This document shows positions 1 to 64,000 of a stretch of DNA of 64,000 nucleotides, in pieces. Position numbers and translations under genes: made by a program. This DNA is from Bacteroides fragilis. GTDB lineage: Bacteria > Bacteroidota > Bacteroidia > Bacteroidales > DTGW01. The DNA is taken from the NCBI GenBank assembly GCA_945889005.1, contig CAMDBI010000014.1, positions 1 through 64,000 of the forward strand. Direction: 5' to 3'. The notes beneath the pieces were generated by a model. It was not told the origin of the DNA. It saw only the letters and a list, made by a program, of their open reading frames with translations, and made no database searches. Within the stretch, counting starts at the first letter, position 1, and each line of letters begins with the position of its first letter.

Positions 1-2073
1 AGTTCCAAACTCAATGTAATGTTCTGGTTTTAGTGTTGTTTTTTTAGTTGAAATTGAAACAATGGAAGCAATAAATTCCTGAAAGTTTTTGAATTTCATT
101 ATTTGAATTTGCTTTGGTGCTTTATTTGATTTTTCAATTTCGTCGAGCAAAATAACAGAGTAGGGGCGACGGCGAACCTTTTCGGTTAGTTGGCCACCTT
201 CTTCGTAACCAATATATCCCGGAGGAGCACCAACCAATCGCGATACAGAAAATTTTTCCATATACTCGCTCATATCGATACGTATGAGATTATCGGTCGA
301 ATCGAACAAATATTTTGCCAATACTTTTGCCAATTGAGTTTTACCAACTCCAGTAGGACCAAGGAAAATAAAAGTACCAATAGGTTTGTTTGGGTCTTTC
401 AAACCTGCTCGGTTGCGTTGAATCGATTTTACAACCTTCTCGATTGCTTCGTTCTGACCAATAACACTTCCCCTGAGTTCTGCACCCATTTTGAGTAAAC
501 GCGAACCTTCGGCTTGAGCAATTCGCTGAACTGGCACGCCAGTCATCATAGCCACTACTTCTGCAACCTTTTCAGAATCAACTGTTACTCGATTTTTACT
601 AAGTTCGTTTTCCCATTTTTGTTTCTCTTGCTCCAATCGTTCAATCAATTCCTTTTCGCGATCGCGAAAACTGGCTGCTTTTTCGAAATTTTGATTTTTG
701 ACCGACTTTATTTTTTCTTTTTTAGTTTCTTCAATATCTTTTTCGAATTGTACAATACGTTCGGGTACTACAATGTTCGAAATATGAACCCTCGAACCCG
801 ATTCATCTAAGGCATCTATAGCTTTGTCGGGCAAATGACGATCGCTAATATATCGCATCGTTAATTTTACACAAGCTTCTATAGCATCGGGTGTATATGA
901 AACATTGTGATGGTCTTCGTATTTCTCTTTTATATTGTTGAGAATCTCGAGAGTTTCTTCGGCCGAAGTAGGTTCGACCATTACTTTTTGAAATCGACGC
1001 TCCAAAGCACCATCTTTTTCGATATGTTGGCGGTATTCGTCAAGAGTAGTTGCACCTATACATTGTATTTCGCCACGAGCCAATGCTGGTTTCAACATAT
1101 TAGCTGCATCGAGCGAACCAGTAGCTCCTCCGGCTCCAACAATGGTATGAATTTCGTCAATAAACAAAATGATATTCGGATTTTTCTGAAGTTCGTTCAA
1201 AATAGCTTTCATACGTTCTTCGAATTGACCACGATACTTGGTTCCTGCTACTATAGAAGCCAAATCGAGCGCTATCACTCTTTTGCCAAATAGCACTCGC
1301 GATACTTTTCGCTGTACAATTCGCATAGCGAGACCTTCGGCTATTGCCGATTTTCCAACTCCAGGATCACCTATCAATATAGGATTGTTTTTCTTTCGTC
1401 TACTAAGAATTTGAGCCAAACGTTCAATTTCTTTCTCGCGTCCAACTATGGGATCCATTTTACCCTCTTCGGCCGACTTTGTTAAGTCTGAGCCAAAATT
1501 GTCCAAAACAGGTGTTTCTGATTGAGTTTTCTGACTACCCTGCGGTTGCTGAGGGTTCGATTTTCCAGAGCCACTTCCATATGCAGAACTTTTCTCATCG
1601 TCCTCATCTCCGGTATAATCGGCTTTTGATTGTGTTTTACGTACTTCCATTTCGTTCTTCACTATTGTGTAGGTTATGTTTTCGCTATATAACAACTGAG
1701 CAAGACGATTGTTTTCTTCTCGCAATATTGCCAACAATAAATGCCCAGTGTTTACCAAATCGTCTTTCATAGAGCGCGCTTCAAGATATACCAGCTTCAA
1801 AATTTTCTCCGACGATTTTAAAAGTGGCAATGCATCTGCTTTAATAGATACTTTTTTTACAGCATCCATCTTCAACATCGATTCAGCCTTTTTCTTCATT
1901 ACTGGAATATTAATACCTTTTTTTAGTAAAATCTCGATTGCTTCACTTTCGCCATCGCGAATAATGCCCAAAAAAAAGTGCTCAGGTCCAATAAATTCAT
2001 TATAAAGTCTAATAGCTTCCTCTTTGCTATACGACAATACATCTTTAACTTTTTGCGACAATTCAGAATTCAT
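1..2073 (-). CDS. clpC: ATP-dependent Clp protease ATPase subunit ClpC, incomplete and diverging at its visible end
   Basis: ClpC is an AAA+ unfoldase that feeds proteins to ClpP in the cytoplasm. About 690 codons are visible. In order they hold a Clp N-terminal double repeat (residues 1-145), a first ATPase domain (Walker [10 protein letters not shown] near residue 234, Walker B LFIDEIHT), a UVR-like segment (QNFEKAASF, near 464) and the start of the second ATPase domain (GPTGVGKTQ near 573, VILLDEIEK near 648). The family normally continues AHPDVFN and then a sensor segment. Here the frame stays open but reads [16 protein letters not shown] and is unlike ClpC down to base 1. The breakpoint is near base 129. 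The gene may be interrupted by an insertion, or the first 130 bases may be an assembly join. ATG at 2073 gives the expected N-terminus [22 protein letters not shown] -7-like box lies at 2120-2127. The ClpC identity is firm; the end is not explained. Confidence 0.9.
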
Positions 2074-2323
2074 TGTATATTGATAAAATAATAGATTACA
2101 AATTTCATCTTCTATCTGACAAATATATCTAAATATACGAATATTTTTGTAAACAAATACATGTTAATAATTAAATTATAATAGGGTATATGATAACGAT
2201 TTAATGACTAAATTCGTGGGTTCAAATTCTGAATAAAATTGAAAGGAACTATTTCTTTCTATTTTGTTCACTATAAACATGTTTCAAAATAGAGATATAA
2301 TTTTTTTAATAAAAAGATAAAAA

Positions 2324-4831
2324 ATGTCAGATCAGGAGAGGATTATTAAAATCAATATTGAAGAGGAAATGAAAACTGCGTACATCGATTATTCGATGTC
2401 GGTTATTGTTTCACGCGCTTTGCCCGATGTTCGCGATGGTTTAAAACCAGTACACCGAAGGGTATTGTTTGGAATGTCTGAGCTAGGCTTACTTTCTAAC
2501 CGCCCTTATAAAAAATCGGCTCGTATCGTAGGGGAGGTTTTAGGTAAATTTCACCCGCATGGCGACTCTTCTGTATATGAAGCAATGGTACGTATGGCGC
2601 AACCTTGGTCGTTGCGATATCCGCTGGTCGATGGACAAGGTAACTTTGGTTCGCTCGACGACGATCCGCCAGCTGCTATGCGTTATACCGAAGCTCGTAT
2701 GATGAAAATTGCCGAAGAGCTTTTGGCCGATATCGATAAAAATACCGTAGATTTTCAGCTTAACTTCGACGATTCGCTCGAAGAACCCAAAGTATTGCCT
2801 TGCCGCATTCCCAACCTTTTGATTAACGGCACCTCGGGTATTGCTGTAGGTATGGCTACCAACATGCCTCCTCACAACCTTTCGGAGTGTATCGATGGTA
2901 TTATTGCTTATATCGACAACAACGAAATTACCATTGAGGAATTGATGAAATATGTTAAAGGACCCGACTTTCCTACTGGAGGTTCAATTTGTGGCATATC
3001 TGGTATTAAAGATGCTTTCGAAACAGGCCGCGGACGTATTGTACTTAGAGCTAAAACTGAAATTGAACGTTCAAATAGCGGTCGAGAAATAATTGTGGTT
3101 AAGGAGATTCCGTACTTGGTCAACAAAGCTGAATTGATCGTGAAAATTGCCGAAATGGTCAACGATAAAAAAATCGAAGGCATTTCGTATGTCAACGATG
3201 AAAGTGATCGTGACGGTATGCGAATCGTTATTATTCTTAAAAAAGAGGCAACTGCAAACGTTGTTCTAAACAAATTGTTGAAATATTCGCAGTTACAAAC
3301 TGCCTTTAATGTCAACAGCATTGCACTGGTTAATGGTCGCCCTAAAACACTGAATTTAAAACAATTAATTCACTATTACGTTCAGCACCGTCACGAAGTA
3401 ATTATACGAAGAACACAATATGACCTTCAAGAAGCTGAAAAGAAAAAACATATTCTCGAAGGTTTGCTCATTGCACTCGATCACTTGGATGCAATTATTA
3501 CACTCATTAGACAGTCCGACACACCAGATATTGCACGTGAGGGATTGATGTCGGGCTTCAACTTATCTGAAATACAAGCTCGTGCTATTCTCGATATGAG
3601 ATTACAGCGCTTAACCGGTCTTGAACGCGATAAAATAAAAGAAGAATACCAAGAACTGGTAAAACTGTGCGAGTATTTGCAAACAATACTATCGGACGAG
3701 GCCTTGAGAATGACTATTATAAAAGATGAGATGATCGAAGTCAAACATCGTTTTGGCGACGAACGACGTACCAATATTATTCCCGACGATTCGGAATTCA
3801 ATCCCGAAGATTTTTATGCCAACGACGATATGGTCATTACTATTTCGCACATGGGATACATTAAACGAACTCCGTTGAGCGAATTCAAGACACAAACAAG
3901 AGGTGGAACAGGTCAAAAAGGTAGTGCAACACGCGACGAAGATTTTTTGGTGAAAATGTTTAGTGCAACAATGCACAATACAATTTTATTCTTTACAGAA
4001 AAAGGCAAGTGTTTTTGGTTGAAAGTTTATGATATTCCTGAAGGTTCTAAAACATCGAAGGGAAGAGCTATTCAAAATATGATTAACCTCGAAAACGAAG
4101 ATAATATCAAAGCATTTATCAATGTTAATTCGCTTACCGATCAGGAATACATTAAAAACAATTTTATTGTTCTTTGTACCAAAAAAGGAGTAATTAAAAA
4201 GACTTCTCTCGAAGAATACTCTCGACCACGTCAGAATGGAATTATTGCAATTAATGTAAGAGACGAGGATATTTTGCTCGAAGCAAAACTCACCAATGGC
4301 ACAAACGAAATCTTGTTAGCTGTTAGATCGGGCAAAGCCATTCGTTTCAACGAAAAAACAGTTCGTGAAGTTGGTCGAAATGCCTCTGGGGTTAAGGGTG
4401 TAACTCTAGCTGAAGGCTCTAATGACGAAGTGGTAGGTATGGTTTGTTTGTCGGATCCTAAAATGAGTATTTTGGTAGTTTCTCAAAAAGGTTTTGGAAA
4501 ACGATCTGAATTGGAAGATTACCGAATAACCAACCGAGGGGGAAAAGGCGTTAAAACAATTAATGTTACTGATAAAACTGGCGACTTGATTGCTATAAAA
4601 GGAGTTACAGACGACGAAGATCTAATGATCATTACCCGAAATGGTCAAACTATCCGAATGACTACGGATAAAATTAGACTATGTGGCAGGGCTTCTCAAG
4701 GTGTAAAATTGATTAATATTAGAAATAACGACTCTATAGCAGCTGTTGCACAAGTTCCTAAAAGCCAAGATATAGAAGAAGGGCAGGAGGGAGTCGTAAC
4801 TGATGAACTATCTTTACCTGAAACAGAGTAA
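2324..4831 (+). CDS. gyrA: DNA gyrase subunit A
   Basis: GyrA is the DNA-cleaving and rejoining subunit of gyrase, which introduces negative supercoils with GyrB. The 835-residue protein has the usual length. The catalytic tyrosine is Y121 in [11 protein letters not shown]. The quinolone-resistance region [17 protein letters not shown] keeps the serine and acidic residue linked to fluoroquinolone susceptibility. The C-terminal beta-pinwheel has the GyrA-box signature NRGGKGVKT, which separates GyrA from ParC. The tail is acidic. The gene is divergent from clpC, with about 250 bases between them, and appears monocistronic. A fold-back sequence follows the stop codon. Confidence 0.97.
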
Positions 4832-4832
4832 A

Positions 4833-4908
4833 TTTAAATGCGAAGCCGCTATGATACAAAAATTTGGTTTTTTATAAGAATATACACCTTAGTGTCTTTG
4901 CGTTTAAA
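4833..4908 (+). repeat. Fold-back intergenic element after gyrA
   Basis: Arms TTTAAATGCGAAG (4833-4845) and CTTTGCGTTTAAA (4896-4908) are inverted copies with two differences. Both differences still allow G-U pairing in the plus-strand RNA. The right part contains the word CTTAGTGTCTTTGCG, related to words in the 52318-52556 spacer. It starts one base after the gyrA stop, so it could form the 3' end of the mRNA. Confidence 0.55.
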
Positions 4909-4973
4909 TATTATTTCTATAATATTGTAAAAAAAAATAAGAGTTAACAGTTAAACTTTTAAATACATAAACA

Positions 4974-6119
4974 ATGAAAAAGATATTTTTATTATTACTG
5001 TCGGGGCTTGTAATAAGTGTATATGCACAAGATGAACTTAAACAAGCTACCAAAGCATTTAAAAAAATGGATTATTTTTTGGCTGTAGAAATGGCTCAGA
5101 AAGCCACAGCAAGTGCAGATCCGAAGCAACAAGTCGAAGCATGGCGCTTACTGGGTCAAACATACCAAGCAATTGCACGTGATACAGCTCAGAAATACAA
5201 AGATTATAAAGATGTTATTAAATTATCGTGGGATGCTTATGAAAAAGCTAAAGAAATTGATCCTGAAAAAAAAATTGAGAAAAAAATCAATTTTGAAACT
5301 TTGACTTTTTCTCAATTAGCTTCATTTTATGCGTATAAATTTTATAAGGCAGACGATTTAAATAATGCCTTTATTTGTTACGAAATAGCTTGTAAATCAC
5401 AAAAAAATCCACTTTTAGATGGAAAAATTGATACATCAATAATCTATTATACCGGTGTTATTGCAGTTTCTGCAAAGCTTTATAAAGAATCAATACCATA
5501 TCTCCAACAAACTATCGATATGAAATATGCTGGTGCAAGCCCATATTTGCAACTCAAAAATGCATATTTCGAATTAGGAGATACTGCTAAAGGTAAAGAA
5601 GTATTAACTAAAGCAATAGAAGCATTTAGTAACGATATCAATGTGTTGGTTGAAGTGATCAATTTCTATATAAATGCTGGCATGACCACTGAAGCATTGA
5701 ATTTCTTAGCAAAAGCAAAAGCAAATGATCCCCAAAATATTACATTTCATTTTGTAGAAGGAACATTATATGAGAAAATAAATTTAAAAGATTCAGCTTT
5801 ACAATCATATAAAAATACAATAGCCATAGATTCAATGTATTTCAATGGATATTTTAATATTGGAGTGATGTTCTACAATGAAGCAAAAGAATTGTATGAT
5901 CAAGCAAATAAAGAAAAAGATGACAATATTTACCTGCAATTAAAAACAAAAGCCGATGAAATAATTGTAAAGTCTGAACCATATTTGGAAAAGTCTTACA
6001 TTATGGCTAAAGATGAGGATAAAAAAGTAGTTGGCGAAGCTCTTAGAGCTATATATATCCGTTTAAACAAAATGGACAAAGCCAGTAATATTAAAAAGGA
6101 GATAGAAGCTATTCAATAA
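4974..6119 (+). CDS. Secreted tetratricopeptide-repeat protein
   Basis: A 381-residue protein with a signal peptide (MKKIFLLLLSGLVISVYAQ, cleavage after the AQ) followed by helical TPR-like repeats over most of its length, for example A-x-x-x-Y-x-x-A patterns around residues 20-60, 165-220 and 255-300. It is probably periplasmic or outer-membrane associated and acts as a protein-binding scaffold. No catalytic motif is visible. It lies 142 bases after gyrA, separated by a fold-back element, and is followed by a bidirectional terminator, so it is probably transcribed alone. Conserved TPR proteins next to gyrA are common in Bacteroidota, but their specific role is not established. Confidence 0.8.
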   Translation: MKKIFLLLLSGLVISVYAQDELKQATKAFKKMDYFLAVEMAQKATASADPKQQVEAWRLLGQTYQAIARDTAQKYKDYKDVIKLSWDAYEKAKEIDPEKKIEKKINFETLTFSQLASFYAYKFYKADDLNNAFICYEIACKSQKNPLLDGKIDTSIIYYTGVIAVSAKLYKESIPYLQQTIDMKYAGASPYLQLKNAYFELGDTAKGKEVLTKAIEAFSNDINVLVEVINFYINAGMTTEALNFLAKAKANDPQNITFHFVEGTLYEKINLKDSALQSYKNTIAIDSMYFNGYFNIGVMFYNEAKELYDQANKEKDDNIYLQLKTKADEIIVKSEPYLEKSYIMAKDEDKKVVGEALRAIYIRLNKMDKASNIKKEIEAIQ

Positions 6120-6124
6120 ATTAA

Positions 6125-6156
6125 AAAATACACTGTTTTAACGAACGGTGTATTTT
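6125..6156. terminator. Bidirectional terminator between TPR gene and TolC-like ORF
   Basis: Arms AAAATACACTGTT (6125-6137) and AACGGTGTATTTT (6144-6156) pair over 13 bases with one wobble. A and T tracts lie on either side, so it can serve both convergent genes. Confidence 0.7.
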
Positions 6157-6209
6157 ATTAGACACTCTATTTAACATAATATTAATTATAATACAATTGT
6201 TTTGTGCTT

Positions 6210-7130
6210 TTAATAGTTGATTAATTCTAATTGAAATGCTAATTGATTGTATTGACGGATTGTATTTATATAATTAATTTTTAATAACAAAATCTTTAAA
6301 TAAGAATCAAAGTTATTGTTCGTCTCAAATTGTTCTTGCATATCTATTATTGGCAGCGTATATTGGTAAAAATGCTTCAAGTTATAAAATTGTTGGTTCA
6401 TTTTACATACAATGCTTTCAGATTCATGCGACAATTCGTTTACTATTGTTTTAAAGTTTTCTTGGTTATTAGATAGAACCTGATGATTGATGATAATATA
6501 TTGTGCAATTTTATTACAATCAGTAATTTTTGAAAATGCTCCTAGTTCAACTATTTTATATTCAGACGAATCTGGCAAAAATTCATTTTCAATTCCAGAA
6601 TACCTGGCAATATTCTCTAAAGCAATAAAAATATCTTGTTCTATCGTATTCATCATGGTTTCTATACTATCAAAACGACTTAAAACATATTTAGTTTTTA
6701 TATCTTCGAGATAATTAGAATCAATTTTAAGTTCCGTTTCGATTCGAATACTCATGGTCGAATCGATAAAATCTTTACATAAATAATACTTAAAAACAGA
6801 ACACTGGTAGAGATCCCAATTGTCTTTGAGTAACTGCTCTCTTTTTTTAAATTGGATTTTTTTATATAAATGATGCGCTTGCTTGTGTGTTTTATTTTTT
6901 GAAAAATTAAAAAAGTATGTTTTGTTTTTATTTAGTTCTGGAAGTTGAAAATTGTTGCTTAAAATTTTATTCTCAAAAAATACTGTTTTTTGAAAATTTA
7001 CTGAATCTATACATTGCTGTAGACTATATGTTTGACCCAATGCAATTGAACAGTTAATATAAAAAACTAAAATGATAATTACTATTTTAATCATAAAGTT
7101 ATTTGTTATAGCAAAAAAAATGGGTTTCAT
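6210..7130 (-). CDS. Short exported protein with TolC-like start, coupled to rimO
   Basis: A 306-residue protein with an N-terminal hydrophobic export signal ending near IALGQ, then TYSLQQCIDSV. That resembles the TLxECIxxA opening of TolC-family outer-membrane efflux proteins. The rest is rich in K, N and I, largely helical, and ends with a tyrosine (LELINY). Typical TolC proteins have about 420-450 residues, so this would be a shortened or degenerate member. The ATG at 7130 overlaps the rimO stop as ATGA, which suggests translational coupling; an inner ATG at 7094 would give a more compact signal peptide. I do not recognise it firmly. The gene is real by its length and position, but its function is open. 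Confidence 0.6.
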   Translation of the reverse strand: MKPIFFAITNNFMIKIVIIILVFYINCSIALGQTYSLQQCIDSVNFQKTVFFENKILSNNFQLPELNKNKTYFFNFSKNKTHKQAHHLYKKIQFKKREQLLKDNWDLYQCSVFKYYLCKDFIDSTMSIRIETELKIDSNYLEDIKTKYVLSRFDSIETMMNTIEQDIFIALENIARYSGIENEFLPDSSEYKIVELGAFSKITDCNKIAQYIIINHQVLSNNQENFKTIVNELSHESESIVCKMNQQFYNLKHFYQYTLPIIDMQEQFETNNNFDSYLKILLLKINYINTIRQYNQLAFQLELINY

Positions 7131-8440
7131 ATAATTTCTCCAAAAAGATCAAATTCACGGGCTTTGGTAATTTTAATGCGATAAAATTCACCAATTTTCA
7201 ATTTTATATTACTGGACTCAATCAATACTTCATTGTCGACCTCGGGCGAATCGGCCTGGGTTCGACCAATGTAGTATTCACCTTCTTTTCGGTCAATAAT
7301 GGTTTTAAACTCCTTCCCTATTTTATTAAAATTTATTTCCTCAGAAATTTGTTGTTGCAATTGCATAATTTCGTTGGCTCGTTTCATTTTTACTTCATCG
7401 GGAACATCGTCCTTATATTTTTTATAAGAATAGGTATCTTCTTCGTGCGAATAAGTAAACACACCTAATCGATCGAAACGTATTTGACGAACAAAGTCTA
7501 AAAGTTCGTCAAAATCTTGATCTGTTTCGCCCGGATGCCCTACCAATAAAGTTGTACGCAAGGTTAAACCTGGTACTTCTTTTCTAAATTTTGCAATAAG
7601 TTCTAATGATTTTTCTTTGGTAAAGCTACGGCGCATAATTTTCAGCATATTATTACTAATGTGCTGAAAAGGAATATCGAGGTATTTGCATACTTTTGGG
7701 TTATTCTGAATGATTGCTAGAATATCATTAGGGAAACCTGCCGGGTAAGTATAATGAAGCCTAATCCACTCAATGCCATTAATTTCGCTAAGTTTATCGA
7801 CCAATTGCGGTAACATCAATTTTCCATTTAGGTCTTTGCCGTAATAAGACAGATCCTGCGCAATAAGAATAAGTTCTTTCACTCCACTATTGGCCAATAA
7901 AGTAGCTTCTTCAACCAATTGTTCGATTGGTAAGGAAACATGCTTTCCACGAATAAGTGGAATAGCACAATAAGCACAACCACGATCGCAACCTTCCGAT
8001 ATTTTGAGATAAGCGTAATGCTTAGGAGTTGATACAACCCGCTCTCCTAATAGACTATCGCGATAATTATAACCTAGCCCTTTCACTATATTTTCAATAT
8101 TGTTTACTCCAAAAAATTGATCTACTTCGGGTATTTCTTGTTTCAAATCTTTGGCGTATCGTTCAGACAAACATCCAATAACAAATAGATTGTCGATTTT
8201 TCCGGCTTTTTTTGCATTGGCATATAGCAAAATAGTATCGATCGACTCTTGCTTAGCATCACTTATAAAGCCACAAGTATTGATTATTATGTTACGTGCA
8301 GTAGTTTTCTCAACATTATGTTCTATAATTAGATTATTGGCGCTTAACTGAGATATAAGCTTTTCACTATCAACAGTATTCTTAGAGCAACCTAAAGTAA
8401 TAATGTGAATTTTATCGGTAGTTTTTTTTTGTGTTTTCAA
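7127..8440 (-). CDS. rimO: Ribosomal protein S12 methylthiotransferase RimO
   Basis: RimO is a radical-SAM enzyme that adds a methylthio group to a conserved aspartate of ribosomal protein S12. The N-terminal UPF0004 domain has three cluster cysteines (LGCSKNT, INTCGFI, IGCLSER). The radical-SAM motif is CDRGCAYC, and a C-terminal TRAM domain ends the protein. No ATG fits. The frame extends upstream to a TTG at 8488, but those codons come from an AT-rich repeat and read as ISYLLISYLISF. I therefore choose the TTG at 8440, which starts MKTQKKTTDKIHIITLGC and gives 437 residues, normal for RimO. The gene follows ftsY in a block conserved in Bacteroidota. Confidence 0.93.
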   Translation of the reverse strand: MKTQKKTTDKIHIITLGCSKNTVDSEKLISQLSANNLIIEHNVEKTTARNIIINTCGFISDAKQESIDTILLYANAKKAGKIDNLFVIGCLSERYAKDLKQEIPEVDQFFGVNNIENIVKGLGYNYRDSLLGERVVSTPKHYAYLKISEGCDRGCAYCAIPLIRGKHVSLPIEQLVEEATLLANSGVKELILIAQDLSYYGKDLNGKLMLPQLVDKLSEINGIEWIRLHYTYPAGFPNDILAIIQNNPKVCKYLDIPFQHISNNMLKIMRRSFTKEKSLELIAKFRKEVPGLTLRTTLLVGHPGETDQDFDELLDFVRQIRFDRLGVFTYSHEEDTYSYKKYKDDVPDEVKMKRANEIMQLQQQISEEINFNKIGKEFKTIIDRKEGEYYIGRTQADSPEVDNEVLIESSNIKLKIGEFYRIKITKAREFDLFGEII

Positions 8441-8483
8441 TGGAAAAGATATTAGATATGAGATTAATAGATATGAGATATTT

Positions 8484-8610
8484 GACAAATAGATATGTGA
8501 TTTGAGATATATGACAAAAAAAAATAAGTCTTGATACTTGAGTCTTTTGTCTTTTAGTCCTGTGTTTTATATCTATTTGTCTAGTGTCTTATATCTTATA
8601 TCTATTTGTC
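8484..8610. repeat. AT-rich fold-back repeat between ftsY and rimO
   Basis: GACAAATAGATAT at 8484-8496 has two inverted copies, ATATCTATTTGTC, at 8569-8581 and 8598-8610. The left part also repeats AGATATGAGAT-like words, and the right part repeats TTATATCT and TTGATACT. It overlaps the artificial N-terminal extension of rimO. Confidence 0.65.
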
Positions 8611-8619
8611 TTGATACTA

Positions 8620-9570
8620 TTATTTACTAAAAAGCGATTCTACAAACTGTGTTTTGTTGAACAATTGTAGATCGTCCATTTTTTCACCCACTCCAATGTA
8701 TTTTACTGGAACTTTGAACTGGTCTGCGATACCAATTACAACGCCGCCCTTTGCAGTTCCATCGAGTTTGGTTACTGCCAATGCATTTACTTCTGTGGCA
8801 AGTGTAAAATGTTTGGCTTGTTCAAAGGCATTTTGTCCGGTTGAACCATCGAGAATGAGCAATATCTCATGAGGTGCATTGGGAACGACTTTTTTCATCA
8901 CGTTTTTGATTTTAGTAAGTTCGTTCATTAGGTTTATTTTGTTATGTAATCGACCTGCCGTATCGATAATAACAACATCTATTCCTTTAGCAACAGCTGA
9001 ACTTATGGTATCGAAAGCAACAGAAGCCGGGTCAGTACCCATTTGTTGCTTAACAATTTCGACACCCGAGCGATCTGCCCATATAGTGAGCTGATCGACA
9101 GCAGCTGCTCGAAAGGTATCTGCCGCACCAAGCATAACTGTTTTTCCGGCCTTTTTGAATTGATGGCTAAGTTTCCCGATGGTTGTGGTTTTTCCTACAC
9201 CATTTACGCCAACAATCATAATTACATAAGGCTTTGGTAGGTCTGTACTGAAAAAATTTTCTTCAACAGCAGTCGATTTGTTTTGCTCCAACATTAGCCC
9301 AATTTCTTCTTTCAAAATACGGTCGAGCTCATCGGTTCCCAAAAATTTCTCACGTCTAACTCGGTCTTCAATTCGACGAATGATTTTAAGCGTTGTTTCG
9401 ACCCCAACATCAGAACTAATTAAGACCTCTTCAAGATTATCCAACACTTCCTCGTCAACCTGCGATTTGCCAACGATTGCTCTAGAAAGCTTTTTGAAAA
9501 CATTTTCTTTAGTAATGGACAAGCCCTTTTCGAGATTTTCATTTTTTTTAATAAATCCAAAAATTCCCAT
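8620..9570 (-). CDS. ftsY: Signal recognition particle receptor FtsY
   Basis: FtsY is the membrane-associated GTPase that docks SRP-ribosome complexes at the Sec translocon. The 316-residue protein is the short form without a long acidic A domain. It has an SRP54-type helical N domain (1-100) and a G domain with G1 GVNGVGKT (121-128), the DTFRAAA insertion motif, DTAGRL and TKLDGTAKGG. It ends in the amphipathic helix VESLFSK. It lies downstream of the DUF4295 gene, after a terminator, and upstream of rimO. Confidence 0.96.
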   Translation of the reverse strand: MGIFGFIKKNENLEKGLSITKENVFKKLSRAIVGKSQVDEEVLDNLEEVLISSDVGVETTLKIIRRIEDRVRREKFLGTDELDRILKEEIGLMLEQNKSTAVEENFFSTDLPKPYVIMIVGVNGVGKTTTIGKLSHQFKKAGKTVMLGAADTFRAAAVDQLTIWADRSGVEIVKQQMGTDPASVAFDTISSAVAKGIDVVIIDTAGRLHNKINLMNELTKIKNVMKKVVPNAPHEILLILDGSTGQNAFEQAKHFTLATEVNALAVTKLDGTAKGGVVIGIADQFKVPVKYIGVGEKMDDLQLFNKTQFVESLFSK

Positions 9571-9690
9571 TATAAATTAGTTAAAAGATATAAGACAAAA
9601 AATATAATATTATTGATAAGTCACAAGCTAATTAAAACACTTCTTATAATCCGAAAAAGGGTTTTTTGAGTGCGATTGGAACAAAATAAA

Positions 9691-9722
9691 AAAAGCTTTC
9701 CCTACGTTGAGAAAGCTTTCTT
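9691..9722 (-). terminator. Terminator after the rpmB-rpmG-DUF4295 operon
   Basis: On the minus strand a stem of about nine pairs (AAGCTTTC at 9693-9700 with GAAAGCTT at 9711-9718) is followed by a run of T. It lies just after the DUF4295 stop and before ftsY. Confidence 0.75.
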
Positions 9723-9748
9723 AAAAAATTATGTTGTACATCAAAAAA

Positions 9749-9901
9749 TTACTTTGCAAGATAATCTTTGATATCTTCGTTGTGCATTACATCTTCTTTA
9801 AAGCCGTAAGCTCCGGTAGCAGGGTTTTTAATCATTTTAATCACTCGGGTAAAATTTTTTCCCAACCCGGTTTTAAGCGTTGCAACTACTTTCTTTGCCA
9901 T
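9749..9901 (-). CDS. DUF4295 family small basic protein
   Basis: A 50-residue protein starting MAKKVVATLKTGLGKNF and ending NEDIKDYLAK. This matches the DUF4295 family, which in Bacteroidota is encoded directly after ribosomal protein genes L28 and L33. It is small and basic and probably ribosome associated, but no role is proven as far as I know. The start codon lies 14 bases after the rpmG stop, in the same operon. A terminator follows it. Confidence 0.88.
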   Translation of the reverse strand: MAKKVVATLKTGLGKNFTRVIKMIKNPATGAYGFKEDVMHNEDIKDYLAK

Positions 9902-9915
9902 GGTTTATATTGTTT

Positions 9916-10098
9916 TTACTTTATTTCTTTATGAACTGTTACTTTTTTGAGAATTGAATTGTATTTTTTCAACTCAAGTCTTTCGGGAGTATTCTTTTTG
10001 TTTTTGGTAGTAATATACCTTGAAGTACCTGGTTGACCACTATCTTTGTGTTCGGTACATTCCATTATTACTTGTATGCGGTTTCCTTTTTTTGCCAT
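9916..10098 (-). CDS. rpmG: Large ribosomal subunit protein bL33
   Basis: A 60-residue L33 protein of the 50S subunit ([18 protein letters not shown], with [22 protein letters not shown] typical of the family). It has only one cysteine, so it is a zinc-free form rather than the four-cysteine zinc-ribbon type. It lies 20 bases after rpmB and just before the DUF4295 gene. Confidence 0.96.
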
Positions 10099-10118
10099 GA
10101 TGCCTTGTACTTATTGTA

Positions 10119-10358
10119 TTAAAACTGTATATAACCTTTGCTTATTGCTTGATCAATTGCACCTTTTAAACCAAGTTTATTAATAACTCTGATTCCTGCA
10201 GCTGATACTTTTAACGAAATCCAGCAATTTTCTTCTTCGAAAAAAAATTTCTTAGTAAAAAGATTGGGTTCGAACGTCCTTTTGGTACGTCTTTTTGAGT
10301 GCGAAACATTGTTTCCCACCATTGTGCTTTTCCCTGTTATCTGACAAATGCGTGACAT
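10119..10358 (-). CDS. rpmB: Large ribosomal subunit protein bL28
   Basis: A 79-residue L28 protein ([20 protein letters not shown], then [13 protein letters not shown]), a late-assembly component of the 50S subunit. The CxxxxGK start is typical, without the zinc-binding CxxC pair. It is the first gene of the rpmB-rpmG-DUF4295 operon, with a promoter upstream at 10393-10424. Confidence 0.96.
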
Positions 10359-10392
10359 TTTCTTATTCTTTATAGTTTTTTAAAACGGATTG

Positions 10393-10424
10393 CAAAGTAA
10401 TTGAATTAATATCAAATATTCAAA
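10393..10424 (-). promoter_or_regulatory. Probable promoter of the rpmB operon
   Basis: On the minus strand TTTG (10421-10424) is followed, after 20 bases, by TTACTTTG (10393-10400), one base from the Bacteroidota -33/-7 pattern TTTG-N19-21-TAnnTTTG. The start codon is 34 bases further downstream. Confidence 0.5.
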
Positions 10425-10455
10425 CTTTTTTTTGTTTTTTTTGAAATTCTTTGAA

Positions 10456-11733
10456 TTACTGATTGTCTTCACTCGGATTTCCCTGTAAAATAGGCTCATC
10501 TAGAATAAACTTATATAGCATATTAAATGCATTGATCGATGCTCGTGTAATATTTCGTCCACGATGATCGCCTGTATTGAACATTTTTGATTCAAGTCCT
10601 TTACTCGAAGTTACTGCAACCCAAACTGTTCCTACGGGTTTGTCGGGTGTTCCTCCATCGGGACCAGCAATACCTGAAATAGCAATAGAAAAATCGGTAT
10701 CGAATATTACTCTAATATTTTGAGCCATATCTTCGACCGTTTCGCGACTCACGGCTCCATATTTTTCGATAATATCGCGAGGTACCGAAAGTTCATTTGT
10801 TTTTATTTCGTTGGAATATGCCACTATAGATCCTTTAAAATAGGCCGAACTACCCGAACGACTGGTCAAAAGATGTGACATATAACCGCCGGTGCAACTT
10901 TCGGCAATAGATAGCGTTTTTCCCTTTTCGATCAACATTTCAGCAATAACTTGATCTATTGACTTTTCGTCCTCACTAAAAATGTAATTTTCAGCATAAG
11001 GTTTCAGGGCTTCTATTTGTTCAGCTATTTCGTCGTTGAGTTTGGCTTTGCTTTTACCTGTGGCACTTAAGCGAAGTTTAACAATTCCGGGAGAAGGCAA
11101 ATAAGCCAATTTTATGTGTGAAGGCAATTGTTTCTCCCATTCTTCAATAGCAATAGCCAACGTCGATTCAGCTATACCTGTTGTCATTATATTGCGGTGA
11201 ACGATTACAGGCAAAGTGTATTTAGCAGTAATTCGTGGCATTATGTGATATGTCATCATATTTTCCATTTCGAATGGCACACCTGGCATGGCAACAAAAA
11301 CTTTGCCATCCTTCTCGAACCACATACCGGGAGCTGTACCACACGAATTTTGGATAATAGTACAATTGTCGGCAACTATTGCTTGTTGGCGATTAAGTTC
11401 GTTCATCGAAAAGCCTCTTTGTTCAATAAGTTTTTCGATATGTTCGAAAACAGTCTGGCTAAACAAAGGTTTTGAACCAAAGAAACTATACAATGCGGGT
11501 TTTGTAATATCGTCGGAAGTTGGACCCAGTCCACCTGTTATGAACACAATGTCGGCTTTTTGTGATGCTTCAGATAATACTTCGATTATTGCTTCTAGTG
11601 TATCTCCTACCGATACTATTTGGGCAATGCTAATGCCAATTAAATTGAGTTCCTTTGCTATCCACGATGCATTGGTATTTGTAATTTGGCCAATGAGTAT
11701 TTCATCGCCAATAGAGATGATGTATGCTTTCAT
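10456..11733 (-). CDS. cinA: CinA family protein, nicotinamide-nucleotide amidohydrolase type
   Basis: A 425-residue protein with two domains. The N-terminal MoaB-like domain (SIGDEILIGQITNTNA, ITGGLGPTSDD) occurs in COG1058 proteins with ADP-ribose or related pyrophosphatase activity. The C-terminal domain (AESCTGGYMSHLLT, GIAGPDGGTPDKPVGTVW) is the PncC-type NMN deamidase that recycles nicotinamide mononucleotide to NAD. The full-length fusion is the normal CinA architecture. I start at ATG 11733 (MKAYIISIGDE), because the upstream extension does not look like the family. It lies upstream of rpmB in the same orientation, an order common in Bacteroidota. Confidence 0.92.
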   Translation of the reverse strand: MKAYIISIGDEILIGQITNTNASWIAKELNLIGISIAQIVSVGDTLEAIIEVLSEASQKADIVFITGGLGPTSDDITKPALYSFFGSKPLFSQTVFEHIEKLIEQRGFSMNELNRQQAIVADNCTIIQNSCGTAPGMWFEKDGKVFVAMPGVPFEMENMMTYHIMPRITAKYTLPVIVHRNIMTTGIAESTLAIAIEEWEKQLPSHIKLAYLPSPGIVKLRLSATGKSKAKLNDEIAEQIEALKPYAENYIFSEDEKSIDQVIAEMLIEKGKTLSIAESCTGGYMSHLLTSRSGSSAYFKGSIVAYSNEIKTNELSVPRDIIEKYGAVSRETVEDMAQNIRVIFDTDFSIAISGIAGPDGGTPDKPVGTVWVAVTSSKGLESKMFNTGDHRGRNITRASINAFNMLYKFILDEPILQGNPSEDNQ

Positions 11734-11813
11734 AATGTGTCTATTAACCAATGTACCAAAATATCAATTAAAAATGGTACATAGGTACATGGGTAAATTG
11801 TTTAATTGATTAG

Positions 11814-11886
11814 AGCGGAAAACGGGATTCGAACCCGCGACCCTCAGCTTGGGAAGCTGAAGCTCTACCAACTGAGCTACTTCCGC
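11814..11886 (-). tRNA. tRNA-Gly (anticodon CCC)
   Basis: A complete cloverleaf on the minus strand: acceptor GCGGAAG pairing with TTTCCGC, D arm GCTCAGTTGGTAGAGC, anticodon stem TCAGC/GCTGA with loop TTCCCAA (anticodon CCC), and T loop GTTCGAATC. CCA is not encoded. A MITE-like element ends 22 bases upstream of its 5' end. Confidence 0.95.
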
Positions 11887-12217
11887 GAAATAATTAGTAA
11901 TTACTAATGGGCGTCTCTAAAAACTCGATTTTTTGAGGCGGACGAATTTTTAAAACCCGGAGTTTACTACTGTAAATGTGTTACACTGAGCGACAGCTGA
12001 AGTGAGGAGTTTAAAAATAAAGTCCAACAAAGAACCCCGAAGGGCTCAGCGTAGCTAAAAAGCAGTTTTTAGAGTTGCCCTAATTACAAATGTAAAAAAT
12101 ATAGGCTACATCTTCTTCAATTCGAACAAAAATATTTTTTAAACCAAATAATAGGAATTGAGAAGATTGAAAACTACAAACACATATTCGCATTAGTCAT
12201 TAGTCATTTGTATTTAG
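11887..12217. other. Gene-free spacer with MITE-like element and repeat copies
   Basis: This spacer holds a perfect 16-base palindrome ATTAGTAATTACTAAT (11893-11908), the MITE-like element (11909-12080) and the ATTAGTCATTTGTA repeat near 12191-12220. I see no ORF of note. Confidence 0.7.
11909..12080. mobile_element. MITE-like 172-bp element with terminal inverted repeats and TAAT duplication
   Basis: Left end GGGCGTCTCTAAAAACT and right end AGTTTTTAGAGTTGCCC are inverted repeats, 15 of 17 matching. TAAT lies directly outside both ends (11905-11908 and 12081-12084), as expected for a 4-bp target-site duplication. The inside has no ORF, but it contains short GC-richer palindromic words such as GAGCGACAGCTGAAGTGAGG and CCCCGAAGGGCTCAG. 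Removing the element and one TAAT rebuilds an 18-base string found intact at 13454-13471. A mobilising transposase is not in the window. Confidence 0.75.
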
Positions 12218-12222
12218 TCATT
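12191..12222 (+). repeat. ATTAGTCATTTGTA repeat, copy 1
   Basis: Tandem ATTAGTCATTAGTCATTTGTATTTAG-like words; the 14-base core is at 12199-12212. An inverted copy of the core lies at 13464-13477 on the other side of the M48 protease gene. Confidence 0.6.
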
Positions 12223-13447
12223 TTTTTAGCGCTCTAATTCTTTGTAACAAAGTTGGATGCGAGTAATGAAAAAATACATATACTGGATGAGGTGTTATAT
12301 TGCTCAAATTGTTGACTGATAGTTTTTTCAATGCTGAAATAAGATCGTCGGCCAAACCAAACGAAGCAGCAAATGCATCGGCCTGATATTCGTTTTTACG
12401 CGAAAGAACATTCATGATCAATCCGGTAATTAACGAAATGGGACTGTATAAAATTCCAAAACTTATTAAGCCAATATGTAGCGCAGGCGCTTTGACCCCT
12501 AATGCTTCAGTAAATGCCTGTATATTGATAAATAACGACAATATGTAGAGGGTCAAACCTGTTGTAAAAACAGATATAATCATACTACTTAAAGTATGTC
12601 GTTTCTTGTAATGACCAATTTCGTGAGCCAAAACAGCAACAATTTCTTGTGGACTAAGCTGTTTTATAAGTGTATCGAATAATACGATACGCTTTTTAGA
12701 GCCTAATCCTGTAAAATAAGCATTTGCCTTGGTCGAACGTTTCGAACCATCGATCACATAAATATTTGTGAGCTTAAAACCCGATTTTTGCGAAAAGGCT
12801 TCAATGGCATCGCGCAATTCGCCATCTTCGAGAGGGGTTTGTTTGTTAAACAATGGTACTATAATATTGGAGTAAAACATGGTCATAAAAACCATGAAAA
12901 ATACGGCTATTCCCCAAAACCAAAGCCAAAAGTATGGCCCTGTTGTTTTGAAAAACCAAATAAACAATGCAAGTAAGCCTCCACCAATAATTGCGCCCAA
13001 TAACCAAGCTTTGAGCTTGTCGAAAACAAAAAGTTTGGGCGTTGTTTTATTAAATCCATATTTCTCTTCAATTACAAACGTGGCATATATATCGAAGGGA
13101 ATGCCTAAGATATCGGAGACAAAAAACAATAAACCAAAAAATATCAGAGAGATAGCAATTGTATTCTGAACCCAAGATTGAACTAATGTGTCAGCAATGG
13201 CAAATCCATTGAATAAAAGCATACCCAATACCAATACAAAACTAAATGATGCTGTAAGCATTCCAAACTTGTCGTTGGTCTTTTTATATTCTTGCTGTTT
13301 GGCATAAGTTTCTTTGTCGTATACACCTTGTAATTCGGCAGGAATATCGCTTGTCATGTATTTGGCGTTAATAAAAGACAAATATCGTTCGAGTAAAAAA
13401 TCGAAAATAACGATTGCTAGAATGATAATAAAAATTGTTTGTTCCAT
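12218..13447 (-). CDS. M48 family membrane metalloprotease, CAAX prenyl protease 1-like
   Basis: A 409-residue integral membrane zinc protease of the Ste24/M48A type. The zinc motif HEIGH lies in VAVLAHEIGHYKKRH near residue 275. A third ligand glutamate is in NEYQADAFA. The conserved segment NAYFTGLGSKKRIVLFDTLI precedes the active site. About seven hydrophobic segments surround the active site (residues 3-20, 60-85, 95-120, 150-170, 175-200, 295-310 and 335-355). In bacteria these enzymes are thought to act in membrane-protein quality control, since there is no prenylated substrate. The gene lies between fabG and tRNA-Gly and is flanked by inverted copies of an AT-rich repeat. Confidence 0.9.
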   Translation of the reverse strand: MEQTIFIIILAIVIFDFLLERYLSFINAKYMTSDIPAELQGVYDKETYAKQQEYKKTNDKFGMLTASFSFVLVLGMLLFNGFAIADTLVQSWVQNTIAISLIFFGLLFFVSDILGIPFDIYATFVIEEKYGFNKTTPKLFVFDKLKAWLLGAIIGGGLLALFIWFFKTTGPYFWLWFWGIAVFFMVFMTMFYSNIIVPLFNKQTPLEDGELRDAIEAFSQKSGFKLTNIYVIDGSKRSTKANAYFTGLGSKKRIVLFDTLIKQLSPQEIVAVLAHEIGHYKKRHTLSSMIISVFTTGLTLYILSLFINIQAFTEALGVKAPALHIGLISFGILYSPISLITGLIMNVLSRKNEYQADAFAASFGLADDLISALKKLSVNNLSNITPHPVYVFFHYSHPTLLQRIRALKK

Positions 13448-13452
13448 GGTAT

Positions 13453-13487
13453 TAATTACTAATTACAAATGACTAATTACTAATGAA
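13453..13487 (-). repeat. ATTAGTCATTTGTA repeat, copy 2 (inverted)
   Basis: The segment contains TACAAATGACTAAT at 13464-13477, the reverse complement of the core at 12199-12212. It also contains AATTACTAATTACAAATG (13454-13471), identical to the reconstructed empty site of the MITE-like element. Confidence 0.65.
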
Positions 13488-13490
13488 AAA

Positions 13491-13524
13491 AAAATCCGGT
13501 TCATTGATGAAGTCCGGATTTTTA
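13491..13524 (-). terminator. Terminator after fabG
   Basis: AAAATCCGG (13491-13499) pairs with CCGGATTTT (from 13514), with an inner TTCAT/ATGAA pairing. On the minus strand the stem is followed by T residues. It lies downstream of fabG and upstream of the M48 gene. Confidence 0.7.
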
Positions 13525-13586
13525 TATAACAATATTAAATGTATAATGTTAAAATGTTTTTATTTAACATTTGTACATTTTCAAAT

Positions 13587-14333
13587 TTACATATTCATAC
13601 CACCGCAGCAGTGAATCACTTGACCAGATACATACGACGAAAGGTCGCTGGCAAGGAATGTTGCAACGTTAGCAACATCTTCGGGAGTTCCGCCACGTTT
13701 AAGAGGAATACCTGAAATCCATTGTTCACGAACATCTTGAGGTAACTTATGTGTCATTTCGGTAATAATGAAACCCGGAGCTATAGCATTGCTGCGAATA
13801 CCGCGTGAACCTAATTCCTTTGCAATCGATTTTGTAAAACCAATCATACCTGCTTTAGATGCAGAATAGTTAGATTGTCCAGCATTGCCCGATACACCAA
13901 CTACTGAGCTCATGTTAATGATGCTACCACCCTTTTGTTTCAACATAATACCTTGAACAGCTTTGGTATAGTTGAAACACGATTTAAGGTTTACACTAAT
14001 AACGGCATCCCATTGATCTTCGGTCATACGCATTAATAATGTATCTTTTGTAATTCCGGCATTGTTTACCAAAATATCGATGGCTCCAAAATCTGTAACA
14101 ATTTTATTTACAACATCTTGCGTTTGATCAAATTTCGATGCATCAGATGCATATGCTTTAGCTTTGATACCCATCGAATTAAGTTCTTTTTCAAGAGCTT
14201 GTGTATTTTCGTCGTAAACGAGGTCAGTAATAGCAATATTGGCGCCTTCTAGAGCAAATTTTAATGCTATTGATTTACCAATTCCGCGTCCGCCGCCGGT
14301 TATAAGTGCCGTTTTTCCTTGTAACAATTTCAT
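13587..14333 (-). CDS. fabG: 3-oxoacyl-[acyl-carrier-protein] reductase
   Basis: FabG is the NADPH-dependent reductase of type II fatty-acid synthesis. The 248-residue short-chain dehydrogenase has the cofactor motif TGGGRGIG, the NNAG motif in LVNNAGITKDTLLMRM (typical of FabG rather than generic dehydrogenases) and the catalytic Ser and Tyr-x-x-x-Lys (MSSVVGVSG, NYSASKAG). The start is ATG 14333 (MKLLQGKTALITGG). A longer frame upstream has no family similarity and overlaps the promoter. It is followed by a terminator. Confidence 0.95.
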   Translation of the reverse strand: MKLLQGKTALITGGGRGIGKSIALKFALEGANIAITDLVYDENTQALEKELNSMGIKAKAYASDASKFDQTQDVVNKIVTDFGAIDILVNNAGITKDTLLMRMTEDQWDAVISVNLKSCFNYTKAVQGIMLKQKGGSIINMSSVVGVSGNAGQSNYSASKAGMIGFTKSIAKELGSRGIRSNAIAPGFIITEMTHKLPQDVREQWISGIPLKRGGTPEDVANVATFLASDLSSYVSGQVIHCCGGMNM

Positions 14334-14384
14334 AATTAAATGATTATTAATAATTATCGTAATTTTCTTCCATTTTTGGAGTTG

Positions 14385-14415
14385 CGAAGTTAAAAAAAAA
14401 AAAATTATTGCCAAA
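14385..14415 (-). promoter_or_regulatory. Probable fabG promoter
   Basis: On the minus strand TTTG (14412-14415), then 19 bases, then TAACTTCG (14385-14392), one base from TAnnTTTG. The expected start would leave a leader of roughly 45 bases before ATG 14333. Confidence 0.45.
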
Positions 14416-14422
14416 TCTATAG

Positions 14423-17400
14423 CTATTTTACCGGAGCTTTCGGAATATTGGGTAAACCCTTATATTCTTTCACTTTTTCTTTGGCAAGTTCGATGGCTTT
14501 TAGCAATTGCTCGTCTATTCCTTTGAATTCTTTCCATGGATCGTTGTTGACAACTATATCGGGGTCTACTCCCACTCCTTCTATCATCCATTCGCTTTTC
14601 TCGGCCGAGTATGAAGCAAATTCGGGTTTACGAAGATCGGTACCATCAATAAACGGCAGGGTACCAGTAATTCCAATAACTCCGCCCCAAGTTCGGGTAC
14701 CAATAACGGTGCCAATATTATGTTTTTTAAATGCATAAGCAAACAAATCTCCGTCTGAGGCTGAATATTGATCGATTAGTAAAATCTTAGCTCCCATGTG
14801 CATTTGACCAGGTACAGTTTGCTGAATATTGTAATTGCGGGCTATTCGAGAGCGAGTTACTTCTCTCATTAGCCTTTCGACAATCATAGGCGATACATTT
14901 CCTCCGCCATTGCCCCTATCGTCAATAATCAATGCTTTCTTAGTCAGTTGTGGATAAAAATATTTTACAAATTCGTTGAGTCCATCGCTTCCCATATCAG
15001 GAACATGAATATAACCCACATCGCCATTGGTTGCAGTATTTACTTTTTCAATATTACCTTTTACCCACTGGTAATAATACAAGTTCGATTCGTCCTTAAT
15101 AGTATTTATCAATACTTTTCGTGTATCTTTTTCAGATGGGGTTGTATTTACAGTAAGTTCAATCGTTTTGCTAGCTTTATTCTCCATCAATGCAAAAAGA
15201 TCGAGACTATGCTTAACTGTTTGGCCATCTATTGCAATAATAAAGTCGCCTTTCGAAACATTTACACCAATACTACGCAATGGACTACTTAGTTCATTAC
15301 TCCATGATGCTCCATCGAAAATTTCGTCAATTTGGAAATAACCCGATTCGTGTTTGCTTATCTTAGCACCCAATAAACCTAAAGCAATACGTTCGACACG
15401 AGGCTTGTCGCCTCCGCTTATATAGGCGTGCCCACAATTAAGCTCTCCTATCATTTCGCCAATAACATAGGTTAAATCGTCGCGGTGACGAACATGAGGC
15501 ACCAATACCTCGTATTTCTTACGAATGGCATCCCAATTGACCCCGTGCATATTTTCTACATAAAAAAAATCGCGCATCTGACGCCATGCTTCACTGTATA
15601 TCTGCATCCATTCCTGTTTCAAATCGGGTTTCACTTTCATGTTTGATAAATCTAAAGGATCTTTAATAGAGATTTTTGAAGATGGAAGGTCAATAATACC
15701 AAATAAAGAAGCGTCTTTGACCAACATTTTTTTATTATTGGCCGAGATACCAAATAGGATATTTCCCAGGTCTGTGTTTTCCTTTTTCTTGAGGTCGTAC
15801 CTTCCGGCCGAATAGCCTGCAGATGTTCTATTATGATAATAAACTATATCGTTGATGCAAGCCAGTTCGAAATAATACCCAGGTTTTAACGGAATAGGAA
15901 TCGTTCGTTGTTGAATTCCTTCAAAATCAATTTTGACAATTATTGAATTCTTAGTGGTGTCATTTGTTTTATCGGTAATTTGAACAATTTCATCGTTCTC
16001 GGGCGAGAAAGGTGAAGGAGTTTCTTTTTTAAGTGTTACCAAATAAATACCAGAAAGGTAATTGTATGAAATATTCCATTCGACTTCGCTGTATGTAGGA
16101 TTAAAATTACGATCGGAGGCAAAAACAATGTATTTACCATCGTTCGAAAAAGCCGGATGATACGATTCGAACATCGGATCTGAAATATCGGTATATTTCT
16201 TTTTTTCTAGGTTATAAACTGCAATAGTGGCAAAGTTATTTCCGGCATTATGTTCAAAAACAACCCATTTGCTATCGGGCGACCAATTGTAATGATCGAC
16301 CAATCCGAGTTTCGACTCATAAATATTTGTAATCTCTTTTGTTACAATATCGACGTACCTAAGACGAAGCAAACGGTCGTGCCACATGATTTTTTTACCA
16401 TCGGGCGACCATTTAATAGAAAACTTATAGGGTTCGCCATCGTTGGTGATTTGTTCGGGTTTGCCAGAGCCATCTTGCTTCATGGTATAAATTTCGAACT
16501 CGCCAGTGGCATCTGATACATACGCAATTGTTTTACCATCGGGCGACCAAGTTGCATCGCGCTCGTGTATACCCGAAGTTTGAGTTAGGTTGCGAGTGAT
16601 ACCTTTTGTGGCAGGAAGCGAAAACAAATCGCCTCTAGCGCTAAGTACAACACGCTCTCCATTTGGAGAAGCATCTCCTCCCCTAATGGTTTTCGAAGCA
16701 TCTTTCCATTCGTTGCGCGACCAAATAGCATCGTCGTTTAATACAATATTGACTTTTTCTGTTTTATGAGTAGATATTGAGTATGTATACAAAAAACCAG
16801 CATTTTCAAAAACAATATATCCGCCACCCAGAGAAGCAAATTTAACATCGTATTCCTTGAAATCGCTTATTCTTTTGGTTTGTTTTGAGGCCGTATTGTA
16901 ACAATAAATATTCATGGTACGTTCGCGATCCGACAAGTAATAAATCTCATTTTCGGTCCACATGGGCATAATGTCTTGATACTTATTGTCGGTAATATTA
17001 GTTGTTTCACCTGTAGCAATATCAACTATCCAAATATCGTCGGCCATTCCTCCCTGGTAATATTTCCAGGTACGAAATTCGCGAAACACACGATTCATTG
17101 CCATTTTTTTGCCATCGGGCGACCATGAACAAAAACCTCCTACTGAAAAAGGCAATTCTTTAGATAAGCCACCATTAACTGAAACTTGAAACAGCTGCCC
17201 TTTAAAGTCATTAAACGATTGTTTTCTGGAACGGTAGGTAATAGACTTACCATCGGGCATCCAATTCATTACAATATTGTTTGGTCCCATACGATCCGAA
17301 ATATCGTCGCGATCCAATAAGGCTGTGTGAGTTAAACGCTTAGGCTCTCCCCCATCTTTAGACATTAGATAAACTTCGGTATTTCCATCGAACTGAGCGG

Positions 17401-17638
17401 TATAAGCAACCTGTTTGCCATCGGGCGAAAAACGTGGAAACATTTCGTAACCTACATCACTGGTTAGCTTTCGGGCAATGCCACCTTTGATGGCAACAGT
17501 GTATAAATCGCCTCCGGCAGAAAATATGATTTCAGAACCATTTGTTGCCGGAAAACGCAACAAACGCGATTCATTTTCCTGTGATGATACGAACGAAAAA
17601 CTTAAAATATAAATAAGAACTAATACATACAGCTTCAT
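14423..17638 (-). CDS. Secreted tricorn-type protease (S41 family)
   Basis: A 1071-residue protein related to tricorn protease. A signal peptide (MKLYVLVLIYILSFSFVSSQ) points to the cell envelope. Two beta-propeller regions follow (about residues 25-320 and 330-660), with the repeated blade phrase WSPDGKKI or SPDGKQVAY. A tricorn C1 domain (near 680-770) comes next, then a PDZ domain (about 780-860) and the tail-specific protease core, with the nucleophile serine in YSASDGDLF (near 960) and the oxyanion region GTRTWGGVIG. Envelope homologues probably trim peptides. It lies downstream of nothing obvious and 9 bases before the longest fabG frame, so cotranscription into fabG is possible. Confidence 0.88.
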   Translation of the reverse strand: MKLYVLVLIYILSFSFVSSQENESRLLRFPATNGSEIIFSAGGDLYTVAIKGGIARKLTSDVGYEMFPRFSPDGKQVAYTAQFDGNTEVYLMSKDGGEPKRLTHTALLDRDDISDRMGPNNIVMNWMPDGKSITYRSRKQSFNDFKGQLFQVSVNGGLSKELPFSVGGFCSWSPDGKKMAMNRVFREFRTWKYYQGGMADDIWIVDIATGETTNITDNKYQDIMPMWTENEIYYLSDRERTMNIYCYNTASKQTKRISDFKEYDVKFASLGGGYIVFENAGFLYTYSISTHKTEKVNIVLNDDAIWSRNEWKDASKTIRGGDASPNGERVVLSARGDLFSLPATKGITRNLTQTSGIHERDATWSPDGKTIAYVSDATGEFEIYTMKQDGSGKPEQITNDGEPYKFSIKWSPDGKKIMWHDRLLRLRYVDIVTKEITNIYESKLGLVDHYNWSPDSKWVVFEHNAGNNFATIAVYNLEKKKYTDISDPMFESYHPAFSNDGKYIVFASDRNFNPTYSEVEWNISYNYLSGIYLVTLKKETPSPFSPENDEIVQITDKTNDTTKNSIIVKIDFEGIQQRTIPIPLKPGYYFELACINDIVYYHNRTSAGYSAGRYDLKKKENTDLGNILFGISANNKKMLVKDASLFGIIDLPSSKISIKDPLDLSNMKVKPDLKQEWMQIYSEAWRQMRDFFYVENMHGVNWDAIRKKYEVLVPHVRHRDDLTYVIGEMIGELNCGHAYISGGDKPRVERIALGLLGAKISKHESGYFQIDEIFDGASWSNELSSPLRSIGVNVSKGDFIIAIDGQTVKHSLDLFALMENKASKTIELTVNTTPSEKDTRKVLINTIKDESNLYYYQWVKGNIEKVNTATNGDVGYIHVPDMGSDGLNEFVKYFYPQLTKKALIIDDRGNGGGNVSPMIVERLMREVTRSRIARNYNIQQTVPGQMHMGAKILLIDQYSASDGDLFAYAFKKHNIGTVIGTRTWGGVIGITGTLPFIDGTDLRKPEFASYSAEKSEWMIEGVGVDPDIVVNNDPWKEFKGIDEQLLKAIELAKEKVKEYKGLPNIPKAPVK

Positions 17639-17966
17639 ATCACAAAATTTTCAATAAATAAAAGTAATAGCTTTTTATTAAAAAACATTGAGGACGACTC
17701 AAGTATTTTTTTATGAGATTTCAAAACATAATCTTAATCAATACTGTACGGTTAATATTTGCCGATGTCTGTATTTTTAATGAACAAGAATGAATTATAT
17801 TATCAATGTACTTTCAAAATACATAAATACCCCTTATTTTGAATGAGTACAAATTAATGAATATAAGCAAATGTGAGGATGAATTTGTTCAACTACAAAT
17901 AAAACTAACCAATTTTTCTATATATCTTTGTTGTCTCAAATTTATTAAAATTCTTGTATCATAATA
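17639..17966. other. Gene-free spacer between divergent protease and glycosidase genes
   Basis: An AT-rich divergent spacer of 328 bases. The only signal seen is TATCTTTG at 17923-17930, a -7 box match for the plus-strand gene at 17967, without a correctly spaced TTTG. No ORF or RNA gene is apparent. Confidence 0.5.
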
Positions 17967-20927
17967 GTGGTTTGGTGTAGAAAGATATTTTTTCTTGTAT
18001 TACTTAATTTTATTGCTCAAATTGAAATAAGTGCAGGGAGAAGTACCACCAATAGTGACATATTGAATATTAAAAAAAATAGAATATCGATCGATTCAAT
18101 TTTTAAAAGCCTAAGTATCGATCAAAAAATAGCTCAAATGATATGGGTGGCAGCATATCCAAATAAAGATAGCTACCATTATGACGATTTAACAGACATT
18201 GTTAAGAATTACCAATTAGGAGGCGTAATTTTTTTTCAAGGAGGGCCCAAGCAACTTGCCAATCTGAGCAACAAACTTCAAAAAGTTTCAAAAATACCCC
18301 TTTTAACTGGCATCGATGGCGAATGGGGTTTAGCAATGCGGCTCGACAGTACCATAAGTTATCCAAAAGCAATGACACTGGGCGCTATATCTGACAATTG
18401 CCTCGTATATGAAATGGGGCGCGACATTGCTCTACAGTGCAAACGTTTAAAACTTGCCAGCAATTTTTCGCCTACTGCCGATATTAATAGCAATCCAATG
18501 AACCCGGTTATTGGAATCAGGTCGTTTGGAGATAATACTATCAGGGTTTTTGAGCGTTCGCAGGCATACATGTACGGCTTGCAAACAGAAGGTCTTATTG
18601 CAACTGCAAAACATTTTCCAGGACATGGCAATACCTTTACCGATTCGCATTTGGCATTGCCCATTGTTGATCGAGACAGCATGCAGCTCGATACATTAGA
18701 ACTCATGCCTTTCAAAATGCTCATTAACCATGGGTTAAATGGCATTATGGTTGGTCACATGAACATACCAGCACTCGAGTCGTCAAACAAACCATCGTCG
18801 ATTAGTACACGTATTGTTTATCAGAAACTGCGACAGAATATGGGTTTTAAGGGCTTGGTGTTTACCGATGCTCTTAACATGAAAGGAGTGGCCAATTATT
18901 CGACCGCCGATACAGTTGCAATTGAAGCAATAAAAGCCGGCAACGACATTTTGCTAATGCCCGACGATATACCATGCTTACTTTGGGGTGTAAAAAATGC
19001 CATTGATTCGGGTTCTCTCGATTTGGCTATTGTTGATTCGGCCTGTATGCGTATTTTGAGAGTCAAATACAATATGCCTATGCTCGAAAATCCATTGATT
19101 GATACTTGTAATCTTATCGATGATCTGAACAATCCTCAATATAATGTTTTACAAAGAAAGATATACGAAAATGCTATTACGCTTGCCAAAGACGAAAAAG
19201 CCTATTTGCCATTAAAAAGACTCGATACACTTAAAATAGCATCTTTAGTTATTGGAACAACATCGCCTACCAGATTTCAAGACTATTTAAGTTTGTATAC
19301 CTCTGTAGATCATTTTAATATCGACAGAAGTGTACCATTGGCTATAGCCGACAGTATTTTTAAAAGACTAAGAAGCTACAACCTTATAATAATGGGGATT
19401 CAAAATACCGACATTCGTTTTGTCCGCAATTATGGAATTACACAAAATAGCATTTCATTTACCAAAATGCTTTGCGACTCCTTCAATGTAGTGCTGAATA
19501 TTTTTGCCAGTCCTTATTCTTTACGGTACTTTGACACTATACAATCGCTCAAAACCATCGTAATGAGCTACGAAGACAAAGATGCAACACAAGAAATATC
19601 GGCACAGCAAATATTTGGAGGAATTGCTTTTAGAGGAAAGCTTCCTGTTACTGTCGATAGTGCTATGATATTTGGAAAAGGATTAACTTCTGAAACTTTT
19701 AGAAATAAATACACTCTACCGGAAGAATTAAAAATTGACTCTAAGAAATTGAAACAAGTCGATTCGATCGTAATACATGCCCTTTCGCAGAAAGCCATGC
19801 CGGGTTGTCAAGTTTATGCTGCTAAAAATGGAAAAGTATTTTACAATAGGTCGTTTGGATACCATACATACGATACTAGCTTTCGAGTAAAAAATACCGA
19901 TGTATACGATTTGGCATCGCTAACCAAAATACTGGCTACAACTGCTTCTATTTTGAAACTATCTGACATCAACGAAATTAAAATTGAAAAACATCTGGCT
20001 CATTATTTACCTGAATTGCAAAAAACTGACAAAAAAGATATTACAATAAAGGAATTTTTGCTTCATCAAACAGGTATGAAAGATTGGATTTCTTTTTATA
20101 AAAAAACTCTTTTGAGTAAAGACAGTATTTACAGCAAGTGCTATTCCGATACATACAAATCTCAAGTTGCCGATAGCATGTTTATCAGAAACGACTATAT
20201 CGACTCTATATATCATTATATTGAAAATTCGGAACTTAACTCAGAGAAAACATATAAATACAGTGACTTGGGATTCATACTCTTAGGTAAAAGCATCGCT
20301 TCGGTTTCAGGAAAAAACCTTGACCAATTTTGTTCTGAAAATTTTTACCGTATAATTGGAGCAAACACATTGACATTTAACCCCATAAAAAGTATTAGTA
20401 ACAAACGAATAGTACCAAGCGAAAGAGATACTACATTTCGTCGCCAGTTGGTTCATGGATACGTACACGACCCTGCATGTGCCATGCTTGGAGGTGTATG
20501 TGGTCATGCTGGTTTATTTGGCAACGCCAATGATGTTGGAAAAATGATGCAACTTTTTTTGCAACAGGGAAAATATGGAGATGTTCAGTTTTTTTCGGAC
20601 AAAACATTTGAATATTTCAATACAGCACATTTAAAAGAAAACGGAAATCGTAGAGGTCTAGGTTTCGACAAGCCTCAAACCGATACGACCAAAGCCAGTC
20701 CGGTTGGCAGCGAAATGTCGGTCGAAAGCTTCGGACATTCCGGATTTACCGGCACATTTACTTGGGCCGATCCAAAAACCGGATTGGTTTATGTTTTTCT
20801 AAGCAATAGAGTTTACCCATTTACCGAAAACAATAAACTTAGCCAATTAAATGTACGAACTGAAATATTAAAAATATTTCAAAATATTATTGTAGAAAGT
20901 GATACAACTTATACAAACGATTATTAA
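17967..20927 (+). CDS. Glycoside hydrolase family 3 (NagZ-like) fused to a class C beta-lactamase-like domain
   Basis: A 986-residue exported protein. The first half (about 45-400) is a GH3 beta-N-acetylglucosaminidase. It has the family signature KHFPGHGNT near residue 214, DSHLALP, and the nucleophile aspartate in VFTDALNMKG near 300. A GH3 C-terminal-like region (400-580) follows. The last part (about 590-970) is a serine beta-lactamase/penicillin-binding-protein-like domain with S-x-x-K (SLTK, near 651), YSD in place of YxN, and HSG near 925. The fusion is known in Bacteroidota and suggests peptidoglycan recycling in the periplasm. GTG at 17967 gives a clean signal peptide ending near EISAG; no ATG fits. 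Confidence 0.9.
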   Translation: MVWCRKIFFLVLLNFIAQIEISAGRSTTNSDILNIKKNRISIDSIFKSLSIDQKIAQMIWVAAYPNKDSYHYDDLTDIVKNYQLGGVIFFQGGPKQLANLSNKLQKVSKIPLLTGIDGEWGLAMRLDSTISYPKAMTLGAISDNCLVYEMGRDIALQCKRLKLASNFSPTADINSNPMNPVIGIRSFGDNTIRVFERSQAYMYGLQTEGLIATAKHFPGHGNTFTDSHLALPIVDRDSMQLDTLELMPFKMLINHGLNGIMVGHMNIPALESSNKPSSISTRIVYQKLRQNMGFKGLVFTDALNMKGVANYSTADTVAIEAIKAGNDILLMPDDIPCLLWGVKNAIDSGSLDLAIVDSACMRILRVKYNMPMLENPLIDTCNLIDDLNNPQYNVLQRKIYENAITLAKDEKAYLPLKRLDTLKIASLVIGTTSPTRFQDYLSLYTSVDHFNIDRSVPLAIADSIFKRLRSYNLIIMGIQNTDIRFVRNYGITQNSISFTKMLCDSFNVVLNIFASPYSLRYFDTIQSLKTIVMSYEDKDATQEISAQQIFGGIAFRGKLPVTVDSAMIFGKGLTSETFRNKYTLPEELKIDSKKLKQVDSIVIHALSQKAMPGCQVYAAKNGKVFYNRSFGYHTYDTSFRVKNTDVYDLASLTKILATTASILKLSDINEIKIEKHLAHYLPELQKTDKKDITIKEFLLHQTGMKDWISFYKKTLLSKDSIYSKCYSDTYKSQVADSMFIRNDYIDSIYHYIENSELNSEKTYKYSDLGFILLGKSIASVSGKNLDQFCSENFYRIIGANTLTFNPIKSISNKRIVPSERDTTFRRQLVHGYVHDPACAMLGGVCGHAGLFGNANDVGKMMQLFLQQGKYGDVQFFSDKTFEYFNTAHLKENGNRRGLGFDKPQTDTTKASPVGSEMSVESFGHSGFTGTFTWADPKTGLVYVFLSNRVYPFTENNKLSQLNVRTEILKIFQNIIVESDTTYTNDY

Positions 20928-21028
20928 TTTTAAAAGAAACAATTAAAAGAATCGAAAAACATTATAAAAAACTGTTTTTAAACAATATAACGAATTTTTA
21001 ACAATACATTATATAATACATCATTAAT

Positions 21029-21430
21029 ATGAAACCAACACATATCGAACACATCGGAATTGCAGTTGCCAATCTCGACGAATCCATTAAGTATTACACA
21101 GAAGTTCTTGGACTTGAGTGCTACGCAGTAGAAGAAGTAAAAGACCAAAAAGTAAAAACTGCCTTTTTTATGATCGGTCAAACCAAGATTGAGTTGTTAG
21201 AATCGACCGATCCTGAAGGTCCTATCGGCAAATTTATTGATAAGAAAGGTGTTGGTATTCATCACCTTGCATTTGCAGTAGATAATGTTGACCAAGCATT
21301 GAAAGATGTTGAAAGTAAAGGGGTTGCACTTATTGATAAGCAAGGTCGCAAAGGTGCAGAAGGATTGAATATCGGTTTTCTTCATCCCAAGTCGACTTAT
21401 GGTGTATTAACAGAACTTTGCAGCAAATAA
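21029..21430 (+). CDS. mce: Methylmalonyl-CoA epimerase
   Basis: This enzyme interconverts (R)- and (S)-methylmalonyl-CoA between the mutase and the decarboxylase. The 133-residue vicinal-oxygen-chelate protein has metal ligands in [16 protein letters not shown] and GIHHLAFAV, and the ending [11 protein letters not shown], as in the family. It is the first gene of the decarboxylase operon; the next start is 9 bases after its stop codon. Together these support a succinate-to-propionate pathway, with the mutase encoded elsewhere. Confidence 0.95.
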
Positions 21431-21438
21431 CAGAAGCC

Positions 21439-22998
21439 ATGAGTAATCAGAAAAAAATTGAAGAACTACTTAAACTTAGAGAAAAAGCTAAGTTGGGCGG
21501 AGGCACCAAGAGAATTGATGCACAACACAGCAAAGGTAAACTTACAGCACGCGAGCGTATCGATTTACTTCTCGACGAAGGAAGCTTCGAAGAATTTGAC
21601 ATGTTTGTACGTCACAGATGTAAAGACTTTGGTCTCGACAAAGAAAGCTATTTGTCCGATGGCGTAGTAACCGGTTATGGAACTGTAGATGGGCGCTTGG
21701 TATACGTTTATTCGCAAGATTTTACAGTATTTGGAGGTTCATTGTCCGAAACTTTTGCCCAAAAAATCTGCAAAATAATGGATATGGCCATGAAAAATGG
21801 CGCACCTGTAATTGGCATCAACGACTCTGGTGGTGCACGTATTCAGGAAGGTGTGCAAAGTTTGGCTGGATATGCAGAGATTTTTCAACGCAATATATTG
21901 GCATCGGGTGTAGTGCCTCAGATATCTGCTATTTTTGGTCCTTGTGCCGGTGGAGCTGTTTATTCGCCCGCACTTACCGACTTCAACATTATGGTAAAAG
22001 ATACCAGTTATATGTTTGTAACAGGTCCCAAGGTTGTAAAGACCGTAACCGGCGAAGATGTTACCACCGAGCAATTGGGAGGCGCATCGGTACATGCTTC
22101 AAAATCGGGGGTTGCACATTTTGTTTCAAATACAGAGCAGGAAGGAATTTTACTTATTAGAAAACTCCTGAGCTATTTGCCACAAAACAATCTCGAAGAT
22201 GCTCCATTGCATACAACTCTCGACCCGATTAACCGTATCGACGATGCTTTGAACGAGATTATCCCCGACAATCCGAATAAACCTTATGACATTAAAGACG
22301 TTATAAAATCGATAGTCGACAATCGCGAGTATTTAGAAGTACAACGCGACTATGCCCCCAATATCATTACCCTTTTTGCCCGTTTCAATGGTCAATCGGT
22401 TGGTATTGTTGCCAACCAACCTAAATATCTGGCAGGTGTACTCGATATTAACGCTTCACGAAAGGCTGCTCGATTTGTTAGGTTTTGCGATGCATTTAAT
22501 ATACCATTGTTAACATTGGTCGATGTGCCGGGTTTCTTGCCAGGTACAACTCAGGAATACGGCGGTATTATTATACATGGCGCAAAATTGCTTTATGCAT
22601 ATGGCGAAGCCACTGTTCCGAAGGTTACCATCATTTTGCGTAAAGCTTATGGCGGGGCTTATGATGTAATGAGTTCGAAACACTTGCGTGGCGACATCAA
22701 TTACGCTTGGCCAAGTGCCGAAATAGCTGTTATGGGTGGCAAAGGAGCTGTTGAAGTGCTATATGGTCGCGAAATCGACAAAATTGAAGGTGAAGCAGAA
22801 AAAGCAGCTTTTATGGATGCAAAAGAAACCGAATATCGTGAGAAATTTGCCAATCCGTATGTGGCAGCACGCTACGGATTTATCGACGACGTTATAGAGC
22901 CTCGAAACACTCGTTTTCGTGTTATTAGAGCATTACAGAGTCTGGCTACCAAAAAAGTAGTCAATCCGCCGAAGAAACACTCAAACCTACCTTTGTAA
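21439..22998 (+). CDS. mmdA: Methylmalonyl-CoA decarboxylase alpha subunit (carboxyltransferase)
   Basis: The 519-residue cytoplasmic subunit moves CO2 from methylmalonyl-CoA to carrier biotin. It has both crotonase-like halves of the acyl-CoA carboxyltransferase family, with oxyanion motifs GGARIQEG and [13 protein letters not shown] in the N half and VPGFLPGT and GGAYDVM in the C half. ATG 21439 ([17 protein letters not shown]) is preferred over a start inside mce. The same family includes propionyl-CoA carboxylase beta. Its biotin carboxylase partner is missing here, while a beta pump subunit is present, so the decarboxylase reading is favoured. Confidence 0.93.
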
Positions 22999-22999
22999 T

Positions 23000-23368
23000 A
23001 TGGTAACGAATATACTTTTGCAAGTACCTACTTCGATAGGTGAAGCAGCATCGGACGAGCAGTTGAAGCTTATTGTGTTTTGGTCTGTTGTAGCTATTTG
23101 TATTGCTCTATTTATTTATTTCTTAAGAAAAACCGATAAATTGATTAGCAAAGATCACGTAGCAAGCGAACCAACACAAATAAAAAAAGCGGAGAATATA
23201 AAAGATCCTAAAGGAGAAGAAGCCGCGGCTATTGCCTTGGCTATTCACCTTTACAAAAGCCAACTTCACGACATGGAAAGTTTTACCATTACCCTTCAGA
23301 AGGTATCGCGTATATATTCGCCATGGAGTTCAAAGATTTACACATTACGCCAAAATCCAAGACATTAA
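23000..23368 (+). CDS. OadG-like small membrane subunit of the decarboxylase
   Basis: A 122-residue protein with one membrane segment (about 26-42, VFWSVVAICIALFIYFL), a charged linker, and a cytosolic segment beginning EEAAAIALAIHLY and ending in a basic tail with SPWSSKIYTLRQ. It starts one base after the mmdA stop. Its position and shape match the gamma/delta (OadG/MmdD) subunit that anchors the carboxyltransferase to the beta pump. The C-terminal domain is typical of Bacteroidales OadG-like proteins. Confidence 0.8.
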   Translation: MVTNILLQVPTSIGEAASDEQLKLIVFWSVVAICIALFIYFLRKTDKLISKDHVASEPTQIKKAENIKDPKGEEAAAIALAIHLYKSQLHDMESFTITLQKVSRIYSPWSSKIYTLRQNPRH

Positions 23369-23380
23369 ATATAAGATAAT

Positions 23381-23821
23381 ATGAAACGTTTTTCATTTAC
23401 CATAAATGGTCACGACTACGATGTAGAAGTAAAAAGCGTAGACGACAATATGGCCGAAGTTGAAGTAAACGGTTTTACGTATGCCGTTGAATTTGATCGT
23501 CATATACAAACAACCAAAACACCTAAACTGGTTCGAGCCGAATCGGTTCCATCGACCGATATTTCGCCATCGGAACAAAAAACTAGTTCACCGTCTGCAC
23601 CTAAAGGTACCGGCACCATTAAATCGCCACTTCCAGGTGTTATCCTCGAAATGGCTGTGAACGTGGGCGACACCATAACGATTGGCGACAAACTGCTCGT
23701 ATTGGAAGCAATGAAGATGGAAAATACCATAAATGCTGACAAAGACGGGAAAATAACCGCTATCAAAGTGAAAAAAGGCGATAGTGTGATGGAAGGCGAT
23801 ACTTTGATTGAAATTGCTTAA
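23381..23821 (+). CDS. mmdC: Biotin carboxyl carrier subunit
   Basis: A 146-residue biotin carrier protein. The biotinylated lysine is in EAMKMEN near residue 112. Before it is a flexible, Ser/Pro/Thr-rich linker (about 50-78), then the lipoyl/biotinyl fold (KSPLPGVILEMAVNVGD to EGDTLIEIA). It carries CO2 from the alpha subunit to the membrane beta subunit. It is 12 bases downstream of the OadG-like gene. Confidence 0.94.
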   Translation: MKRFSFTINGHDYDVEVKSVDDNMAEVEVNGFTYAVEFDRHIQTTKTPKLVRAESVPSTDISPSEQKTSSPSAPKGTGTIKSPLPGVILEMAVNVGDTITIGDKLLVLEAMKMENTINADKDGKITAIKVKKGDSVMEGDTLIEIA

Positions 23822-23838
23822 ATTAATATGCAAATTGG

Positions 23839-23890
23839 AAAATGTGGAAATTTGCAAATTAAAACTTGAAAAAACTTATTTTCACATTTT
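23839..23890 (+). repeat. Fold-back element inside the decarboxylase operon
   Basis: AAAATGTGGAAAT (23839-23851) and ATTTTCACATTTT (23878-23890) are inverted, with one wobble difference. ATTTTCACAT is repeated further right (to 23910). It lies between the biotin carrier gene and the 57-codon ORF, so it would be in the operon mRNA. Confidence 0.55.
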
Positions 23891-23929
23891 CACATTTGTC
23901 ATTTTCACATCTTAAATAAAAATTTTATC

Positions 23930-24103
23930 ATGAAATTAATATACAACGTTTTAATGCTATATGGGCTCACATTTGTTATTGCCTTTTTTGTAGCAGCTAT
24001 TATTTGGTTGTTGAACAGGGTGTTGAGTGGAGATTTTTTCCAGAAAACAGTTCACCGCGAGTCGTATCAGGAAATTAAACGTTTAAAAACAAAAAAAGCA
24101 TAA
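23930..24103 (+). CDS. 57-residue single-span membrane protein in the decarboxylase operon
   Basis: A short ORF that reads MKLIYNVLMLYGLTFVIAFF, continues VAAIIWLLNRVL, and ends in a basic tail (KRLKTKKA). It has one membrane segment (about 10-29) and a cytoplasmic charged tail of 25 residues. Its stop is one base from the mmdB start (TAAA then TGG overlap region), so translational coupling is likely. Veillonella methylmalonyl-CoA decarboxylase has a 55-residue epsilon subunit (MmdE) beside the delta subunit. Size and position suggest an equivalent, but I see no sequence proof. Confidence 0.75.
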   Translation: MKLIYNVLMLYGLTFVIAFFVAAIIWLLNRVLSGDFFQKTVHRESYQEIKRLKTKKA

Positions 24104-24104
24104 A

Positions 24105-25325
24105 ATGGACGAATTAAATATTTTTTACAAGCTTTTTCAAGGTTTTTCGACCATGGCGCTGTCGGAACCTGCCATTGTTTTTACTCGCATAGGATTAATA
24201 ATTTTGGGGGTTACACTTGTATACCTCGGTCGCAAAGGTGTTTTAGAACCCTTGTTGATGATTCCAATGGGTTTGGGTATGGCAACCATCAATGCTAGCA
24301 TTATGTTTATGCCCGGAGGAGAGCAAGGCACATTATTTGTCGACCCTTTGGTTACCGACATCGAACAATTGACCTATTTGCTTCAAATAGATTTTTTGCA
24401 GCCAGTTTACACGTATATGTTTAGCAATGGTTTAATTGCTTGTTTTATATTTATGGGTATAGGATCGATGCTAGATATCGGATACTTGTTGGCTCGCCCT
24501 TTTAGCAGCATGACATTGGCATTGTTTGCAGAGCTGGGAACATTTGTAACCATACCTATTGCCATTGCAATGGGTTTAAACTTAAACGAAGCTGCTTCGG
24601 TAGCCACTGTTGGAGGAGCCGATGGACCAATGGTTCTCTTTACTTCTCTTAATCTTGCCAAAGAAATATTTGTGCCCATTACGGTTGTGGCTTATTTATA
24701 TCTTGGACTAACTTATGGAGGCTATCCTTATCTCATTCGCTTGTTGGTTCCGGTTAAGTACCGAAGTATAAAAATGGAACGTAAAACCAATATTAAGCCT
24801 ATTTCGTCGAGTTTAAAACTTGGTATGTCTGTTATTCTTTGTGTTGTGCTGTGCTTCCTTTTTCCGGTTGCTTCTCCCCTATTCTTTTCGTTGTTTTTAG
24901 GAATTGCTATTAGGGAATCGGGACTTACTCATATCCAACAATTTATTGAAGGTCCTTTGTTGTATGGCTCAACGCTTTTGTTGGGCATTTTGTTGGGTGT
25001 GTTATGCGAAGCTCACTTGCTTCTAAATCCCAAAATATTGGTATTGTTGGTGCTGGGAATTATTGCATTGTTTTTCTCGGGTGTTGGAGGTATTTTAGGC
25101 GGATATGTGATGTTTTTTATTAAGAAAGGAAAATTTAACCCAGCTATTGGTATTGCAGGCGTAAGTTGTGTGCCAAGTACAGCCAAAGTGGTTCAGAAAG
25201 AAGTAAGCAAAGTTAATCCAAATGCCATTGTATTGCCCGAAGCACTTGGCGCAAGTATCTCGGGTGTAATTACTTCTGCTATTATTGCGGGCTTGTTTAT
25301 AACTATTATCCCGATGTTGAAGTAA
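24105..25325 (+). CDS. mmdB: Sodium-pumping decarboxylase beta subunit
   Basis: A 406-residue integral membrane protein of the OadB/MmdB/GcdB family. It decarboxylates carboxybiotin and exports Na+. About ten hydrophobic segments are visible. The family motif GGADGPMVLFTSL (near 168-180) carries the aspartate used in Na+ coupling. The C-terminal region with ALGASISGVITSAIIAG matches the family second conserved helix. Length is typical. It is the last gene of the operon, with a terminator 24 bases after the stop. Confidence 0.93.
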   Translation: MDELNIFYKLFQGFSTMALSEPAIVFTRIGLIILGVTLVYLGRKGVLEPLLMIPMGLGMATINASIMFMPGGEQGTLFVDPLVTDIEQLTYLLQIDFLQPVYTYMFSNGLIACFIFMGIGSMLDIGYLLARPFSSMTLALFAELGTFVTIPIAIAMGLNLNEAASVATVGGADGPMVLFTSLNLAKEIFVPITVVAYLYLGLTYGGYPYLIRLLVPVKYRSIKMERKTNIKPISSSLKLGMSVILCVVLCFLFPVASPLFFSLFLGIAIRESGLTHIQQFIEGPLLYGSTLLLGILLGVLCEAHLLLNPKILVLLVLGIIALFFSGVGGILGGYVMFFIKKGKFNPAIGIAGVSCVPSTAKVVQKEVSKVNPNAIVLPEALGASISGVITSAIIAGLFITIIPMLK

Positions 25326-25348
25326 GAAAATGATAATAAAAGATATAG

Positions 25349-25380
25349 AAAAAGCCGGATTGATTTCAATTCGGCTTTTT
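25349..25380 (+). terminator. Terminator after the decarboxylase operon
   Basis: AAAAAGCCG (25349-25357) pairs with CGGCTTTTT (25372-25380), with inner ATTGA/TTCAAT-like pairing. The T run follows the stem on the plus strand. Confidence 0.8.
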
Positions 25381-25465
25381 CTATTATTATACGCTTATTA
25401 TTTGATGTTATAATGAATATATTTTATTAACTTTAATAAAGAACATCATTCAAGCACCGTGTTAC

Positions 25466-26119
25466 ATGAGAATAGCCATAGTCGACGACCACCCAATGTT
25501 TAGGGAAGGTATTAAACATATTCTACAATTTACAGGTAAGTTCGAATCGGTTCACGAATTTATAAATGGCTACGATTTCCTGAACCAAATCGAAAAACAC
25601 GAATATGATATTGTATTGATGGATATTGAAATGCCAGAAATCAATGGCATTGAAACAACACGTAAAGCATTGGAATTGAAACCAGAGCTTAATATATTGG
25701 TATTGTCTATGATAGGCGACGAAGTGAATTACAACGCTATGGTAGATGCCGGTGTTAAAGGTTTCATACTCAAAAACAGCAGCACCGACGAGCTTTTACG
25801 AGCCATCGATACAATTTTAACGGGAAACACATACTATTCGCAAGAATTGCTTCGAAAAATAATCTATCATAACAGAAATATTGCGGTACAATCTGAAAAA
25901 AACAATAATGTATTTGAACAAATAAGCCATCGTGAACAAGAAGTTTTACAACTTATTTGTGAAGGACTTACCAATGCCGAAATAGGCGATAAACTATTCG
26001 TAAGTCAACGCACCATAGAAGGGCATCGTGCAAACCTGCTCAAAAAAACCAACACCAAAAACACCATACAACTAATGATATATGCATTGAAAAATAAAAT
26101 TGTAACTATCGAAAATTAA
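25466..26119 (+). CDS. LuxR/NarL-family response regulator
   Basis: A 217-residue two-component regulator. The receiver domain (1-120) has the acidic pair DDH, the phosphoacceptor aspartate in IVLMDIEMP (near 53), a serine in VLSMIGD and the lysine in GFILKN. The C-terminal LuxR helix-turn-helix (about 150-212) contains SHREQEVLQLICEGLTNAEI and SQRTIEGHRANLLKK. It is the only DNA-binding output in the kinase cluster that follows. It lies 156 bases before the FIST gene, so cotranscription is uncertain. Confidence 0.93.
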   Translation: MRIAIVDDHPMFREGIKHILQFTGKFESVHEFINGYDFLNQIEKHEYDIVLMDIEMPEINGIETTRKALELKPELNILVLSMIGDEVNYNAMVDAGVKGFILKNSSTDELLRAIDTILTGNTYYSQELLRKIIYHNRNIAVQSEKNNNVFEQISHREQEVLQLICEGLTNAEIGDKLFVSQRTIEGHRANLLKKTNTKNTIQLMIYALKNKIVTIEN

Positions 26120-26275
26120 AGAAACAGGTAAAAATACTTAGTCGAATTGGTATAATATACCTATATCAAACATGCTTTTCGAACGTTAAATCGAACAAAG
26201 TAATTCACTTTAAGCTCTTATTTAGAAAGAAAATAAAGAGTTGAAAAATGAAATGTTAATTTAATACTAAATGCA

Positions 26276-27391
26276 ATGAAAACATTATTTACACCTTCAG
26301 CTCATTTGTCCGATTTGCAGCTTGAAATTGGCAAAATAATTGACTCTGGTGAAGCCAAAGGACTTATGATATTGGCATGCGACAACAATGCTTACGATGT
26401 TGAGCAATTCAACCTAATGATACAACAAATTAAAATACCTGTGTTTGGAGGGATTTTCCCTTCAATAATAAACGGATATTCAAATTATGATAAAGGAGCC
26501 ATAGTAGCCGGAATGCAAACTCTCCCGACAGTTGAAGTTATTGAAAATATAAGCAATTCGAATACACGTTTCGACCAATTATTATCGGGTCTCAATGCTC
26601 GCTCGTCGATGTTTAAATCTATGATCGTTTTTATCGATGGTTTTTCACAACGAATTAGCGATTTCACTTCTTCACTTTTTAATAATGTAGGGTTCAATGT
26701 TAACTACATAGGAGGCGGTGCCGGATCGCTAAGTATGCAACCCAAACCATGTATTATTACAAACAAGGGATTACTAACCGATGCTGCTGTTGTTGCTGGT
26801 ACTTCACTCGAGTCGGGTATTGGAGTAAATCATGGTTGGGATAGTATATCGGAACCATTGAAAATTACCGATTCGGAGAAAAACACCATAAAGACAATCA
26901 ATTTTAAACCCGCATTTGAAGTTTACAAAGAAATTGTAGAGTTACATTCTCACAAAAAAATTTACCCCGAGAAATTTTTCGAAATGTCAAAATCGTATCC
27001 ATTTGGAATCAACAAAATGGAAGGTGAAAAAATAATACGCGATCCGGTAATTTTAACCGAAAAAGGCGAACTAGTATGTGTTGGCGAAATACCCAAGGGC
27101 GCATGGGTCGAAATAATGCATGGCGACACACGGTCGTTAATTAGAGCATCGAACGATGCCTTTAATACCGCACTTGAAACACACCCCAAATCTAGCAATC
27201 GAAATTTTACTTTTTTTATCGATTGCATTTCGAGGGCACTGTTTCTCGAAAATAGCTTTAAACTTGAACTAACAGCTGTGTACGATGCAAGATATCCTCA
27301 CTTTGGAGCACTTACAATAGGCGAAATTGCCAATAACGGTACAGCTTATCTCGAGTTTTATAACAAAACTGCAGTAGTGGGGTGTTTTTAA
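26276..27391 (+). CDS. FIST-domain sensory protein
   Basis: A 371-residue protein with FIST N (about 25-215) and FIST C (about 220-360) domains. Recognisable parts are IPVFGGIFPSI, NYIGGGAGSLSMQPK and the C-terminal ALTIGEIAN segment ending AVVGCF. FIST domains are predicted small-ligand sensors (perhaps for amino acids) often tied to signal transduction. No signal peptide or membrane span is seen, so it is cytoplasmic. The next gene, 45 bases on, is a hybrid histidine kinase, which suggests that this stand-alone sensor feeds that kinase. Confidence 0.85.
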   Translation: MKTLFTPSAHLSDLQLEIGKIIDSGEAKGLMILACDNNAYDVEQFNLMIQQIKIPVFGGIFPSIINGYSNYDKGAIVAGMQTLPTVEVIENISNSNTRFDQLLSGLNARSSMFKSMIVFIDGFSQRISDFTSSLFNNVGFNVNYIGGGAGSLSMQPKPCIITNKGLLTDAAVVAGTSLESGIGVNHGWDSISEPLKITDSEKNTIKTINFKPAFEVYKEIVELHSHKKIYPEKFFEMSKSYPFGINKMEGEKIIRDPVILTEKGELVCVGEIPKGAWVEIMHGDTRSLIRASNDAFNTALETHPKSSNRNFTFFIDCISRALFLENSFKLELTAVYDARYPHFGALTIGEIANNGTAYLEFYNKTAVVGCF

Positions 27392-27436
27392 AATATTAAA
27401 AATAAATCTTAATAATAAATTCAACCAATATATACC

Positions 27437-30400
27437 ATGAACAACAAAACAAACAACGAACTACAGGTATACTACGAGATATCAATGGCTATTGGCAATA
27501 GCCTCGATCTGGTTGAGATGCTCAAAGAGAGCTTGTTGGTATATATGAGTAAACTCAATTGTATTGCCTGCTCAGTTTTCAATATCAAGAAAAGTAAATC
27601 TGGTTTCAAAACATTGACCAATGTTTTCTCGATCCCTTATACCATCGAAATTCTCGAACCATTTAAAAATGCCATTGAACTTATTCCCGAAAAAATTTCG
27701 AGCGAACAATGGGCTCTTCTAATTAAAACCTTGCCCATTTGCAAAGAAATTGACAACAATAGGTTTATGCACATTATGTGCCTACACGAATTTGGTTTGC
27801 TCGTATTGATACGAAACACCAAACCTCTTGAGAATAAAATAGTATTAGCACTTGAGGAGCTCAACAATAAACTGGCAAAAGCCGCCATTGCATGTATACA
27901 AAAACAAGCATTGGTTGAAAGCGAAATGAAGTATAAAAACCTTACAGAGTTATTGCCCGAAATGATATGCGAAACAGACCTTTTGGGAAATATCGTTTAC
28001 GCCAATCATTACTCCTTAGAAAAAATGGGATACTCGTACGATGAATTAAATAAAGGCATTAACATTGTTCAACTCTTTATTCCAAGCGAACGTGAAAAAG
28101 CATATGAAAATTTTTTAAAGGTTCTTCATAATGAAAGTCATAATCCAAAAGAGTATAATATTATAAAGAAAAACGGTGAAATATTTAATGGAGTTGTATA
28201 CACAAACCCAATATATGAAAATGGTAAAATATCGGGTATCAGAGGAGTAATGATCGATATTACCGAACAAAAAACTTATGAAAAACGACTTAAAGAAAAC
28301 TCCGAACGACTCGAAATGGCTCTTATTGGAAGCGATTCGGGTATGTGGGACTGGAATATTGAAACCGGTGAAGTGTATTACAACGATCGATGGGCTACCA
28401 TGCTAGGATACCAACCCGATGAAATAGACAATAACCTTTCGGTATGGGAAAATCTAATACACCCCGACGATAAATGGCATACCAATCTTATACTAGAGAA
28501 ACATCTTAAAGGCGAATCGCCCATTTACCGTAACGAGCATCGTATGCTTTGCAAAGATGGTTCGTGGAAATGGATACTCGATACCGGCATAGTTACCGAA
28601 CGAAACAGTACAGGCAAGGCTTTGCGTGCTGTAGGTACACATACCGATATAACTCAACTCAAAGAATACGAACACAAACTCGAAGATAATCTGGTTCAAC
28701 AGGAGTATCTATCGGAAATAGCCATTAACTTAAACTCAATTAAAGATTTTAAAACAAAAATAAATAACGTTTTACATATACTTGGCGACAATACCGACGT
28801 TAGCCGGGTATATATTTTCGAAGACAATCCCGATGGCCTTTCGACCAACAATACATTCGAATGGTGCAACTCAGATATCGAACCTCAAATCGATAATCTT
28901 CAAAACATCCCCTATGAAATTATTCCTTCGTGGCGAAAAATAATTGAAGAAAAAGGACTTATTTTTAGTCAGGACATACATTCATTACCCAATGATCTGC
29001 GCGAAATACTCGTACCTCAAGGAATATTATCGATAGTTGTTTATCCTTTGTATATAAAAGGAGCATTCTTTGGCTTTATTGGTTTCGACGAGTGCAAGCG
29101 TAAACGCGAATGGTCCAAAACAGAACTTCATTTATTAAGAACCATTTCGGGAATCATTTCTAATGCTTACGAACGATTGTCGGTCGAAAATTCGCTGCGA
29201 GAAAGTGAAGCCACCAACAAAGCCATTGTAGCTGCATTGCCCGATATGCTCTTTCACCTCAACAACCAGGGAATACTAATTAATTGTAATTTTATAAAAA
29301 GCGATATCGATATTTTCGACGAATTGCGCATTCACAAAAGTATACATCACGTGTTCCCGAAAGCATTGGCCGAACCGCTTATGAATGGGATAAATACATG
29401 TATCGACGAAGGTGCCTGTTTATTCACCTTTCAATTGGTACTCGAACTGCGTAAATCATATTTCGAGGCTCGCTTGTCGCGCATCAACGACAAAGAAGTA
29501 ATTGCAATTTTCAGAAATATTACAAAAAGCATTCAATACGAAGAAAACCTTCGAATTGCAGCCGAAAGAGCCGAACAAGCCAACCAAGCAAAGAGCGAGT
29601 TTTTGGCAAACATGAGTCACGAAATTCGCACCCCTATGAATGCTATTTTGGGATTTAGCGAATCGCTTTTTCACAAAATATCGGACGAAAATCACAAAAG
29701 AATGCTCAAATCGGTGCTTACAAGCGGAAACGTTTTGTTGTCGCTTATTAATGACATTCTCGATATGTCAAAAATTGAAGCCGGACGCATGGAAATAGAC
29801 CTTCAGCCGGTCGATCTAAAATTAATTGTGAAAGAAATTAAACAAATTTTTTCTGAAAAAGCCCTAAAACGCAATTTATCGTTACAAACCATAATAGAAG
29901 AACAATTTCCCGATCAACTCGTTTTGGACGAAATTCGAATTCGTCAAATTTTACTCAATCTGGTGGGCAATGCCATCAAGTTTACCGAAACTGGATTTAT
30001 TCAAATTGGTATTTTTTTCGAAAAAACTTCAGAACAATCGGGCAATCTACGTTTAAGTGTCGAAGACAGTGGGATTGGAATACCCGAATCGCAACAAGAG
30101 CTTATTTTCGAAGCATTCAGACAACAAAGCGGTCAAAGTAACCGAAAATACGGAGGAACAGGACTTGGACTGGCTATTACCAAAAAATTAATTGAAAAAA
30201 TGAATGGTAATATTAGCCTTAACAGTAAGCCCGAACAAGGTTCTACTTTTACAATAACCATCGACAATATTGAGTTCAGTAATTCGCCAAAAAAAATAAA
30301 TGAATATGAAAATGATCCGGAAGAAATTATTGTTTTCGATAAAGCACTGATAATGATTGTTGACGATACCAAAACCAACATTCAAGCCATCGAAAACCTT

Positions 30401-31048
30401 ATTGACAACGATAAAGTCTCGTATCTCGAAGCCGAAAATGGCGAAATAGCACTCGAAATCTTGAACCATCACAAACCAGATGTAATTCTGATGGATATGA
30501 AAATGCCCGGTATGGATGGCTTTGAAGTAAGCAAACAAATTCGAAACAACATACAAACTAAAGACCTTACTGTAATTGCATTTACAGCATCGGTTTTCGA
30601 ATCGAAACGCCTTCAAAACAACGAATTGTTCAACGGTACTTTATTTAAACCAGTTAGCAAACGACAACTTTTTAATGAACTAAAAAAATTTCTGACCTAT
30701 AAAGTTGTTACATCTGACGATATTATAAACGACAAACCTTCAGAAATAATACTGTCTGACGAAGAAATTGAAAGAATTCCTCAATTGGTTAATGAGCTTC
30801 GCGAAAAGCACATTCCTGCATGGGAACAAATAAAAAACAAACTGCTAATTTTCAAAATTGAAGAATTCCTTACCCAATTGACCATTACAGCCGATATGTA
30901 TTCAATAGAACCATTAAACCAATACGTCCGCAATTTAAAATCATCGATCGATATGTTTGACCTCGAAAATATAGAAAATAGCATAAAACACTTCCCCGAT
31001 CAGATAGACCAATTGGAAGAAATATATAATAACCACAAAAAAAAATAA
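27437..31048 (+). CDS. GAF/PAS hybrid histidine kinase with receiver domain
   Basis: A 1203-residue cytoplasmic hybrid kinase without membrane segments. Order: GAF-like N-terminus (about 1-150), PAS (170-280), PAS_3 (290-415, [17 protein letters not shown]), GAF (425-585), weak PAS (590-690), HisKA with phosphorylatable histidine in [10 protein letters not shown] (near 725), HATPase with intact N, G1 (DSGIGIP) and G2 (GGTGLGLAI) boxes, then a receiver domain with [12 protein letters not shown] (Asp near 1020). A 120-residue helical tail after the receiver resembles an Hpt bundle but lacks the HxLKG motif. It is 4 bases from the next gene in an operon of receivers. Confidence 0.92.
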
Positions 31049-31052
31049 TACC

Positions 31053-31553
31053 ATGAGCACAAATTATATGGATGCCACCGTATTGGTAGTAGACGACAAC
31101 ATTGAGAATCTCAATGTTGTAGGTAGTATTTTCAAAAATATTGGTTTCAAACTGGCATTTGCTACCGGAGGTAAAGATGCCATCGATATTCTAGAAAATA
31201 CTCATATCGATCTTATACTTCTCGATATTATGATGCCCGGGATGGATGGTTTCGAAACCTGCACCTTGATTAAAGAAAATCAGAAATGGAAAAATATTCC
31301 CATTATTTTTCTTACAGCCAAAACCGAAACAGAAGATATCGTTACAGGCTTTCTTTCGGGCGGAGTCGACTATTTGACCAAGCCCTTCAAAAAAGAAGAA
31401 CTCATGTGTCGGGTAATGAATCATCTCGAACTTAAAAAATCGAGGGAAATTATTCAAAAACAAGCTGAAGATTTACGCGAAGCAAACCGAACAATACTCG
31501 GTTATATGCACCAATTGAGTCAATTTGTTGGAAATAAACACGAGAAAAAATGA
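31053..31553 (+). CDS. Stand-alone receiver protein with helical tail
   Basis: A 166-residue receiver domain with a complete active site: VVDDN, phosphoacceptor in LILLDIMMPGMDG, T in IFLTAK and K in LTKPFKK. The last 45 residues are charged helix (REIIQKQAEDLREANRT), probably a coiled coil for dimerisation, and there is no DNA-binding or enzyme domain. The gene lies 4 bases after the hybrid kinase and its stop overlaps the next start (ATGA). It probably acts as a phosphate shuttle or as an adaptor for a kinase. Confidence 0.9.
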   Translation: MSTNYMDATVLVVDDNIENLNVVGSIFKNIGFKLAFATGGKDAIDILENTHIDLILLDIMMPGMDGFETCTLIKENQKWKNIPIIFLTAKTETEDIVTGFLSGGVDYLTKPFKKEELMCRVMNHLELKKSREIIQKQAEDLREANRTILGYMHQLSQFVGNKHEKK

Positions 31554-32698
31554 AAAACGAAGAATCGACCATTTTGATTGTAGATGACGAAAAAGCCAAT
31601 ATTCAAGTATTGGGCAATATTTTAAATCGTTATAATTACAAAATTGCAGTAGCTCACAACGGTATCGATGCAATTGCAATTGCATCGGACATTTTACCCG
31701 ACCTTATAATGCTCGATGTTATGATGCCGGGTATCGATGGTTTCGAAACTTGTCGAAGACTCAAGGCAGACCCAATACTTAATTGTATACCCGTATTATT
31801 TATCACAGCATTAGACAATGCTGAAGAAATAATTAATGGTTTCGAATTGGGAGCTGTCGACTACATTATTAAACCTTTCAATAGTAAAGTTTTAATATCA
31901 CGAATACGCACCCATTTGCTACTTCGTAAAAAAAGTGAAGAGTTGGAAAGAATAAATGCTACTTTAGAAGAAAAGGTAGCCCTTCGTACATCGGAACTCG
32001 AAGCAGCCAACAAAGAACTCCAAAAACTCGACGAAATGAAGTCGGAGTTTCTGTCTATTATAAGTCACGAAATTAGAACTCCTCTTAATGGTATTATGGG
32101 GTTTACAGAACTTATTAAAATAAACTTTAAAGACGAGTCCATAAATCATTATATCGAAGCATTGAACAAAAGTGCCAAACGTCTCGAACGCTTTTCGGTC
32201 AATGCTCTGAATTTTACTTTTCTCAAAAGCGGAAAATATTTCCTCGATCTTTCAAATGTAAATATTAGTCAATTAATAAAAGAAGTTATTGAGAAAACAC
32301 AAAAACAGAGCAATAAACAAAATGTCAGTTTTAATTTTAATTGTATAGATGATATTTTTGTAAAAGCCGACAAGAAATTACTTAAAACATGCGTTCAAAG
32401 TATTGTAGACAATGCCATCCGTTTTTCGCCTCAAGATGCCGAAATAACAATTTCGGGCGAACTAGCAAACAATCAGTTGCACATTAAATTTAGCGACCGA
32501 GGTTCGGGTTTTTCGCCAAAAGCGCTTGAGAGTTTGTTTAAGGCCTTTTCTCCGGGCGAACAATTTTTTAACGAGAACGAAGGAATGGAATTGGCATTAA
32601 GCAACCTCATTATGCATGCTCACAATGGACATATCCAAGTTCGCAATCTCGACTCTGGTGCCGAAGTAAGTATGGTGTTTAATTTAAAACAACAATAA
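31550..32698 (+). CDS. Receiver-histidine kinase with altered ATP-binding G2 box
   Basis: A 382-residue protein: receiver (1-125, LIMLDVMMPGIDG), coiled-coil linker (125-165), HisKA with H in ISHEIRTPLNG (near 171) and a HATPase domain. The N box (VDNAIRF) and G1 box (SDRGSGFSP) are present, but the G2 box, normally GxGLGL, reads NEGMELALSN. That change should weaken ATP binding or phosphotransfer. It starts inside the stop of the previous receiver gene (ATGA) and ends 2 bases before the next one. It may be a pseudokinase that works as a phosphate-dependent scaffold. Confidence 0.9.
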   Translation: MKNEESTILIVDDEKANIQVLGNILNRYNYKIAVAHNGIDAIAIASDILPDLIMLDVMMPGIDGFETCRRLKADPILNCIPVLFITALDNAEEIINGFELGAVDYIIKPFNSKVLISRIRTHLLLRKKSEELERINATLEEKVALRTSELEAANKELQKLDEMKSEFLSIISHEIRTPLNGIMGFTELIKINFKDESINHYIEALNKSAKRLERFSVNALNFTFLKSGKYFLDLSNVNISQLIKEVIEKTQKQSNKQNVSFNFNCIDDIFVKADKKLLKTCVQSIVDNAIRFSPQDAEITISGELANNQLHIKFSDRGSGFSPKALESLFKAFSPGEQFFNENEGMELALSNLIMHAHNGHIQVRNLDSGAEVSMVFNLKQQ

Positions 32699-32700
32699 TC

Positions 32701-33201
32701 ATGGAAAAAATTATTTTAATAGTCGACGACAATACCGAAAATCTTCGTGTATTGGGCAATATTCTTAAAGAAAACAATTACAAAATTGCGGTTGCCAAAA
32801 GTGGAATCGATGCTCTATCGTTGCTCGAAGGCATAAAACCAGTACTCATCTTGCTCGATGTAATGATGCCCGAAATGGATGGCTACGAGGTTTGCCAAAA
32901 AATTAAACAAAACCCTAGCATAGCCAATATACCCATTATTTTCCTTACGGCAAAAACAGAGCATTCCGACATTATAAAAGGTTTTGAAGCAGGTGGGGTC
33001 GATTACATAACCAAACCTTTCAACTCGCACGAATTGCTCGTAAGAGTCAAAACACATAAAGAACTTTTCGAAGCTCGCGAAACCATTAGACTTCAAGCCG
33101 AACAGCTTCAAATTTACAGCGATTTTCTCGAAACACGACTCTCGACCCACAAACACGAAATAAATAAGCTTCGCGAACGACTCGACATTATAAATAAATA
33201 A
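32701..33201 (+). CDS. Stand-alone receiver protein with helical tail
   Basis: A 166-residue paralogue of the receiver at 31053: VDDNTEN, LILLDVMMPEMDG, FLTAKTE and TKPFNS are all intact. The C-terminal 45 residues are a coiled-coil tail (LQAEQLQIYSDFLETRLS to INKLRERLDII). Its start is 2 bases after the previous stop and the next gene starts 4 bases after its own stop. No output domain is present. Confidence 0.9.
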   Translation: MEKIILIVDDNTENLRVLGNILKENNYKIAVAKSGIDALSLLEGIKPVLILLDVMMPEMDGYEVCQKIKQNPSIANIPIIFLTAKTEHSDIIKGFEAGGVDYITKPFNSHELLVRVKTHKELFEARETIRLQAEQLQIYSDFLETRLSTHKHEINKLRERLDIINK

Positions 33202-33205
33202 GAAT

Positions 33206-34318
33206 ATGGAAACTCCCGAAAAAATCCTCATTTGCGACGATTTGAACGAAAACCTTCAAATACTTGCACGTATATTGATCGAAAACGGCTACGAAGTTTC
33301 GCTCGCCCGACATGCAAACGAAATGATGGATTTGCTCGCAGACTATTTCCCCAACCTAATATTGCTCGATGTAATGATGCCCGACATCAATGGTTTCGAA
33401 GCGTGCCGAAGCCTTAAGCTTGATAGTCGTTACAAAGATATACCCGTTATTTTCATCACTGCTAAAATTGAGACCGACGACATTGTAGAAGGATTTCAGT
33501 CGGGAGGCGTCGATTACATTACCAAACCTTTCAAAGCATCAGAAATGTTGGTACGTGTCCGAAATCACCTCGATTTGCAAAAATCAAAAAAAACAATTGA
33601 AAATCAAAGTATTGAACTTCAAAAACTGAATCATACAAAAGATCAGATTTTTTCTATTATAAGCCACGACATGCGTACACCACTGGCTTCGCTCAAAATG
33701 TTGTTGCAGGTATTGCAAAAAGTCGATATCTGCGAAAAACAAGACTTTGTGCGCGAAACCCTTTGCTTGATCGATGCTTCGGCCGATGAAACTTACCAAC
33801 TGCTCGACAATTTACTCATTTGGTCAAAAAGCCAAATGGGCAGGTTAACAGTTTCGCCCGTTCGTTTTAGCCTTGTTAATGTTGTAAATAATACTTTAAA
33901 GCTTTTTAGCTTTGCTATTTCGAACAAAAACCTAAAAATAGCTTTCGATGCTCAACAGCCTTATATGTTGGTCGCCGACGAAGAAATGATAAAAACAGTG
34001 ATTCGTAATATTTTGAGCAATGCTATTAAATTCTCACCTATGGGAGAAACAATAAGCATTAGCATTCAATCGCTTGAAAAAGAATTAATTGTTAGCATAT
34101 TGAATAAAGGCAAAGAAATGAGCGAAGAAATAAGTTCAAAAATATTTCTAGATAATGAATTTATTACCACCCCTGGAACCAAAGGCGAAAAAGGAAATGG
34201 ATTGGGAATGAAAATTTGCAAAAAATTTATAGATCTTAACCATGGTTCAATAGGTGTAAACTGCACAAAGGGCACAGGTACTGAATTTTATTTTAAATTG
34301 CCTAACAATCTATCTTAA
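33206..34318 (+). CDS. Receiver-histidine kinase with altered ATP-binding G1 box
   Basis: A 370-residue protein: receiver (1-125; the acidic pair is in ICDDLNEN and the acceptor in LILLDVMMPDING), short linker, HisKA with H in ISHDMRTPLAS (near 153), and HATPase. The N box (ILSNAIKFS) and G2 box (GNGLGMKICKKF) are intact. The G1 box, usually DxGxG, reads LNKGKEMSEE, so the ATP-coordinating aspartate is Asn and the second glycine is Glu. This is the opposite loss to its neighbour at 31550. Last gene of the plus-strand kinase operon, converging with the minus-strand one after 22 bases. Confidence 0.9.
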   Translation: METPEKILICDDLNENLQILARILIENGYEVSLARHANEMMDLLADYFPNLILLDVMMPDINGFEACRSLKLDSRYKDIPVIFITAKIETDDIVEGFQSGGVDYITKPFKASEMLVRVRNHLDLQKSKKTIENQSIELQKLNHTKDQIFSIISHDMRTPLASLKMLLQVLQKVDICEKQDFVRETLCLIDASADETYQLLDNLLIWSKSQMGRLTVSPVRFSLVNVVNNTLKLFSFAISNKNLKIAFDAQQPYMLVADEEMIKTVIRNILSNAIKFSPMGETISISIQSLEKELIVSILNKGKEMSEEISSKIFLDNEFITTPGTKGEKGNGLGMKICKKFIDLNHGSIGVNCTKGTGTEFYFKLPNNLS

Positions 34319-34340
34319 ATATGCAAACTTTCAGTCTTTT

Positions 34341-35435
34341 CTATTTTACATTTGGCAAACTCACATAAAATACCGAGCCTTTTTCTACTTCGCTTTCGAC
34401 CCAAATTTCGCCTTCGTGTTTTTCGACAAATTCTTTGCAGAGCTTTAGACCTAGTCCGGTGCCTGTTTCGTGAGCAGTACCTTCTGTCGAATATTTTTGT
34501 GTAATATCAAATAGTTTACTTGTAATATCAGGCGACATACCAATGCCGGTATCTGATACGGTAATTGTAACATGATCGTCAGCGCGATCAGCAAATATAT
34601 CGATGCGTCCTCCCGATTGTGTAAATTTCAATGCATTGGAAACAAGATTGCGAATCACTGTTTTAATCATATTGGCATCGGCATCTATTGGAAAAGCTTC
34701 GTTTAATAAATTGTTGATACTTATATTTTTATTTAGTGCACTGGGTGCCAGTATTTCAATTGTCTCATTACATAATTCATTAAAATCTAATTCTTTGGGT
34801 TCAAATGGTAACATTCCCGATTGAGAACGCACCCACATAAGCAACTCGTCCAATAAACTATAAGTGTTTCGAGCCGATTTGTCGATATAGCCCAATTGCT
34901 TTTCGATACGGTCAATATCGTATTTCCGCAAGTTGCGCAACAACAATTCTAAATAACCAAAAATAATATTAAATGGACCTTTCAGATCGTGTGCCAATAT
35001 AGACATAAAGCGATCTTTATCGGAATTGAGCTTTTGCAATTCTAGTCTTTGTAATGAAATTGTAAGATGTGTTTTTACCCGAGCCAACACCTCTTCTGCC
35101 TGAAAGGGTTTATTGATATAATCGACACCGCCTGTGTTTAATGCTTTAACAATATCGTTGGTTTCGTTTAAGGCACTAATGAATATTACCGGTATTTCTT
35201 TCAAGCCCTCTTTAATTTTCAGACGTCGACAAACCTCATATCCATCCATATCGGGCATCATAATATCGAGCAAAATAAGATCGGGTTGTTCTTTCTCTGC
35301 TACTTGTAATGCCAATGCACCGTTTGGAACCGGGCGAACTTTATAGCCATTGTTCTTCAGAATATCGCCTAACACTTTCAAATTGGCAGGTATATCGTCG
35401 ACGATTAGTATATTTGAAATTCTATCTTTTGCCAT
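34341..35435 (-). CDS. Receiver-histidine kinase
   Basis: A 364-residue protein: receiver (1-125, LILLDIMMPDMDG, FISALNE, NKPFQ), linker, HisKA with H in LAHDLKGPFN (near 148), and a HATPase with intact N (LVSNALKF), G1 (SDTGIGMSP) and G2 (GTGLGLKL) boxes. It appears to be the active counterpart of the plus-strand receiver-kinases. It is encoded 4 bases downstream of the PAS hybrid kinase, in a minus-strand operon that mirrors the plus-strand one. Confidence 0.92.
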   Translation of the reverse strand: MAKDRISNILIVDDIPANLKVLGDILKNNGYKVRPVPNGALALQVAEKEQPDLILLDIMMPDMDGYEVCRRLKIKEGLKEIPVIFISALNETNDIVKALNTGGVDYINKPFQAEEVLARVKTHLTISLQRLELQKLNSDKDRFMSILAHDLKGPFNIIFGYLELLLRNLRKYDIDRIEKQLGYIDKSARNTYSLLDELLMWVRSQSGMLPFEPKELDFNELCNETIEILAPSALNKNISINNLLNEAFPIDADANMIKTVIRNLVSNALKFTQSGGRIDIFADRADDHVTITVSDTGIGMSPDITSKLFDITQKYSTEGTAHETGTGLGLKLCKEFVEKHEGEIWVESEVEKGSVFYVSLPNVK

Positions 35436-35439
35436 TGTT

Positions 35440-38124
35440 TTATGCTTTTTTACTAAATATTAATTGCAAATATTCATAATTATAATTTCTTGCATGTTCC
35501 ATAAGTTGCTCAGCAAGTGCCATATTGGTTTTCTCTATACTTTTTATGAGTTCTATTAACAAATCGAGATCGGCAACCGAAATCGCTTCCTGCATTTGAA
35601 ATAACAATTGTTCAGGGAGTTTCGACAAATCTGATTCTATTAAATATTCGTTGTTTGTATATCGATCTTGAAATTCAGGTTTTACTTGTTCTTCGTATAT
35701 ATAACTTATTCCTAACACCTTACCTATTATGCCAAACATTTCATTTTCTCTAAACGGTTTTCTGATATAACCCTGCATTCCCAAAGAATAAACTTTTTTC
35801 TGTTCATCTTCATAAGTACTGGCAGTAAGAGCTATTATCGGAGTGTTCTTTCCTTTCTTGGTGAGTTTGATTTTACGGGTTGCTTCATAGCCATCCATTA
35901 TGGGCATGCGCATATCCATTAAAACGAGATCGGGACTCCATTGTTCAAATTTTTGAAATGCATCTTCTCCATTTACGGCTTCGTTTGTTTCGAAACCAAC
36001 CATTTTGAGTAGGTTAACAGCTACTTTAAGGTTTTCCTCTTTGTCGTCGACTACCAATATTTTATAAATTTTATCTTTACTATCGACACATATAACTTGT
36101 TTATTATTTTTCTCTTCAGCCTCTTCGTATATACCTTCTTTAATTTCCACATCAAAAGTAAATAATGAACCTTTTCCCACTTTACTCGAAACATTAATAT
36201 TGCCGCCCAAAAGGATAGCCAGTTCGCGACTCAAGGCAAGACCCAAACCGGTACCACTTCCTTTGTTGATACCCGAACTGGTTTGTACAAAATGCTTAAA
36301 TAAGTTTTTTATTTCTCCTTCGGGTATTCCGGGTCCAGTATCTTGAACCTCTACCACTAGCTTACTTGTTTCATCGTCGATTTTAAGCACATGCGAGTGA
36401 ATAGAAACAGCACCCTTTTCTGTAAATTTTATTGCATTACCAATAAGATTAACAAATATCTGACGCAATTTACTGTTATCTACCACTATAAAGCGTGGTA
36501 GTTTGCTCGATGTTTTAAATATAAATTGTATGTTTTTGGATTGAGCTCTTTCCTTAAATATAATTTTTATATCTTCCAAAAGCGAGTATAAATCGGTATT
36601 TGTTGGATTTAGAACCACCCTGCCCGCTTCAACCTTCGAAAGTTCTAATATGTCGTTGATCAAATCTAGCAGATGTTCACTGGCGCGTATTATTGATGTA
36701 TTATATTCTCTAAGCGATTCGGACAATTGTTTGTCGCGATTCATTAATTGCGAAAAACCAATAATGGCATTGAGGGGTGTTCGAATTTCGTGGCTCATAT
36801 TTGCCAAAAACATGCTCTTCGATTTATTTGCTATTTCGGCTTGTGTAGCCATTTCCTGAGCTTTAGCAGTTGCTTCTTCGGCACTAAACAAAGCCATATC
36901 GAGTTCCAGGTTTTTCAATTCTATTTGTGATGTATAATTCAAGAGCTTTTCCTCGGTTTGTATTCGTTCTGATATATCGTTTACAAAATTTAAGGTCGCC
37001 GGCTTACCATCCCAATCAATAATAACACCGCTCATTTCAATCCAACAAACACTTTCATCATTTTTTTTAATTCTTACTTGATATCGTTGATCAACCTCTT
37101 CGCCATTTATGCGTTTTATATAATTTAATTGAACCAATTCCTGATCTTCGGCATAAATTAAATCTAAAAAAGAAACTTTCAATAGATACTCTTCTGTACG
37201 CCCAGTAATTTCCAATATTTTCGGATTAATAAATTTTAAAAATCCATCTTGTAAAACCAAAATACCTTCGTTAGCTGTATCTACCAATTGAAGATAACGA
37301 TGCTCGTTTTCACGAAGTTTTTCTTCAGCAATTTTATGCTCAGTAATATCTAAAAATATGGTGGCAAATTTGCCATATTCGGGCGAATAAGAGCTTACTT
37401 GGTAATGTTTATCTAACTCGCGGCTATAATTCTCGAAATTTATAACTTTGCCTGTCAAAGCAACTTCACCATAGGCTTCAATCCAGTACGACTCTGTATT
37501 GGGCAAAACCTCCATGCTTGTTTTACCAATTAAATCAACAGCTTTTAGTCCTGTCATTTTTTCGAATGCAGGGTTTATTTCCAAAAAACGATAATCGATG
37601 GGTTTTCCTTTTTCATCTAAAATAATTTCATGTAAAGCAAAACCAACTATTAGATTTTTAAATAAATGCCGATAATTCTTTTCGCTTTCTTGAATTGCTT
37701 TTTCGGCTTGTTTTCGGTCACTAATGTCGTGGTAGTTGATCAATATACCTCCAATATTTGGATCGTTTATTAGATTGGTTGCTGTTAATTCTATGGGTTT
37801 GTAGGTTCCATCTTCGCATTTGTAATTACATTCAATGGTTCTAACCGACAATTCTTTCTGCATAAGTTCCATAAAAACCCGCATAGCCATTTCCTGGTCG
37901 TCGGGGTGAATGTTATTAAATCCGTTTTTGCCAATTAACTCCTGGGGTTTCCATCCAAACCATTTTTCAATATTTGGACTCTTGTATTTCATAAGTCCAT
38001 CTGCTCCAATAATTCCAATTACATCGGAAATATAAGACACCATTGCACTATGTCGTGCATCGTTTATTCGAAGGGTCTGAATAAGCTGAATGAGTTCTTC
38101 CTTTGACTTTTGATTGTCGTCCAT
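35440..38124 (-). CDS. PAS-rich hybrid histidine kinase with receiver domain
   Basis: An 894-residue cytoplasmic hybrid kinase. Three PAS domains (about 25-140, 155-275 and 285-395) precede a coiled coil, HisKA with H in [11 protein letters not shown] (near 443), HATPase with intact N, G1 (DTGPGIP) and G2 (GTGLGLAL) boxes, a receiver with LVLMDMRMPIMDG (near 733), and a short helical tail without an Hpt histidine motif. ATG at 38124 (MDDNQKSKEELIQL) is chosen over an in-frame TTG at 38154. First gene of the minus-strand operon, followed by the receiver-kinase at 34341. It pairs a large sensor kinase with a receiver-kinase, as in the plus operon. Confidence 0.92.
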   Translation of the reverse strand: MDDNQKSKEELIQLIQTLRINDARHSAMVSYISDVIGIIGADGLMKYKSPNIEKWFGWKPQELIGKNGFNNIHPDDQEMAMRVFMELMQKELSVRTIECNYKCEDGTYKPIELTATNLINDPNIGGILINYHDISDRKQAEKAIQESEKNYRHLFKNLIVGFALHEIILDEKGKPIDYRFLEINPAFEKMTGLKAVDLIGKTSMEVLPNTESYWIEAYGEVALTGKVINFENYSRELDKHYQVSSYSPEYGKFATIFLDITEHKIAEEKLRENEHRYLQLVDTANEGILVLQDGFLKFINPKILEITGRTEEYLLKVSFLDLIYAEDQELVQLNYIKRINGEEVDQRYQVRIKKNDESVCWIEMSGVIIDWDGKPATLNFVNDISERIQTEEKLLNYTSQIELKNLELDMALFSAEEATAKAQEMATQAEIANKSKSMFLANMSHEIRTPLNAIIGFSQLMNRDKQLSESLREYNTSIIRASEHLLDLINDILELSKVEAGRVVLNPTNTDLYSLLEDIKIIFKERAQSKNIQFIFKTSSKLPRFIVVDNSKLRQIFVNLIGNAIKFTEKGAVSIHSHVLKIDDETSKLVVEVQDTGPGIPEGEIKNLFKHFVQTSSGINKGSGTGLGLALSRELAILLGGNINVSSKVGKGSLFTFDVEIKEGIYEEAEEKNNKQVICVDSKDKIYKILVVDDKEENLKVAVNLLKMVGFETNEAVNGEDAFQKFEQWSPDLVLMDMRMPIMDGYEATRKIKLTKKGKNTPIIALTASTYEDEQKKVYSLGMQGYIRKPFRENEMFGIIGKVLGISYIYEEQVKPEFQDRYTNNEYLIESDLSKLPEQLLFQMQEAISVADLDLLIELIKSIEKTNMALAEQLMEHARNYNYEYLQLIFSKKA

Positions 38125-38423
38125 AAATAATCGATTTCTATTAAAATTAATCAATTATTCGATGATTTCAAAACTTATTTTTTTATTTCTATGGAAATGT
38201 GTTATATTAAATTTTATTAAAGCTTGTTTTTTGTGTTTTTGTTGAATATATATACAAACGCCCCTAACAAATAATTAATATATAGATTTCAATAATATCG
38301 AAAGCGACCTAAACGCCTATACCTATTGATTTTTCACTATTGTTAATAACCCGTTTAAATTTTTTATTTCTTTTTTAAAAACAAAAATCTTTCTCACTTA
38401 CTTTTGAAGAAACACAACTTATT

Positions 38424-40910
38424 ATGGATTTTGGCAAAATAAACAAGCTATACAAAAAGGTTTCATACCATCGCAAACCCGACGAACTTACTGTAGAAGA
38501 ATGGCAATATGCCCTTCGCAAACAGTTTGCCGAACAACATCCTTTCGTGGTTGAAAAGAAAAGCCTGCAATCGGTTTTTGCCAATTACAATGTATATAAC
38601 CCTGCTTCGAAAGCTACTTACAAGGTGGCTCTTCGTAGTAAGGACAATAGTGCCAATTTTTGCGAATGTACCGATTTCAAAACCAACGGATTGGGTACTT
38701 GTAAGCATATCGAAGCTGTTTTTTATTTTATCGAGACCAAACTCAAAAAATCGCACTTGCTCGATGTGGCTTATCAACCGGCATACACTTCTATCTACCT
38801 CGATTACCGCGACAATCGTAAAGTTCGTATTAGAATTGGCTTTGAAAACGAAAAAGAATTTAATGCATTGGTATTTAAATATTTTGACGATAACAATGCA
38901 TTAATTACTTCAAACTTTGAACTCTTCGATAAAATACTCGATGAAGCATCTACGATCAACACCTCATTCCGATGTTACCCCGATGCCTTGTCTTATGTAC
39001 TCGAGAAGCGTGACTCGAGTGCTCGCCAAGCAATGGTTAGAGAAAAATATTCGAATCATTCTACCAATGGGGTGTTTGATACTCTTATTAAAGCTCGGCT
39101 TTTTCCTTTTCAAAAAGAAGGAGTTTGCTTCGCGGCTTCTAAAGGACGTTGCATTATTGCCGACGATATGGGGCTTGGCAAAACTATTCAGGCTATAGCG
39201 GCTACCGAACTTTTACGTAAGGAAACAAAAATTTCTTCTGCTTTTATTATTTGCCCTACTTCGCTCAAGTACCAGTGGAAATCCGAAATTCAAAAATTTA
39301 CCGGGCAAGATGCTTGGGTTATCGAAGGGACTTATGTCAAAAGACTTGATCAATATAAAAATTCATCGTTCTATAAAATAATCTCTTACAACACGGCTGT
39401 AAACGATATTAAAGAAATTAACGATTCGTTGCCCGATATTTTTATTCTCGATGAGGCGCAACGTATCAAAAACTTCAAGACTCGTATTTCTCAAAATATT
39501 AAGAAGTTACAGTCGCCATTTACTTTCGTGCTTACGGGTACGCCACTCGAAAACAAGCTCGAGGAGTTGTACTCTATCGTGCAATTTGTCAATCCTTTTG
39601 CACTTGGGCCTTTTTGGAAGTACATGGACGATTACCGCATTACCGACGAGATTGGAAAGGTAAAGGGCTATCAGAATTTAGATAAAATTGGGCATAAGTT
39701 GATCGATACGATGATTCGACGTCGTAAAAAAGATGTATTGCTTCAATTGCCCGAACGTATGGACAAAGTGCTATATGTATCTATGACCGAGGAGCAAGCC
39801 ACTGCTCACGCCGATTACCAGGAAAGTGTGTCGAGGCTCGTGTTAAAGTGGCGCCGTCAAGGGTTTTTGAACGAGAAAGACCGCCAGATGCTTATGATAT
39901 TGCTCAATTCGATGCGTATGGTGTGCGATAGTACATATATTATAGACCAAAAATCGCGCCACGATACCAAGATCGATGAACTTATGAATATTCTCGACGA
40001 ATTTTTTGCCGAGGGCGACGAGAAGGTGGTGGTTTTTAGTCAATGGGAACGCATGACCAGGCTCGTGGCTGCTGAGCTCGACCAACGTGGGGTGTCGTAT
40101 CAGTACCTTCATGGTGGTGTGCCAAGCAACAACCGGGGCAAACTTTACGAAGGTTTTAACAACGATCCCGATTGCCGTGTGTTTCTTTCGACCGATGCAG
40201 GTGGGGTTGGTCTTAACTTGCAGGTGGCGTCTATGCTCATTAACCTCGATATTCCGTGGAACCCGGCGGTGCTCGAACAACGAATCGCGCGCATTTACCG
40301 AATGGGTCAAAAACACAATGTGAGTATTATCAATATGGTATCGACAGGAACTATCGAACAACGTATGCTCAATGTCATTAGCTTTAAAAAAGGACTTGCA
40401 GAGGGTATTCTCGACCAGGGCGATAGTACTGTGTTTATGGAAAATAGCAAGTTCAAAGAGTTGATGCATACGGTCGAGAGTATGATTGTCGATAAACCTG
40501 TTCACGATACCTTACCGCAAAGCGATGCCGATCGGGAGGAAGAACCTGTATTCAATTTGCCTCCAGTTGAAAGTAACGATCTGGAACTCGATGAGCAAGC
40601 TACGCATCCAAAAGTTCAGCTCGAACTGTCGTTCGATGGCGACGACGATGTGCCTCAAAATAATGAAGTTATTCAAAATACACCCATTCAGGATTCTTCT
40701 GCCGAACTGGTCAGTATCGGGATGAGGTTTTTTAGTCGTTTGGCCGATACGCTTGCTAGTCCCGATGCTACTCAAAAATTAATTTCTACGATTGTTCAAA
40801 AAGATGAAAGTGATGGTAAAACTTACCTAAAGATACCGATTGAAAATCAGAAAGTTGTCGAAAATGCTTTGGGTCTTTTTGCGGGATTAATGGCAGGACT
40901 AAAGAAGTAA
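38424..40910 (+). CDS. SWIM zinc-finger SNF2-family helicase
   Basis: An 828-residue SF2 ATPase. The N-terminal SWIM motif is CxC-n-CxH (FCECTDFKTNGLGTCKH, near residue 75-92) and probably binds nucleic acid. SNF2 motifs follow: DDMGLGKTIQ (near 247-256), ILDEAQRIKN, LTGTPLENKLEEL, then helicase C with VVVFSQWERM, STDAGGVGLNLQ and RIARIYRMGQ. The C-terminal 150 residues are acidic and unassigned. It probably remodels protein-DNA complexes in transcription or repair. TACTTTTG at 38399-38406 may be its -7 box, leaving a very short leader. No restriction or defence partner is nearby. Confidence 0.9.
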   Translation: MDFGKINKLYKKVSYHRKPDELTVEEWQYALRKQFAEQHPFVVEKKSLQSVFANYNVYNPASKATYKVALRSKDNSANFCECTDFKTNGLGTCKHIEAVFYFIETKLKKSHLLDVAYQPAYTSIYLDYRDNRKVRIRIGFENEKEFNALVFKYFDDNNALITSNFELFDKILDEASTINTSFRCYPDALSYVLEKRDSSARQAMVREKYSNHSTNGVFDTLIKARLFPFQKEGVCFAASKGRCIIADDMGLGKTIQAIAATELLRKETKISSAFIICPTSLKYQWKSEIQKFTGQDAWVIEGTYVKRLDQYKNSSFYKIISYNTAVNDIKEINDSLPDIFILDEAQRIKNFKTRISQNIKKLQSPFTFVLTGTPLENKLEELYSIVQFVNPFALGPFWKYMDDYRITDEIGKVKGYQNLDKIGHKLIDTMIRRRKKDVLLQLPERMDKVLYVSMTEEQATAHADYQESVSRLVLKWRRQGFLNEKDRQMLMILLNSMRMVCDSTYIIDQKSRHDTKIDELMNILDEFFAEGDEKVVVFSQWERMTRLVAAELDQRGVSYQYLHGGVPSNNRGKLYEGFNNDPDCRVFLSTDAGGVGLNLQVASMLINLDIPWNPAVLEQRIARIYRMGQKHNVSIINMVSTGTIEQRMLNVISFKKGLAEGILDQGDSTVFMENSKFKELMHTVESMIVDKPVHDTLPQSDADREEEPVFNLPPVESNDLELDEQATHPKVQLELSFDGDDDVPQNNEVIQNTPIQDSSAELVSIGMRFFSRLADTLASPDATQKLISTIVQKDESDGKTYLKIPIENQKVVENALGLFAGLMAGLKK

Positions 40911-40927
40911 TGTAATTTTTTTAAGTC

Positions 40928-42232
40928 TTAAAAATTATACAACATACATGCCAACACTCTGGTGCCAGTTATGTCATTGGTGTTTATTATCTTACCTTTA
41001 TTGTTGTGGTCTATACTTCCATAAGTGGTAATATTGTGTTCCAATTCAAGTGCCAATGTCATTTTTCCCGAAGTGTAAGATAATGTTGGCGTTACACGCA
41101 CCATCTCTCCAATGGTTTCTCCCAATCCAAATACTGTTGGATTAGTTTTAGAATGAGGGATTAAATTTTTGCTTGTTCCCAAATTTTTGAGATACCCAGC
41201 GAACAAACTTACTTTCAGCTTTTCGCCATAAGCAATGTTGCCCCATATAAAAAAGTGTTTGAATGGAGTATATTTTTCAATACCGGATAATGTATCGAGC
41301 GCGTATGTTCCATAAGCACCCGTCATAACATTTTCACTTGGGTTCGAAGCGAGTATCGATTTTCCACTGATCTGTAATTTTCCTTTTTTGTATTGTCCAA
41401 AAGCCAAAAATGCAGGACATTCGACTATTTCATCGGTTGTATTTATTTTTTTTGTATAATTTGTAACAGAAGTTTTAGGCTTTAGTCTTTTGTAGTCGGC
41501 TCCAATACCGGCAATCAGATTGTCCGATTTGTACTTTAGCTGTGCATGAAGGTTGGGCAAAAGGGTGTTGTTCTGATATAGGTATGATTTTCCCGTCGGC
41601 CCGTTGTTGATAAAATCGTTCTGATAGATGGCAGAAGCAATCATATTCAACTTACCGATCATATAGGTATAAGTAATTTGTTCGCTCCGGTTAAAAGGTT
41701 GAAAAGGAACTCCTATATTTAGAGACATTACCGAAGGCAATACATCGGTCGAAGCCAGCGGGTGCCATGCACGTCCGACCAAAAGTTCACCTTTTTCCCA
41801 GTTCAACTTAGCCCATCCTTGTCTAAAACGCACTGCTGCCGCTGAACTAGAACTTGCAACTGTGTTGTCTTTTGCAGTAGCAATTTGTGTCGATCTGGCA
41901 GTAAAATCAAATTCAATGAATGCAGACGATTTTGCTCCAAATGCCTCCTGACCCGCTATGCTAAAGCGCAATCGCGATGCAAACGACAACAATGATATAT
42001 TGGGCACCTGATTCATATCGTTCTCAAAACTATCTTTCACTACTGGTAGTGGAAATATAAGTATCATACCATCGGCAGCTTCTGCATTTTTTCGAGTGTC
42101 GTAAAATAGGTTGTTCATAACAAATCCCGAGACCTTCACTTCAACAGGTTTAAGTGGTTTAATGCTGTCGTTTTGCGCAAAAACTAAAAATGAAGCAATA
42201 AAAGAAAAAAAGAGAAATAATGCAATCCTCAT
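40928..42232 (-). CDS. Putative outer-membrane porin-like protein
   Basis: A 434-residue protein with a signal peptide (MRIALFLFFSFIASFLVFAQ), then alternating polar/apolar strands suggestive of a beta-barrel, ending in phenylalanine (VLACMLYNF) as outer-membrane proteins do. Segments such as RFRQGWAKLNWEKGELLVG and LRFSIAGQEAFG resemble DcaP/OprP-like porins, but I do not assign a substrate. It converges with the helicase gene (17 bases between stops). A CAAAAATA -7-like box (TATTTTTG on the minus strand) is at 42351-42358. Confidence 0.7.
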   Translation of the reverse strand: MRIALFLFFSFIASFLVFAQNDSIKPLKPVEVKVSGFVMNNLFYDTRKNAEAADGMILIFPLPVVKDSFENDMNQVPNISLLSFASRLRFSIAGQEAFGAKSSAFIEFDFTARSTQIATAKDNTVASSSSAAAVRFRQGWAKLNWEKGELLVGRAWHPLASTDVLPSVMSLNIGVPFQPFNRSEQITYTYMIGKLNMIASAIYQNDFINNGPTGKSYLYQNNTLLPNLHAQLKYKSDNLIAGIGADYKRLKPKTSVTNYTKKINTTDEIVECPAFLAFGQYKKGKLQISGKSILASNPSENVMTGAYGTYALDTLSGIEKYTPFKHFFIWGNIAYGEKLKVSLFAGYLKNLGTSKNLIPHSKTNPTVFGLGETIGEMVRVTPTLSYTSGKMTLALELEHNITTYGSIDHNNKGKIINTNDITGTRVLACMLYNF

Positions 42233-42539
42233 AATAATTTGAAATTTAATTATTTAATAAAATAATGATGTTTGTTCAGAAAATAAAATTTAACATAATA
42301 TTCAATACTCAAAAATAAAATATTTTATTTCATGATATTATTGTCCATTGCAAAAATACAATTAAAAATGAAGCTTTGAAATTTTGATGATTTTATCGTA
42401 GATACAATAAACACGATCTAGTTTTTTAATTAAACAAATAAAAATCTTATGAAAAAAACATTATATTAGCAGTGTAAATAATTTCAACATGAAATTAATG
42501 ACATACAAAATTGAATATTAAATAAAAATAGTAAACAAC
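42233..42539. other. Divergent AT-rich spacer before the 35-codon ORF
   Basis: 307 bases of AT-rich DNA between the porin-like gene and a small plus-strand ORF. It carries the -7-like box at 42351-42358 for the porin gene. For the plus strand TATATTAG near 42472 is one base from TAnnTTTG. No other gene is seen. Confidence 0.4.
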
Positions 42540-42647
42540 ATGGTAAAAGAAAAAGAAAACCACGAGAAAAATTCGAAGAAAGCTCCGGAGAAAAGCTTGA
42601 AAGAAAAACGTGCCGCAAAAGCCGCCAAGCGAGCTGGTAAAAGCTAA
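42540..42647 (+). CDS. 35-residue lysine-rich basic protein
   Basis: A small ORF reading MVKEKENHEKNSKKAPEKSL then KEKRAAKAAKRAGKS. Fourteen of its 35 residues are lysine or arginine clusters with alanine, an alpha-helical nucleic-acid-binding pattern. It is followed by a strong hairpin at 42671-42692 and faces the cold-shock gene. I do not recognise a named family; the composition and a terminator directly after it support a real gene, but a chance ORF is possible. Confidence 0.6.
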   Translation: MVKEKENHEKNSKKAPEKSLKEKRAAKAAKRAGKS

Positions 42648-42670
42648 AACATGTATTAATACCAAAAAAA

Positions 42671-42692
42671 AAGCCCCGTGTGAGCGGGGCTT
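42671..42692. terminator. Terminator between the basic ORF and cold-shock gene
   Basis: AAGCCCCG (42671-42678) pairs with CGGGGCTT (42685-42692). On the minus strand it is followed by a long T run, so it ends the cold-shock transcript; on the plus strand the T tract is weaker. Confidence 0.85.
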
Positions 42693-42719
42693 AAAATTTT
42701 AAATGTTTTTCACAATAAA

Positions 42720-42911
42720 CTATGCTAGTTTAACATTTACTGCATTTAATCCTTTTTTTCCTTCTTCCAAATCGAAAGTAACTTCGTCGTTTTCCTTGAT
42801 TTTATCTTTAACCCCGGTTGAATGAACGAAATACTCTTTTGGAGAATTTGCGTCTTTAATAAACCCAAAACCTTTGGCGTCATTAAAAAATTTTACTGTT
42901 CCTTTATTCAT
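42720..42911 (-). CDS. Cold-shock domain protein (CspA family)
   Basis: A 63-residue OB-fold RNA chaperone. The RNP motifs are KGFGFIKD (RNP1) and YFVHS (RNP2; FVH intact). The start is MNKGTVKFFNDAKGFGFI, as in CspA proteins. It binds single-stranded RNA and DNA and prevents secondary structure at low temperature. The upstream region at 42912-42960 contains TACCTTGC on the minus strand, close to the Bacteroidota -7 pattern. Confidence 0.95.
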   Translation of the reverse strand: MNKGTVKFFNDAKGFGFIKDANSPKEYFVHSTGVKDKIKENDEVTFDLEEGKKGLNAVNVKLA

Positions 42912-43461
42912 TGTAATTTTATATTAATTATGTGCAAGGTACGTTATTTTATCGATAAAAAAATATTTTATACACAATAAAATATTAAACTTTTTCATAA
43001 AACCTTGTTTTTATTGACTTACATGATAATATTAATTGTAAATATTTTTTTTATTTCTAATCAATATTATCATTTTTAGTCTCATTACATTATAATAACT
43101 AAAATTTTACATTACTTTCCGAATAAAAGAAATAGATTCTTCGCTACGCCTATAATGATGGTGCTTTTAGAATATCAAAGTGTAATAGTGAAATATTTAT
43201 TTTATTTTTTTAATGAACAAACAAACTAGATTGAAATAAACTATCTTTGTTTTTTTGAAAACATTATTGATTAATAAATTGTTATTGATCAATAATTGTA
43301 TTACCTTAATGGCAAATTCATAGGTTAAAGTTTTTAAACGGAATCCTCTTTCTAGAATATCGGAAATTTCATTCATCTTTCGCCTATTTATGGAATATAA
43401 TTTTTAAACATAGTTTTTTACTATGTGAATAATTAATTTTTAAATTGAAAGGAAGAATTTT
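42912..43461. other. Long AT-rich spacer
   Basis: 550 bases with very low GC. TATCTTTG at 43243-43250 matches the -7 consensus on the plus strand, without a spaced TTTG; it could drive the 51-codon ORF at 43462. Only chance-length ORFs are present. Confidence 0.5.
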
Positions 43462-43617
43462 ATGTACGAAAAAAAACAAACTGTTTTCAAATCGCCCGAC
43501 CTTAATAAACTTCAAAAGGTTGTAATAGATTTAAGAACAATTATTTATATTGCCATAGATGCCAATCCTGAAGAGGCAAAAAGCCGTTATTTGGCACGTT
43601 TGAGAGCAAAAAAATAA
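43462..43617 (+). CDS. 51-residue small protein
   Basis: An ORF starting MYEKKQTVFKSPDLNKLQ and ending DANPEEAKSRYLARLRAKK. A purine-rich AAAGGAAGA lies 10-15 bases upstream, a strong Shine-Dalgarno-like site that is unusual in this phylum. The basic C-terminus suggests nucleic-acid or ribosome contact, but I do not recognise the family. It lies 50 bases before the converging ArfB gene. Confidence 0.65.
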   Translation: MYEKKQTVFKSPDLNKLQKVVIDLRTIIYIAIDANPEEAKSRYLARLRAKK

Positions 43618-43667
43618 TGTTTTTTAAAGAAATGAGTAGCAACAGATCTCGGTAATCGAGAATTGGT

Positions 43668-44081
43668 TCAATCGTCGTTGGACCATTTGTTGCTCCTGTT
43701 CTTTTTAGTTTTTGATCGTATTACTTTCTCAGTTATTCTTTTTAATTTTGACGAATACGTAGGCTTTGTTGGTATTCTATACTCATTGACCTGCAAAGCA
43801 TTTCCAATCAAAGTATGAAATTTTTCTATCACCGCTTTTTTGTTTGCCAATTGCGAACGCTCTTTCGAGGTTACTAAATGCAATTTTCCTTCTTTGGTAA
43901 TCCGTGTAGCAAGGTTTTGTTGAATCAACAATTTTTGCTCTTGGGTCAAACAATTGGTATTATTAACATCGAACCACAATTCGACCCGGGTTTCCACCTT
44001 GTTTACATTTTGCCCACCACTCCCACTGCTTCTGCTGGTTCTAAAGTTCAATTCCTGTTCTATCTTTTCAAAATCATACAT
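43668..44081 (-). CDS. arfB: Alternative ribosome-rescue factor / peptidyl-tRNA hydrolase ArfB
   Basis: A 137-residue release-factor-like hydrolase that frees stalled ribosomes lacking a stop codon. The catalytic GGQ is in SGSGGQNVNKVETRVEL. The C-terminal tail is basic (KRITEKVIRSKTKKNRSNK), as needed to enter the empty mRNA channel. Length and order match YaeJ/ArfB. No codon-recognition domain is present, so it is not RF1 or RF2. Confidence 0.93.
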   Translation of the reverse strand: MYDFEKIEQELNFRTSRSSGSGGQNVNKVETRVELWFDVNNTNCLTQEQKLLIQQNLATRITKEGKLHLVTSKERSQLANKKAVIEKFHTLIGNALQVNEYRIPTKPTYSSKLKRITEKVIRSKTKKNRSNKWSNDD

Positions 44082-44206
44082 CTTTTAAATCATTTTCGGG
44101 TTTCAATTGTTTAAAAAGTATAAGGCTATTGTTTATAATTGCAAAATCCAATTGTTTTATAGTGAAAACAATTTCTAACTTTAGGCAATAAAAATACAAA
44201 AAAACG

Positions 44207-45517
44207 ATGGCTTCTATTATAATATTTTTGAGTGTACTATATTTTATGCGTATGAAATTAATTGTTGTTTTACTCATCATTTACGGTTTTTTGATTGTCA
44301 TCGACTTGTATACTTACAAAGGACTTCGATCGCTTATACACCCAAAAACCGCTGTTAGAAATCTCAATATTGTTTTTTGGTTTATTAGTGTATTGGTTTA
44401 TGGAGCCATAGCCTGGCAGTTTATCGACCCTCCAAAGCAACGAGTGCCAGGGGCTTTTAATAGTATTTATCTTACTGCTTTTTTAATTTTATGCGTCTAT
44501 ATTCCAAAATTTATTTTTATTATTTTTCATGTTGCAGACGATCTATTGCATTTCATAAACCGAGCAATCGTTTTCTTTCAATCATTTCGAAGAAAAAAAG
44601 AACTTAAAAATATTCAACAAGAAAATAAGATAAGCCGTTATAAGTTTTTGTCTCAGACAGGTTTATTTATTGCCGCTATTCCTATTTTACCAATGATAAA
44701 TGGATTTATAAAAGGGCGTTTTAACTTTACTATTTATAAGCAAAAGTTAGTATTCAAACAATTGCCCAAAGAGTTTTCGGGTTACAAGATTGTGCAATTG
44801 TCCGATATTCATATAGGAAGTTTCTATGGCAACGAAAAAGAAATTGAACGTGCTTTCGAAATGGTCAATGCTCAAAATCCCGATTTAATTGTATTTACAG
44901 GCGATTTGGTCAACAACTACACCGAAGAAACACGGGGTTGGGAGCATATTTTTAGTAAGCTAAAAGCAAAAGACGGAATCATCTCAATTTTGGGCAATCA
45001 CGACTATGGCGACTATTACACATGGCCATCGAAAAAGGCACAAATCGACGATCACCATGCATTGCTCGAATTTCAGAAACAGGTTGGTTTCAACTTATTG
45101 CTCAATGAGCATGTTTGCGTAAACCGCCAACAAAGCAATATTGTAATCGCGGGAGTCGAGAACTGGGGCTTACCTCCATTCCGCCAATCTGGCGATTTGG
45201 AAAAAGCACTCAAAAATACCAGTGAAAACGATTTTATAATTTTACTTACACACGATCCCTCGCATTGGGACGAGCAGGTTATTGGTAAGAAAAACATATA
45301 CCTTAGCCTTTCGGGTCACACGCATGGTATGCAGTTTGGGTTCAAATGGAAAAATTTCGAATGGAGTCCGGCTAGTTGGAAGTACCCTCGTTGGGCTGGT
45401 TTGTACCAAGCCAAAAATCAATTCCTGTATGTCAATCGTGGCCTTGGATTTATTGGTATGCCTGCACGCGTAGGCATGAATCCCGAGATCACTGTTATTG
45501 AACTGTATAATGAGTAA
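44207..45517 (+). CDS. Membrane-anchored metallophosphoesterase
   Basis: A 436-residue protein with four or five N-terminal membrane segments (about 15-32, 55-75, 85-105 and a weaker one near 145-160), then a calcineurin-like phosphoesterase domain facing one side of the membrane. Metal-binding motifs are LSDIHIG, FTGDLVNN, LGNHDYG, LTHDPSH and SGHTHGMQ. It resembles YkuE/YaeI-type enzymes that hydrolyse UDP-2,3-diacylglucosamine-like or other phosphoesters. The end of the gene overlaps the following TonB-dependent receptor start. Confidence 0.9.
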   Translation: MASIIIFLSVLYFMRMKLIVVLLIIYGFLIVIDLYTYKGLRSLIHPKTAVRNLNIVFWFISVLVYGAIAWQFIDPPKQRVPGAFNSIYLTAFLILCVYIPKFIFIIFHVADDLLHFINRAIVFFQSFRRKKELKNIQQENKISRYKFLSQTGLFIAAIPILPMINGFIKGRFNFTIYKQKLVFKQLPKEFSGYKIVQLSDIHIGSFYGNEKEIERAFEMVNAQNPDLIVFTGDLVNNYTEETRGWEHIFSKLKAKDGIISILGNHDYGDYYTWPSKKAQIDDHHALLEFQKQVGFNLLLNEHVCVNRQQSNIVIAGVENWGLPPFRQSGDLEKALKNTSENDFIILLTHDPSHWDEQVIGKKNIYLSLSGHTHGMQFGFKWKNFEWSPASWKYPRWAGLYQAKNQFLYVNRGLGFIGMPARVGMNPEITVIELYNE

Positions 45518-47864
45518 ATATATGATTCGTATTTATTGCATTTTCTCGTTATTCATTATATTCTTTACTGTTAATGCTCAGACATATATAGTTCGTGGTT
45601 TTGTTGCCGATTCTACGACCAATGAATTCTTACATGGAGCTAATGTTTTTACCAATACACAGAAGTCTACAACAAGCGATTCAACTGGTTTTTTTGAAAT
45701 TAAAGTTGATTCGAAAGATTCATCTATTTGTGTAAGTTATCTTGGATATAGAAATGAATGTCAATTTGTTAAAAATATTTTAAACTATAACTTCAAATTA
45801 TTACCAATAGCAATACAAACAGAAGAAATTGAAATTAAGGCAAACGCATCGAGACCAGTTGAGTCGATTCAAACTGGTTATACCGAATTGTCGAGAAAAG
45901 AAATATCAAATATTCCATATATATTGGGCGAACGAGATCCAATAAAAGCATTGCAATTAACTCCGGGTGTTTCAAAAACCGAAGCCGGACAAAGTTTTAT
46001 AGTACGTGGGGGAAGTTCTGACCAAAACTTAGTTATTCTCGACGGGGCTACGGTTTATAATCCATCTCATCTATTGGGTATTTTTTCAGTTTTTAATCCT
46101 CTAACAATCAATAATGTTAAGTTAATTAAAGCAGGAATGCCAGTCGAGTTTGGAGGACGTTTGTCGTCAATTCTCGATGTAGAAACTACACAACCCAATT
46201 TATCGATAAGCGAGGGTGAAATAAATGCGGGATTAATATTATCAAATATATACTTTTCAACTCCAATTATTAAAGATAAAGTGAGTGTTTCATTTGCTGT
46301 TAGAAGAAGCTATATCGATGAACTGATAAAACCCGCTTTGGCTTTGGTTGTTAAAAATAAAGCTTTTAAATCGATTAAGTACAATTTTACCGATTTTAAT
46401 TCGAAAATATTGGTGCAACTCAATCAAAACAATCAATTCAATATCAATATATACTTTGGTGGCGACAATTTTGGCTTAAACCAAGACATTATTCTTTTAG
46501 AAAACACCATGAATTGGAATAATAAATTGATTTCATTTCAATGGCGTTATTATAACAAAAGCTTTAAAATGTCCAATACGCTTTATTATACCGACTATAA
46601 AATGAAATTTATTGCCAATCAGGATGTTATAAATTTCATACTAAAAAGCAGTATGTCTGAACTATCGTTGAAAACAAAATATGAGTTAGAAAAATTTGAA
46701 ACTAAAATTTTGTGTGGTCACGAAATTGGACTCACCAATTTTTCGCCCATTTATAGTAAAGCCTCAATGGGCAATTTGTCGTCGGAAATGGGTACCAGTA
46801 ATATATTTAAAGTAGTAAATGCGGCAGGATACATATCGCTTGAAAGAAATATTTCCGAAAAAATCTTGATTTATACAGGAGTTAGAACCAATTTTCATTA
46901 TCATATTGGACCCTATACTACATACAGTCGCGATTTTCAATCGCGAATTATTGATACATTGTATGTTTCAAAAAATAAGATTGTATATAAACTCATCAAG
47001 CCCGAGTTTAGAGCTTCTATCAGGTATATGATTAACAAAATATCGTCGGTAAAATGCTCGTATACCGACAATTATCAAACTATTTTACAAGTGAGCTCTA
47101 CTTCGGTAAGTATGCCAACCGATTTTTGGGTTCCGGCTACCAATTCAATCGCTCCACAGAAATGCCGTCAAATTTCGTTGGGTTATTATAGAAATATTGT
47201 TGATAAAGAGTATGTTTTTTCTTTCGAAAGCTATTTGAAAGATTACACCAACCAGATTGAAATAAGAGAGGGCTTGATGAATACCATTACAAAAAAATCT
47301 TTTGAAGACAACCTTATTTTTGGAAAAGGTATATCATTTGGAGGTGAATTTTTTCTTACAAAAAAGAAAGGTAATATAACAGGTTGGATTTCATATACTA
47401 TAGCAAGGTCTATCAGAATGTTTAATGAAATAAACGAAGGCGACTTTTTTCCATCAAAATATGATCGAACGCACGATCTTTCGGTGGTGGCAAGTTACAG
47501 ATTTAATGAAAAATGGTTGTTTTCAGGAGTATTTATATATGCTACCGGCAATGCGTTTACTTTGCCCAATGGACGTTATATCGTTCAAGGCAATTTATTG
47601 AATCAATATGGGCGTTACAATTCATATCGACTTCCTCCCTATCACCGTGTAGATGTATCGGCTACGCGGTTTCTTCAAAAAAGAAAAAATATGGAGAGTG
47701 AAATCAATTTTTCGGTTTTCAATATTTACAACCGTAGTAACCCATTTTATGTATACGTGAGAGCGCTTGGCAATTTCAATACATACGATATTGATATTAA
47801 GCCCGAATCTGTTTCATTATTACCAATTTTACCATCAGTAACTTATATTATTCGTTTTAAATGA
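45510..47864 (+). CDS. TonB-dependent receptor with carboxypeptidase-regulatory-like domain
   Basis: A 784-residue outer-membrane receptor. After a signal peptide (ending VNAQ) come a CarboxypepD_reg-like domain (about 30-110; LHGANVFTNTQKSTTSDSTGFFEI), a plug domain (about 125-235; IPYILGERDPIKALQLTPGV, FIVRGGSSDQN) and a beta-barrel to the end (final residue K, TYIIRFK). No SusC-specific motif is obvious. ATG 45510 overlaps the phosphoesterase stop by 8 bases; ATG 45522 is an alternative. The next gene starts in its stop codon (ATGA), so the DUF4249 lipoprotein is a likely partner. Confidence 0.88.
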   Translation: MSKYMIRIYCIFSLFIIFFTVNAQTYIVRGFVADSTTNEFLHGANVFTNTQKSTTSDSTGFFEIKVDSKDSSICVSYLGYRNECQFVKNILNYNFKLLPIAIQTEEIEIKANASRPVESIQTGYTELSRKEISNIPYILGERDPIKALQLTPGVSKTEAGQSFIVRGGSSDQNLVILDGATVYNPSHLLGIFSVFNPLTINNVKLIKAGMPVEFGGRLSSILDVETTQPNLSISEGEINAGLILSNIYFSTPIIKDKVSVSFAVRRSYIDELIKPALALVVKNKAFKSIKYNFTDFNSKILVQLNQNNQFNINIYFGGDNFGLNQDIILLENTMNWNNKLISFQWRYYNKSFKMSNTLYYTDYKMKFIANQDVINFILKSSMSELSLKTKYELEKFETKILCGHEIGLTNFSPIYSKASMGNLSSEMGTSNIFKVVNAAGYISLERNISEKILIYTGVRTNFHYHIGPYTTYSRDFQSRIIDTLYVSKNKIVYKLIKPEFRASIRYMINKISSVKCSYTDNYQTILQVSSTSVSMPTDFWVPATNSIAPQKCRQISLGYYRNIVDKEYVFSFESYLKDYTNQIEIREGLMNTITKKSFEDNLIFGKGISFGGEFFLTKKKGNITGWISYTIARSIRMFNEINEGDFFPSKYDRTHDLSVVASYRFNEKWLFSGVFIYATGNAFTLPNGRYIVQGNLLNQYGRYNSYRLPPYHRVDVSATRFLQKRKNMESEINFSVFNIYNRSNPFYVYVRALGNFNTYDIDIKPESVSLLPILPSVTYIIRFK

Positions 47865-48709
47865 AATACATTGTAATTATATTCATATTAGGAATAATTA
47901 TTTCGTGCAACAACGATCCATTGTTGGATATTGACAATGCTCAAAAAACAATTGTTGTCGATGCTTGGATCGAAGAAGGCTCGGGTCCCAATGTTTTGCT
48001 TACCTGGAATTCGCCCTATTTTACCAAGTTGGATAGCGAAAGTATTGCTAAATTGGTAATTAGAAGCGCCAAGGTAACTGTGTCCGATAGTGTTACGACT
48101 GAGATTTTAACCTTAAGAAACAATAAGAATAGTTTTCCTCCTTATGTATACCAGGGATTCGATATAGTTGGACAATCGGGCCGAAAATATACTTTGAAGG
48201 TAGAATATAAAGATTTTGTATTAGAAGCAACAACAAGCATTCCTCGATCGGTTGCTATCGATTCGGCTTGGTTTGAGTTAAATGAAAAAGACGATTCTAC
48301 GGGAACGGTTTTTTTAAATTTTATTGACGATCCAAACGAGAAAAATTATTATAGAACGTATAGCAGGATTTTTAAAAAACAGAAAAAATATTTCCCAACT
48401 TTGTATTCGAACTTCGACGATAAATATTTCGATAAAACTCAAATTTCGCTGGAGTTGAATCAAGGTCCCGAGGCTTATATAGAATACGATATTGATATCA
48501 ATTATAGCTTGGGCGACTCTATAATAATGAAACTAACTACAATCGATGCAAATACTTATAATTATTGGAATATATATCAACAAGAAGTAATTAATATTGG
48601 TAACCCCTTTGCATCTAGTTTTTCGACTATTCCCAGTAATATTTCAAAGCCAGGATTAGGTATTTGGGCGGGTTATGGCGTTTCTTACTATTCCATCAAA
48701 GCCAAATAA
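47861..48709 (+). CDS. DUF4249 family lipoprotein
   Basis: A 282-residue lipoprotein. The signal peptide ends at a lipobox cysteine (IIISCNNDP). The N-terminal part (TIVVDAWIEEGSGPNVLLTW) matches DUF4249, whose members sit next to TonB-dependent receptors and are outer-membrane surface lipoproteins. Its start overlaps the receptor stop as ATGA, strongly suggesting that the two proteins act together in uptake of an unknown substrate. It is followed by a bidirectional terminator. Confidence 0.85.
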   Translation: MKYIVIIFILGIIISCNNDPLLDIDNAQKTIVVDAWIEEGSGPNVLLTWNSPYFTKLDSESIAKLVIRSAKVTVSDSVTTEILTLRNNKNSFPPYVYQGFDIVGQSGRKYTLKVEYKDFVLEATTSIPRSVAIDSAWFELNEKDDSTGTVFLNFIDDPNEKNYYRTYSRIFKKQKKYFPTLYSNFDDKYFDKTQISLELNQGPEAYIEYDIDINYSLGDSIIMKLTTIDANTYNYWNIYQQEVINIGNPFASSFSTIPSNISKPGLGIWAGYGVSYYSIKAK

Positions 48710-48740
48710 AAAAGGCCTGTGTTTTCACACAAGCCTTTTT
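48709..48740. terminator. Bidirectional terminator between DUF4249 and lipoprotein A
   Basis: AAAAAGGC (48709-48716) pairs with GCCTTTTT (48733-48740), with inner TGTG/CACA pairs. It lies between convergent genes. A close copy is at 50419-50448 after lipoprotein B, as part of the duplicated unit. Confidence 0.8.
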
Positions 48741-48760
48741 ATTATTTCTTTAATTTATGA

Positions 48761-50185
48761 CTATTCAATTTTATTTTGCATTTTAGTAGCCATTTTTTCA
48801 AACTCATCTGCTACATTATCAAATCCTTTTTCAAAATAAGTTTCGATATCTTCATAAGTTCCATCACCAAATTTAAGCTTTATATTCATGTCACTATGGT
48901 ATTCTGCAGCATCATTTACTACATAGAACTCTCCATCGCAAATCTTTTTCTGTTTAGCTGTATTGATCAATGCTATTTCAATATTTGTGTTTACTACACC
49001 AATCATTTCTTCATTCATTTTCTTGTCAATATCGTAATACTCCATATTTTCAGCCTTTTGGATTTCCATGTATTCCTTTTGATAATTAGTCCAATCAACA
49101 TTATAACCGCCGTATTTTTTATAAAAATCTTTCCATTTGGTTTCGTATTTTGAAGATAAAGCATCATATTGGCTTTCATATTTATCATCGATAGCACGAC
49201 CGGCTGGCATCATCGTTTTAACATCAATATTACCAATTAATTTTACATCCATAATGGCAATATATGCTCCCGCTTTGGTTACCACTTTGTCTAGTTCAGA
49301 TTCATCTTCCATCGATGACATAGCATCTTCGGTAAAAGTACCCTCTGCCAATTCGCCAAATGAAATGATGTTTTTAGTGGCATTTTTAAAAATAACATCG
49401 GTAGAGATTTTCGTGTTTGTATTATCAAACTCGCCTGAAAGTGAATAGACTCCGATAGTTAATGACGCATTTACTTTTGTTGGAGTACCATCTGCTTTAT
49501 AAGTTGCCGTAAAAACAAACTTCATTTCTTCTTTGCTATTAACGGTTAATAGAATTTCGGCCGATTTAGGTAAATCATAAAACTCTTCTGAAATTTTACC
49601 TTTTTCGGTTATTGTAAAGGTTGTAATATTTGATATTTTCAATTTCCCGGTGTTCGTGGTTGCTGTTTCTGAAGCAGGGAAATTGATTATTATTGCATCT
49701 TCTCTATTTTCAGTTTCTTCAAGTTCTTTTGTTGAGAAGTTGTATGTATAAGTCATACCTTTAATTTCATTCCATTGATTAATAATAGTGTCTGGCGTCG
49801 AAACTTCTTCTTCAGACGAAACTTCTTTTTCAATAGATTTCAATAGTGCGTAAGCATTGTTTTTGTCGTCTGACAAACTTGCAACACTAGAAATTATTGA
49901 CATATATGGAGTTGCAGATTTCAAATTACTATCCATACGTTTGATCATACTGGCAGCCGCGTTAATTGCAGTCTGGTCGGTGAGTGTACTAAGTTCTTGA
50001 GCAACACTAACACCGGTACTAGATAATACTTCTTTTTGTTGCTCTGGAGTAAGATTGTCGGCAGCTACATTGGTCGAAAGCTCTTCGCTAAGGGCCAAAC
50101 CTAAATCTTCAGTTTCCTTTTCTTCGCATGACCACAACATCATTACGCATGCAATACTGATAGCTAAAAATTTTAAATTTCTCAT
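48761..50185 (-). CDS. Predicted lipoprotein A (paralogue of the gene at 50469)
   Basis: A 474-residue protein with a signal peptide and lipobox cysteine (MMLWSCEEKE). The first 150 residues are helical with low-complexity acidic stretches (EEVSSEEEVSTPD). The middle is beta-rich (SAEILLTVNSKEEM, TFTITEKGKI). The C-terminal 120 residues are helical and charged, ending KMQNKIE. I do not recognise the family. It is paralogous over its whole length to the next gene. It lacks the 24-bp repeat array of copy B. It is probably attached to the outer membrane. Confidence 0.85.
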   Translation of the reverse strand: MRNLKFLAISIACVMMLWSCEEKETEDLGLALSEELSTNVAADNLTPEQQKEVLSSTGVSVAQELSTLTDQTAINAAASMIKRMDSNLKSATPYMSIISSVASLSDDKNNAYALLKSIEKEVSSEEEVSTPDTIINQWNEIKGMTYTYNFSTKELEETENREDAIIINFPASETATTNTGKLKISNITTFTITEKGKISEEFYDLPKSAEILLTVNSKEEMKFVFTATYKADGTPTKVNASLTIGVYSLSGEFDNTNTKISTDVIFKNATKNIISFGELAEGTFTEDAMSSMEDESELDKVVTKAGAYIAIMDVKLIGNIDVKTMMPAGRAIDDKYESQYDALSSKYETKWKDFYKKYGGYNVDWTNYQKEYMEIQKAENMEYYDIDKKMNEEMIGVVNTNIEIALINTAKQKKICDGEFYVVNDAAEYHSDMNIKLKFGDGTYEDIETYFEKGFDNVADEFEKMATKMQNKIE

Positions 50186-50418
50186 TTTTTAATAAATTTA
50201 AGTGAATAATAATTTCAATTTTAAAATTATGAATAAAAATTGAAACAAACACCATGCCAAAAAATATTTTAAAATTTTTGGCAAAAAATCTAGAGAAAAA
50301 TACGACTACTCTTGCGCCTCCAAAAACAATACGGCTAAACAAAAGCTTTAATTTTTTTTAGTGTTTTATTAAATTCTACTATGACAAATTATGAAACCAA
50401 TGTAAATAATGTCAAATA

Positions 50419-50448
50419 AAAAAGGCCTGTGAAATCACAAGCCTTTTT
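50419..50448 (-). terminator. Terminator after lipoprotein B
   Basis: AAAAAGGC (50419-50426) pairs with GCCTTTTT (50441-50448), inner TGTG/CACA. It is a duplicate of the terminator at 48709-48740. Confidence 0.75.
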
Positions 50449-50468
50449 ATTATTTCTGTAATTAATGA

Positions 50469-51944
50469 CTATTCAATTTTATTTTGCATTTTAGTAAGCA
50501 TTTTTTCAAACTCATCTGCTACATTATCAAATCCTTTTTCAAAATAAGTCTCGATGTCTTCATAAGTTCCATCTCCAAATTTAAGTTTAATATTCATGTC
50601 ACTTTCGTAATTAAATTCATCATTTACTAAATAGAAGACCCCTTCGCATATTTTTTTCATTTTAGCTGTATTGATCAAAGAAATTTCTATGTATTTGCCT
50701 ACAACACCAATCATTTCTTCATTCATTTTCTTATCAATGTAGAAACGCTCCATATTCTCAGCCTTCTGGATATCATTGTATTCCTTTTGATAATTAGACC
50801 AATCTACATTATAACCTCCATATTTTTTATTAAAATCTATCCATTTGGTTTCGTATTTTGAATCTAAAGCATTATATTGACTTTCATATTTATCATTGAT
50901 AGCACGACCTTCTGGCATCATGTTTTTAACGTCAACTTTACCAATTAATTTTATATCAAAAATAGCAATATATGCACTTGCTTTAGTAACAACTTTATCA
51001 AATTCGTCGTCATTTTCCATCGACGAAATTGCATCTTCGGTAAAATTACCTTCGGCCAATTCGCCAAATGAAATTATGTTTTTAGAAGCATTTTTAAATA
51101 TTACATCGGTAGAGAATTTAGAGTTTGTATTTTCCAATGCACCTGAAAGTGTAAATGTACCAATTGTTAATGTTGCATTTACTTTGGTAGGTATACCATC
51201 TGCTTTATAGGTAGCCGAAAAAACAAATTTCATTTCTTCTTTGCTATTAACGGTTAATAGCATTTGGGCAGATGCCGGTAAATCGTAAATCTCTTCAGAA
51301 ATTATAGATTTTTCGGTTAATTTAAATGTTGAAATATTAGATATTTTCAATTTTCCGGTGTTTGAAGTTGCTGTTTCTGATGCAGGGAAATTGATAATTA
51401 CAGAATTCTCTGTATTATCAGTTTGGTCAAATTCCTTAGTTATAAAATTATATGTTAAAGTCGTACCTTTTATTTCATTCCATTGTGAAATTATTGTGTC
51501 TGGCGAAGAAACTTCTTCTTCAATCGATTTTAATAACGAGTAAGCATTATTATTGTCGTTAGATAAACTTGCTACATTAGAAATGATTGACATAAAAGGA
51601 GTTGCCGATTTCTGAGAACCACTCATACGTTTGACCATACTAGCAGCCGCGTTTATTGCTGTCTGGTCGGTGAGTGTACTTAGTTCTTGTGCAATACTTA
51701 CACCTGTTGTCGACAATACTTCTTTTTGTTGTTCAGGGGAAAGATTATCGAGAGCAAAATTAGTAGAATCATCAGCAACAATATTTGTAGAATCATCAGT
51801 AACTATATTAGTAGAATCATCAATAACTAGATTTGTCGAATCAGAATCTTTAAGATCTAAAATATCTTCCTTTTCCTTTTCTTCGCATGACCACAACATC
51901 ATTACACATGCGATACTAATAGCTAAAAATTTTAAATTTCTCAT
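50469..51944 (-). CDS. Predicted lipoprotein B with N-terminal tandem repeats
   Basis: A 491-residue lipoprotein, paralogue of the gene at 48761. The first 24 residues are identical through the lipobox LWSCEEKE. After the cysteine it has four copies of DDSTNxVx-type 8-residue repeats (DSTNLVID, DSTNIVTD, DSTNIVAD, DSTNFALD), coded by 24-bp repeats. These form a flexible, acidic stalk. The rest is similar to copy A in order and length, and ends KMQNKIE. No known domain is recognised. The upstream gene is tRNA-Lys on the other strand; its promoter lies 127 bases upstream of this start. Confidence 0.87.
   Translation of the reverse strand: MRNLKFLAISIACVMMLWSCEEKEKEDILDLKDSDSTNLVIDDSTNIVTDDSTNIVADDSTNFALDNLSPEQQKEVLSTTGVSIAQELSTLTDQTAINAAASMVKRMSGSQKSATPFMSIISNVASLSNDNNNAYSLLKSIEEEVSSPDTIISQWNEIKGTTLTYNFITKEFDQTDNTENSVIINFPASETATSNTGKLKISNISTFKLTEKSIISEEIYDLPASAQMLLTVNSKEEMKFVFSATYKADGIPTKVNATLTIGTFTLSGALENTNSKFSTDVIFKNASKNIISFGELAEGNFTEDAISSMENDDEFDKVVTKASAYIAIFDIKLIGKVDVKNMMPEGRAINDKYESQYNALDSKYETKWIDFNKKYGGYNVDWSNYQKEYNDIQKAENMERFYIDKKMNEEMIGVVGKYIEISLINTAKMKKICEGVFYLVNDEFNYESDMNIKLKFGDGTYEDIETYFEKGFDNVADEFEKMLTKMQNKIE
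51760..51849 (-). repeat. 24-bp tandem repeats in lipoprotein B
   Basis: Units at 51760-51783, 51784-51807, 51808-51831 and a partial one at 51832-51849. They share GTAGAATCATCA on the plus strand. In-frame gain or loss of units would change the length of the stalk behind the lipobox. Copy A has none. Confidence 0.85.
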
Positions 51945-52047
51945 TTTTTAATATATTTAAGTGAATAATAATTTCAATTTTAAAATTAAAAATGAAAAAT
52001 GAAACAAACTCCATGCCAAAAAATATTTTAAAATTTCTTAGAAAAAA

Positions 52048-52078
52048 TTTGGTGAGAAAAAAAAACCGACTACCTTTG
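52048..52078 (+). promoter_or_regulatory. tRNA-Lys promoter
   Basis: TTTG (52048-52051), 19 bases, then TACCTTTG (52071-52078). This is an exact match to the Bacteroidota pattern TTTG-N19-TAnnTTTG. Transcription should start near 52085, leaving about 84 bases of leader before the tRNA. Confidence 0.7.
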
Positions 52079-52168
52079 CGCCACCAAAAAACAAAACGGC
52101 TGAACAAAAGGTTTAACTTTTTAGTGTATTGGTTTGAAAAGCATACAATTATAAAATATTAATAGGTC

Positions 52169-52244
52169 GATTCTGTAGCTCAGCTGGTAGAGCACATCCC
52201 TTTTAAGGATGGGGTCCTGGGTTCGAGCCCCAGCAGGATCACCA
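52169..52244 (+). tRNA. tRNA-Lys (anticodon TTT)
   Basis: Acceptor GATTCTG pairs with CAGGATC. D arm GCTCAGCTGGTAGAGC; anticodon stem CATCC/GGATG with loop CTTTTAA (TTT); T arm CTGGGTTCGAGCCCCAG. CCA is encoded (52242-52244), unlike in tRNA-Gly of this window. Confidence 0.97.
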
Positions 52245-52250
52245 AAATTA

Positions 52251-52280
52251 GCCCTGGTTTTTTAACCGGGGCTTTTTTTT
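52251..52280 (+). terminator. Terminator of tRNA-Lys
   Basis: GCCCTGGTT (52251-52259) pairs with AACCGGGGC (52264-52272), one G-U pair, followed by eight T. Confidence 0.85.
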
Positions 52281-52317
52281 GCTTATACTCTAACCTCTAA
52301 TTAAGTTTGATAAATAT

Positions 52318-52442
52318 AACCACAAAGGCAACAAAGTTAATCTCAAAGTCACACAAAGGCTTATTTTTAAAATAATATGAATTATTCTTATTATTTATTT
52401 TCTTAGAGATATTTTGTGCAATCCTTAGACGACTTCGTGGTT
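52318..52442 (-). repeat. Fold-back element downstream of pyrD
   Basis: AACCACAAAG (52318-52327) and CTTCGTGGTT (52433-52442) are inverted, with one difference that is a G-U pair in the minus-strand RNA. Words ACAAAGG, CTCAAAG and ACACAAAGGC repeat in the left part; CTTAGCGACTTTGCGTC is at the pyrD end (near 52533). The spacer from 52281 to 52556 has no gene. Confidence 0.55.
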
Positions 52443-52556
52443 TAAAAAGACTCAAACAAACAATAAACCCAAAGGCGAAAAATAAAAAGTTCAATAAAAC
52501 AATGTCTAAAGCCTAATATACTAAATATTTCTTAGCGACTTTGCGTCTTCGCGTTT

Positions 52557-53603
52557 TTATTTTCTACTTTTGCGCAACAGCATCTTATTTATTGCTTTAG
52601 CAATGGCTGGGCCATAATATATAAACCCCGTGTATACCTGAACAAGGCTAGCTCCTGCCTCCATCTTTTCTAATGCATCGGAAGGCTCTATAATACCGCC
52701 CGACCCAATCATAGGTAGCTGACCATTGGTTTTTCGATGTATATAACGTATCAATTCGGTCGAATGCTTTTGTAAAGGAGCTCCACTGAGTCCGCCGTTT
52801 CCAATTTCTTTTATTTTATGTTCAGAGATCGAAAGCTTGTCGCGAGTTACCGTTGTATTTGCAACCACAATTCCATCTGTAGTTGTTGTTTGTATAATTT
52901 GTAGCACATCGTCGACCTGATCGAAATTCAAATCGGGCGATATTTTAAGTAGTACAGGCTTTTTAATATCAAACGCGTTACGTCGGTTCATGATTGCCTG
53001 CATAATATGCAACAACGAATCGTGATCTTGCAAGGCTTTTAGGTTCGAAACATTCGGACAACTTACATTAACAACGAAATAATCGACCCAAGGGTACAAT
53101 TTTTCGAAACAATACAAGTAATCGTCAACCGCATTTTCATTAGGTGTTGCAGTATTCTTACCAATGTTTCCACCAATAATTAAATCAGAAGGCTTTCTTT
53201 TTTTTAACTGCTCTACAGCATGATCTACGCCCAAATTATTAAATCCCATTCGATTGATCAAAGCCTGGTCTTGCTTAATTCGAAAAATACGAGGTTTAGG
53301 ATTTCCCCCCTGAGCTTTGGGAGTAACAGTACCAATTTCGATAAACCCAAAACCAAATTTCGACATTTGATCGAAAAACCGAGCATCCTTATCGAAACCA
53401 GCTGCTAAGCCAACAGGGTTTTTGAATCGAAGTCCACAAAACTCTTTTTCTAGACCTTTGCAGCACTTCGTGTACCACTTCGATACAAAAAAACCAATCA
53501 AGGGGATTTTAAAAGCGACTTTAAGAATCTTAACAATTAAATGATGGACTTTCTCGGGATCCATCAAGAACATAAGAGGACGAACTATAGATTTGTACAA
53601 CAT
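52557..53603 (-). CDS. pyrD: Dihydroorotate dehydrogenase (quinone), class 2
   Basis: The fourth step of pyrimidine synthesis, oxidising dihydroorotate to orotate with FMN and passing electrons to quinone at the inner membrane. The 348-residue class 2 enzyme has the N-terminal membrane-associating helix region (MDPEKVHHLIVKILK), the FMN-binding segments NPVGLAAGFDKDA and GGGLSGAPLQ, and the catalytic-base region VNVSCPNVSNL with the serine typical of class 2. Single gene, convergent with nothing close; the XRE gene is upstream. Confidence 0.95.
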   Translation of the reverse strand: MLYKSIVRPLMFLMDPEKVHHLIVKILKVAFKIPLIGFFVSKWYTKCCKGLEKEFCGLRFKNPVGLAAGFDKDARFFDQMSKFGFGFIEIGTVTPKAQGGNPKPRIFRIKQDQALINRMGFNNLGVDHAVEQLKKRKPSDLIIGGNIGKNTATPNENAVDDYLYCFEKLYPWVDYFVVNVSCPNVSNLKALQDHDSLLHIMQAIMNRRNAFDIKKPVLLKISPDLNFDQVDDVLQIIQTTTTDGIVVANTTVTRDKLSISEHKIKEIGNGGLSGAPLQKHSTELIRYIHRKTNGQLPMIGSGGIIEPSDALEKMEAGASLVQVYTGFIYYGPAIAKAINKMLLRKSRK

Positions 53604-53622
53604 TTTTTATTTACAAAAATAG

Positions 53623-54078
53623 CTATTTTGATGGAATATATTGCTCAAAGCTACCATCTGAATAAAATAGTAATACTTTTTCCAGACTTTTTGAAATATC
53701 GATTTGTGTCGACGAACTACTAGTTACATTTGTAATCTTTCGGTCGGCTACTGAATTTACATTTGTATCATTAGATATATTACTGTAAATAGGAGCATTT
53801 TCATCTTCAACCATCTTAGGTTTATAATCAATTACAGACTGTTTAGAAATATTGTCATTATTATCAATCGATTTATACATATTCCCTTTGCCGGTAAGAA
53901 GCCATTCGGGGTTCAAACGATCATATTGATCAATTATTTTAATAATAAGGTCGTAACCCGGATTGTTTCGTCCCGATAATATGTGAGATATACTCGATCG
54001 TTGAATGCCTAATACGTCGGCAAATTTCGAAGGACTAATATTCTCCTTTATTAAAAATTTTTGGATCTGTTCTCTCAT
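53623..54078 (-). CDS. XRE-family transcriptional regulator
   Basis: A 151-residue protein with an N-terminal helix-turn-helix (about 1-60; SKFADVLGIQRSSISHILSG), the segment WLLTGKGNMY that often follows in Bacteroidota XRE proteins, a poorly ordered Asn/Ser-rich linker (70-125), and a conserved C-terminal KVLLFYSDGSFEQYIPSK. It probably represses its own gene: a 44-bp palindrome and flanking TTTACA/TGTAAA half-sites lie just upstream. Its stop is 19 bases from the pyrD start, so the two can be cotranscribed. Confidence 0.9.
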   Translation of the reverse strand: MREQIQKFLIKENISPSKFADVLGIQRSSISHILSGRNNPGYDLIIKIIDQYDRLNPEWLLTGKGNMYKSIDNNDNISKQSVIDYKPKMVEDENAPIYSNISNDTNVNSVADRKITNVTSSSSTQIDISKSLEKVLLFYSDGSFEQYIPSK

Positions 54079-54080
54079 TG

Positions 54081-54151
54081 TTTACAAATATAAATTCACA
54101 ATACTTAATATGATTACAATTGTAATTATATTAAGTATTGTCAAATGTAAA
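54081..54151. promoter_or_regulatory. Operator-like region upstream of the XRE gene
   Basis: A 44-bp palindrome at 54098-54141 (arms ACAATACTTAATATGATTAC and its complement, one mismatch) is flanked by TTTACA-AA-TATAAA (54081-54094) and by the inverted TTGTCA-AA-TGTAAA (54138-54151). The region starts 3 bases upstream of the xre start codon, so binding there could block transcription. Confidence 0.6.
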
Positions 54152-54743
54152 CATATTTTAGATTTCTGTTACAAAAAACAAATTAAATTTTTACTAAGAA
54201 CCATAATAAGACTATTATATAAAATATTATAAAAGCATAAAAAAATATGCAAAAGACAAAGTAAAAAGGCTGTTAATCATATTTACAAGGTTTGTATATT
54301 AGACATAACAACCAACTCAATTTTCAGATGACTTTTGAAAGAAATATACATAGACCTCGCTCATTATTTTCTTTTTCAATCACATTGAGCGAGATCGAAA
54401 TGCATTTAAAAAGTTTTTTAAATAGATACCCAATAAATTCGGAATTAAATATAGGGCATTATATAAAGATTAATGTTTTACTTAATATAATATATATATA
54501 TAACTGGAATACAATGTTATATAATAAAAAAATAATGATATATGATCTAAAAACTGTAATTATGTCAAGAAAAAGGCTTTAGTATTTAAACATATAGTTA
54601 ATATAAATGCTATAAAATTATGAATAACAGATATTTGAATAATATTAATTGATTTAAAAACGACGTTTTAGAGTTGTGTTACAAATGTATACAATGCCTG
54701 TATTTCATTATGATTAATAAGTATTAACCTATCCTCAATACTA

Positions 54744-54757
54744 TTTACACATGTAAA
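54744..54757. promoter_or_regulatory. Distal TTTACA-N2-TGTAAA site
   Basis: TTTACACATGTAAA has both half-sites of the palindromic pattern seen near the xre gene. It lies directly after the stop of the FAD/Fe-S oxidoreductase gene (minus strand) and far from the xre start. It may be a second XRE site or a chance match. Confidence 0.35.
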
Positions 54758-54759
54758 CA

Positions 54760-57684
54760 CTATAATAATGCCTCATAAAGTATTTCAATCGGATGAAGTG
54801 CTTTTTTCCCAGTTCCATCTGTAATTTGTTGACGACAACTAGTCCCTGAAGCCGATATTTCTATATCGGCAGATGTTTTTCTGATTGCCGGAAAAAGAAC
54901 CAACTCTCCTATTTTCATCGAAATTTGGTAGTGTTCCTTTTCAAACCCGAACGATCCGGCCATACCACAACAACCCGAGGGTATTTCTTCTACTTTGTAA
55001 TGCTGAGGTATCGACAACATTTTTTTAATGCTTTGAGTGCTGGCTATTGATTTTTGCTGACAATGCCCGTGTATTTTGATGTTTTTTATGTTTTGGGTAA
55101 ATTTCGAAGAGTCGATATTTCCTTTGTCAAATTCGTTGGCTATAAATTCGTCGAACAACAATACGTTTTTGGCTAGTTCCTGAGTTTTGTTTTTCATATC
55201 GACCGACGACATGAGGTCTATATATTCGTCTCTAAATGTCAATATTGCCGATGGTTCTATACCTACCAGAGGGCAATTGGTATTAACTATTTTCGAAAAT
55301 ATCTCTACGTTTTTTCGGGCTATTATTTGTGCTTTTTTAACCAATCCTTTCGACAAATAAGTTCTGCCACTTTCGAGGTGTTGAACAAAATATATTTTAT
55401 AGTCTAACTTATTGAGCAACATACAAGCCTTTATACCCAACTGGCTTTCGTTGTAGTTTGTAAACTCATCGACAAATAAGTAAATTTCTTTTTGAGGCTT
55501 GACAAGCCTTTTATTTAATATGTTTAGATTCTTTTTTGCCCATTTTTCAAAAGTAATATTAGACACTTGAGGCAACTTTCTTTTTGTCGAAAAACCAATT
55601 GTTTTTTTAACAATAATGGCAGTTAATTTATTAGAAACAAAGAAATTGTATACACTTGGAAGCAGAGCACCCAATTGATTTATTTTTGTAAAATTTGCCA
55701 CTAACCACGAACGTACAGGTACTCCATGAATATCGTAATATTGTTGCAAAAATTCCGCTTTTAGTTTAGCAACATCGACTCCCGAAGGACATTCAGATTT
55801 GCAAGCCTTACAACTCAAGCAAAGGTCGAATATTTGATATAGTTCTTTATTGTCATACGGATTTTCAGTGCCCGAACGACTCAATACCTCGCGCAACATA
55901 TTGGCACGTGCTCGTGTCGTGTTCTTCTCGTGGCGAGTAGCCATGTAACTAGGACACATAGTACCACCTATGATTTCGGTTTTTCGACAATCGCCCGACC
56001 CATTGCATTTTTCGGCCATACGTAAAATACCTTGCGATTCGGAAAAGTCGAAATACGTTTTGAATTCTTTTTCATTATCAACTCCCTCGTATCGCAAGCT
56101 TTGATCCATGGGAGGCGTATGAGTAATTTTCCCGGGGTTTAAAATATTATCGGGATCCCATGTTTTTTTCAAATCAATACATAATTCATAATTGTGTTGA
56201 CCAATAATAATAGGAATAAACTCACCCCTCAATCGGCCATCGCCATGTTCGCCGCTAAGCGACCCTCGGTATTTTTTTACAATATGTGCCGTTTCGGTAG
56301 CTATCTGGCGAAACAATTGGAGATGATTCGGGTCTTTCAAATTAAGTACTGGACGCAAGTGCAACTCGCCAGTAGCGATATGTGCATGAAACACACAAGT
56401 CAGATCATTTTTTTTAAGCATTTGTTTAATATCGGCCATATAACTATCGAGCTGATACGGACTTACAGCCGTATCTTCGATGAGCGAAACTGGCTTGGCA
56501 TCGCCTGGCAGGTTCGACAAAAGTCCCAATGCGGCTTTTCGAAGTGCCCATACTTTGTTTATATCCGATCCATATAAAACAGGGAAATGATAGCCTAATG
56601 CCAATTGTCTCATTTCTTGTTCCATATTGTGCGCCATGAGGTCAATTTCTTCTTTGGTTTCGCGCGCCCATTCGACTACTATAATGGCACCCGGATTGCC
56701 ATTAATAAAAAAACGGTTTTTTCGTTGTTCAATATTGTCTTTTGTACAATTGAGTATAATATCGTCGATGAGTTCAATGGCTCCCGGTTTGTATTTAAGA
56801 GCAATTAAATTGCCCTTAATGGCTTGTTCCAATGTCTCGAAATGAATACAAACCACGGCTTTTTCTTTTGGAGGCAGGTCGACCAGGTTAAGTTTTATTT
56901 CTGTTAAAAACATTAAAGTGCCTTCCGAACCAGCTATAAGCTTCGAAAAATTGAATTTTTCTTTACCTTCTGTAAATACCTCAGTTTCTAACAATAAATC
57001 GATAGCGTATCCGGTATTGCGCCTTTTGTTTGATGGGTCGGGGTATTGCTGCCTAATGTTTTTTTGATTATTTTCATCACTAAGAATAGTTGATATATGT
57101 CGGTATATTTGACCTTCCAATCCTTCTGCACAGGTTTTATCTTCAAATTCTTTCTTGCTTAACTCTTTAAAATGCATTTGATTACCATCAGACAATACAC
57201 CTTTTACTTCAAGTAAATGATCGCGGGTACTTCCATAAATTAGCGAATGCGCTCCACAAGCATTGTTTCCAACCATACCACCAACCATACAACGATTCGA
57301 AGTCGAAGTTTCGGGTCCAAAAAATAATCCTAAGGGTTTCAACACGCAGTTTAATTCGTCGAGCACTACACCAGGCTGAACACGCACCCATTTTTCTTCC
57401 GAATTGATCTCAATAATTTGAGTCATATACCTCGAAATATCGACCACCATTCCTTTTCCAACACATTGACCTGCAAGCGAAGTTCCCGCAGCACGTGGAA
57501 TAATACCTATTTTATATTTATTGGCATATCGTAAAATCTCGACTATATCGTTGTTCGATTTAGGATAGGCTACAGCAATCGGCAGTTCCCTGTATGCCGA
57601 GGCATCGGTTGCATATATAATTTTATGAATAATGTCGGTATATAATTCGCCTTCAATTTTTTGCGCAAGTAGTTGGAAATTCAT
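54760..57684 (-). CDS. FAD- and Fe-S-dependent D-lactate/glycolate-type dehydrogenase
   Basis: A 974-residue fusion flavoprotein. The N-terminal FAD_binding_4 domain (about 25-200; PRAAGTSLAGQ, GGMVGNNACGAHS) is followed by FAD-oxidase_C (210-510, with GEHGDGRLRGEF). Then come two 4Fe-4S binding segments (CNGSGDCRK..MCPSYM, near 560-590; CLSCKACKSECP, near 630) and two CCG heterodisulfide-type domains (GHCQQKS, PSGCCGMAG). It oxidises a 2-hydroxy acid, likely D-lactate, passing electrons to a membrane acceptor. ATG 57684 (MNFQLLAQKIEGELY) is preferred to an upstream TTG at 57702. It is divergent from pta. Confidence 0.9.
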   Translation of the reverse strand: MNFQLLAQKIEGELYTDIIHKIIYATDASAYRELPIAVAYPKSNNDIVEILRYANKYKIGIIPRAAGTSLAGQCVGKGMVVDISRYMTQIIEINSEEKWVRVQPGVVLDELNCVLKPLGLFFGPETSTSNRCMVGGMVGNNACGAHSLIYGSTRDHLLEVKGVLSDGNQMHFKELSKKEFEDKTCAEGLEGQIYRHISTILSDENNQKNIRQQYPDPSNKRRNTGYAIDLLLETEVFTEGKEKFNFSKLIAGSEGTLMFLTEIKLNLVDLPPKEKAVVCIHFETLEQAIKGNLIALKYKPGAIELIDDIILNCTKDNIEQRKNRFFINGNPGAIIVVEWARETKEEIDLMAHNMEQEMRQLALGYHFPVLYGSDINKVWALRKAALGLLSNLPGDAKPVSLIEDTAVSPYQLDSYMADIKQMLKKNDLTCVFHAHIATGELHLRPVLNLKDPNHLQLFRQIATETAHIVKKYRGSLSGEHGDGRLRGEFIPIIIGQHNYELCIDLKKTWDPDNILNPGKITHTPPMDQSLRYEGVDNEKEFKTYFDFSESQGILRMAEKCNGSGDCRKTEIIGGTMCPSYMATRHEKNTTRARANMLREVLSRSGTENPYDNKELYQIFDLCLSCKACKSECPSGVDVAKLKAEFLQQYYDIHGVPVRSWLVANFTKINQLGALLPSVYNFFVSNKLTAIIVKKTIGFSTKRKLPQVSNITFEKWAKKNLNILNKRLVKPQKEIYLFVDEFTNYNESQLGIKACMLLNKLDYKIYFVQHLESGRTYLSKGLVKKAQIIARKNVEIFSKIVNTNCPLVGIEPSAILTFRDEYIDLMSSVDMKNKTQELAKNVLLFDEFIANEFDKGNIDSSKFTQNIKNIKIHGHCQQKSIASTQSIKKMLSIPQHYKVEEIPSGCCGMAGSFGFEKEHYQISMKIGELVLFPAIRKTSADIEISASGTSCRQQITDGTGKKALHPIEILYEALL

Positions 57685-57808
57685 TTTTATTTTATTTATC
57701 AAACTACAATAATAAACAAAAAAATATATAAGAAAAATGATTGATCGATAGTCTTTTTTCAGTAAATTTAAACAAGTTTTTTAAAAACAAATAAAATACT
57801 GATTTATA

Positions 57809-58810
57809 ATGGATTTGTTGAGCAAAATTAAAGAAAATGCGCGAAAGCTAAATAAAAGAATTGTACTTCCCGAAGGTACAGAAGAGAGAACCATAAAAGC
57901 CGCCGATGAGATTATTGGCGATAAGCTTGCTCAAATAATATTGTTGGGTAACAGGGAAGCAATACTGTCTGAGGCAAAACGTTTAAACCTTAAAAATATT
58001 GACCAAGCAACCATAATCGATCCACTTGCCCACGAAAAGAAAGAGCATTACATCAACCTAATGGTTGAGCTACGCAAAGACAAAGGGCTTACCAAAGAAC
58101 AGGCATCGAAACTTATCGAAAATCCATTATATTTAGGAACATTAATAATCAAAAACGGCGATGCCGATGGCGAAGTAGCAGGGGCTATCAATGCAACGGG
58201 CGATGTACTGCGACCAGCCTTTCAGTTTGTAAAAACTAAACCCGGAATTTCGGTGGTTTCGGGGGCTTTTATCATGCTATTGCCCGACAAAAGTTTTGGA
58301 GACGATGGTATTATGGTCTTTGCCGATTGTGCTGTTCACCCCAATCCGACCGACAAAGAACTGGCTCAAATAGCGGTCGAAACAGCCAAAACGACAAAAG
58401 CCATTGCAGGTATTGAGCCGCGGGTAGCCATGCTCAGTTTTTCGACCAAGGGAAGTGCCAAACACGAAATGTGCGATAAAGTAATTAGTGCAACACAGAT
58501 TGCCAAAGAAATAGCTCCTTGGTTGAAAATAGATGGCGAGTTGCAAGCCGATGCAGCTATTATTCAGGCTATTGGAAAAAGCAAGGCTCCCGGAAGCGAA
58601 ATTGCAGGTAATGCCAATGTGTTGGTATTCCCAACCTTAGAAACAGGAAACATTGCCTATAAACTCGTTCAACGTATGGCGCATGCTGAGGCCATAGGGC
58701 CCATTCTTCAAGGTATGGCTGCTCCGATCAACGATTTGTCGAGAGGTTGCTCGGTGAGTGATATAGTAAGTTTGGTTGCTATTACGGCAAATCAGGCCGG
58801 GGGAATGTAA
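57809..58810 (+). CDS. pta: Phosphate acetyltransferase
   Basis: Pta exchanges acetyl-CoA and phosphate for acetyl phosphate, the first step in acetate formation with ATP gain. The 333-residue protein is the short form without the regulatory DRTGG domain. Conserved parts are IVLPEGTEERTIKAADE, GDADGEVAGAI, and the CoA/phosphate site near VLVFPTLETGNI and KLVQRMAHAEAIGPILQG. AckA is two genes downstream. Confidence 0.95.
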   Translation: MDLLSKIKENARKLNKRIVLPEGTEERTIKAADEIIGDKLAQIILLGNREAILSEAKRLNLKNIDQATIIDPLAHEKKEHYINLMVELRKDKGLTKEQASKLIENPLYLGTLIIKNGDADGEVAGAINATGDVLRPAFQFVKTKPGISVVSGAFIMLLPDKSFGDDGIMVFADCAVHPNPTDKELAQIAVETAKTTKAIAGIEPRVAMLSFSTKGSAKHEMCDKVISATQIAKEIAPWLKIDGELQADAAIIQAIGKSKAPGSEIAGNANVLVFPTLETGNIAYKLVQRMAHAEAIGPILQGMAAPINDLSRGCSVSDIVSLVAITANQAGGM

Positions 58811-58892
58811 TTGTAAATTATTAAATAATTAGTATATTATTAAATTGGTTATACTACTTCTTTTGTGGAAAGAATTATGATTTGATAAAGTT

Positions 58893-58945
58893 AGAAGACG
58901 GAAGACGGAAGTATAGTTACTTCGGGCTTCGGACTTCCGACTTCT
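58893..58945. repeat. GAAGACGGAAG fold-back element
   Basis: AGAAGACGGAAG (58893-58904, with AAGACGGAAG repeated at 58902) faces CTTCCGACTTCT (58934-58945). One base does not pair. It lies in the spacer between pta and hbd. Confidence 0.6.
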
Positions 58946-59022
58946 TACAAAGACCTAGTAAAAATTGCAATATTGATTCTACACGCATAAAAGTAGAAGT
59001 ACCAAAAAAAAATTAAAATACA

Positions 59023-60003
59023 ATGAGTGAGCAAATTATAGAAACAATTGAAGACTATGCACTAAGTACCAAGTTATCGAAAAAAGGAACCATTCAAAAA
59101 GTTGGGGTAATCGGTTGTGGTACAATGGGTCAGGAAATTACCCGTTTAATTAGTCAGGGAGGAATGGAAGTTGTATTTCTCGATGTGTCGGAAGAAAAAG
59201 TAAAAGAGATTTATCATCTTATAGAATTGCAGTTGGATGAAGAAATAAACCGTTGGGGTTTAACCCAATCGGATAAAAAAGCAATTTTATCGAGAATAAG
59301 TGGAACGGTAAATTATTCTGATATAAAAGATTGCGACTTAATAATAGAATCGGTCAATACCAAGAAATCGACTTCGAACCTAGAGGTTCGTAAAGAAGTA
59401 TTTCGGAAAATTGAAGAAGTAGTTTCGTCAGAGTGCATTATGTGTTCCAACAATTCGACGTTAATGATCTCCGAAATAGCTGCATTGCTCAAAGAACCCG
59501 AAAGAGCTATAGGTTTACATTTTATGAGTCCTGCTCACAGTACCAAGATTGTTGAAGTGGTTAAAGGGATAGAAACCAGTCAAAAAACATACGAAACCAC
59601 ATGCAAATTTGCCAAAATGCTCGAAAAAAAGGTGATTACCATAAACGAGTCGCCCGGTCATATAAGTACCCGTTTAATTGTTGCTATAATAAACGAAGCA
59701 TGCGAATTGCTTATGGAGGGGGTAGCATCGGTCGAATCGATTGATAAAACCATGAAAATGGGATATAGTATGCAGTATGGTCCGTTTGAATTGGCCGATA
59801 GAATTGGCTTAGATAAGGTAGTGAAATGGATGGACAATCTTTACCAGGAATATGGAATGATGAAATTTAAAGCTTCGCCAGTTATAAAACGCTTGGTAAG
59901 AGCCAATTATCACGGTAAGAAGGGTGGAAAAGGTTTTTATAAATATGAAAATGGAAAAATTTCTGCCGAAACGATTATTAGCACCGAGTTTAAAATGCAA
60001 TAA
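59023..60003 (+). CDS. 3-hydroxybutyryl-CoA dehydrogenase-like protein
   Basis: A 326-residue NAD-dependent 3-hydroxyacyl-CoA dehydrogenase. The dinucleotide motif is GVIGCGTMGQEI; the catalytic region GLHFMSPAHSTKIVEVVKG has the family histidine; and SPGHISTRLIVAIINEAC and GPFELADRIGLDKV follow. The protein is longer by about 25 residues at the N-terminus than clostridial Hbd. It lies between pta and ackA, which is unusual and suggests a link between butyrate-type and acetate-type carbon flow. Confidence 0.88.
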   Translation: MSEQIIETIEDYALSTKLSKKGTIQKVGVIGCGTMGQEITRLISQGGMEVVFLDVSEEKVKEIYHLIELQLDEEINRWGLTQSDKKAILSRISGTVNYSDIKDCDLIIESVNTKKSTSNLEVRKEVFRKIEEVVSSECIMCSNNSTLMISEIAALLKEPERAIGLHFMSPAHSTKIVEVVKGIETSQKTYETTCKFAKMLEKKVITINESPGHISTRLIVAIINEACELLMEGVASVESIDKTMKMGYSMQYGPFELADRIGLDKVVKWMDNLYQEYGMMKFKASPVIKRLVRANYHGKKGGKGFYKYENGKISAETIISTEFKMQ

Positions 60004-60116
60004 AAATTAGTTGAAAGTATAAAGTGGAAAGTTTATAAAGTTGATAAAGTTGATGCTTGTCAAAAATTTATATGCAAGTAGATTAATAAAAATAAAGAAT
60101 ATCTAAATAAGAGATA

Positions 60117-61343
60117 ATGAAAGTAATAGTATTGAATTGTGGGAGTTCGTCGATCAAATATCAGCTTTTTGATATGTCGCAGAAAAGTGTTATGGCAAAA
60201 GGCGTGGTAGAGAAATTGGGTTTACACGGATCGTTTTTGAAATACGAGGATCATAAAGGAAATGTAATTAAGCTTGAAGGTGAAATAGTTGACCATCAGG
60301 CTGGTATCGAGTATATTTTAGGAATTCTCACGAGCAAAAAAAGAGGTGTTTTGACCAACTACAACGAGATAGACGCAATAGGACATCGTGTGGTACTTGG
60401 AGGAGAAGAATTTAAAAATTCGGTCTATATCGATGGGCACGTATTACAAAAAATTGAAGAATATTCGGCTTTAGCCCCTTTGCACAATCCTGCAAACCTA
60501 CGAGGTATTTATGCAATGCAAGCATTGCTTCCCGAAACCCCACAGGTGGCAACATTCGACACTGCTTTTCATCAAACCATGCCGGAGTATGCATATATGT
60601 ATGCAATTCCCTATTCGCTTTACAAGAAATATGGCATTAGGCGTTATGGTTTTCATGGAACCAGTCACAGTTTTGTATCGAAAAGAGCATGTGAAATCTT
60701 AAACGTCGACTATAATAAACAAAAAATAATTACATGTCACTTAGGCAATGGAGCTTCGGTTGCAGCTATTTTGAATGGCCAATCGGTCGATACCTCTATG
60801 GGTTTAACTCCTGTTGAAGGCTTAATTATGGGCACCCGATCGGGCGATATCGATCCGAGTATCATTCCTTTTATTATGAGTAAAGAAGATGTCGATGTAC
60901 CTACGGCCAATACCATTGTCAATAAACACAGTGGAATGCTTGGAATTACAGGAGTATCGTCCGATATGCGTGAAATTATACAAGCAGCCGATAATGGCAA
61001 CGAGAGAGCCAAGCTTGGGATCGATATGTATGAGTATAGAATCAAAAAATATATCGGATCGTATGCTGCAGCTATGGGAGGTGTCGATCTCATTATTTTT
61101 ACAGGTGGTGTAGGCGAAAACAATCCTCAAATACGTTACAATGTATGTAAAGATTTGGGTTTTATTGGTGTAGAGATAGACAAAAACGCAAATAATTGTC
61201 GTGGAGAGGAAAAAATTGCAACAACAAATGCATCGAAGGTAAAAGTAATGGTAGTTCCCACCAATGAAGAATTGGTAATTGCCGAAGATACACAGACGAT
61301 CGTAAGTAACATGAAAATTAAACCAAAAAACAGAGTGTGGTAA
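60117..61343 (+). CDS. ackA: Acetate kinase
   Basis: AckA transfers phosphate from acetyl phosphate to ADP, making ATP and acetate. The 408-residue protein has the N-terminal NCGSSSIKYQLFD, the ACETATE_KINASE signatures (FHGTSHSFVSKRA), GNGASVAAI and the nucleotide-binding FTGGVGENNPQIR. The order pta-hbd-ackA suggests a single transcription unit with spacers of 212 and 113 bases. The stop overlaps the start of the kinase gene that follows. Confidence 0.96.
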   Translation: MKVIVLNCGSSSIKYQLFDMSQKSVMAKGVVEKLGLHGSFLKYEDHKGNVIKLEGEIVDHQAGIEYILGILTSKKRGVLTNYNEIDAIGHRVVLGGEEFKNSVYIDGHVLQKIEEYSALAPLHNPANLRGIYAMQALLPETPQVATFDTAFHQTMPEYAYMYAIPYSLYKKYGIRRYGFHGTSHSFVSKRACEILNVDYNKQKIITCHLGNGASVAAILNGQSVDTSMGLTPVEGLIMGTRSGDIDPSIIPFIMSKEDVDVPTANTIVNKHSGMLGITGVSSDMREIIQAADNGNERAKLGIDMYEYRIKKYIGSYAAAMGGVDLIIFTGGVGENNPQIRYNVCKDLGFIGVEIDKNANNCRGEEKIATTNASKVKVMVVPTNEELVIAEDTQTIVSNMKIKPKNRVW

Positions 61344-62761
61344 AAGATACTGAAATAAAACCATTTAATATTTATTTCGAAAAAGAATTAAGATATTTCC
61401 TAATGGCTATTTCGTTGTTGGGGGTGCTAGGAAATATTTTGGATATTTTCACCTATTACAAACAGAATAATACTATTTTGATTTCAAATATTATTACCAT
61501 TTCAATTATAATTGCTTCAACAATACTGTATCTAACTAAAATACATAGCATAAAATTGTCTTTTGCGATTGTTATTTATGTATTAATCGCCAATATTATT
61601 ATTAGTTTTTTTATCACAAACCCAAGCCATTTAAATGTTAGTTTTTTTTTAAGAGAATCAATTTTTATTTTTTTATTTCTCACGGTTTACATTTTATTGA
61701 TAAACATATATCATGGTATTTTCATTTTACTAGCTTATATAGTTTTTTATATTGTTTCCATGAACAAATTGAAAAGTGAATTTCTATTCTCCAATATTTA
61801 TATAATTTTTTTAATGTTGGTATCCTATACTTTTATAATGATTTACTTTTCTCGAAAGCTCAATTATGCCATAATAGAGATACAAAAAGACAGGAATATA
61901 ATAAACGAGCAGAATGAAGAACTAAAAGCTATAAATAATGAATTGCACGATAGCCAGAAACTTATTAACATTCAAAACGATGAATTGCTAAGTTTTACTG
62001 AAGACCTGCATAAAAAAAACGAACTCGTAGTTTCAAAAAACGATGAACTTACGGAGGCAATTAAATCGAAAAACTTATTTTTTTCGATAGTAGCACACGA
62101 TTTAAAATCGCCAATTGCCTCAATGACCCAGCTCTCAGAACTAATGCTCGAAAAGTACAATACCTTGCCCGACGAAAAAAAACAACACTGGATCAAAAAT
62201 ATTTTTAAAACGTCCAAATCGCTTTACGAATTGCTCGACAATCTACTTCATTGGAGTCGGACGAATTTGGGAATAATTAATCCTAAGCCCGAAAAAATAA
62301 CAATAATTCAATCGATCGATAAAATTTATAATATTTACAAACAATCGCTTGAACAGAAAAAAATTGATTTTATAAAAAATATCGACAACAATTTGGAGAT
62401 CGTATCGGACAAAATGATGCTCGAAACAATATTAAGAAACCTCGTATCCAATGCAATAAAATATTCTTTTATAAATGGAAGCATTGAATTAGTTGCACAA
62501 GAACTTGATTCTAATATAATTATTTGTGTTAAAGATCATGGAATAGGCATGTCCGAAGAGTTATTAAAAAAAATAGACCATATCGAGAATAAATTTTCGA
62601 CACCAGGCACATCGGGCGAGAAAGGCTCAGGTCTGGGTTTACATTTATGCAAACTATTTACATCTAAGTTAAATGGAAATTTTTCAATATCGAGTGAAGT
62701 CAATATTGGAACAAAAATATGTATAACGATTCCTACTTTACCAATAGTTAATAAGGCTTAA
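61337..62761 (+). CDS. Membrane histidine kinase
   Basis: A 474-residue sensor kinase. About six membrane segments (residues 20-175) form a compact membrane sensor; a coiled coil (180-240) follows. HisKA has H in VAHDLKSPIASM (near 253) and the HATPase has intact N (LVSNAIKYS), G1 (DHGIGMS) and G2 (GSGLGLHL) boxes. No response regulator is adjacent, so it is an orphan. GTG 61337 overlaps the ackA stop by 7 bases, indicating coupling with acetate metabolism; an ATG at 61403 would cut the first membrane segment. Confidence 0.88.
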   Translation: MVKDTEIKPFNIYFEKELRYFLMAISLLGVLGNILDIFTYYKQNNTILISNIITISIIIASTILYLTKIHSIKLSFAIVIYVLIANIIISFFITNPSHLNVSFFLRESIFIFLFLTVYILLINIYHGIFILLAYIVFYIVSMNKLKSEFLFSNIYIIFLMLVSYTFIMIYFSRKLNYAIIEIQKDRNIINEQNEELKAINNELHDSQKLINIQNDELLSFTEDLHKKNELVVSKNDELTEAIKSKNLFFSIVAHDLKSPIASMTQLSELMLEKYNTLPDEKKQHWIKNIFKTSKSLYELLDNLLHWSRTNLGIINPKPEKITIIQSIDKIYNIYKQSLEQKKIDFIKNIDNNLEIVSDKMMLETILRNLVSNAIKYSFINGSIELVAQELDSNIIICVKDHGIGMSEELLKKIDHIENKFSTPGTSGEKGSGLGLHLCKLFTSKLNGNFSISSEVNIGTKICITIPTLPIVNKA

Positions 62762-62820
62762 AATACTATTTTTGCATTTTATGCGTTCATATTTATAACA
62801 AAAAACAAATAGTATAACTA

Positions 62821-64000
62821 GTGCAAATAAAAACATTTCAATCAATTATACTTATTTTTATATCCCTTAGCATATTTTCGCAAAAGTCAGACATCATATC
62901 GGGACGAGTAAGCGACAATGACAACAATCCACTTCCATATATTAGTGTTCAAATTAAAAACACTTCAACCGCAGTGATAACTGACGAAAGAGGTTATTTT
63001 GAATTTAAAAAAATAAAAAACGGGAATTACACCCTGTTATTTTCAAGTATCGGATACACAAGCGACAGTATCAATATAACAAAAGACAATCAAAGCATTA
63101 GAAATCTTCATATCATACTTAGCCCCTCGGTTCAAGAAATAAACCAAGTCAATATAAACGCTCGATCAGACAATAGTACTAGTGTACAAATTGTGAAAAT
63201 GAAAAACATGAATTTAATGCCTTCATTGACCGGCAACATCGAATCTATAGTAAAAACCCTAACCGGCGTATCGTCCAACAACGAACTTAGTTCGCAATAC
63301 AAAGTTAGAGGCGGCAGCTACGACGACAATCTGGTGTATGTCAATGGCATAGAAATATTCAAACCCCAACTCATTCGCACAGGTCAACAAGAAGGATTGA
63401 GTTTTGTAAATCCCGAAATGGTATCGTCGCTCAAATTTTCGGCTGGAGGCTTCGATGCCAGCTATGGCGACAAAATGTCGTCGGTACTCGATGTTAGCTA
63501 CAAAAAGCCAATTCAACACGAAGCATCAGTTTCGGGAAGTTTATTGGGAGCATCGGCTCATTTCGAAGGCGCTTCGTTGAACAATAGGTTTACATACAAT
63601 ATTGGAATTCGCTATAAAACAACTAAATATGTTCTTGGAACATTAGAAACAAAAGGCCAGTATCAACCCAATTTTTCGGATGTACAAACACTTTTTGAAT
63701 ACCAGTTCAATGAAAAAATAAGCTTCGGATTACTTTCCAATATCAGTCAAAACGACTATTTGTTTATTCCAGATGAGCAAAATACCAAATTTGGCACCGA
63801 GAAAAACGCGAAAAATATCACAATCTTTTACGAAGGCATGGAAAATGACCGCTTTACCAATATAACCAATGCCCTACTTTTTAATTTTAGATCGAGCAAC
63901 GAACATAAACTATCTGCAACTTTATCGCAATATAGCTCTATCGAAAATGTTCGGTACGATATATTGGGCGAATATTCGATGAATCAAATGAGCAACACCA
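62821..64000 (+). CDS. TonB-dependent receptor, partial (runs past the right edge)
   Basis: About 393 codons of an outer-membrane receptor. GTG 62821 follows an in-frame TAA, so it is the only good start. It reads VQIKTFQSIILIF, a signal peptide ending near SIFSQ. A CarboxypepD_reg domain (about 25-110; GYFEFKKIKNGNY) and a plug-like domain (near 115-230; IESIVKTLTGVSSNN, YKVRGGSYDDN) follow, then the beginning of the barrel. It is 60 bases after the kinase gene. The C-terminus is out of view. Confidence 0.85.
   Translation, partial: MQIKTFQSIILIFISLSIFSQKSDIISGRVSDNDNNPLPYISVQIKNTSTAVITDERGYFEFKKIKNGNYTLLFSSIGYTSDSINITKDNQSIRNLHIILSPSVQEINQVNINARSDNSTSVQIVKMKNMNLMPSLTGNIESIVKTLTGVSSNNELSSQYKVRGGSYDDNLVYVNGIEIFKPQLIRTGQQEGLSFVNPEMVSSLKFSAGGFDASYGDKMSSVLDVSYKKPIQHEASVSGSLLGASAHFEGASLNNRFTYNIGIRYKTTKYVLGTLETKGQYQPNFSDVQTLFEYQFNEKISFGLLSNISQNDYLFIPDEQNTKFGTEKNAKNITIFYEGMENDRFTNITNALLFNFRSSNEHKLSATLSQYSSIENVRYDILGEYSMNQMSNT

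Follow-up and report, generated by a model that had tools for sequence, protein, structure and literature searches.

The closest described counterparts of the element reported here are the IS5-related MITEs of Porphyromonas gingivalis, namely BrickBuilt, MITE239, MITE464/PgRS, and MITE700, which likewise belong to the Bacteroidota, carry terminal inverted repeats (TIRs) matching IS5-family elements around an interior that does not, and, in the case of BrickBuilt_4, offer a filled and an empty site with a 4-bp duplication (PMC4596501). A further counterpart is MITECca01 of Cardinium, similarly a lineage-specific MITE of the Bacteroidota (~240 bp), whose ends, together with a few subterminal bases, link it to its parent IS (PMC9769881). 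Our element differs from the P. gingivalis MITEs in its TIR, which reads GAGACC.. or ACGTCA.. in the latter, in the minisatellites that BrickBuilt and MITE464 contain, and in the full-length IS elements with matching TIRs that reside in the same P. gingivalis genomes (PMC4596501). From MITECca01 it is set apart by the parent, which in Cardinium belongs to the IS982 family and is still present as intact copies (PMC9769881).

In the window—the whole 64-kb stretch of DNA that we analyzed—a preliminary description had placed a 172-bp element with partly matching inverted ends and TAAT on both sides, 22 bases from a tRNA-Gly gene. All of these features were recovered (Table 1): 15 of 17 positions match between the left end GGGCGTCTCTAAAAACT and the right end AGTTTTTAGAGTTGCCC, which form imperfect TIRs, and no ORF of at least 60 aa was found to overlap the element. 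When the element and one TAAT are removed, the rejoined empty site contains AATTACTAATTACAAATG, the exact counterpart of positions 13454-13471 that had been claimed for it, and the identity even extends to 19 bp (13453-13471). This match is not attributable to chance, because the other exact 18-mers shared within the window are palindromes, paralogous coding segments, or parts of a large duplication (48.7-52 kb). The match stems from a heptamer repeat that is dispersed in the genome. The large duplication itself (48728-52059) is arranged in tandem with a period of ~1.7 kb, its copies being 81-90% identical. We also sought an orthologous empty site beside cinA in 19 relatives, and a tRNA was present there in 0/19.

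Table 1. Coordinates of the MITE, its insertion site, and the neighboring tRNA-Gly features within the window
Feature	Position	Strand	Remarks
MITE	11909..12080	.	172 bp, non-coding, ~40 relatives in genome
Left TIR GGGCGTCTCTAAAAACT	11909..11925	+	family consensus GGGCATCTCTAAAAACT also ends IS5-family elements
Right TIR, GGGCAACTCTAAAAACT on minus strand	12064..12080	-	right end of element, AGTTTTTAGAGTTGCCC
Target-site duplication TAAT, left copy	11905..11908	.	
Target-site duplication TAAT, right copy	12081..12084	.	
Interrupted heptamer array, left part TAATTAGTAATTACTAAT	11891..11908	.	
Interrupted heptamer array, right part TAATTACAAATG	12081..12092	.	
Intact heptamer array, 19-bp match to rebuilt empty site	13453..13485	.	
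tRNA-Gly (anticodon CCC)	11813..11886	-	22 nt from element
Promoter-like -7 box TACATTTG	12087..12094	-	24 nt from tRNA in empty site, 200 nt now
Terminator-like hairpin GAGCCC-UUCG-GGGUUC, tail UUUGUU	12032..12047	-	inside element, read toward tRNA

The arrays at the insertion site are built from the AT-rich heptamers TAATTAC/TAATGAC/AAATTAC, with AATTACTAATTAC as a part of them. In the genome that carries the window, the latter motif has ~37 sites; the reversed pattern has 0 there, and none of 60 relatives contains more than 10 copies of the motif. The earlier view that the target was itself a copy of a repeat is supported. A preference of the MITE for such arrays is not clear, since only 2/36 of its sites lie inside them, too few to claim one (AT-matched controls, 1.6%, or ~0.6 expected). 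A different heptamer, TAACTGA, is known to form direct repeats in Beggiatoaceae, in Cyanobacteria, and in a few members of the Bacteroidetes (PMC4679880). In our material, the arrays are dispersed, those of the window lying at 13453-13485, at 12191-12225, and at 11891-11908 together with 12081-12092, with further ones at L157-L186. Several of them appear to start at the end of a gene, and two lie on either side of the M48 gene, where they form an inverted pair of 32 nt (91%). Heptamer-like repeats also lie directly upstream of two further tRNAs (L225, 60 nt, tRNA-Arg CCT; L220, tRNA-Val GAC), at one of which the repeat apparently supplies the TTTG of the -33 box.

The genome itself spans 3.26 Mb in 62 contigs and is 99.4% complete. 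Searching it with the 172-bp unit, as had been suggested earlier, returned 44 blastn matches in ~40 places, many at 93-97% identity; the closest match to the window unit stands at 97%, and no copy in this search is identical to it. The full form measures ~171-172 bp, and in shorter copies (78-159 bp) pieces of the interior are missing but both ends persist. Among 36 two-ended copies (34 belonging to the window family and 2 to a second one that shares its ends), an exact 4-bp flanking duplication was found in 23 and was missing from 13, whereas random re-pairing of flanks between copies gave a mean of 3.0 and a maximum of 11 such matches in 1000 trials; duplications of 2, 3, 5, and 6 bp accounted for 2, 1, 1, and 0 cases, respectively. 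The earlier reading of the site as a true insertion with a 4-bp duplication is thereby upheld. The duplicated sequences are nearly all A/T, chiefly of the ATTA and TAAA types. Copies diverge from their consensus by 1.2-15.1%, several by only 1-2%, and none of the 30 checked lies within an ORF, with 2 overlapping an ORF edge. The hairpin fold of the element beats all shuffles (z -3.6 and -4.7), Rfam holds no family for it, and an exact internal 26-mer is absent from 84,980 species genomes, a set from which records of the element's own genome were possibly excluded.

With a length below ~600 bp, no transposase gene, TIRs, a target-site duplication of fixed length (4 bp), and many dispersed copies, the window element is a genuine MITE. 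MITEs usually, though not of necessity, have an autonomous partner with matching ends in their own genome. None was recovered here, which bears on present mobility and not on the identity of the element. A second type of MITE in this genome, 130 bp long and with the same ends, occurs at L080 (G000:C2:52972) and L071 (G000:C40:2429), and its interior reads TTCGACTACGCTCA...TGAGCGTAGTCGAA. It resembles, by eye, an element in G331, and another family of the order contains a similar element (L105).

Beyond this genome, in other Bacteroidia and in Ignavibacteria, the consensus TIR GGGCATCTCTAAAAACT also terminates 1.3-kb IS5-family elements whose transposase is of the NCBIfam IS5_4 type. Exact copies of GGGCNTCTCTAAAAACT occur in 13/393 genomes of the order; the reversed control gave almost no hits. 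In an uncultured Bacteroidetes bacterium (G016, CAINEZ010000250.1), the ends bound a 1,327-bp element (L101) whose one gene encodes an IS5-family transposase; the protein contains PF01609 and DUF772 and scores 284.9 bits against NF033581 (cut-off 140). The consensus TIR is matched at 17/17 positions by the right end of L101 and 14/17 by its left end, and at 17/17 by the left end of L126 and 16/17 by its other end. L118 and L128 are further IS5-family elements bearing the TIR, and relatives with identical or near-identical ends, L126 and L128 among them, are found in Ignavibacteria and other Bacteroidales. The full transposon with shared ends that the preliminary description had proposed to look for therefore exists in other genomes, but was not found in the element's own. 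An ATAA/ATAA duplication flanks L128, but none that matches was seen at L118, L126, or L136. Similarity between the MITE and these IS elements stops after ~24 bp, and the interiors have nothing recognizable in common, so that the MITE interior is not recognizable as a remnant left by internal deletion of an IS. For the same reason, we class the element as a MITE with IS5-type ends rather than as a deleted IS5 copy. Judging by these ends and by the length of the duplication, an IS5-type transposase is likely to have moved it. A separate 800-bp element at L107 (718-1517; G178:C12) shares these ends, is flanked by a TTAA duplication, contains no open frame of at least 120 codons, and is possibly a decayed IS-to-MITE intermediate.

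Other genomes also contain elements of 89-251 bp that have the same ends and differ in their interiors. Exact 4-bp duplications accompany 10/16 paired elements outside the MITE's own genome, MITEs and IS elements being counted together. The left 60-70 bp of the window family are ~80% alike in elements of G351 and G169 and in a stretch of G014, and some internal motifs occur without the ends in other genomes, including an exact 27-mer in G021. Because short elements with such ends vary in their interiors, the comparison suggests that the ends are what the transposase needs, and it further suggests that fillers are exchanged between fixed ends.

Within its own genome, we saw no pair of these ends enclosing a gene, and searches for an IS5-type transposase with the protein of a relative and with the NCBIfam IS5_4 profile returned no match above noise. 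Only two DDE_Tnp_1 transposases were found there, of the IS4 and IS1634 types. One candidate parent, a transposase ORF on C23 lying ~1.1 kb from a solo MITE end (C23:53520-53536), was rejected as an IS4-family gene. Because no fitting transposase was found in a nearly complete assembly, the family looks orphaned, and the MITE is probably no longer mobile here. The MITE might instead still be moving with the help of an IS5-family element that the draft assembly does not contain, as multi-copy IS elements are often lost from assemblies of this kind (here 62 contigs) and several copies lie close to the consensus; the high completeness, the failure of IS5_4 to match above noise, and the want of any identical copy of the window unit make this unlikely. 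Still less can be said for a REP-/RAYT-type palindrome or some other structured repeat that merely resembles a transposable element. The element folds well, and its internal motifs (CACTGAGCG...CGAAGTG; CCCCGAAGGGCTCAGCG) occur outside it in other genomes, but fixed TIRs, 4-bp duplications, and IS5-matched ends, together with shorter copies that lack internal parts and yet retain both ends and their duplications, render such a reading extremely improbable.

The remaining alternative concerns the tRNA: the element might supply a new tRNA-Gly promoter from its end or interior, given that its end lies at what is a normal promoter distance in this genome. Many tRNAs of the genome are preceded, at 3 to ~110 nt, by TTTG-N17-21-TANNTTTG, which we take to be the Bacteroidetes promoter type. 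Neither the near part of the element nor the spacer to the tRNA contains a TTTG-N18-TANNTTTG-like site, no sigma-70-like site was found in 11700-12400, and when a matrix derived from 12 tRNA promoters in the genome is applied, the element side scores worse than ~95% of random 90-nt stretches. We therefore reject a promoter inside the element and regard the alternative as very unlikely. The earlier proposal that the element may supply or disturb the tRNA promoter accordingly loses its first half, and its second stays plausible, as the insertion moves the tRNA 176 bp farther from a weak promoter-like TACATTTG box and places a hairpin in between. We do not claim this box as a proven native promoter, since no -33 partner is recognizable and the box is not among the best-scoring positions upstream in the rebuilt empty site, where the best matrix score resembles that of ordinary DNA. 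Counting both strands, the window contains TACATTTG 7 times. As for the hairpin, 1 terminator-like hairpin was found where 0.4 would be expected; it is dispensable for the element, as some shorter copies have lost it. A reduced supply of tRNA-Gly(CCC) could be tolerated, because the genome additionally encodes a tRNA-Gly(UCC), which established wobble rules allow to read GGG.

Taken as a whole, the locus is very probably best explained as a copy of an orphaned MITE with IS5-type ends, whose insertion beside a tRNA has a modest likely effect. An IS5-family transposase would have recognized the ends of ~17-24 bp, and the unit would have been cut and pasted, or copied, into AT-rich intergenic sites; the source of the transposase would later have been lost or may sit in an unassembled repeat. 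The heptamer array that the window copy entered lies between the gene for the M48 peptidase and tRNA-Gly(CCC). The likeliest consequence is that the tRNA came to lie 176 bp farther from any promoter upstream. A transcript started upstream would then carry a long hairpin leader, to be removed by RNase P, or would terminate in part at the UUCG hairpin. A bolder and unlikely extension is that a single IS5-type end of 17-24 bp circulates in Bacteroidia and suffices to mobilize almost any short filler, that unrelated short sequences have thus been captured repeatedly between such ends, and that the copy described here now acts as a removable structured leader or attenuator before tRNA-Gly(CCC).

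These findings add an unannotated MITE family of an uncultured member of the Bacteroidota that is tied to a definite transposase family, and show MITEs persisting without a detectable parent. Shared ends and varied interiors across the order would provide a handle on the minimal sequence that an IS5-type transposase needs, and the insertion beside the tRNA offers a clean natural setting in which to ask whether placing a hairpin element before a tRNA makes a difference. Compared with the IS5_4 insertion sequences, such as the one in CAINEZ010000250.1, the MITE has the same 17-bp TIR, and one relative (L128) shows a duplication of 4 bp, but the IS elements measure 1.3 kb and encode a transposase, which the MITE does not. 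Unlike the Correia elements of Neisseria, subtypes of which carry promoters, the window element has no recognizable one; like them, it is short and intergenic and can separate a promoter from its gene (PMC10969869). Insertion between a tRNA and its upstream DNA is, in itself, an ordinary kind of event, with a few unusual details.
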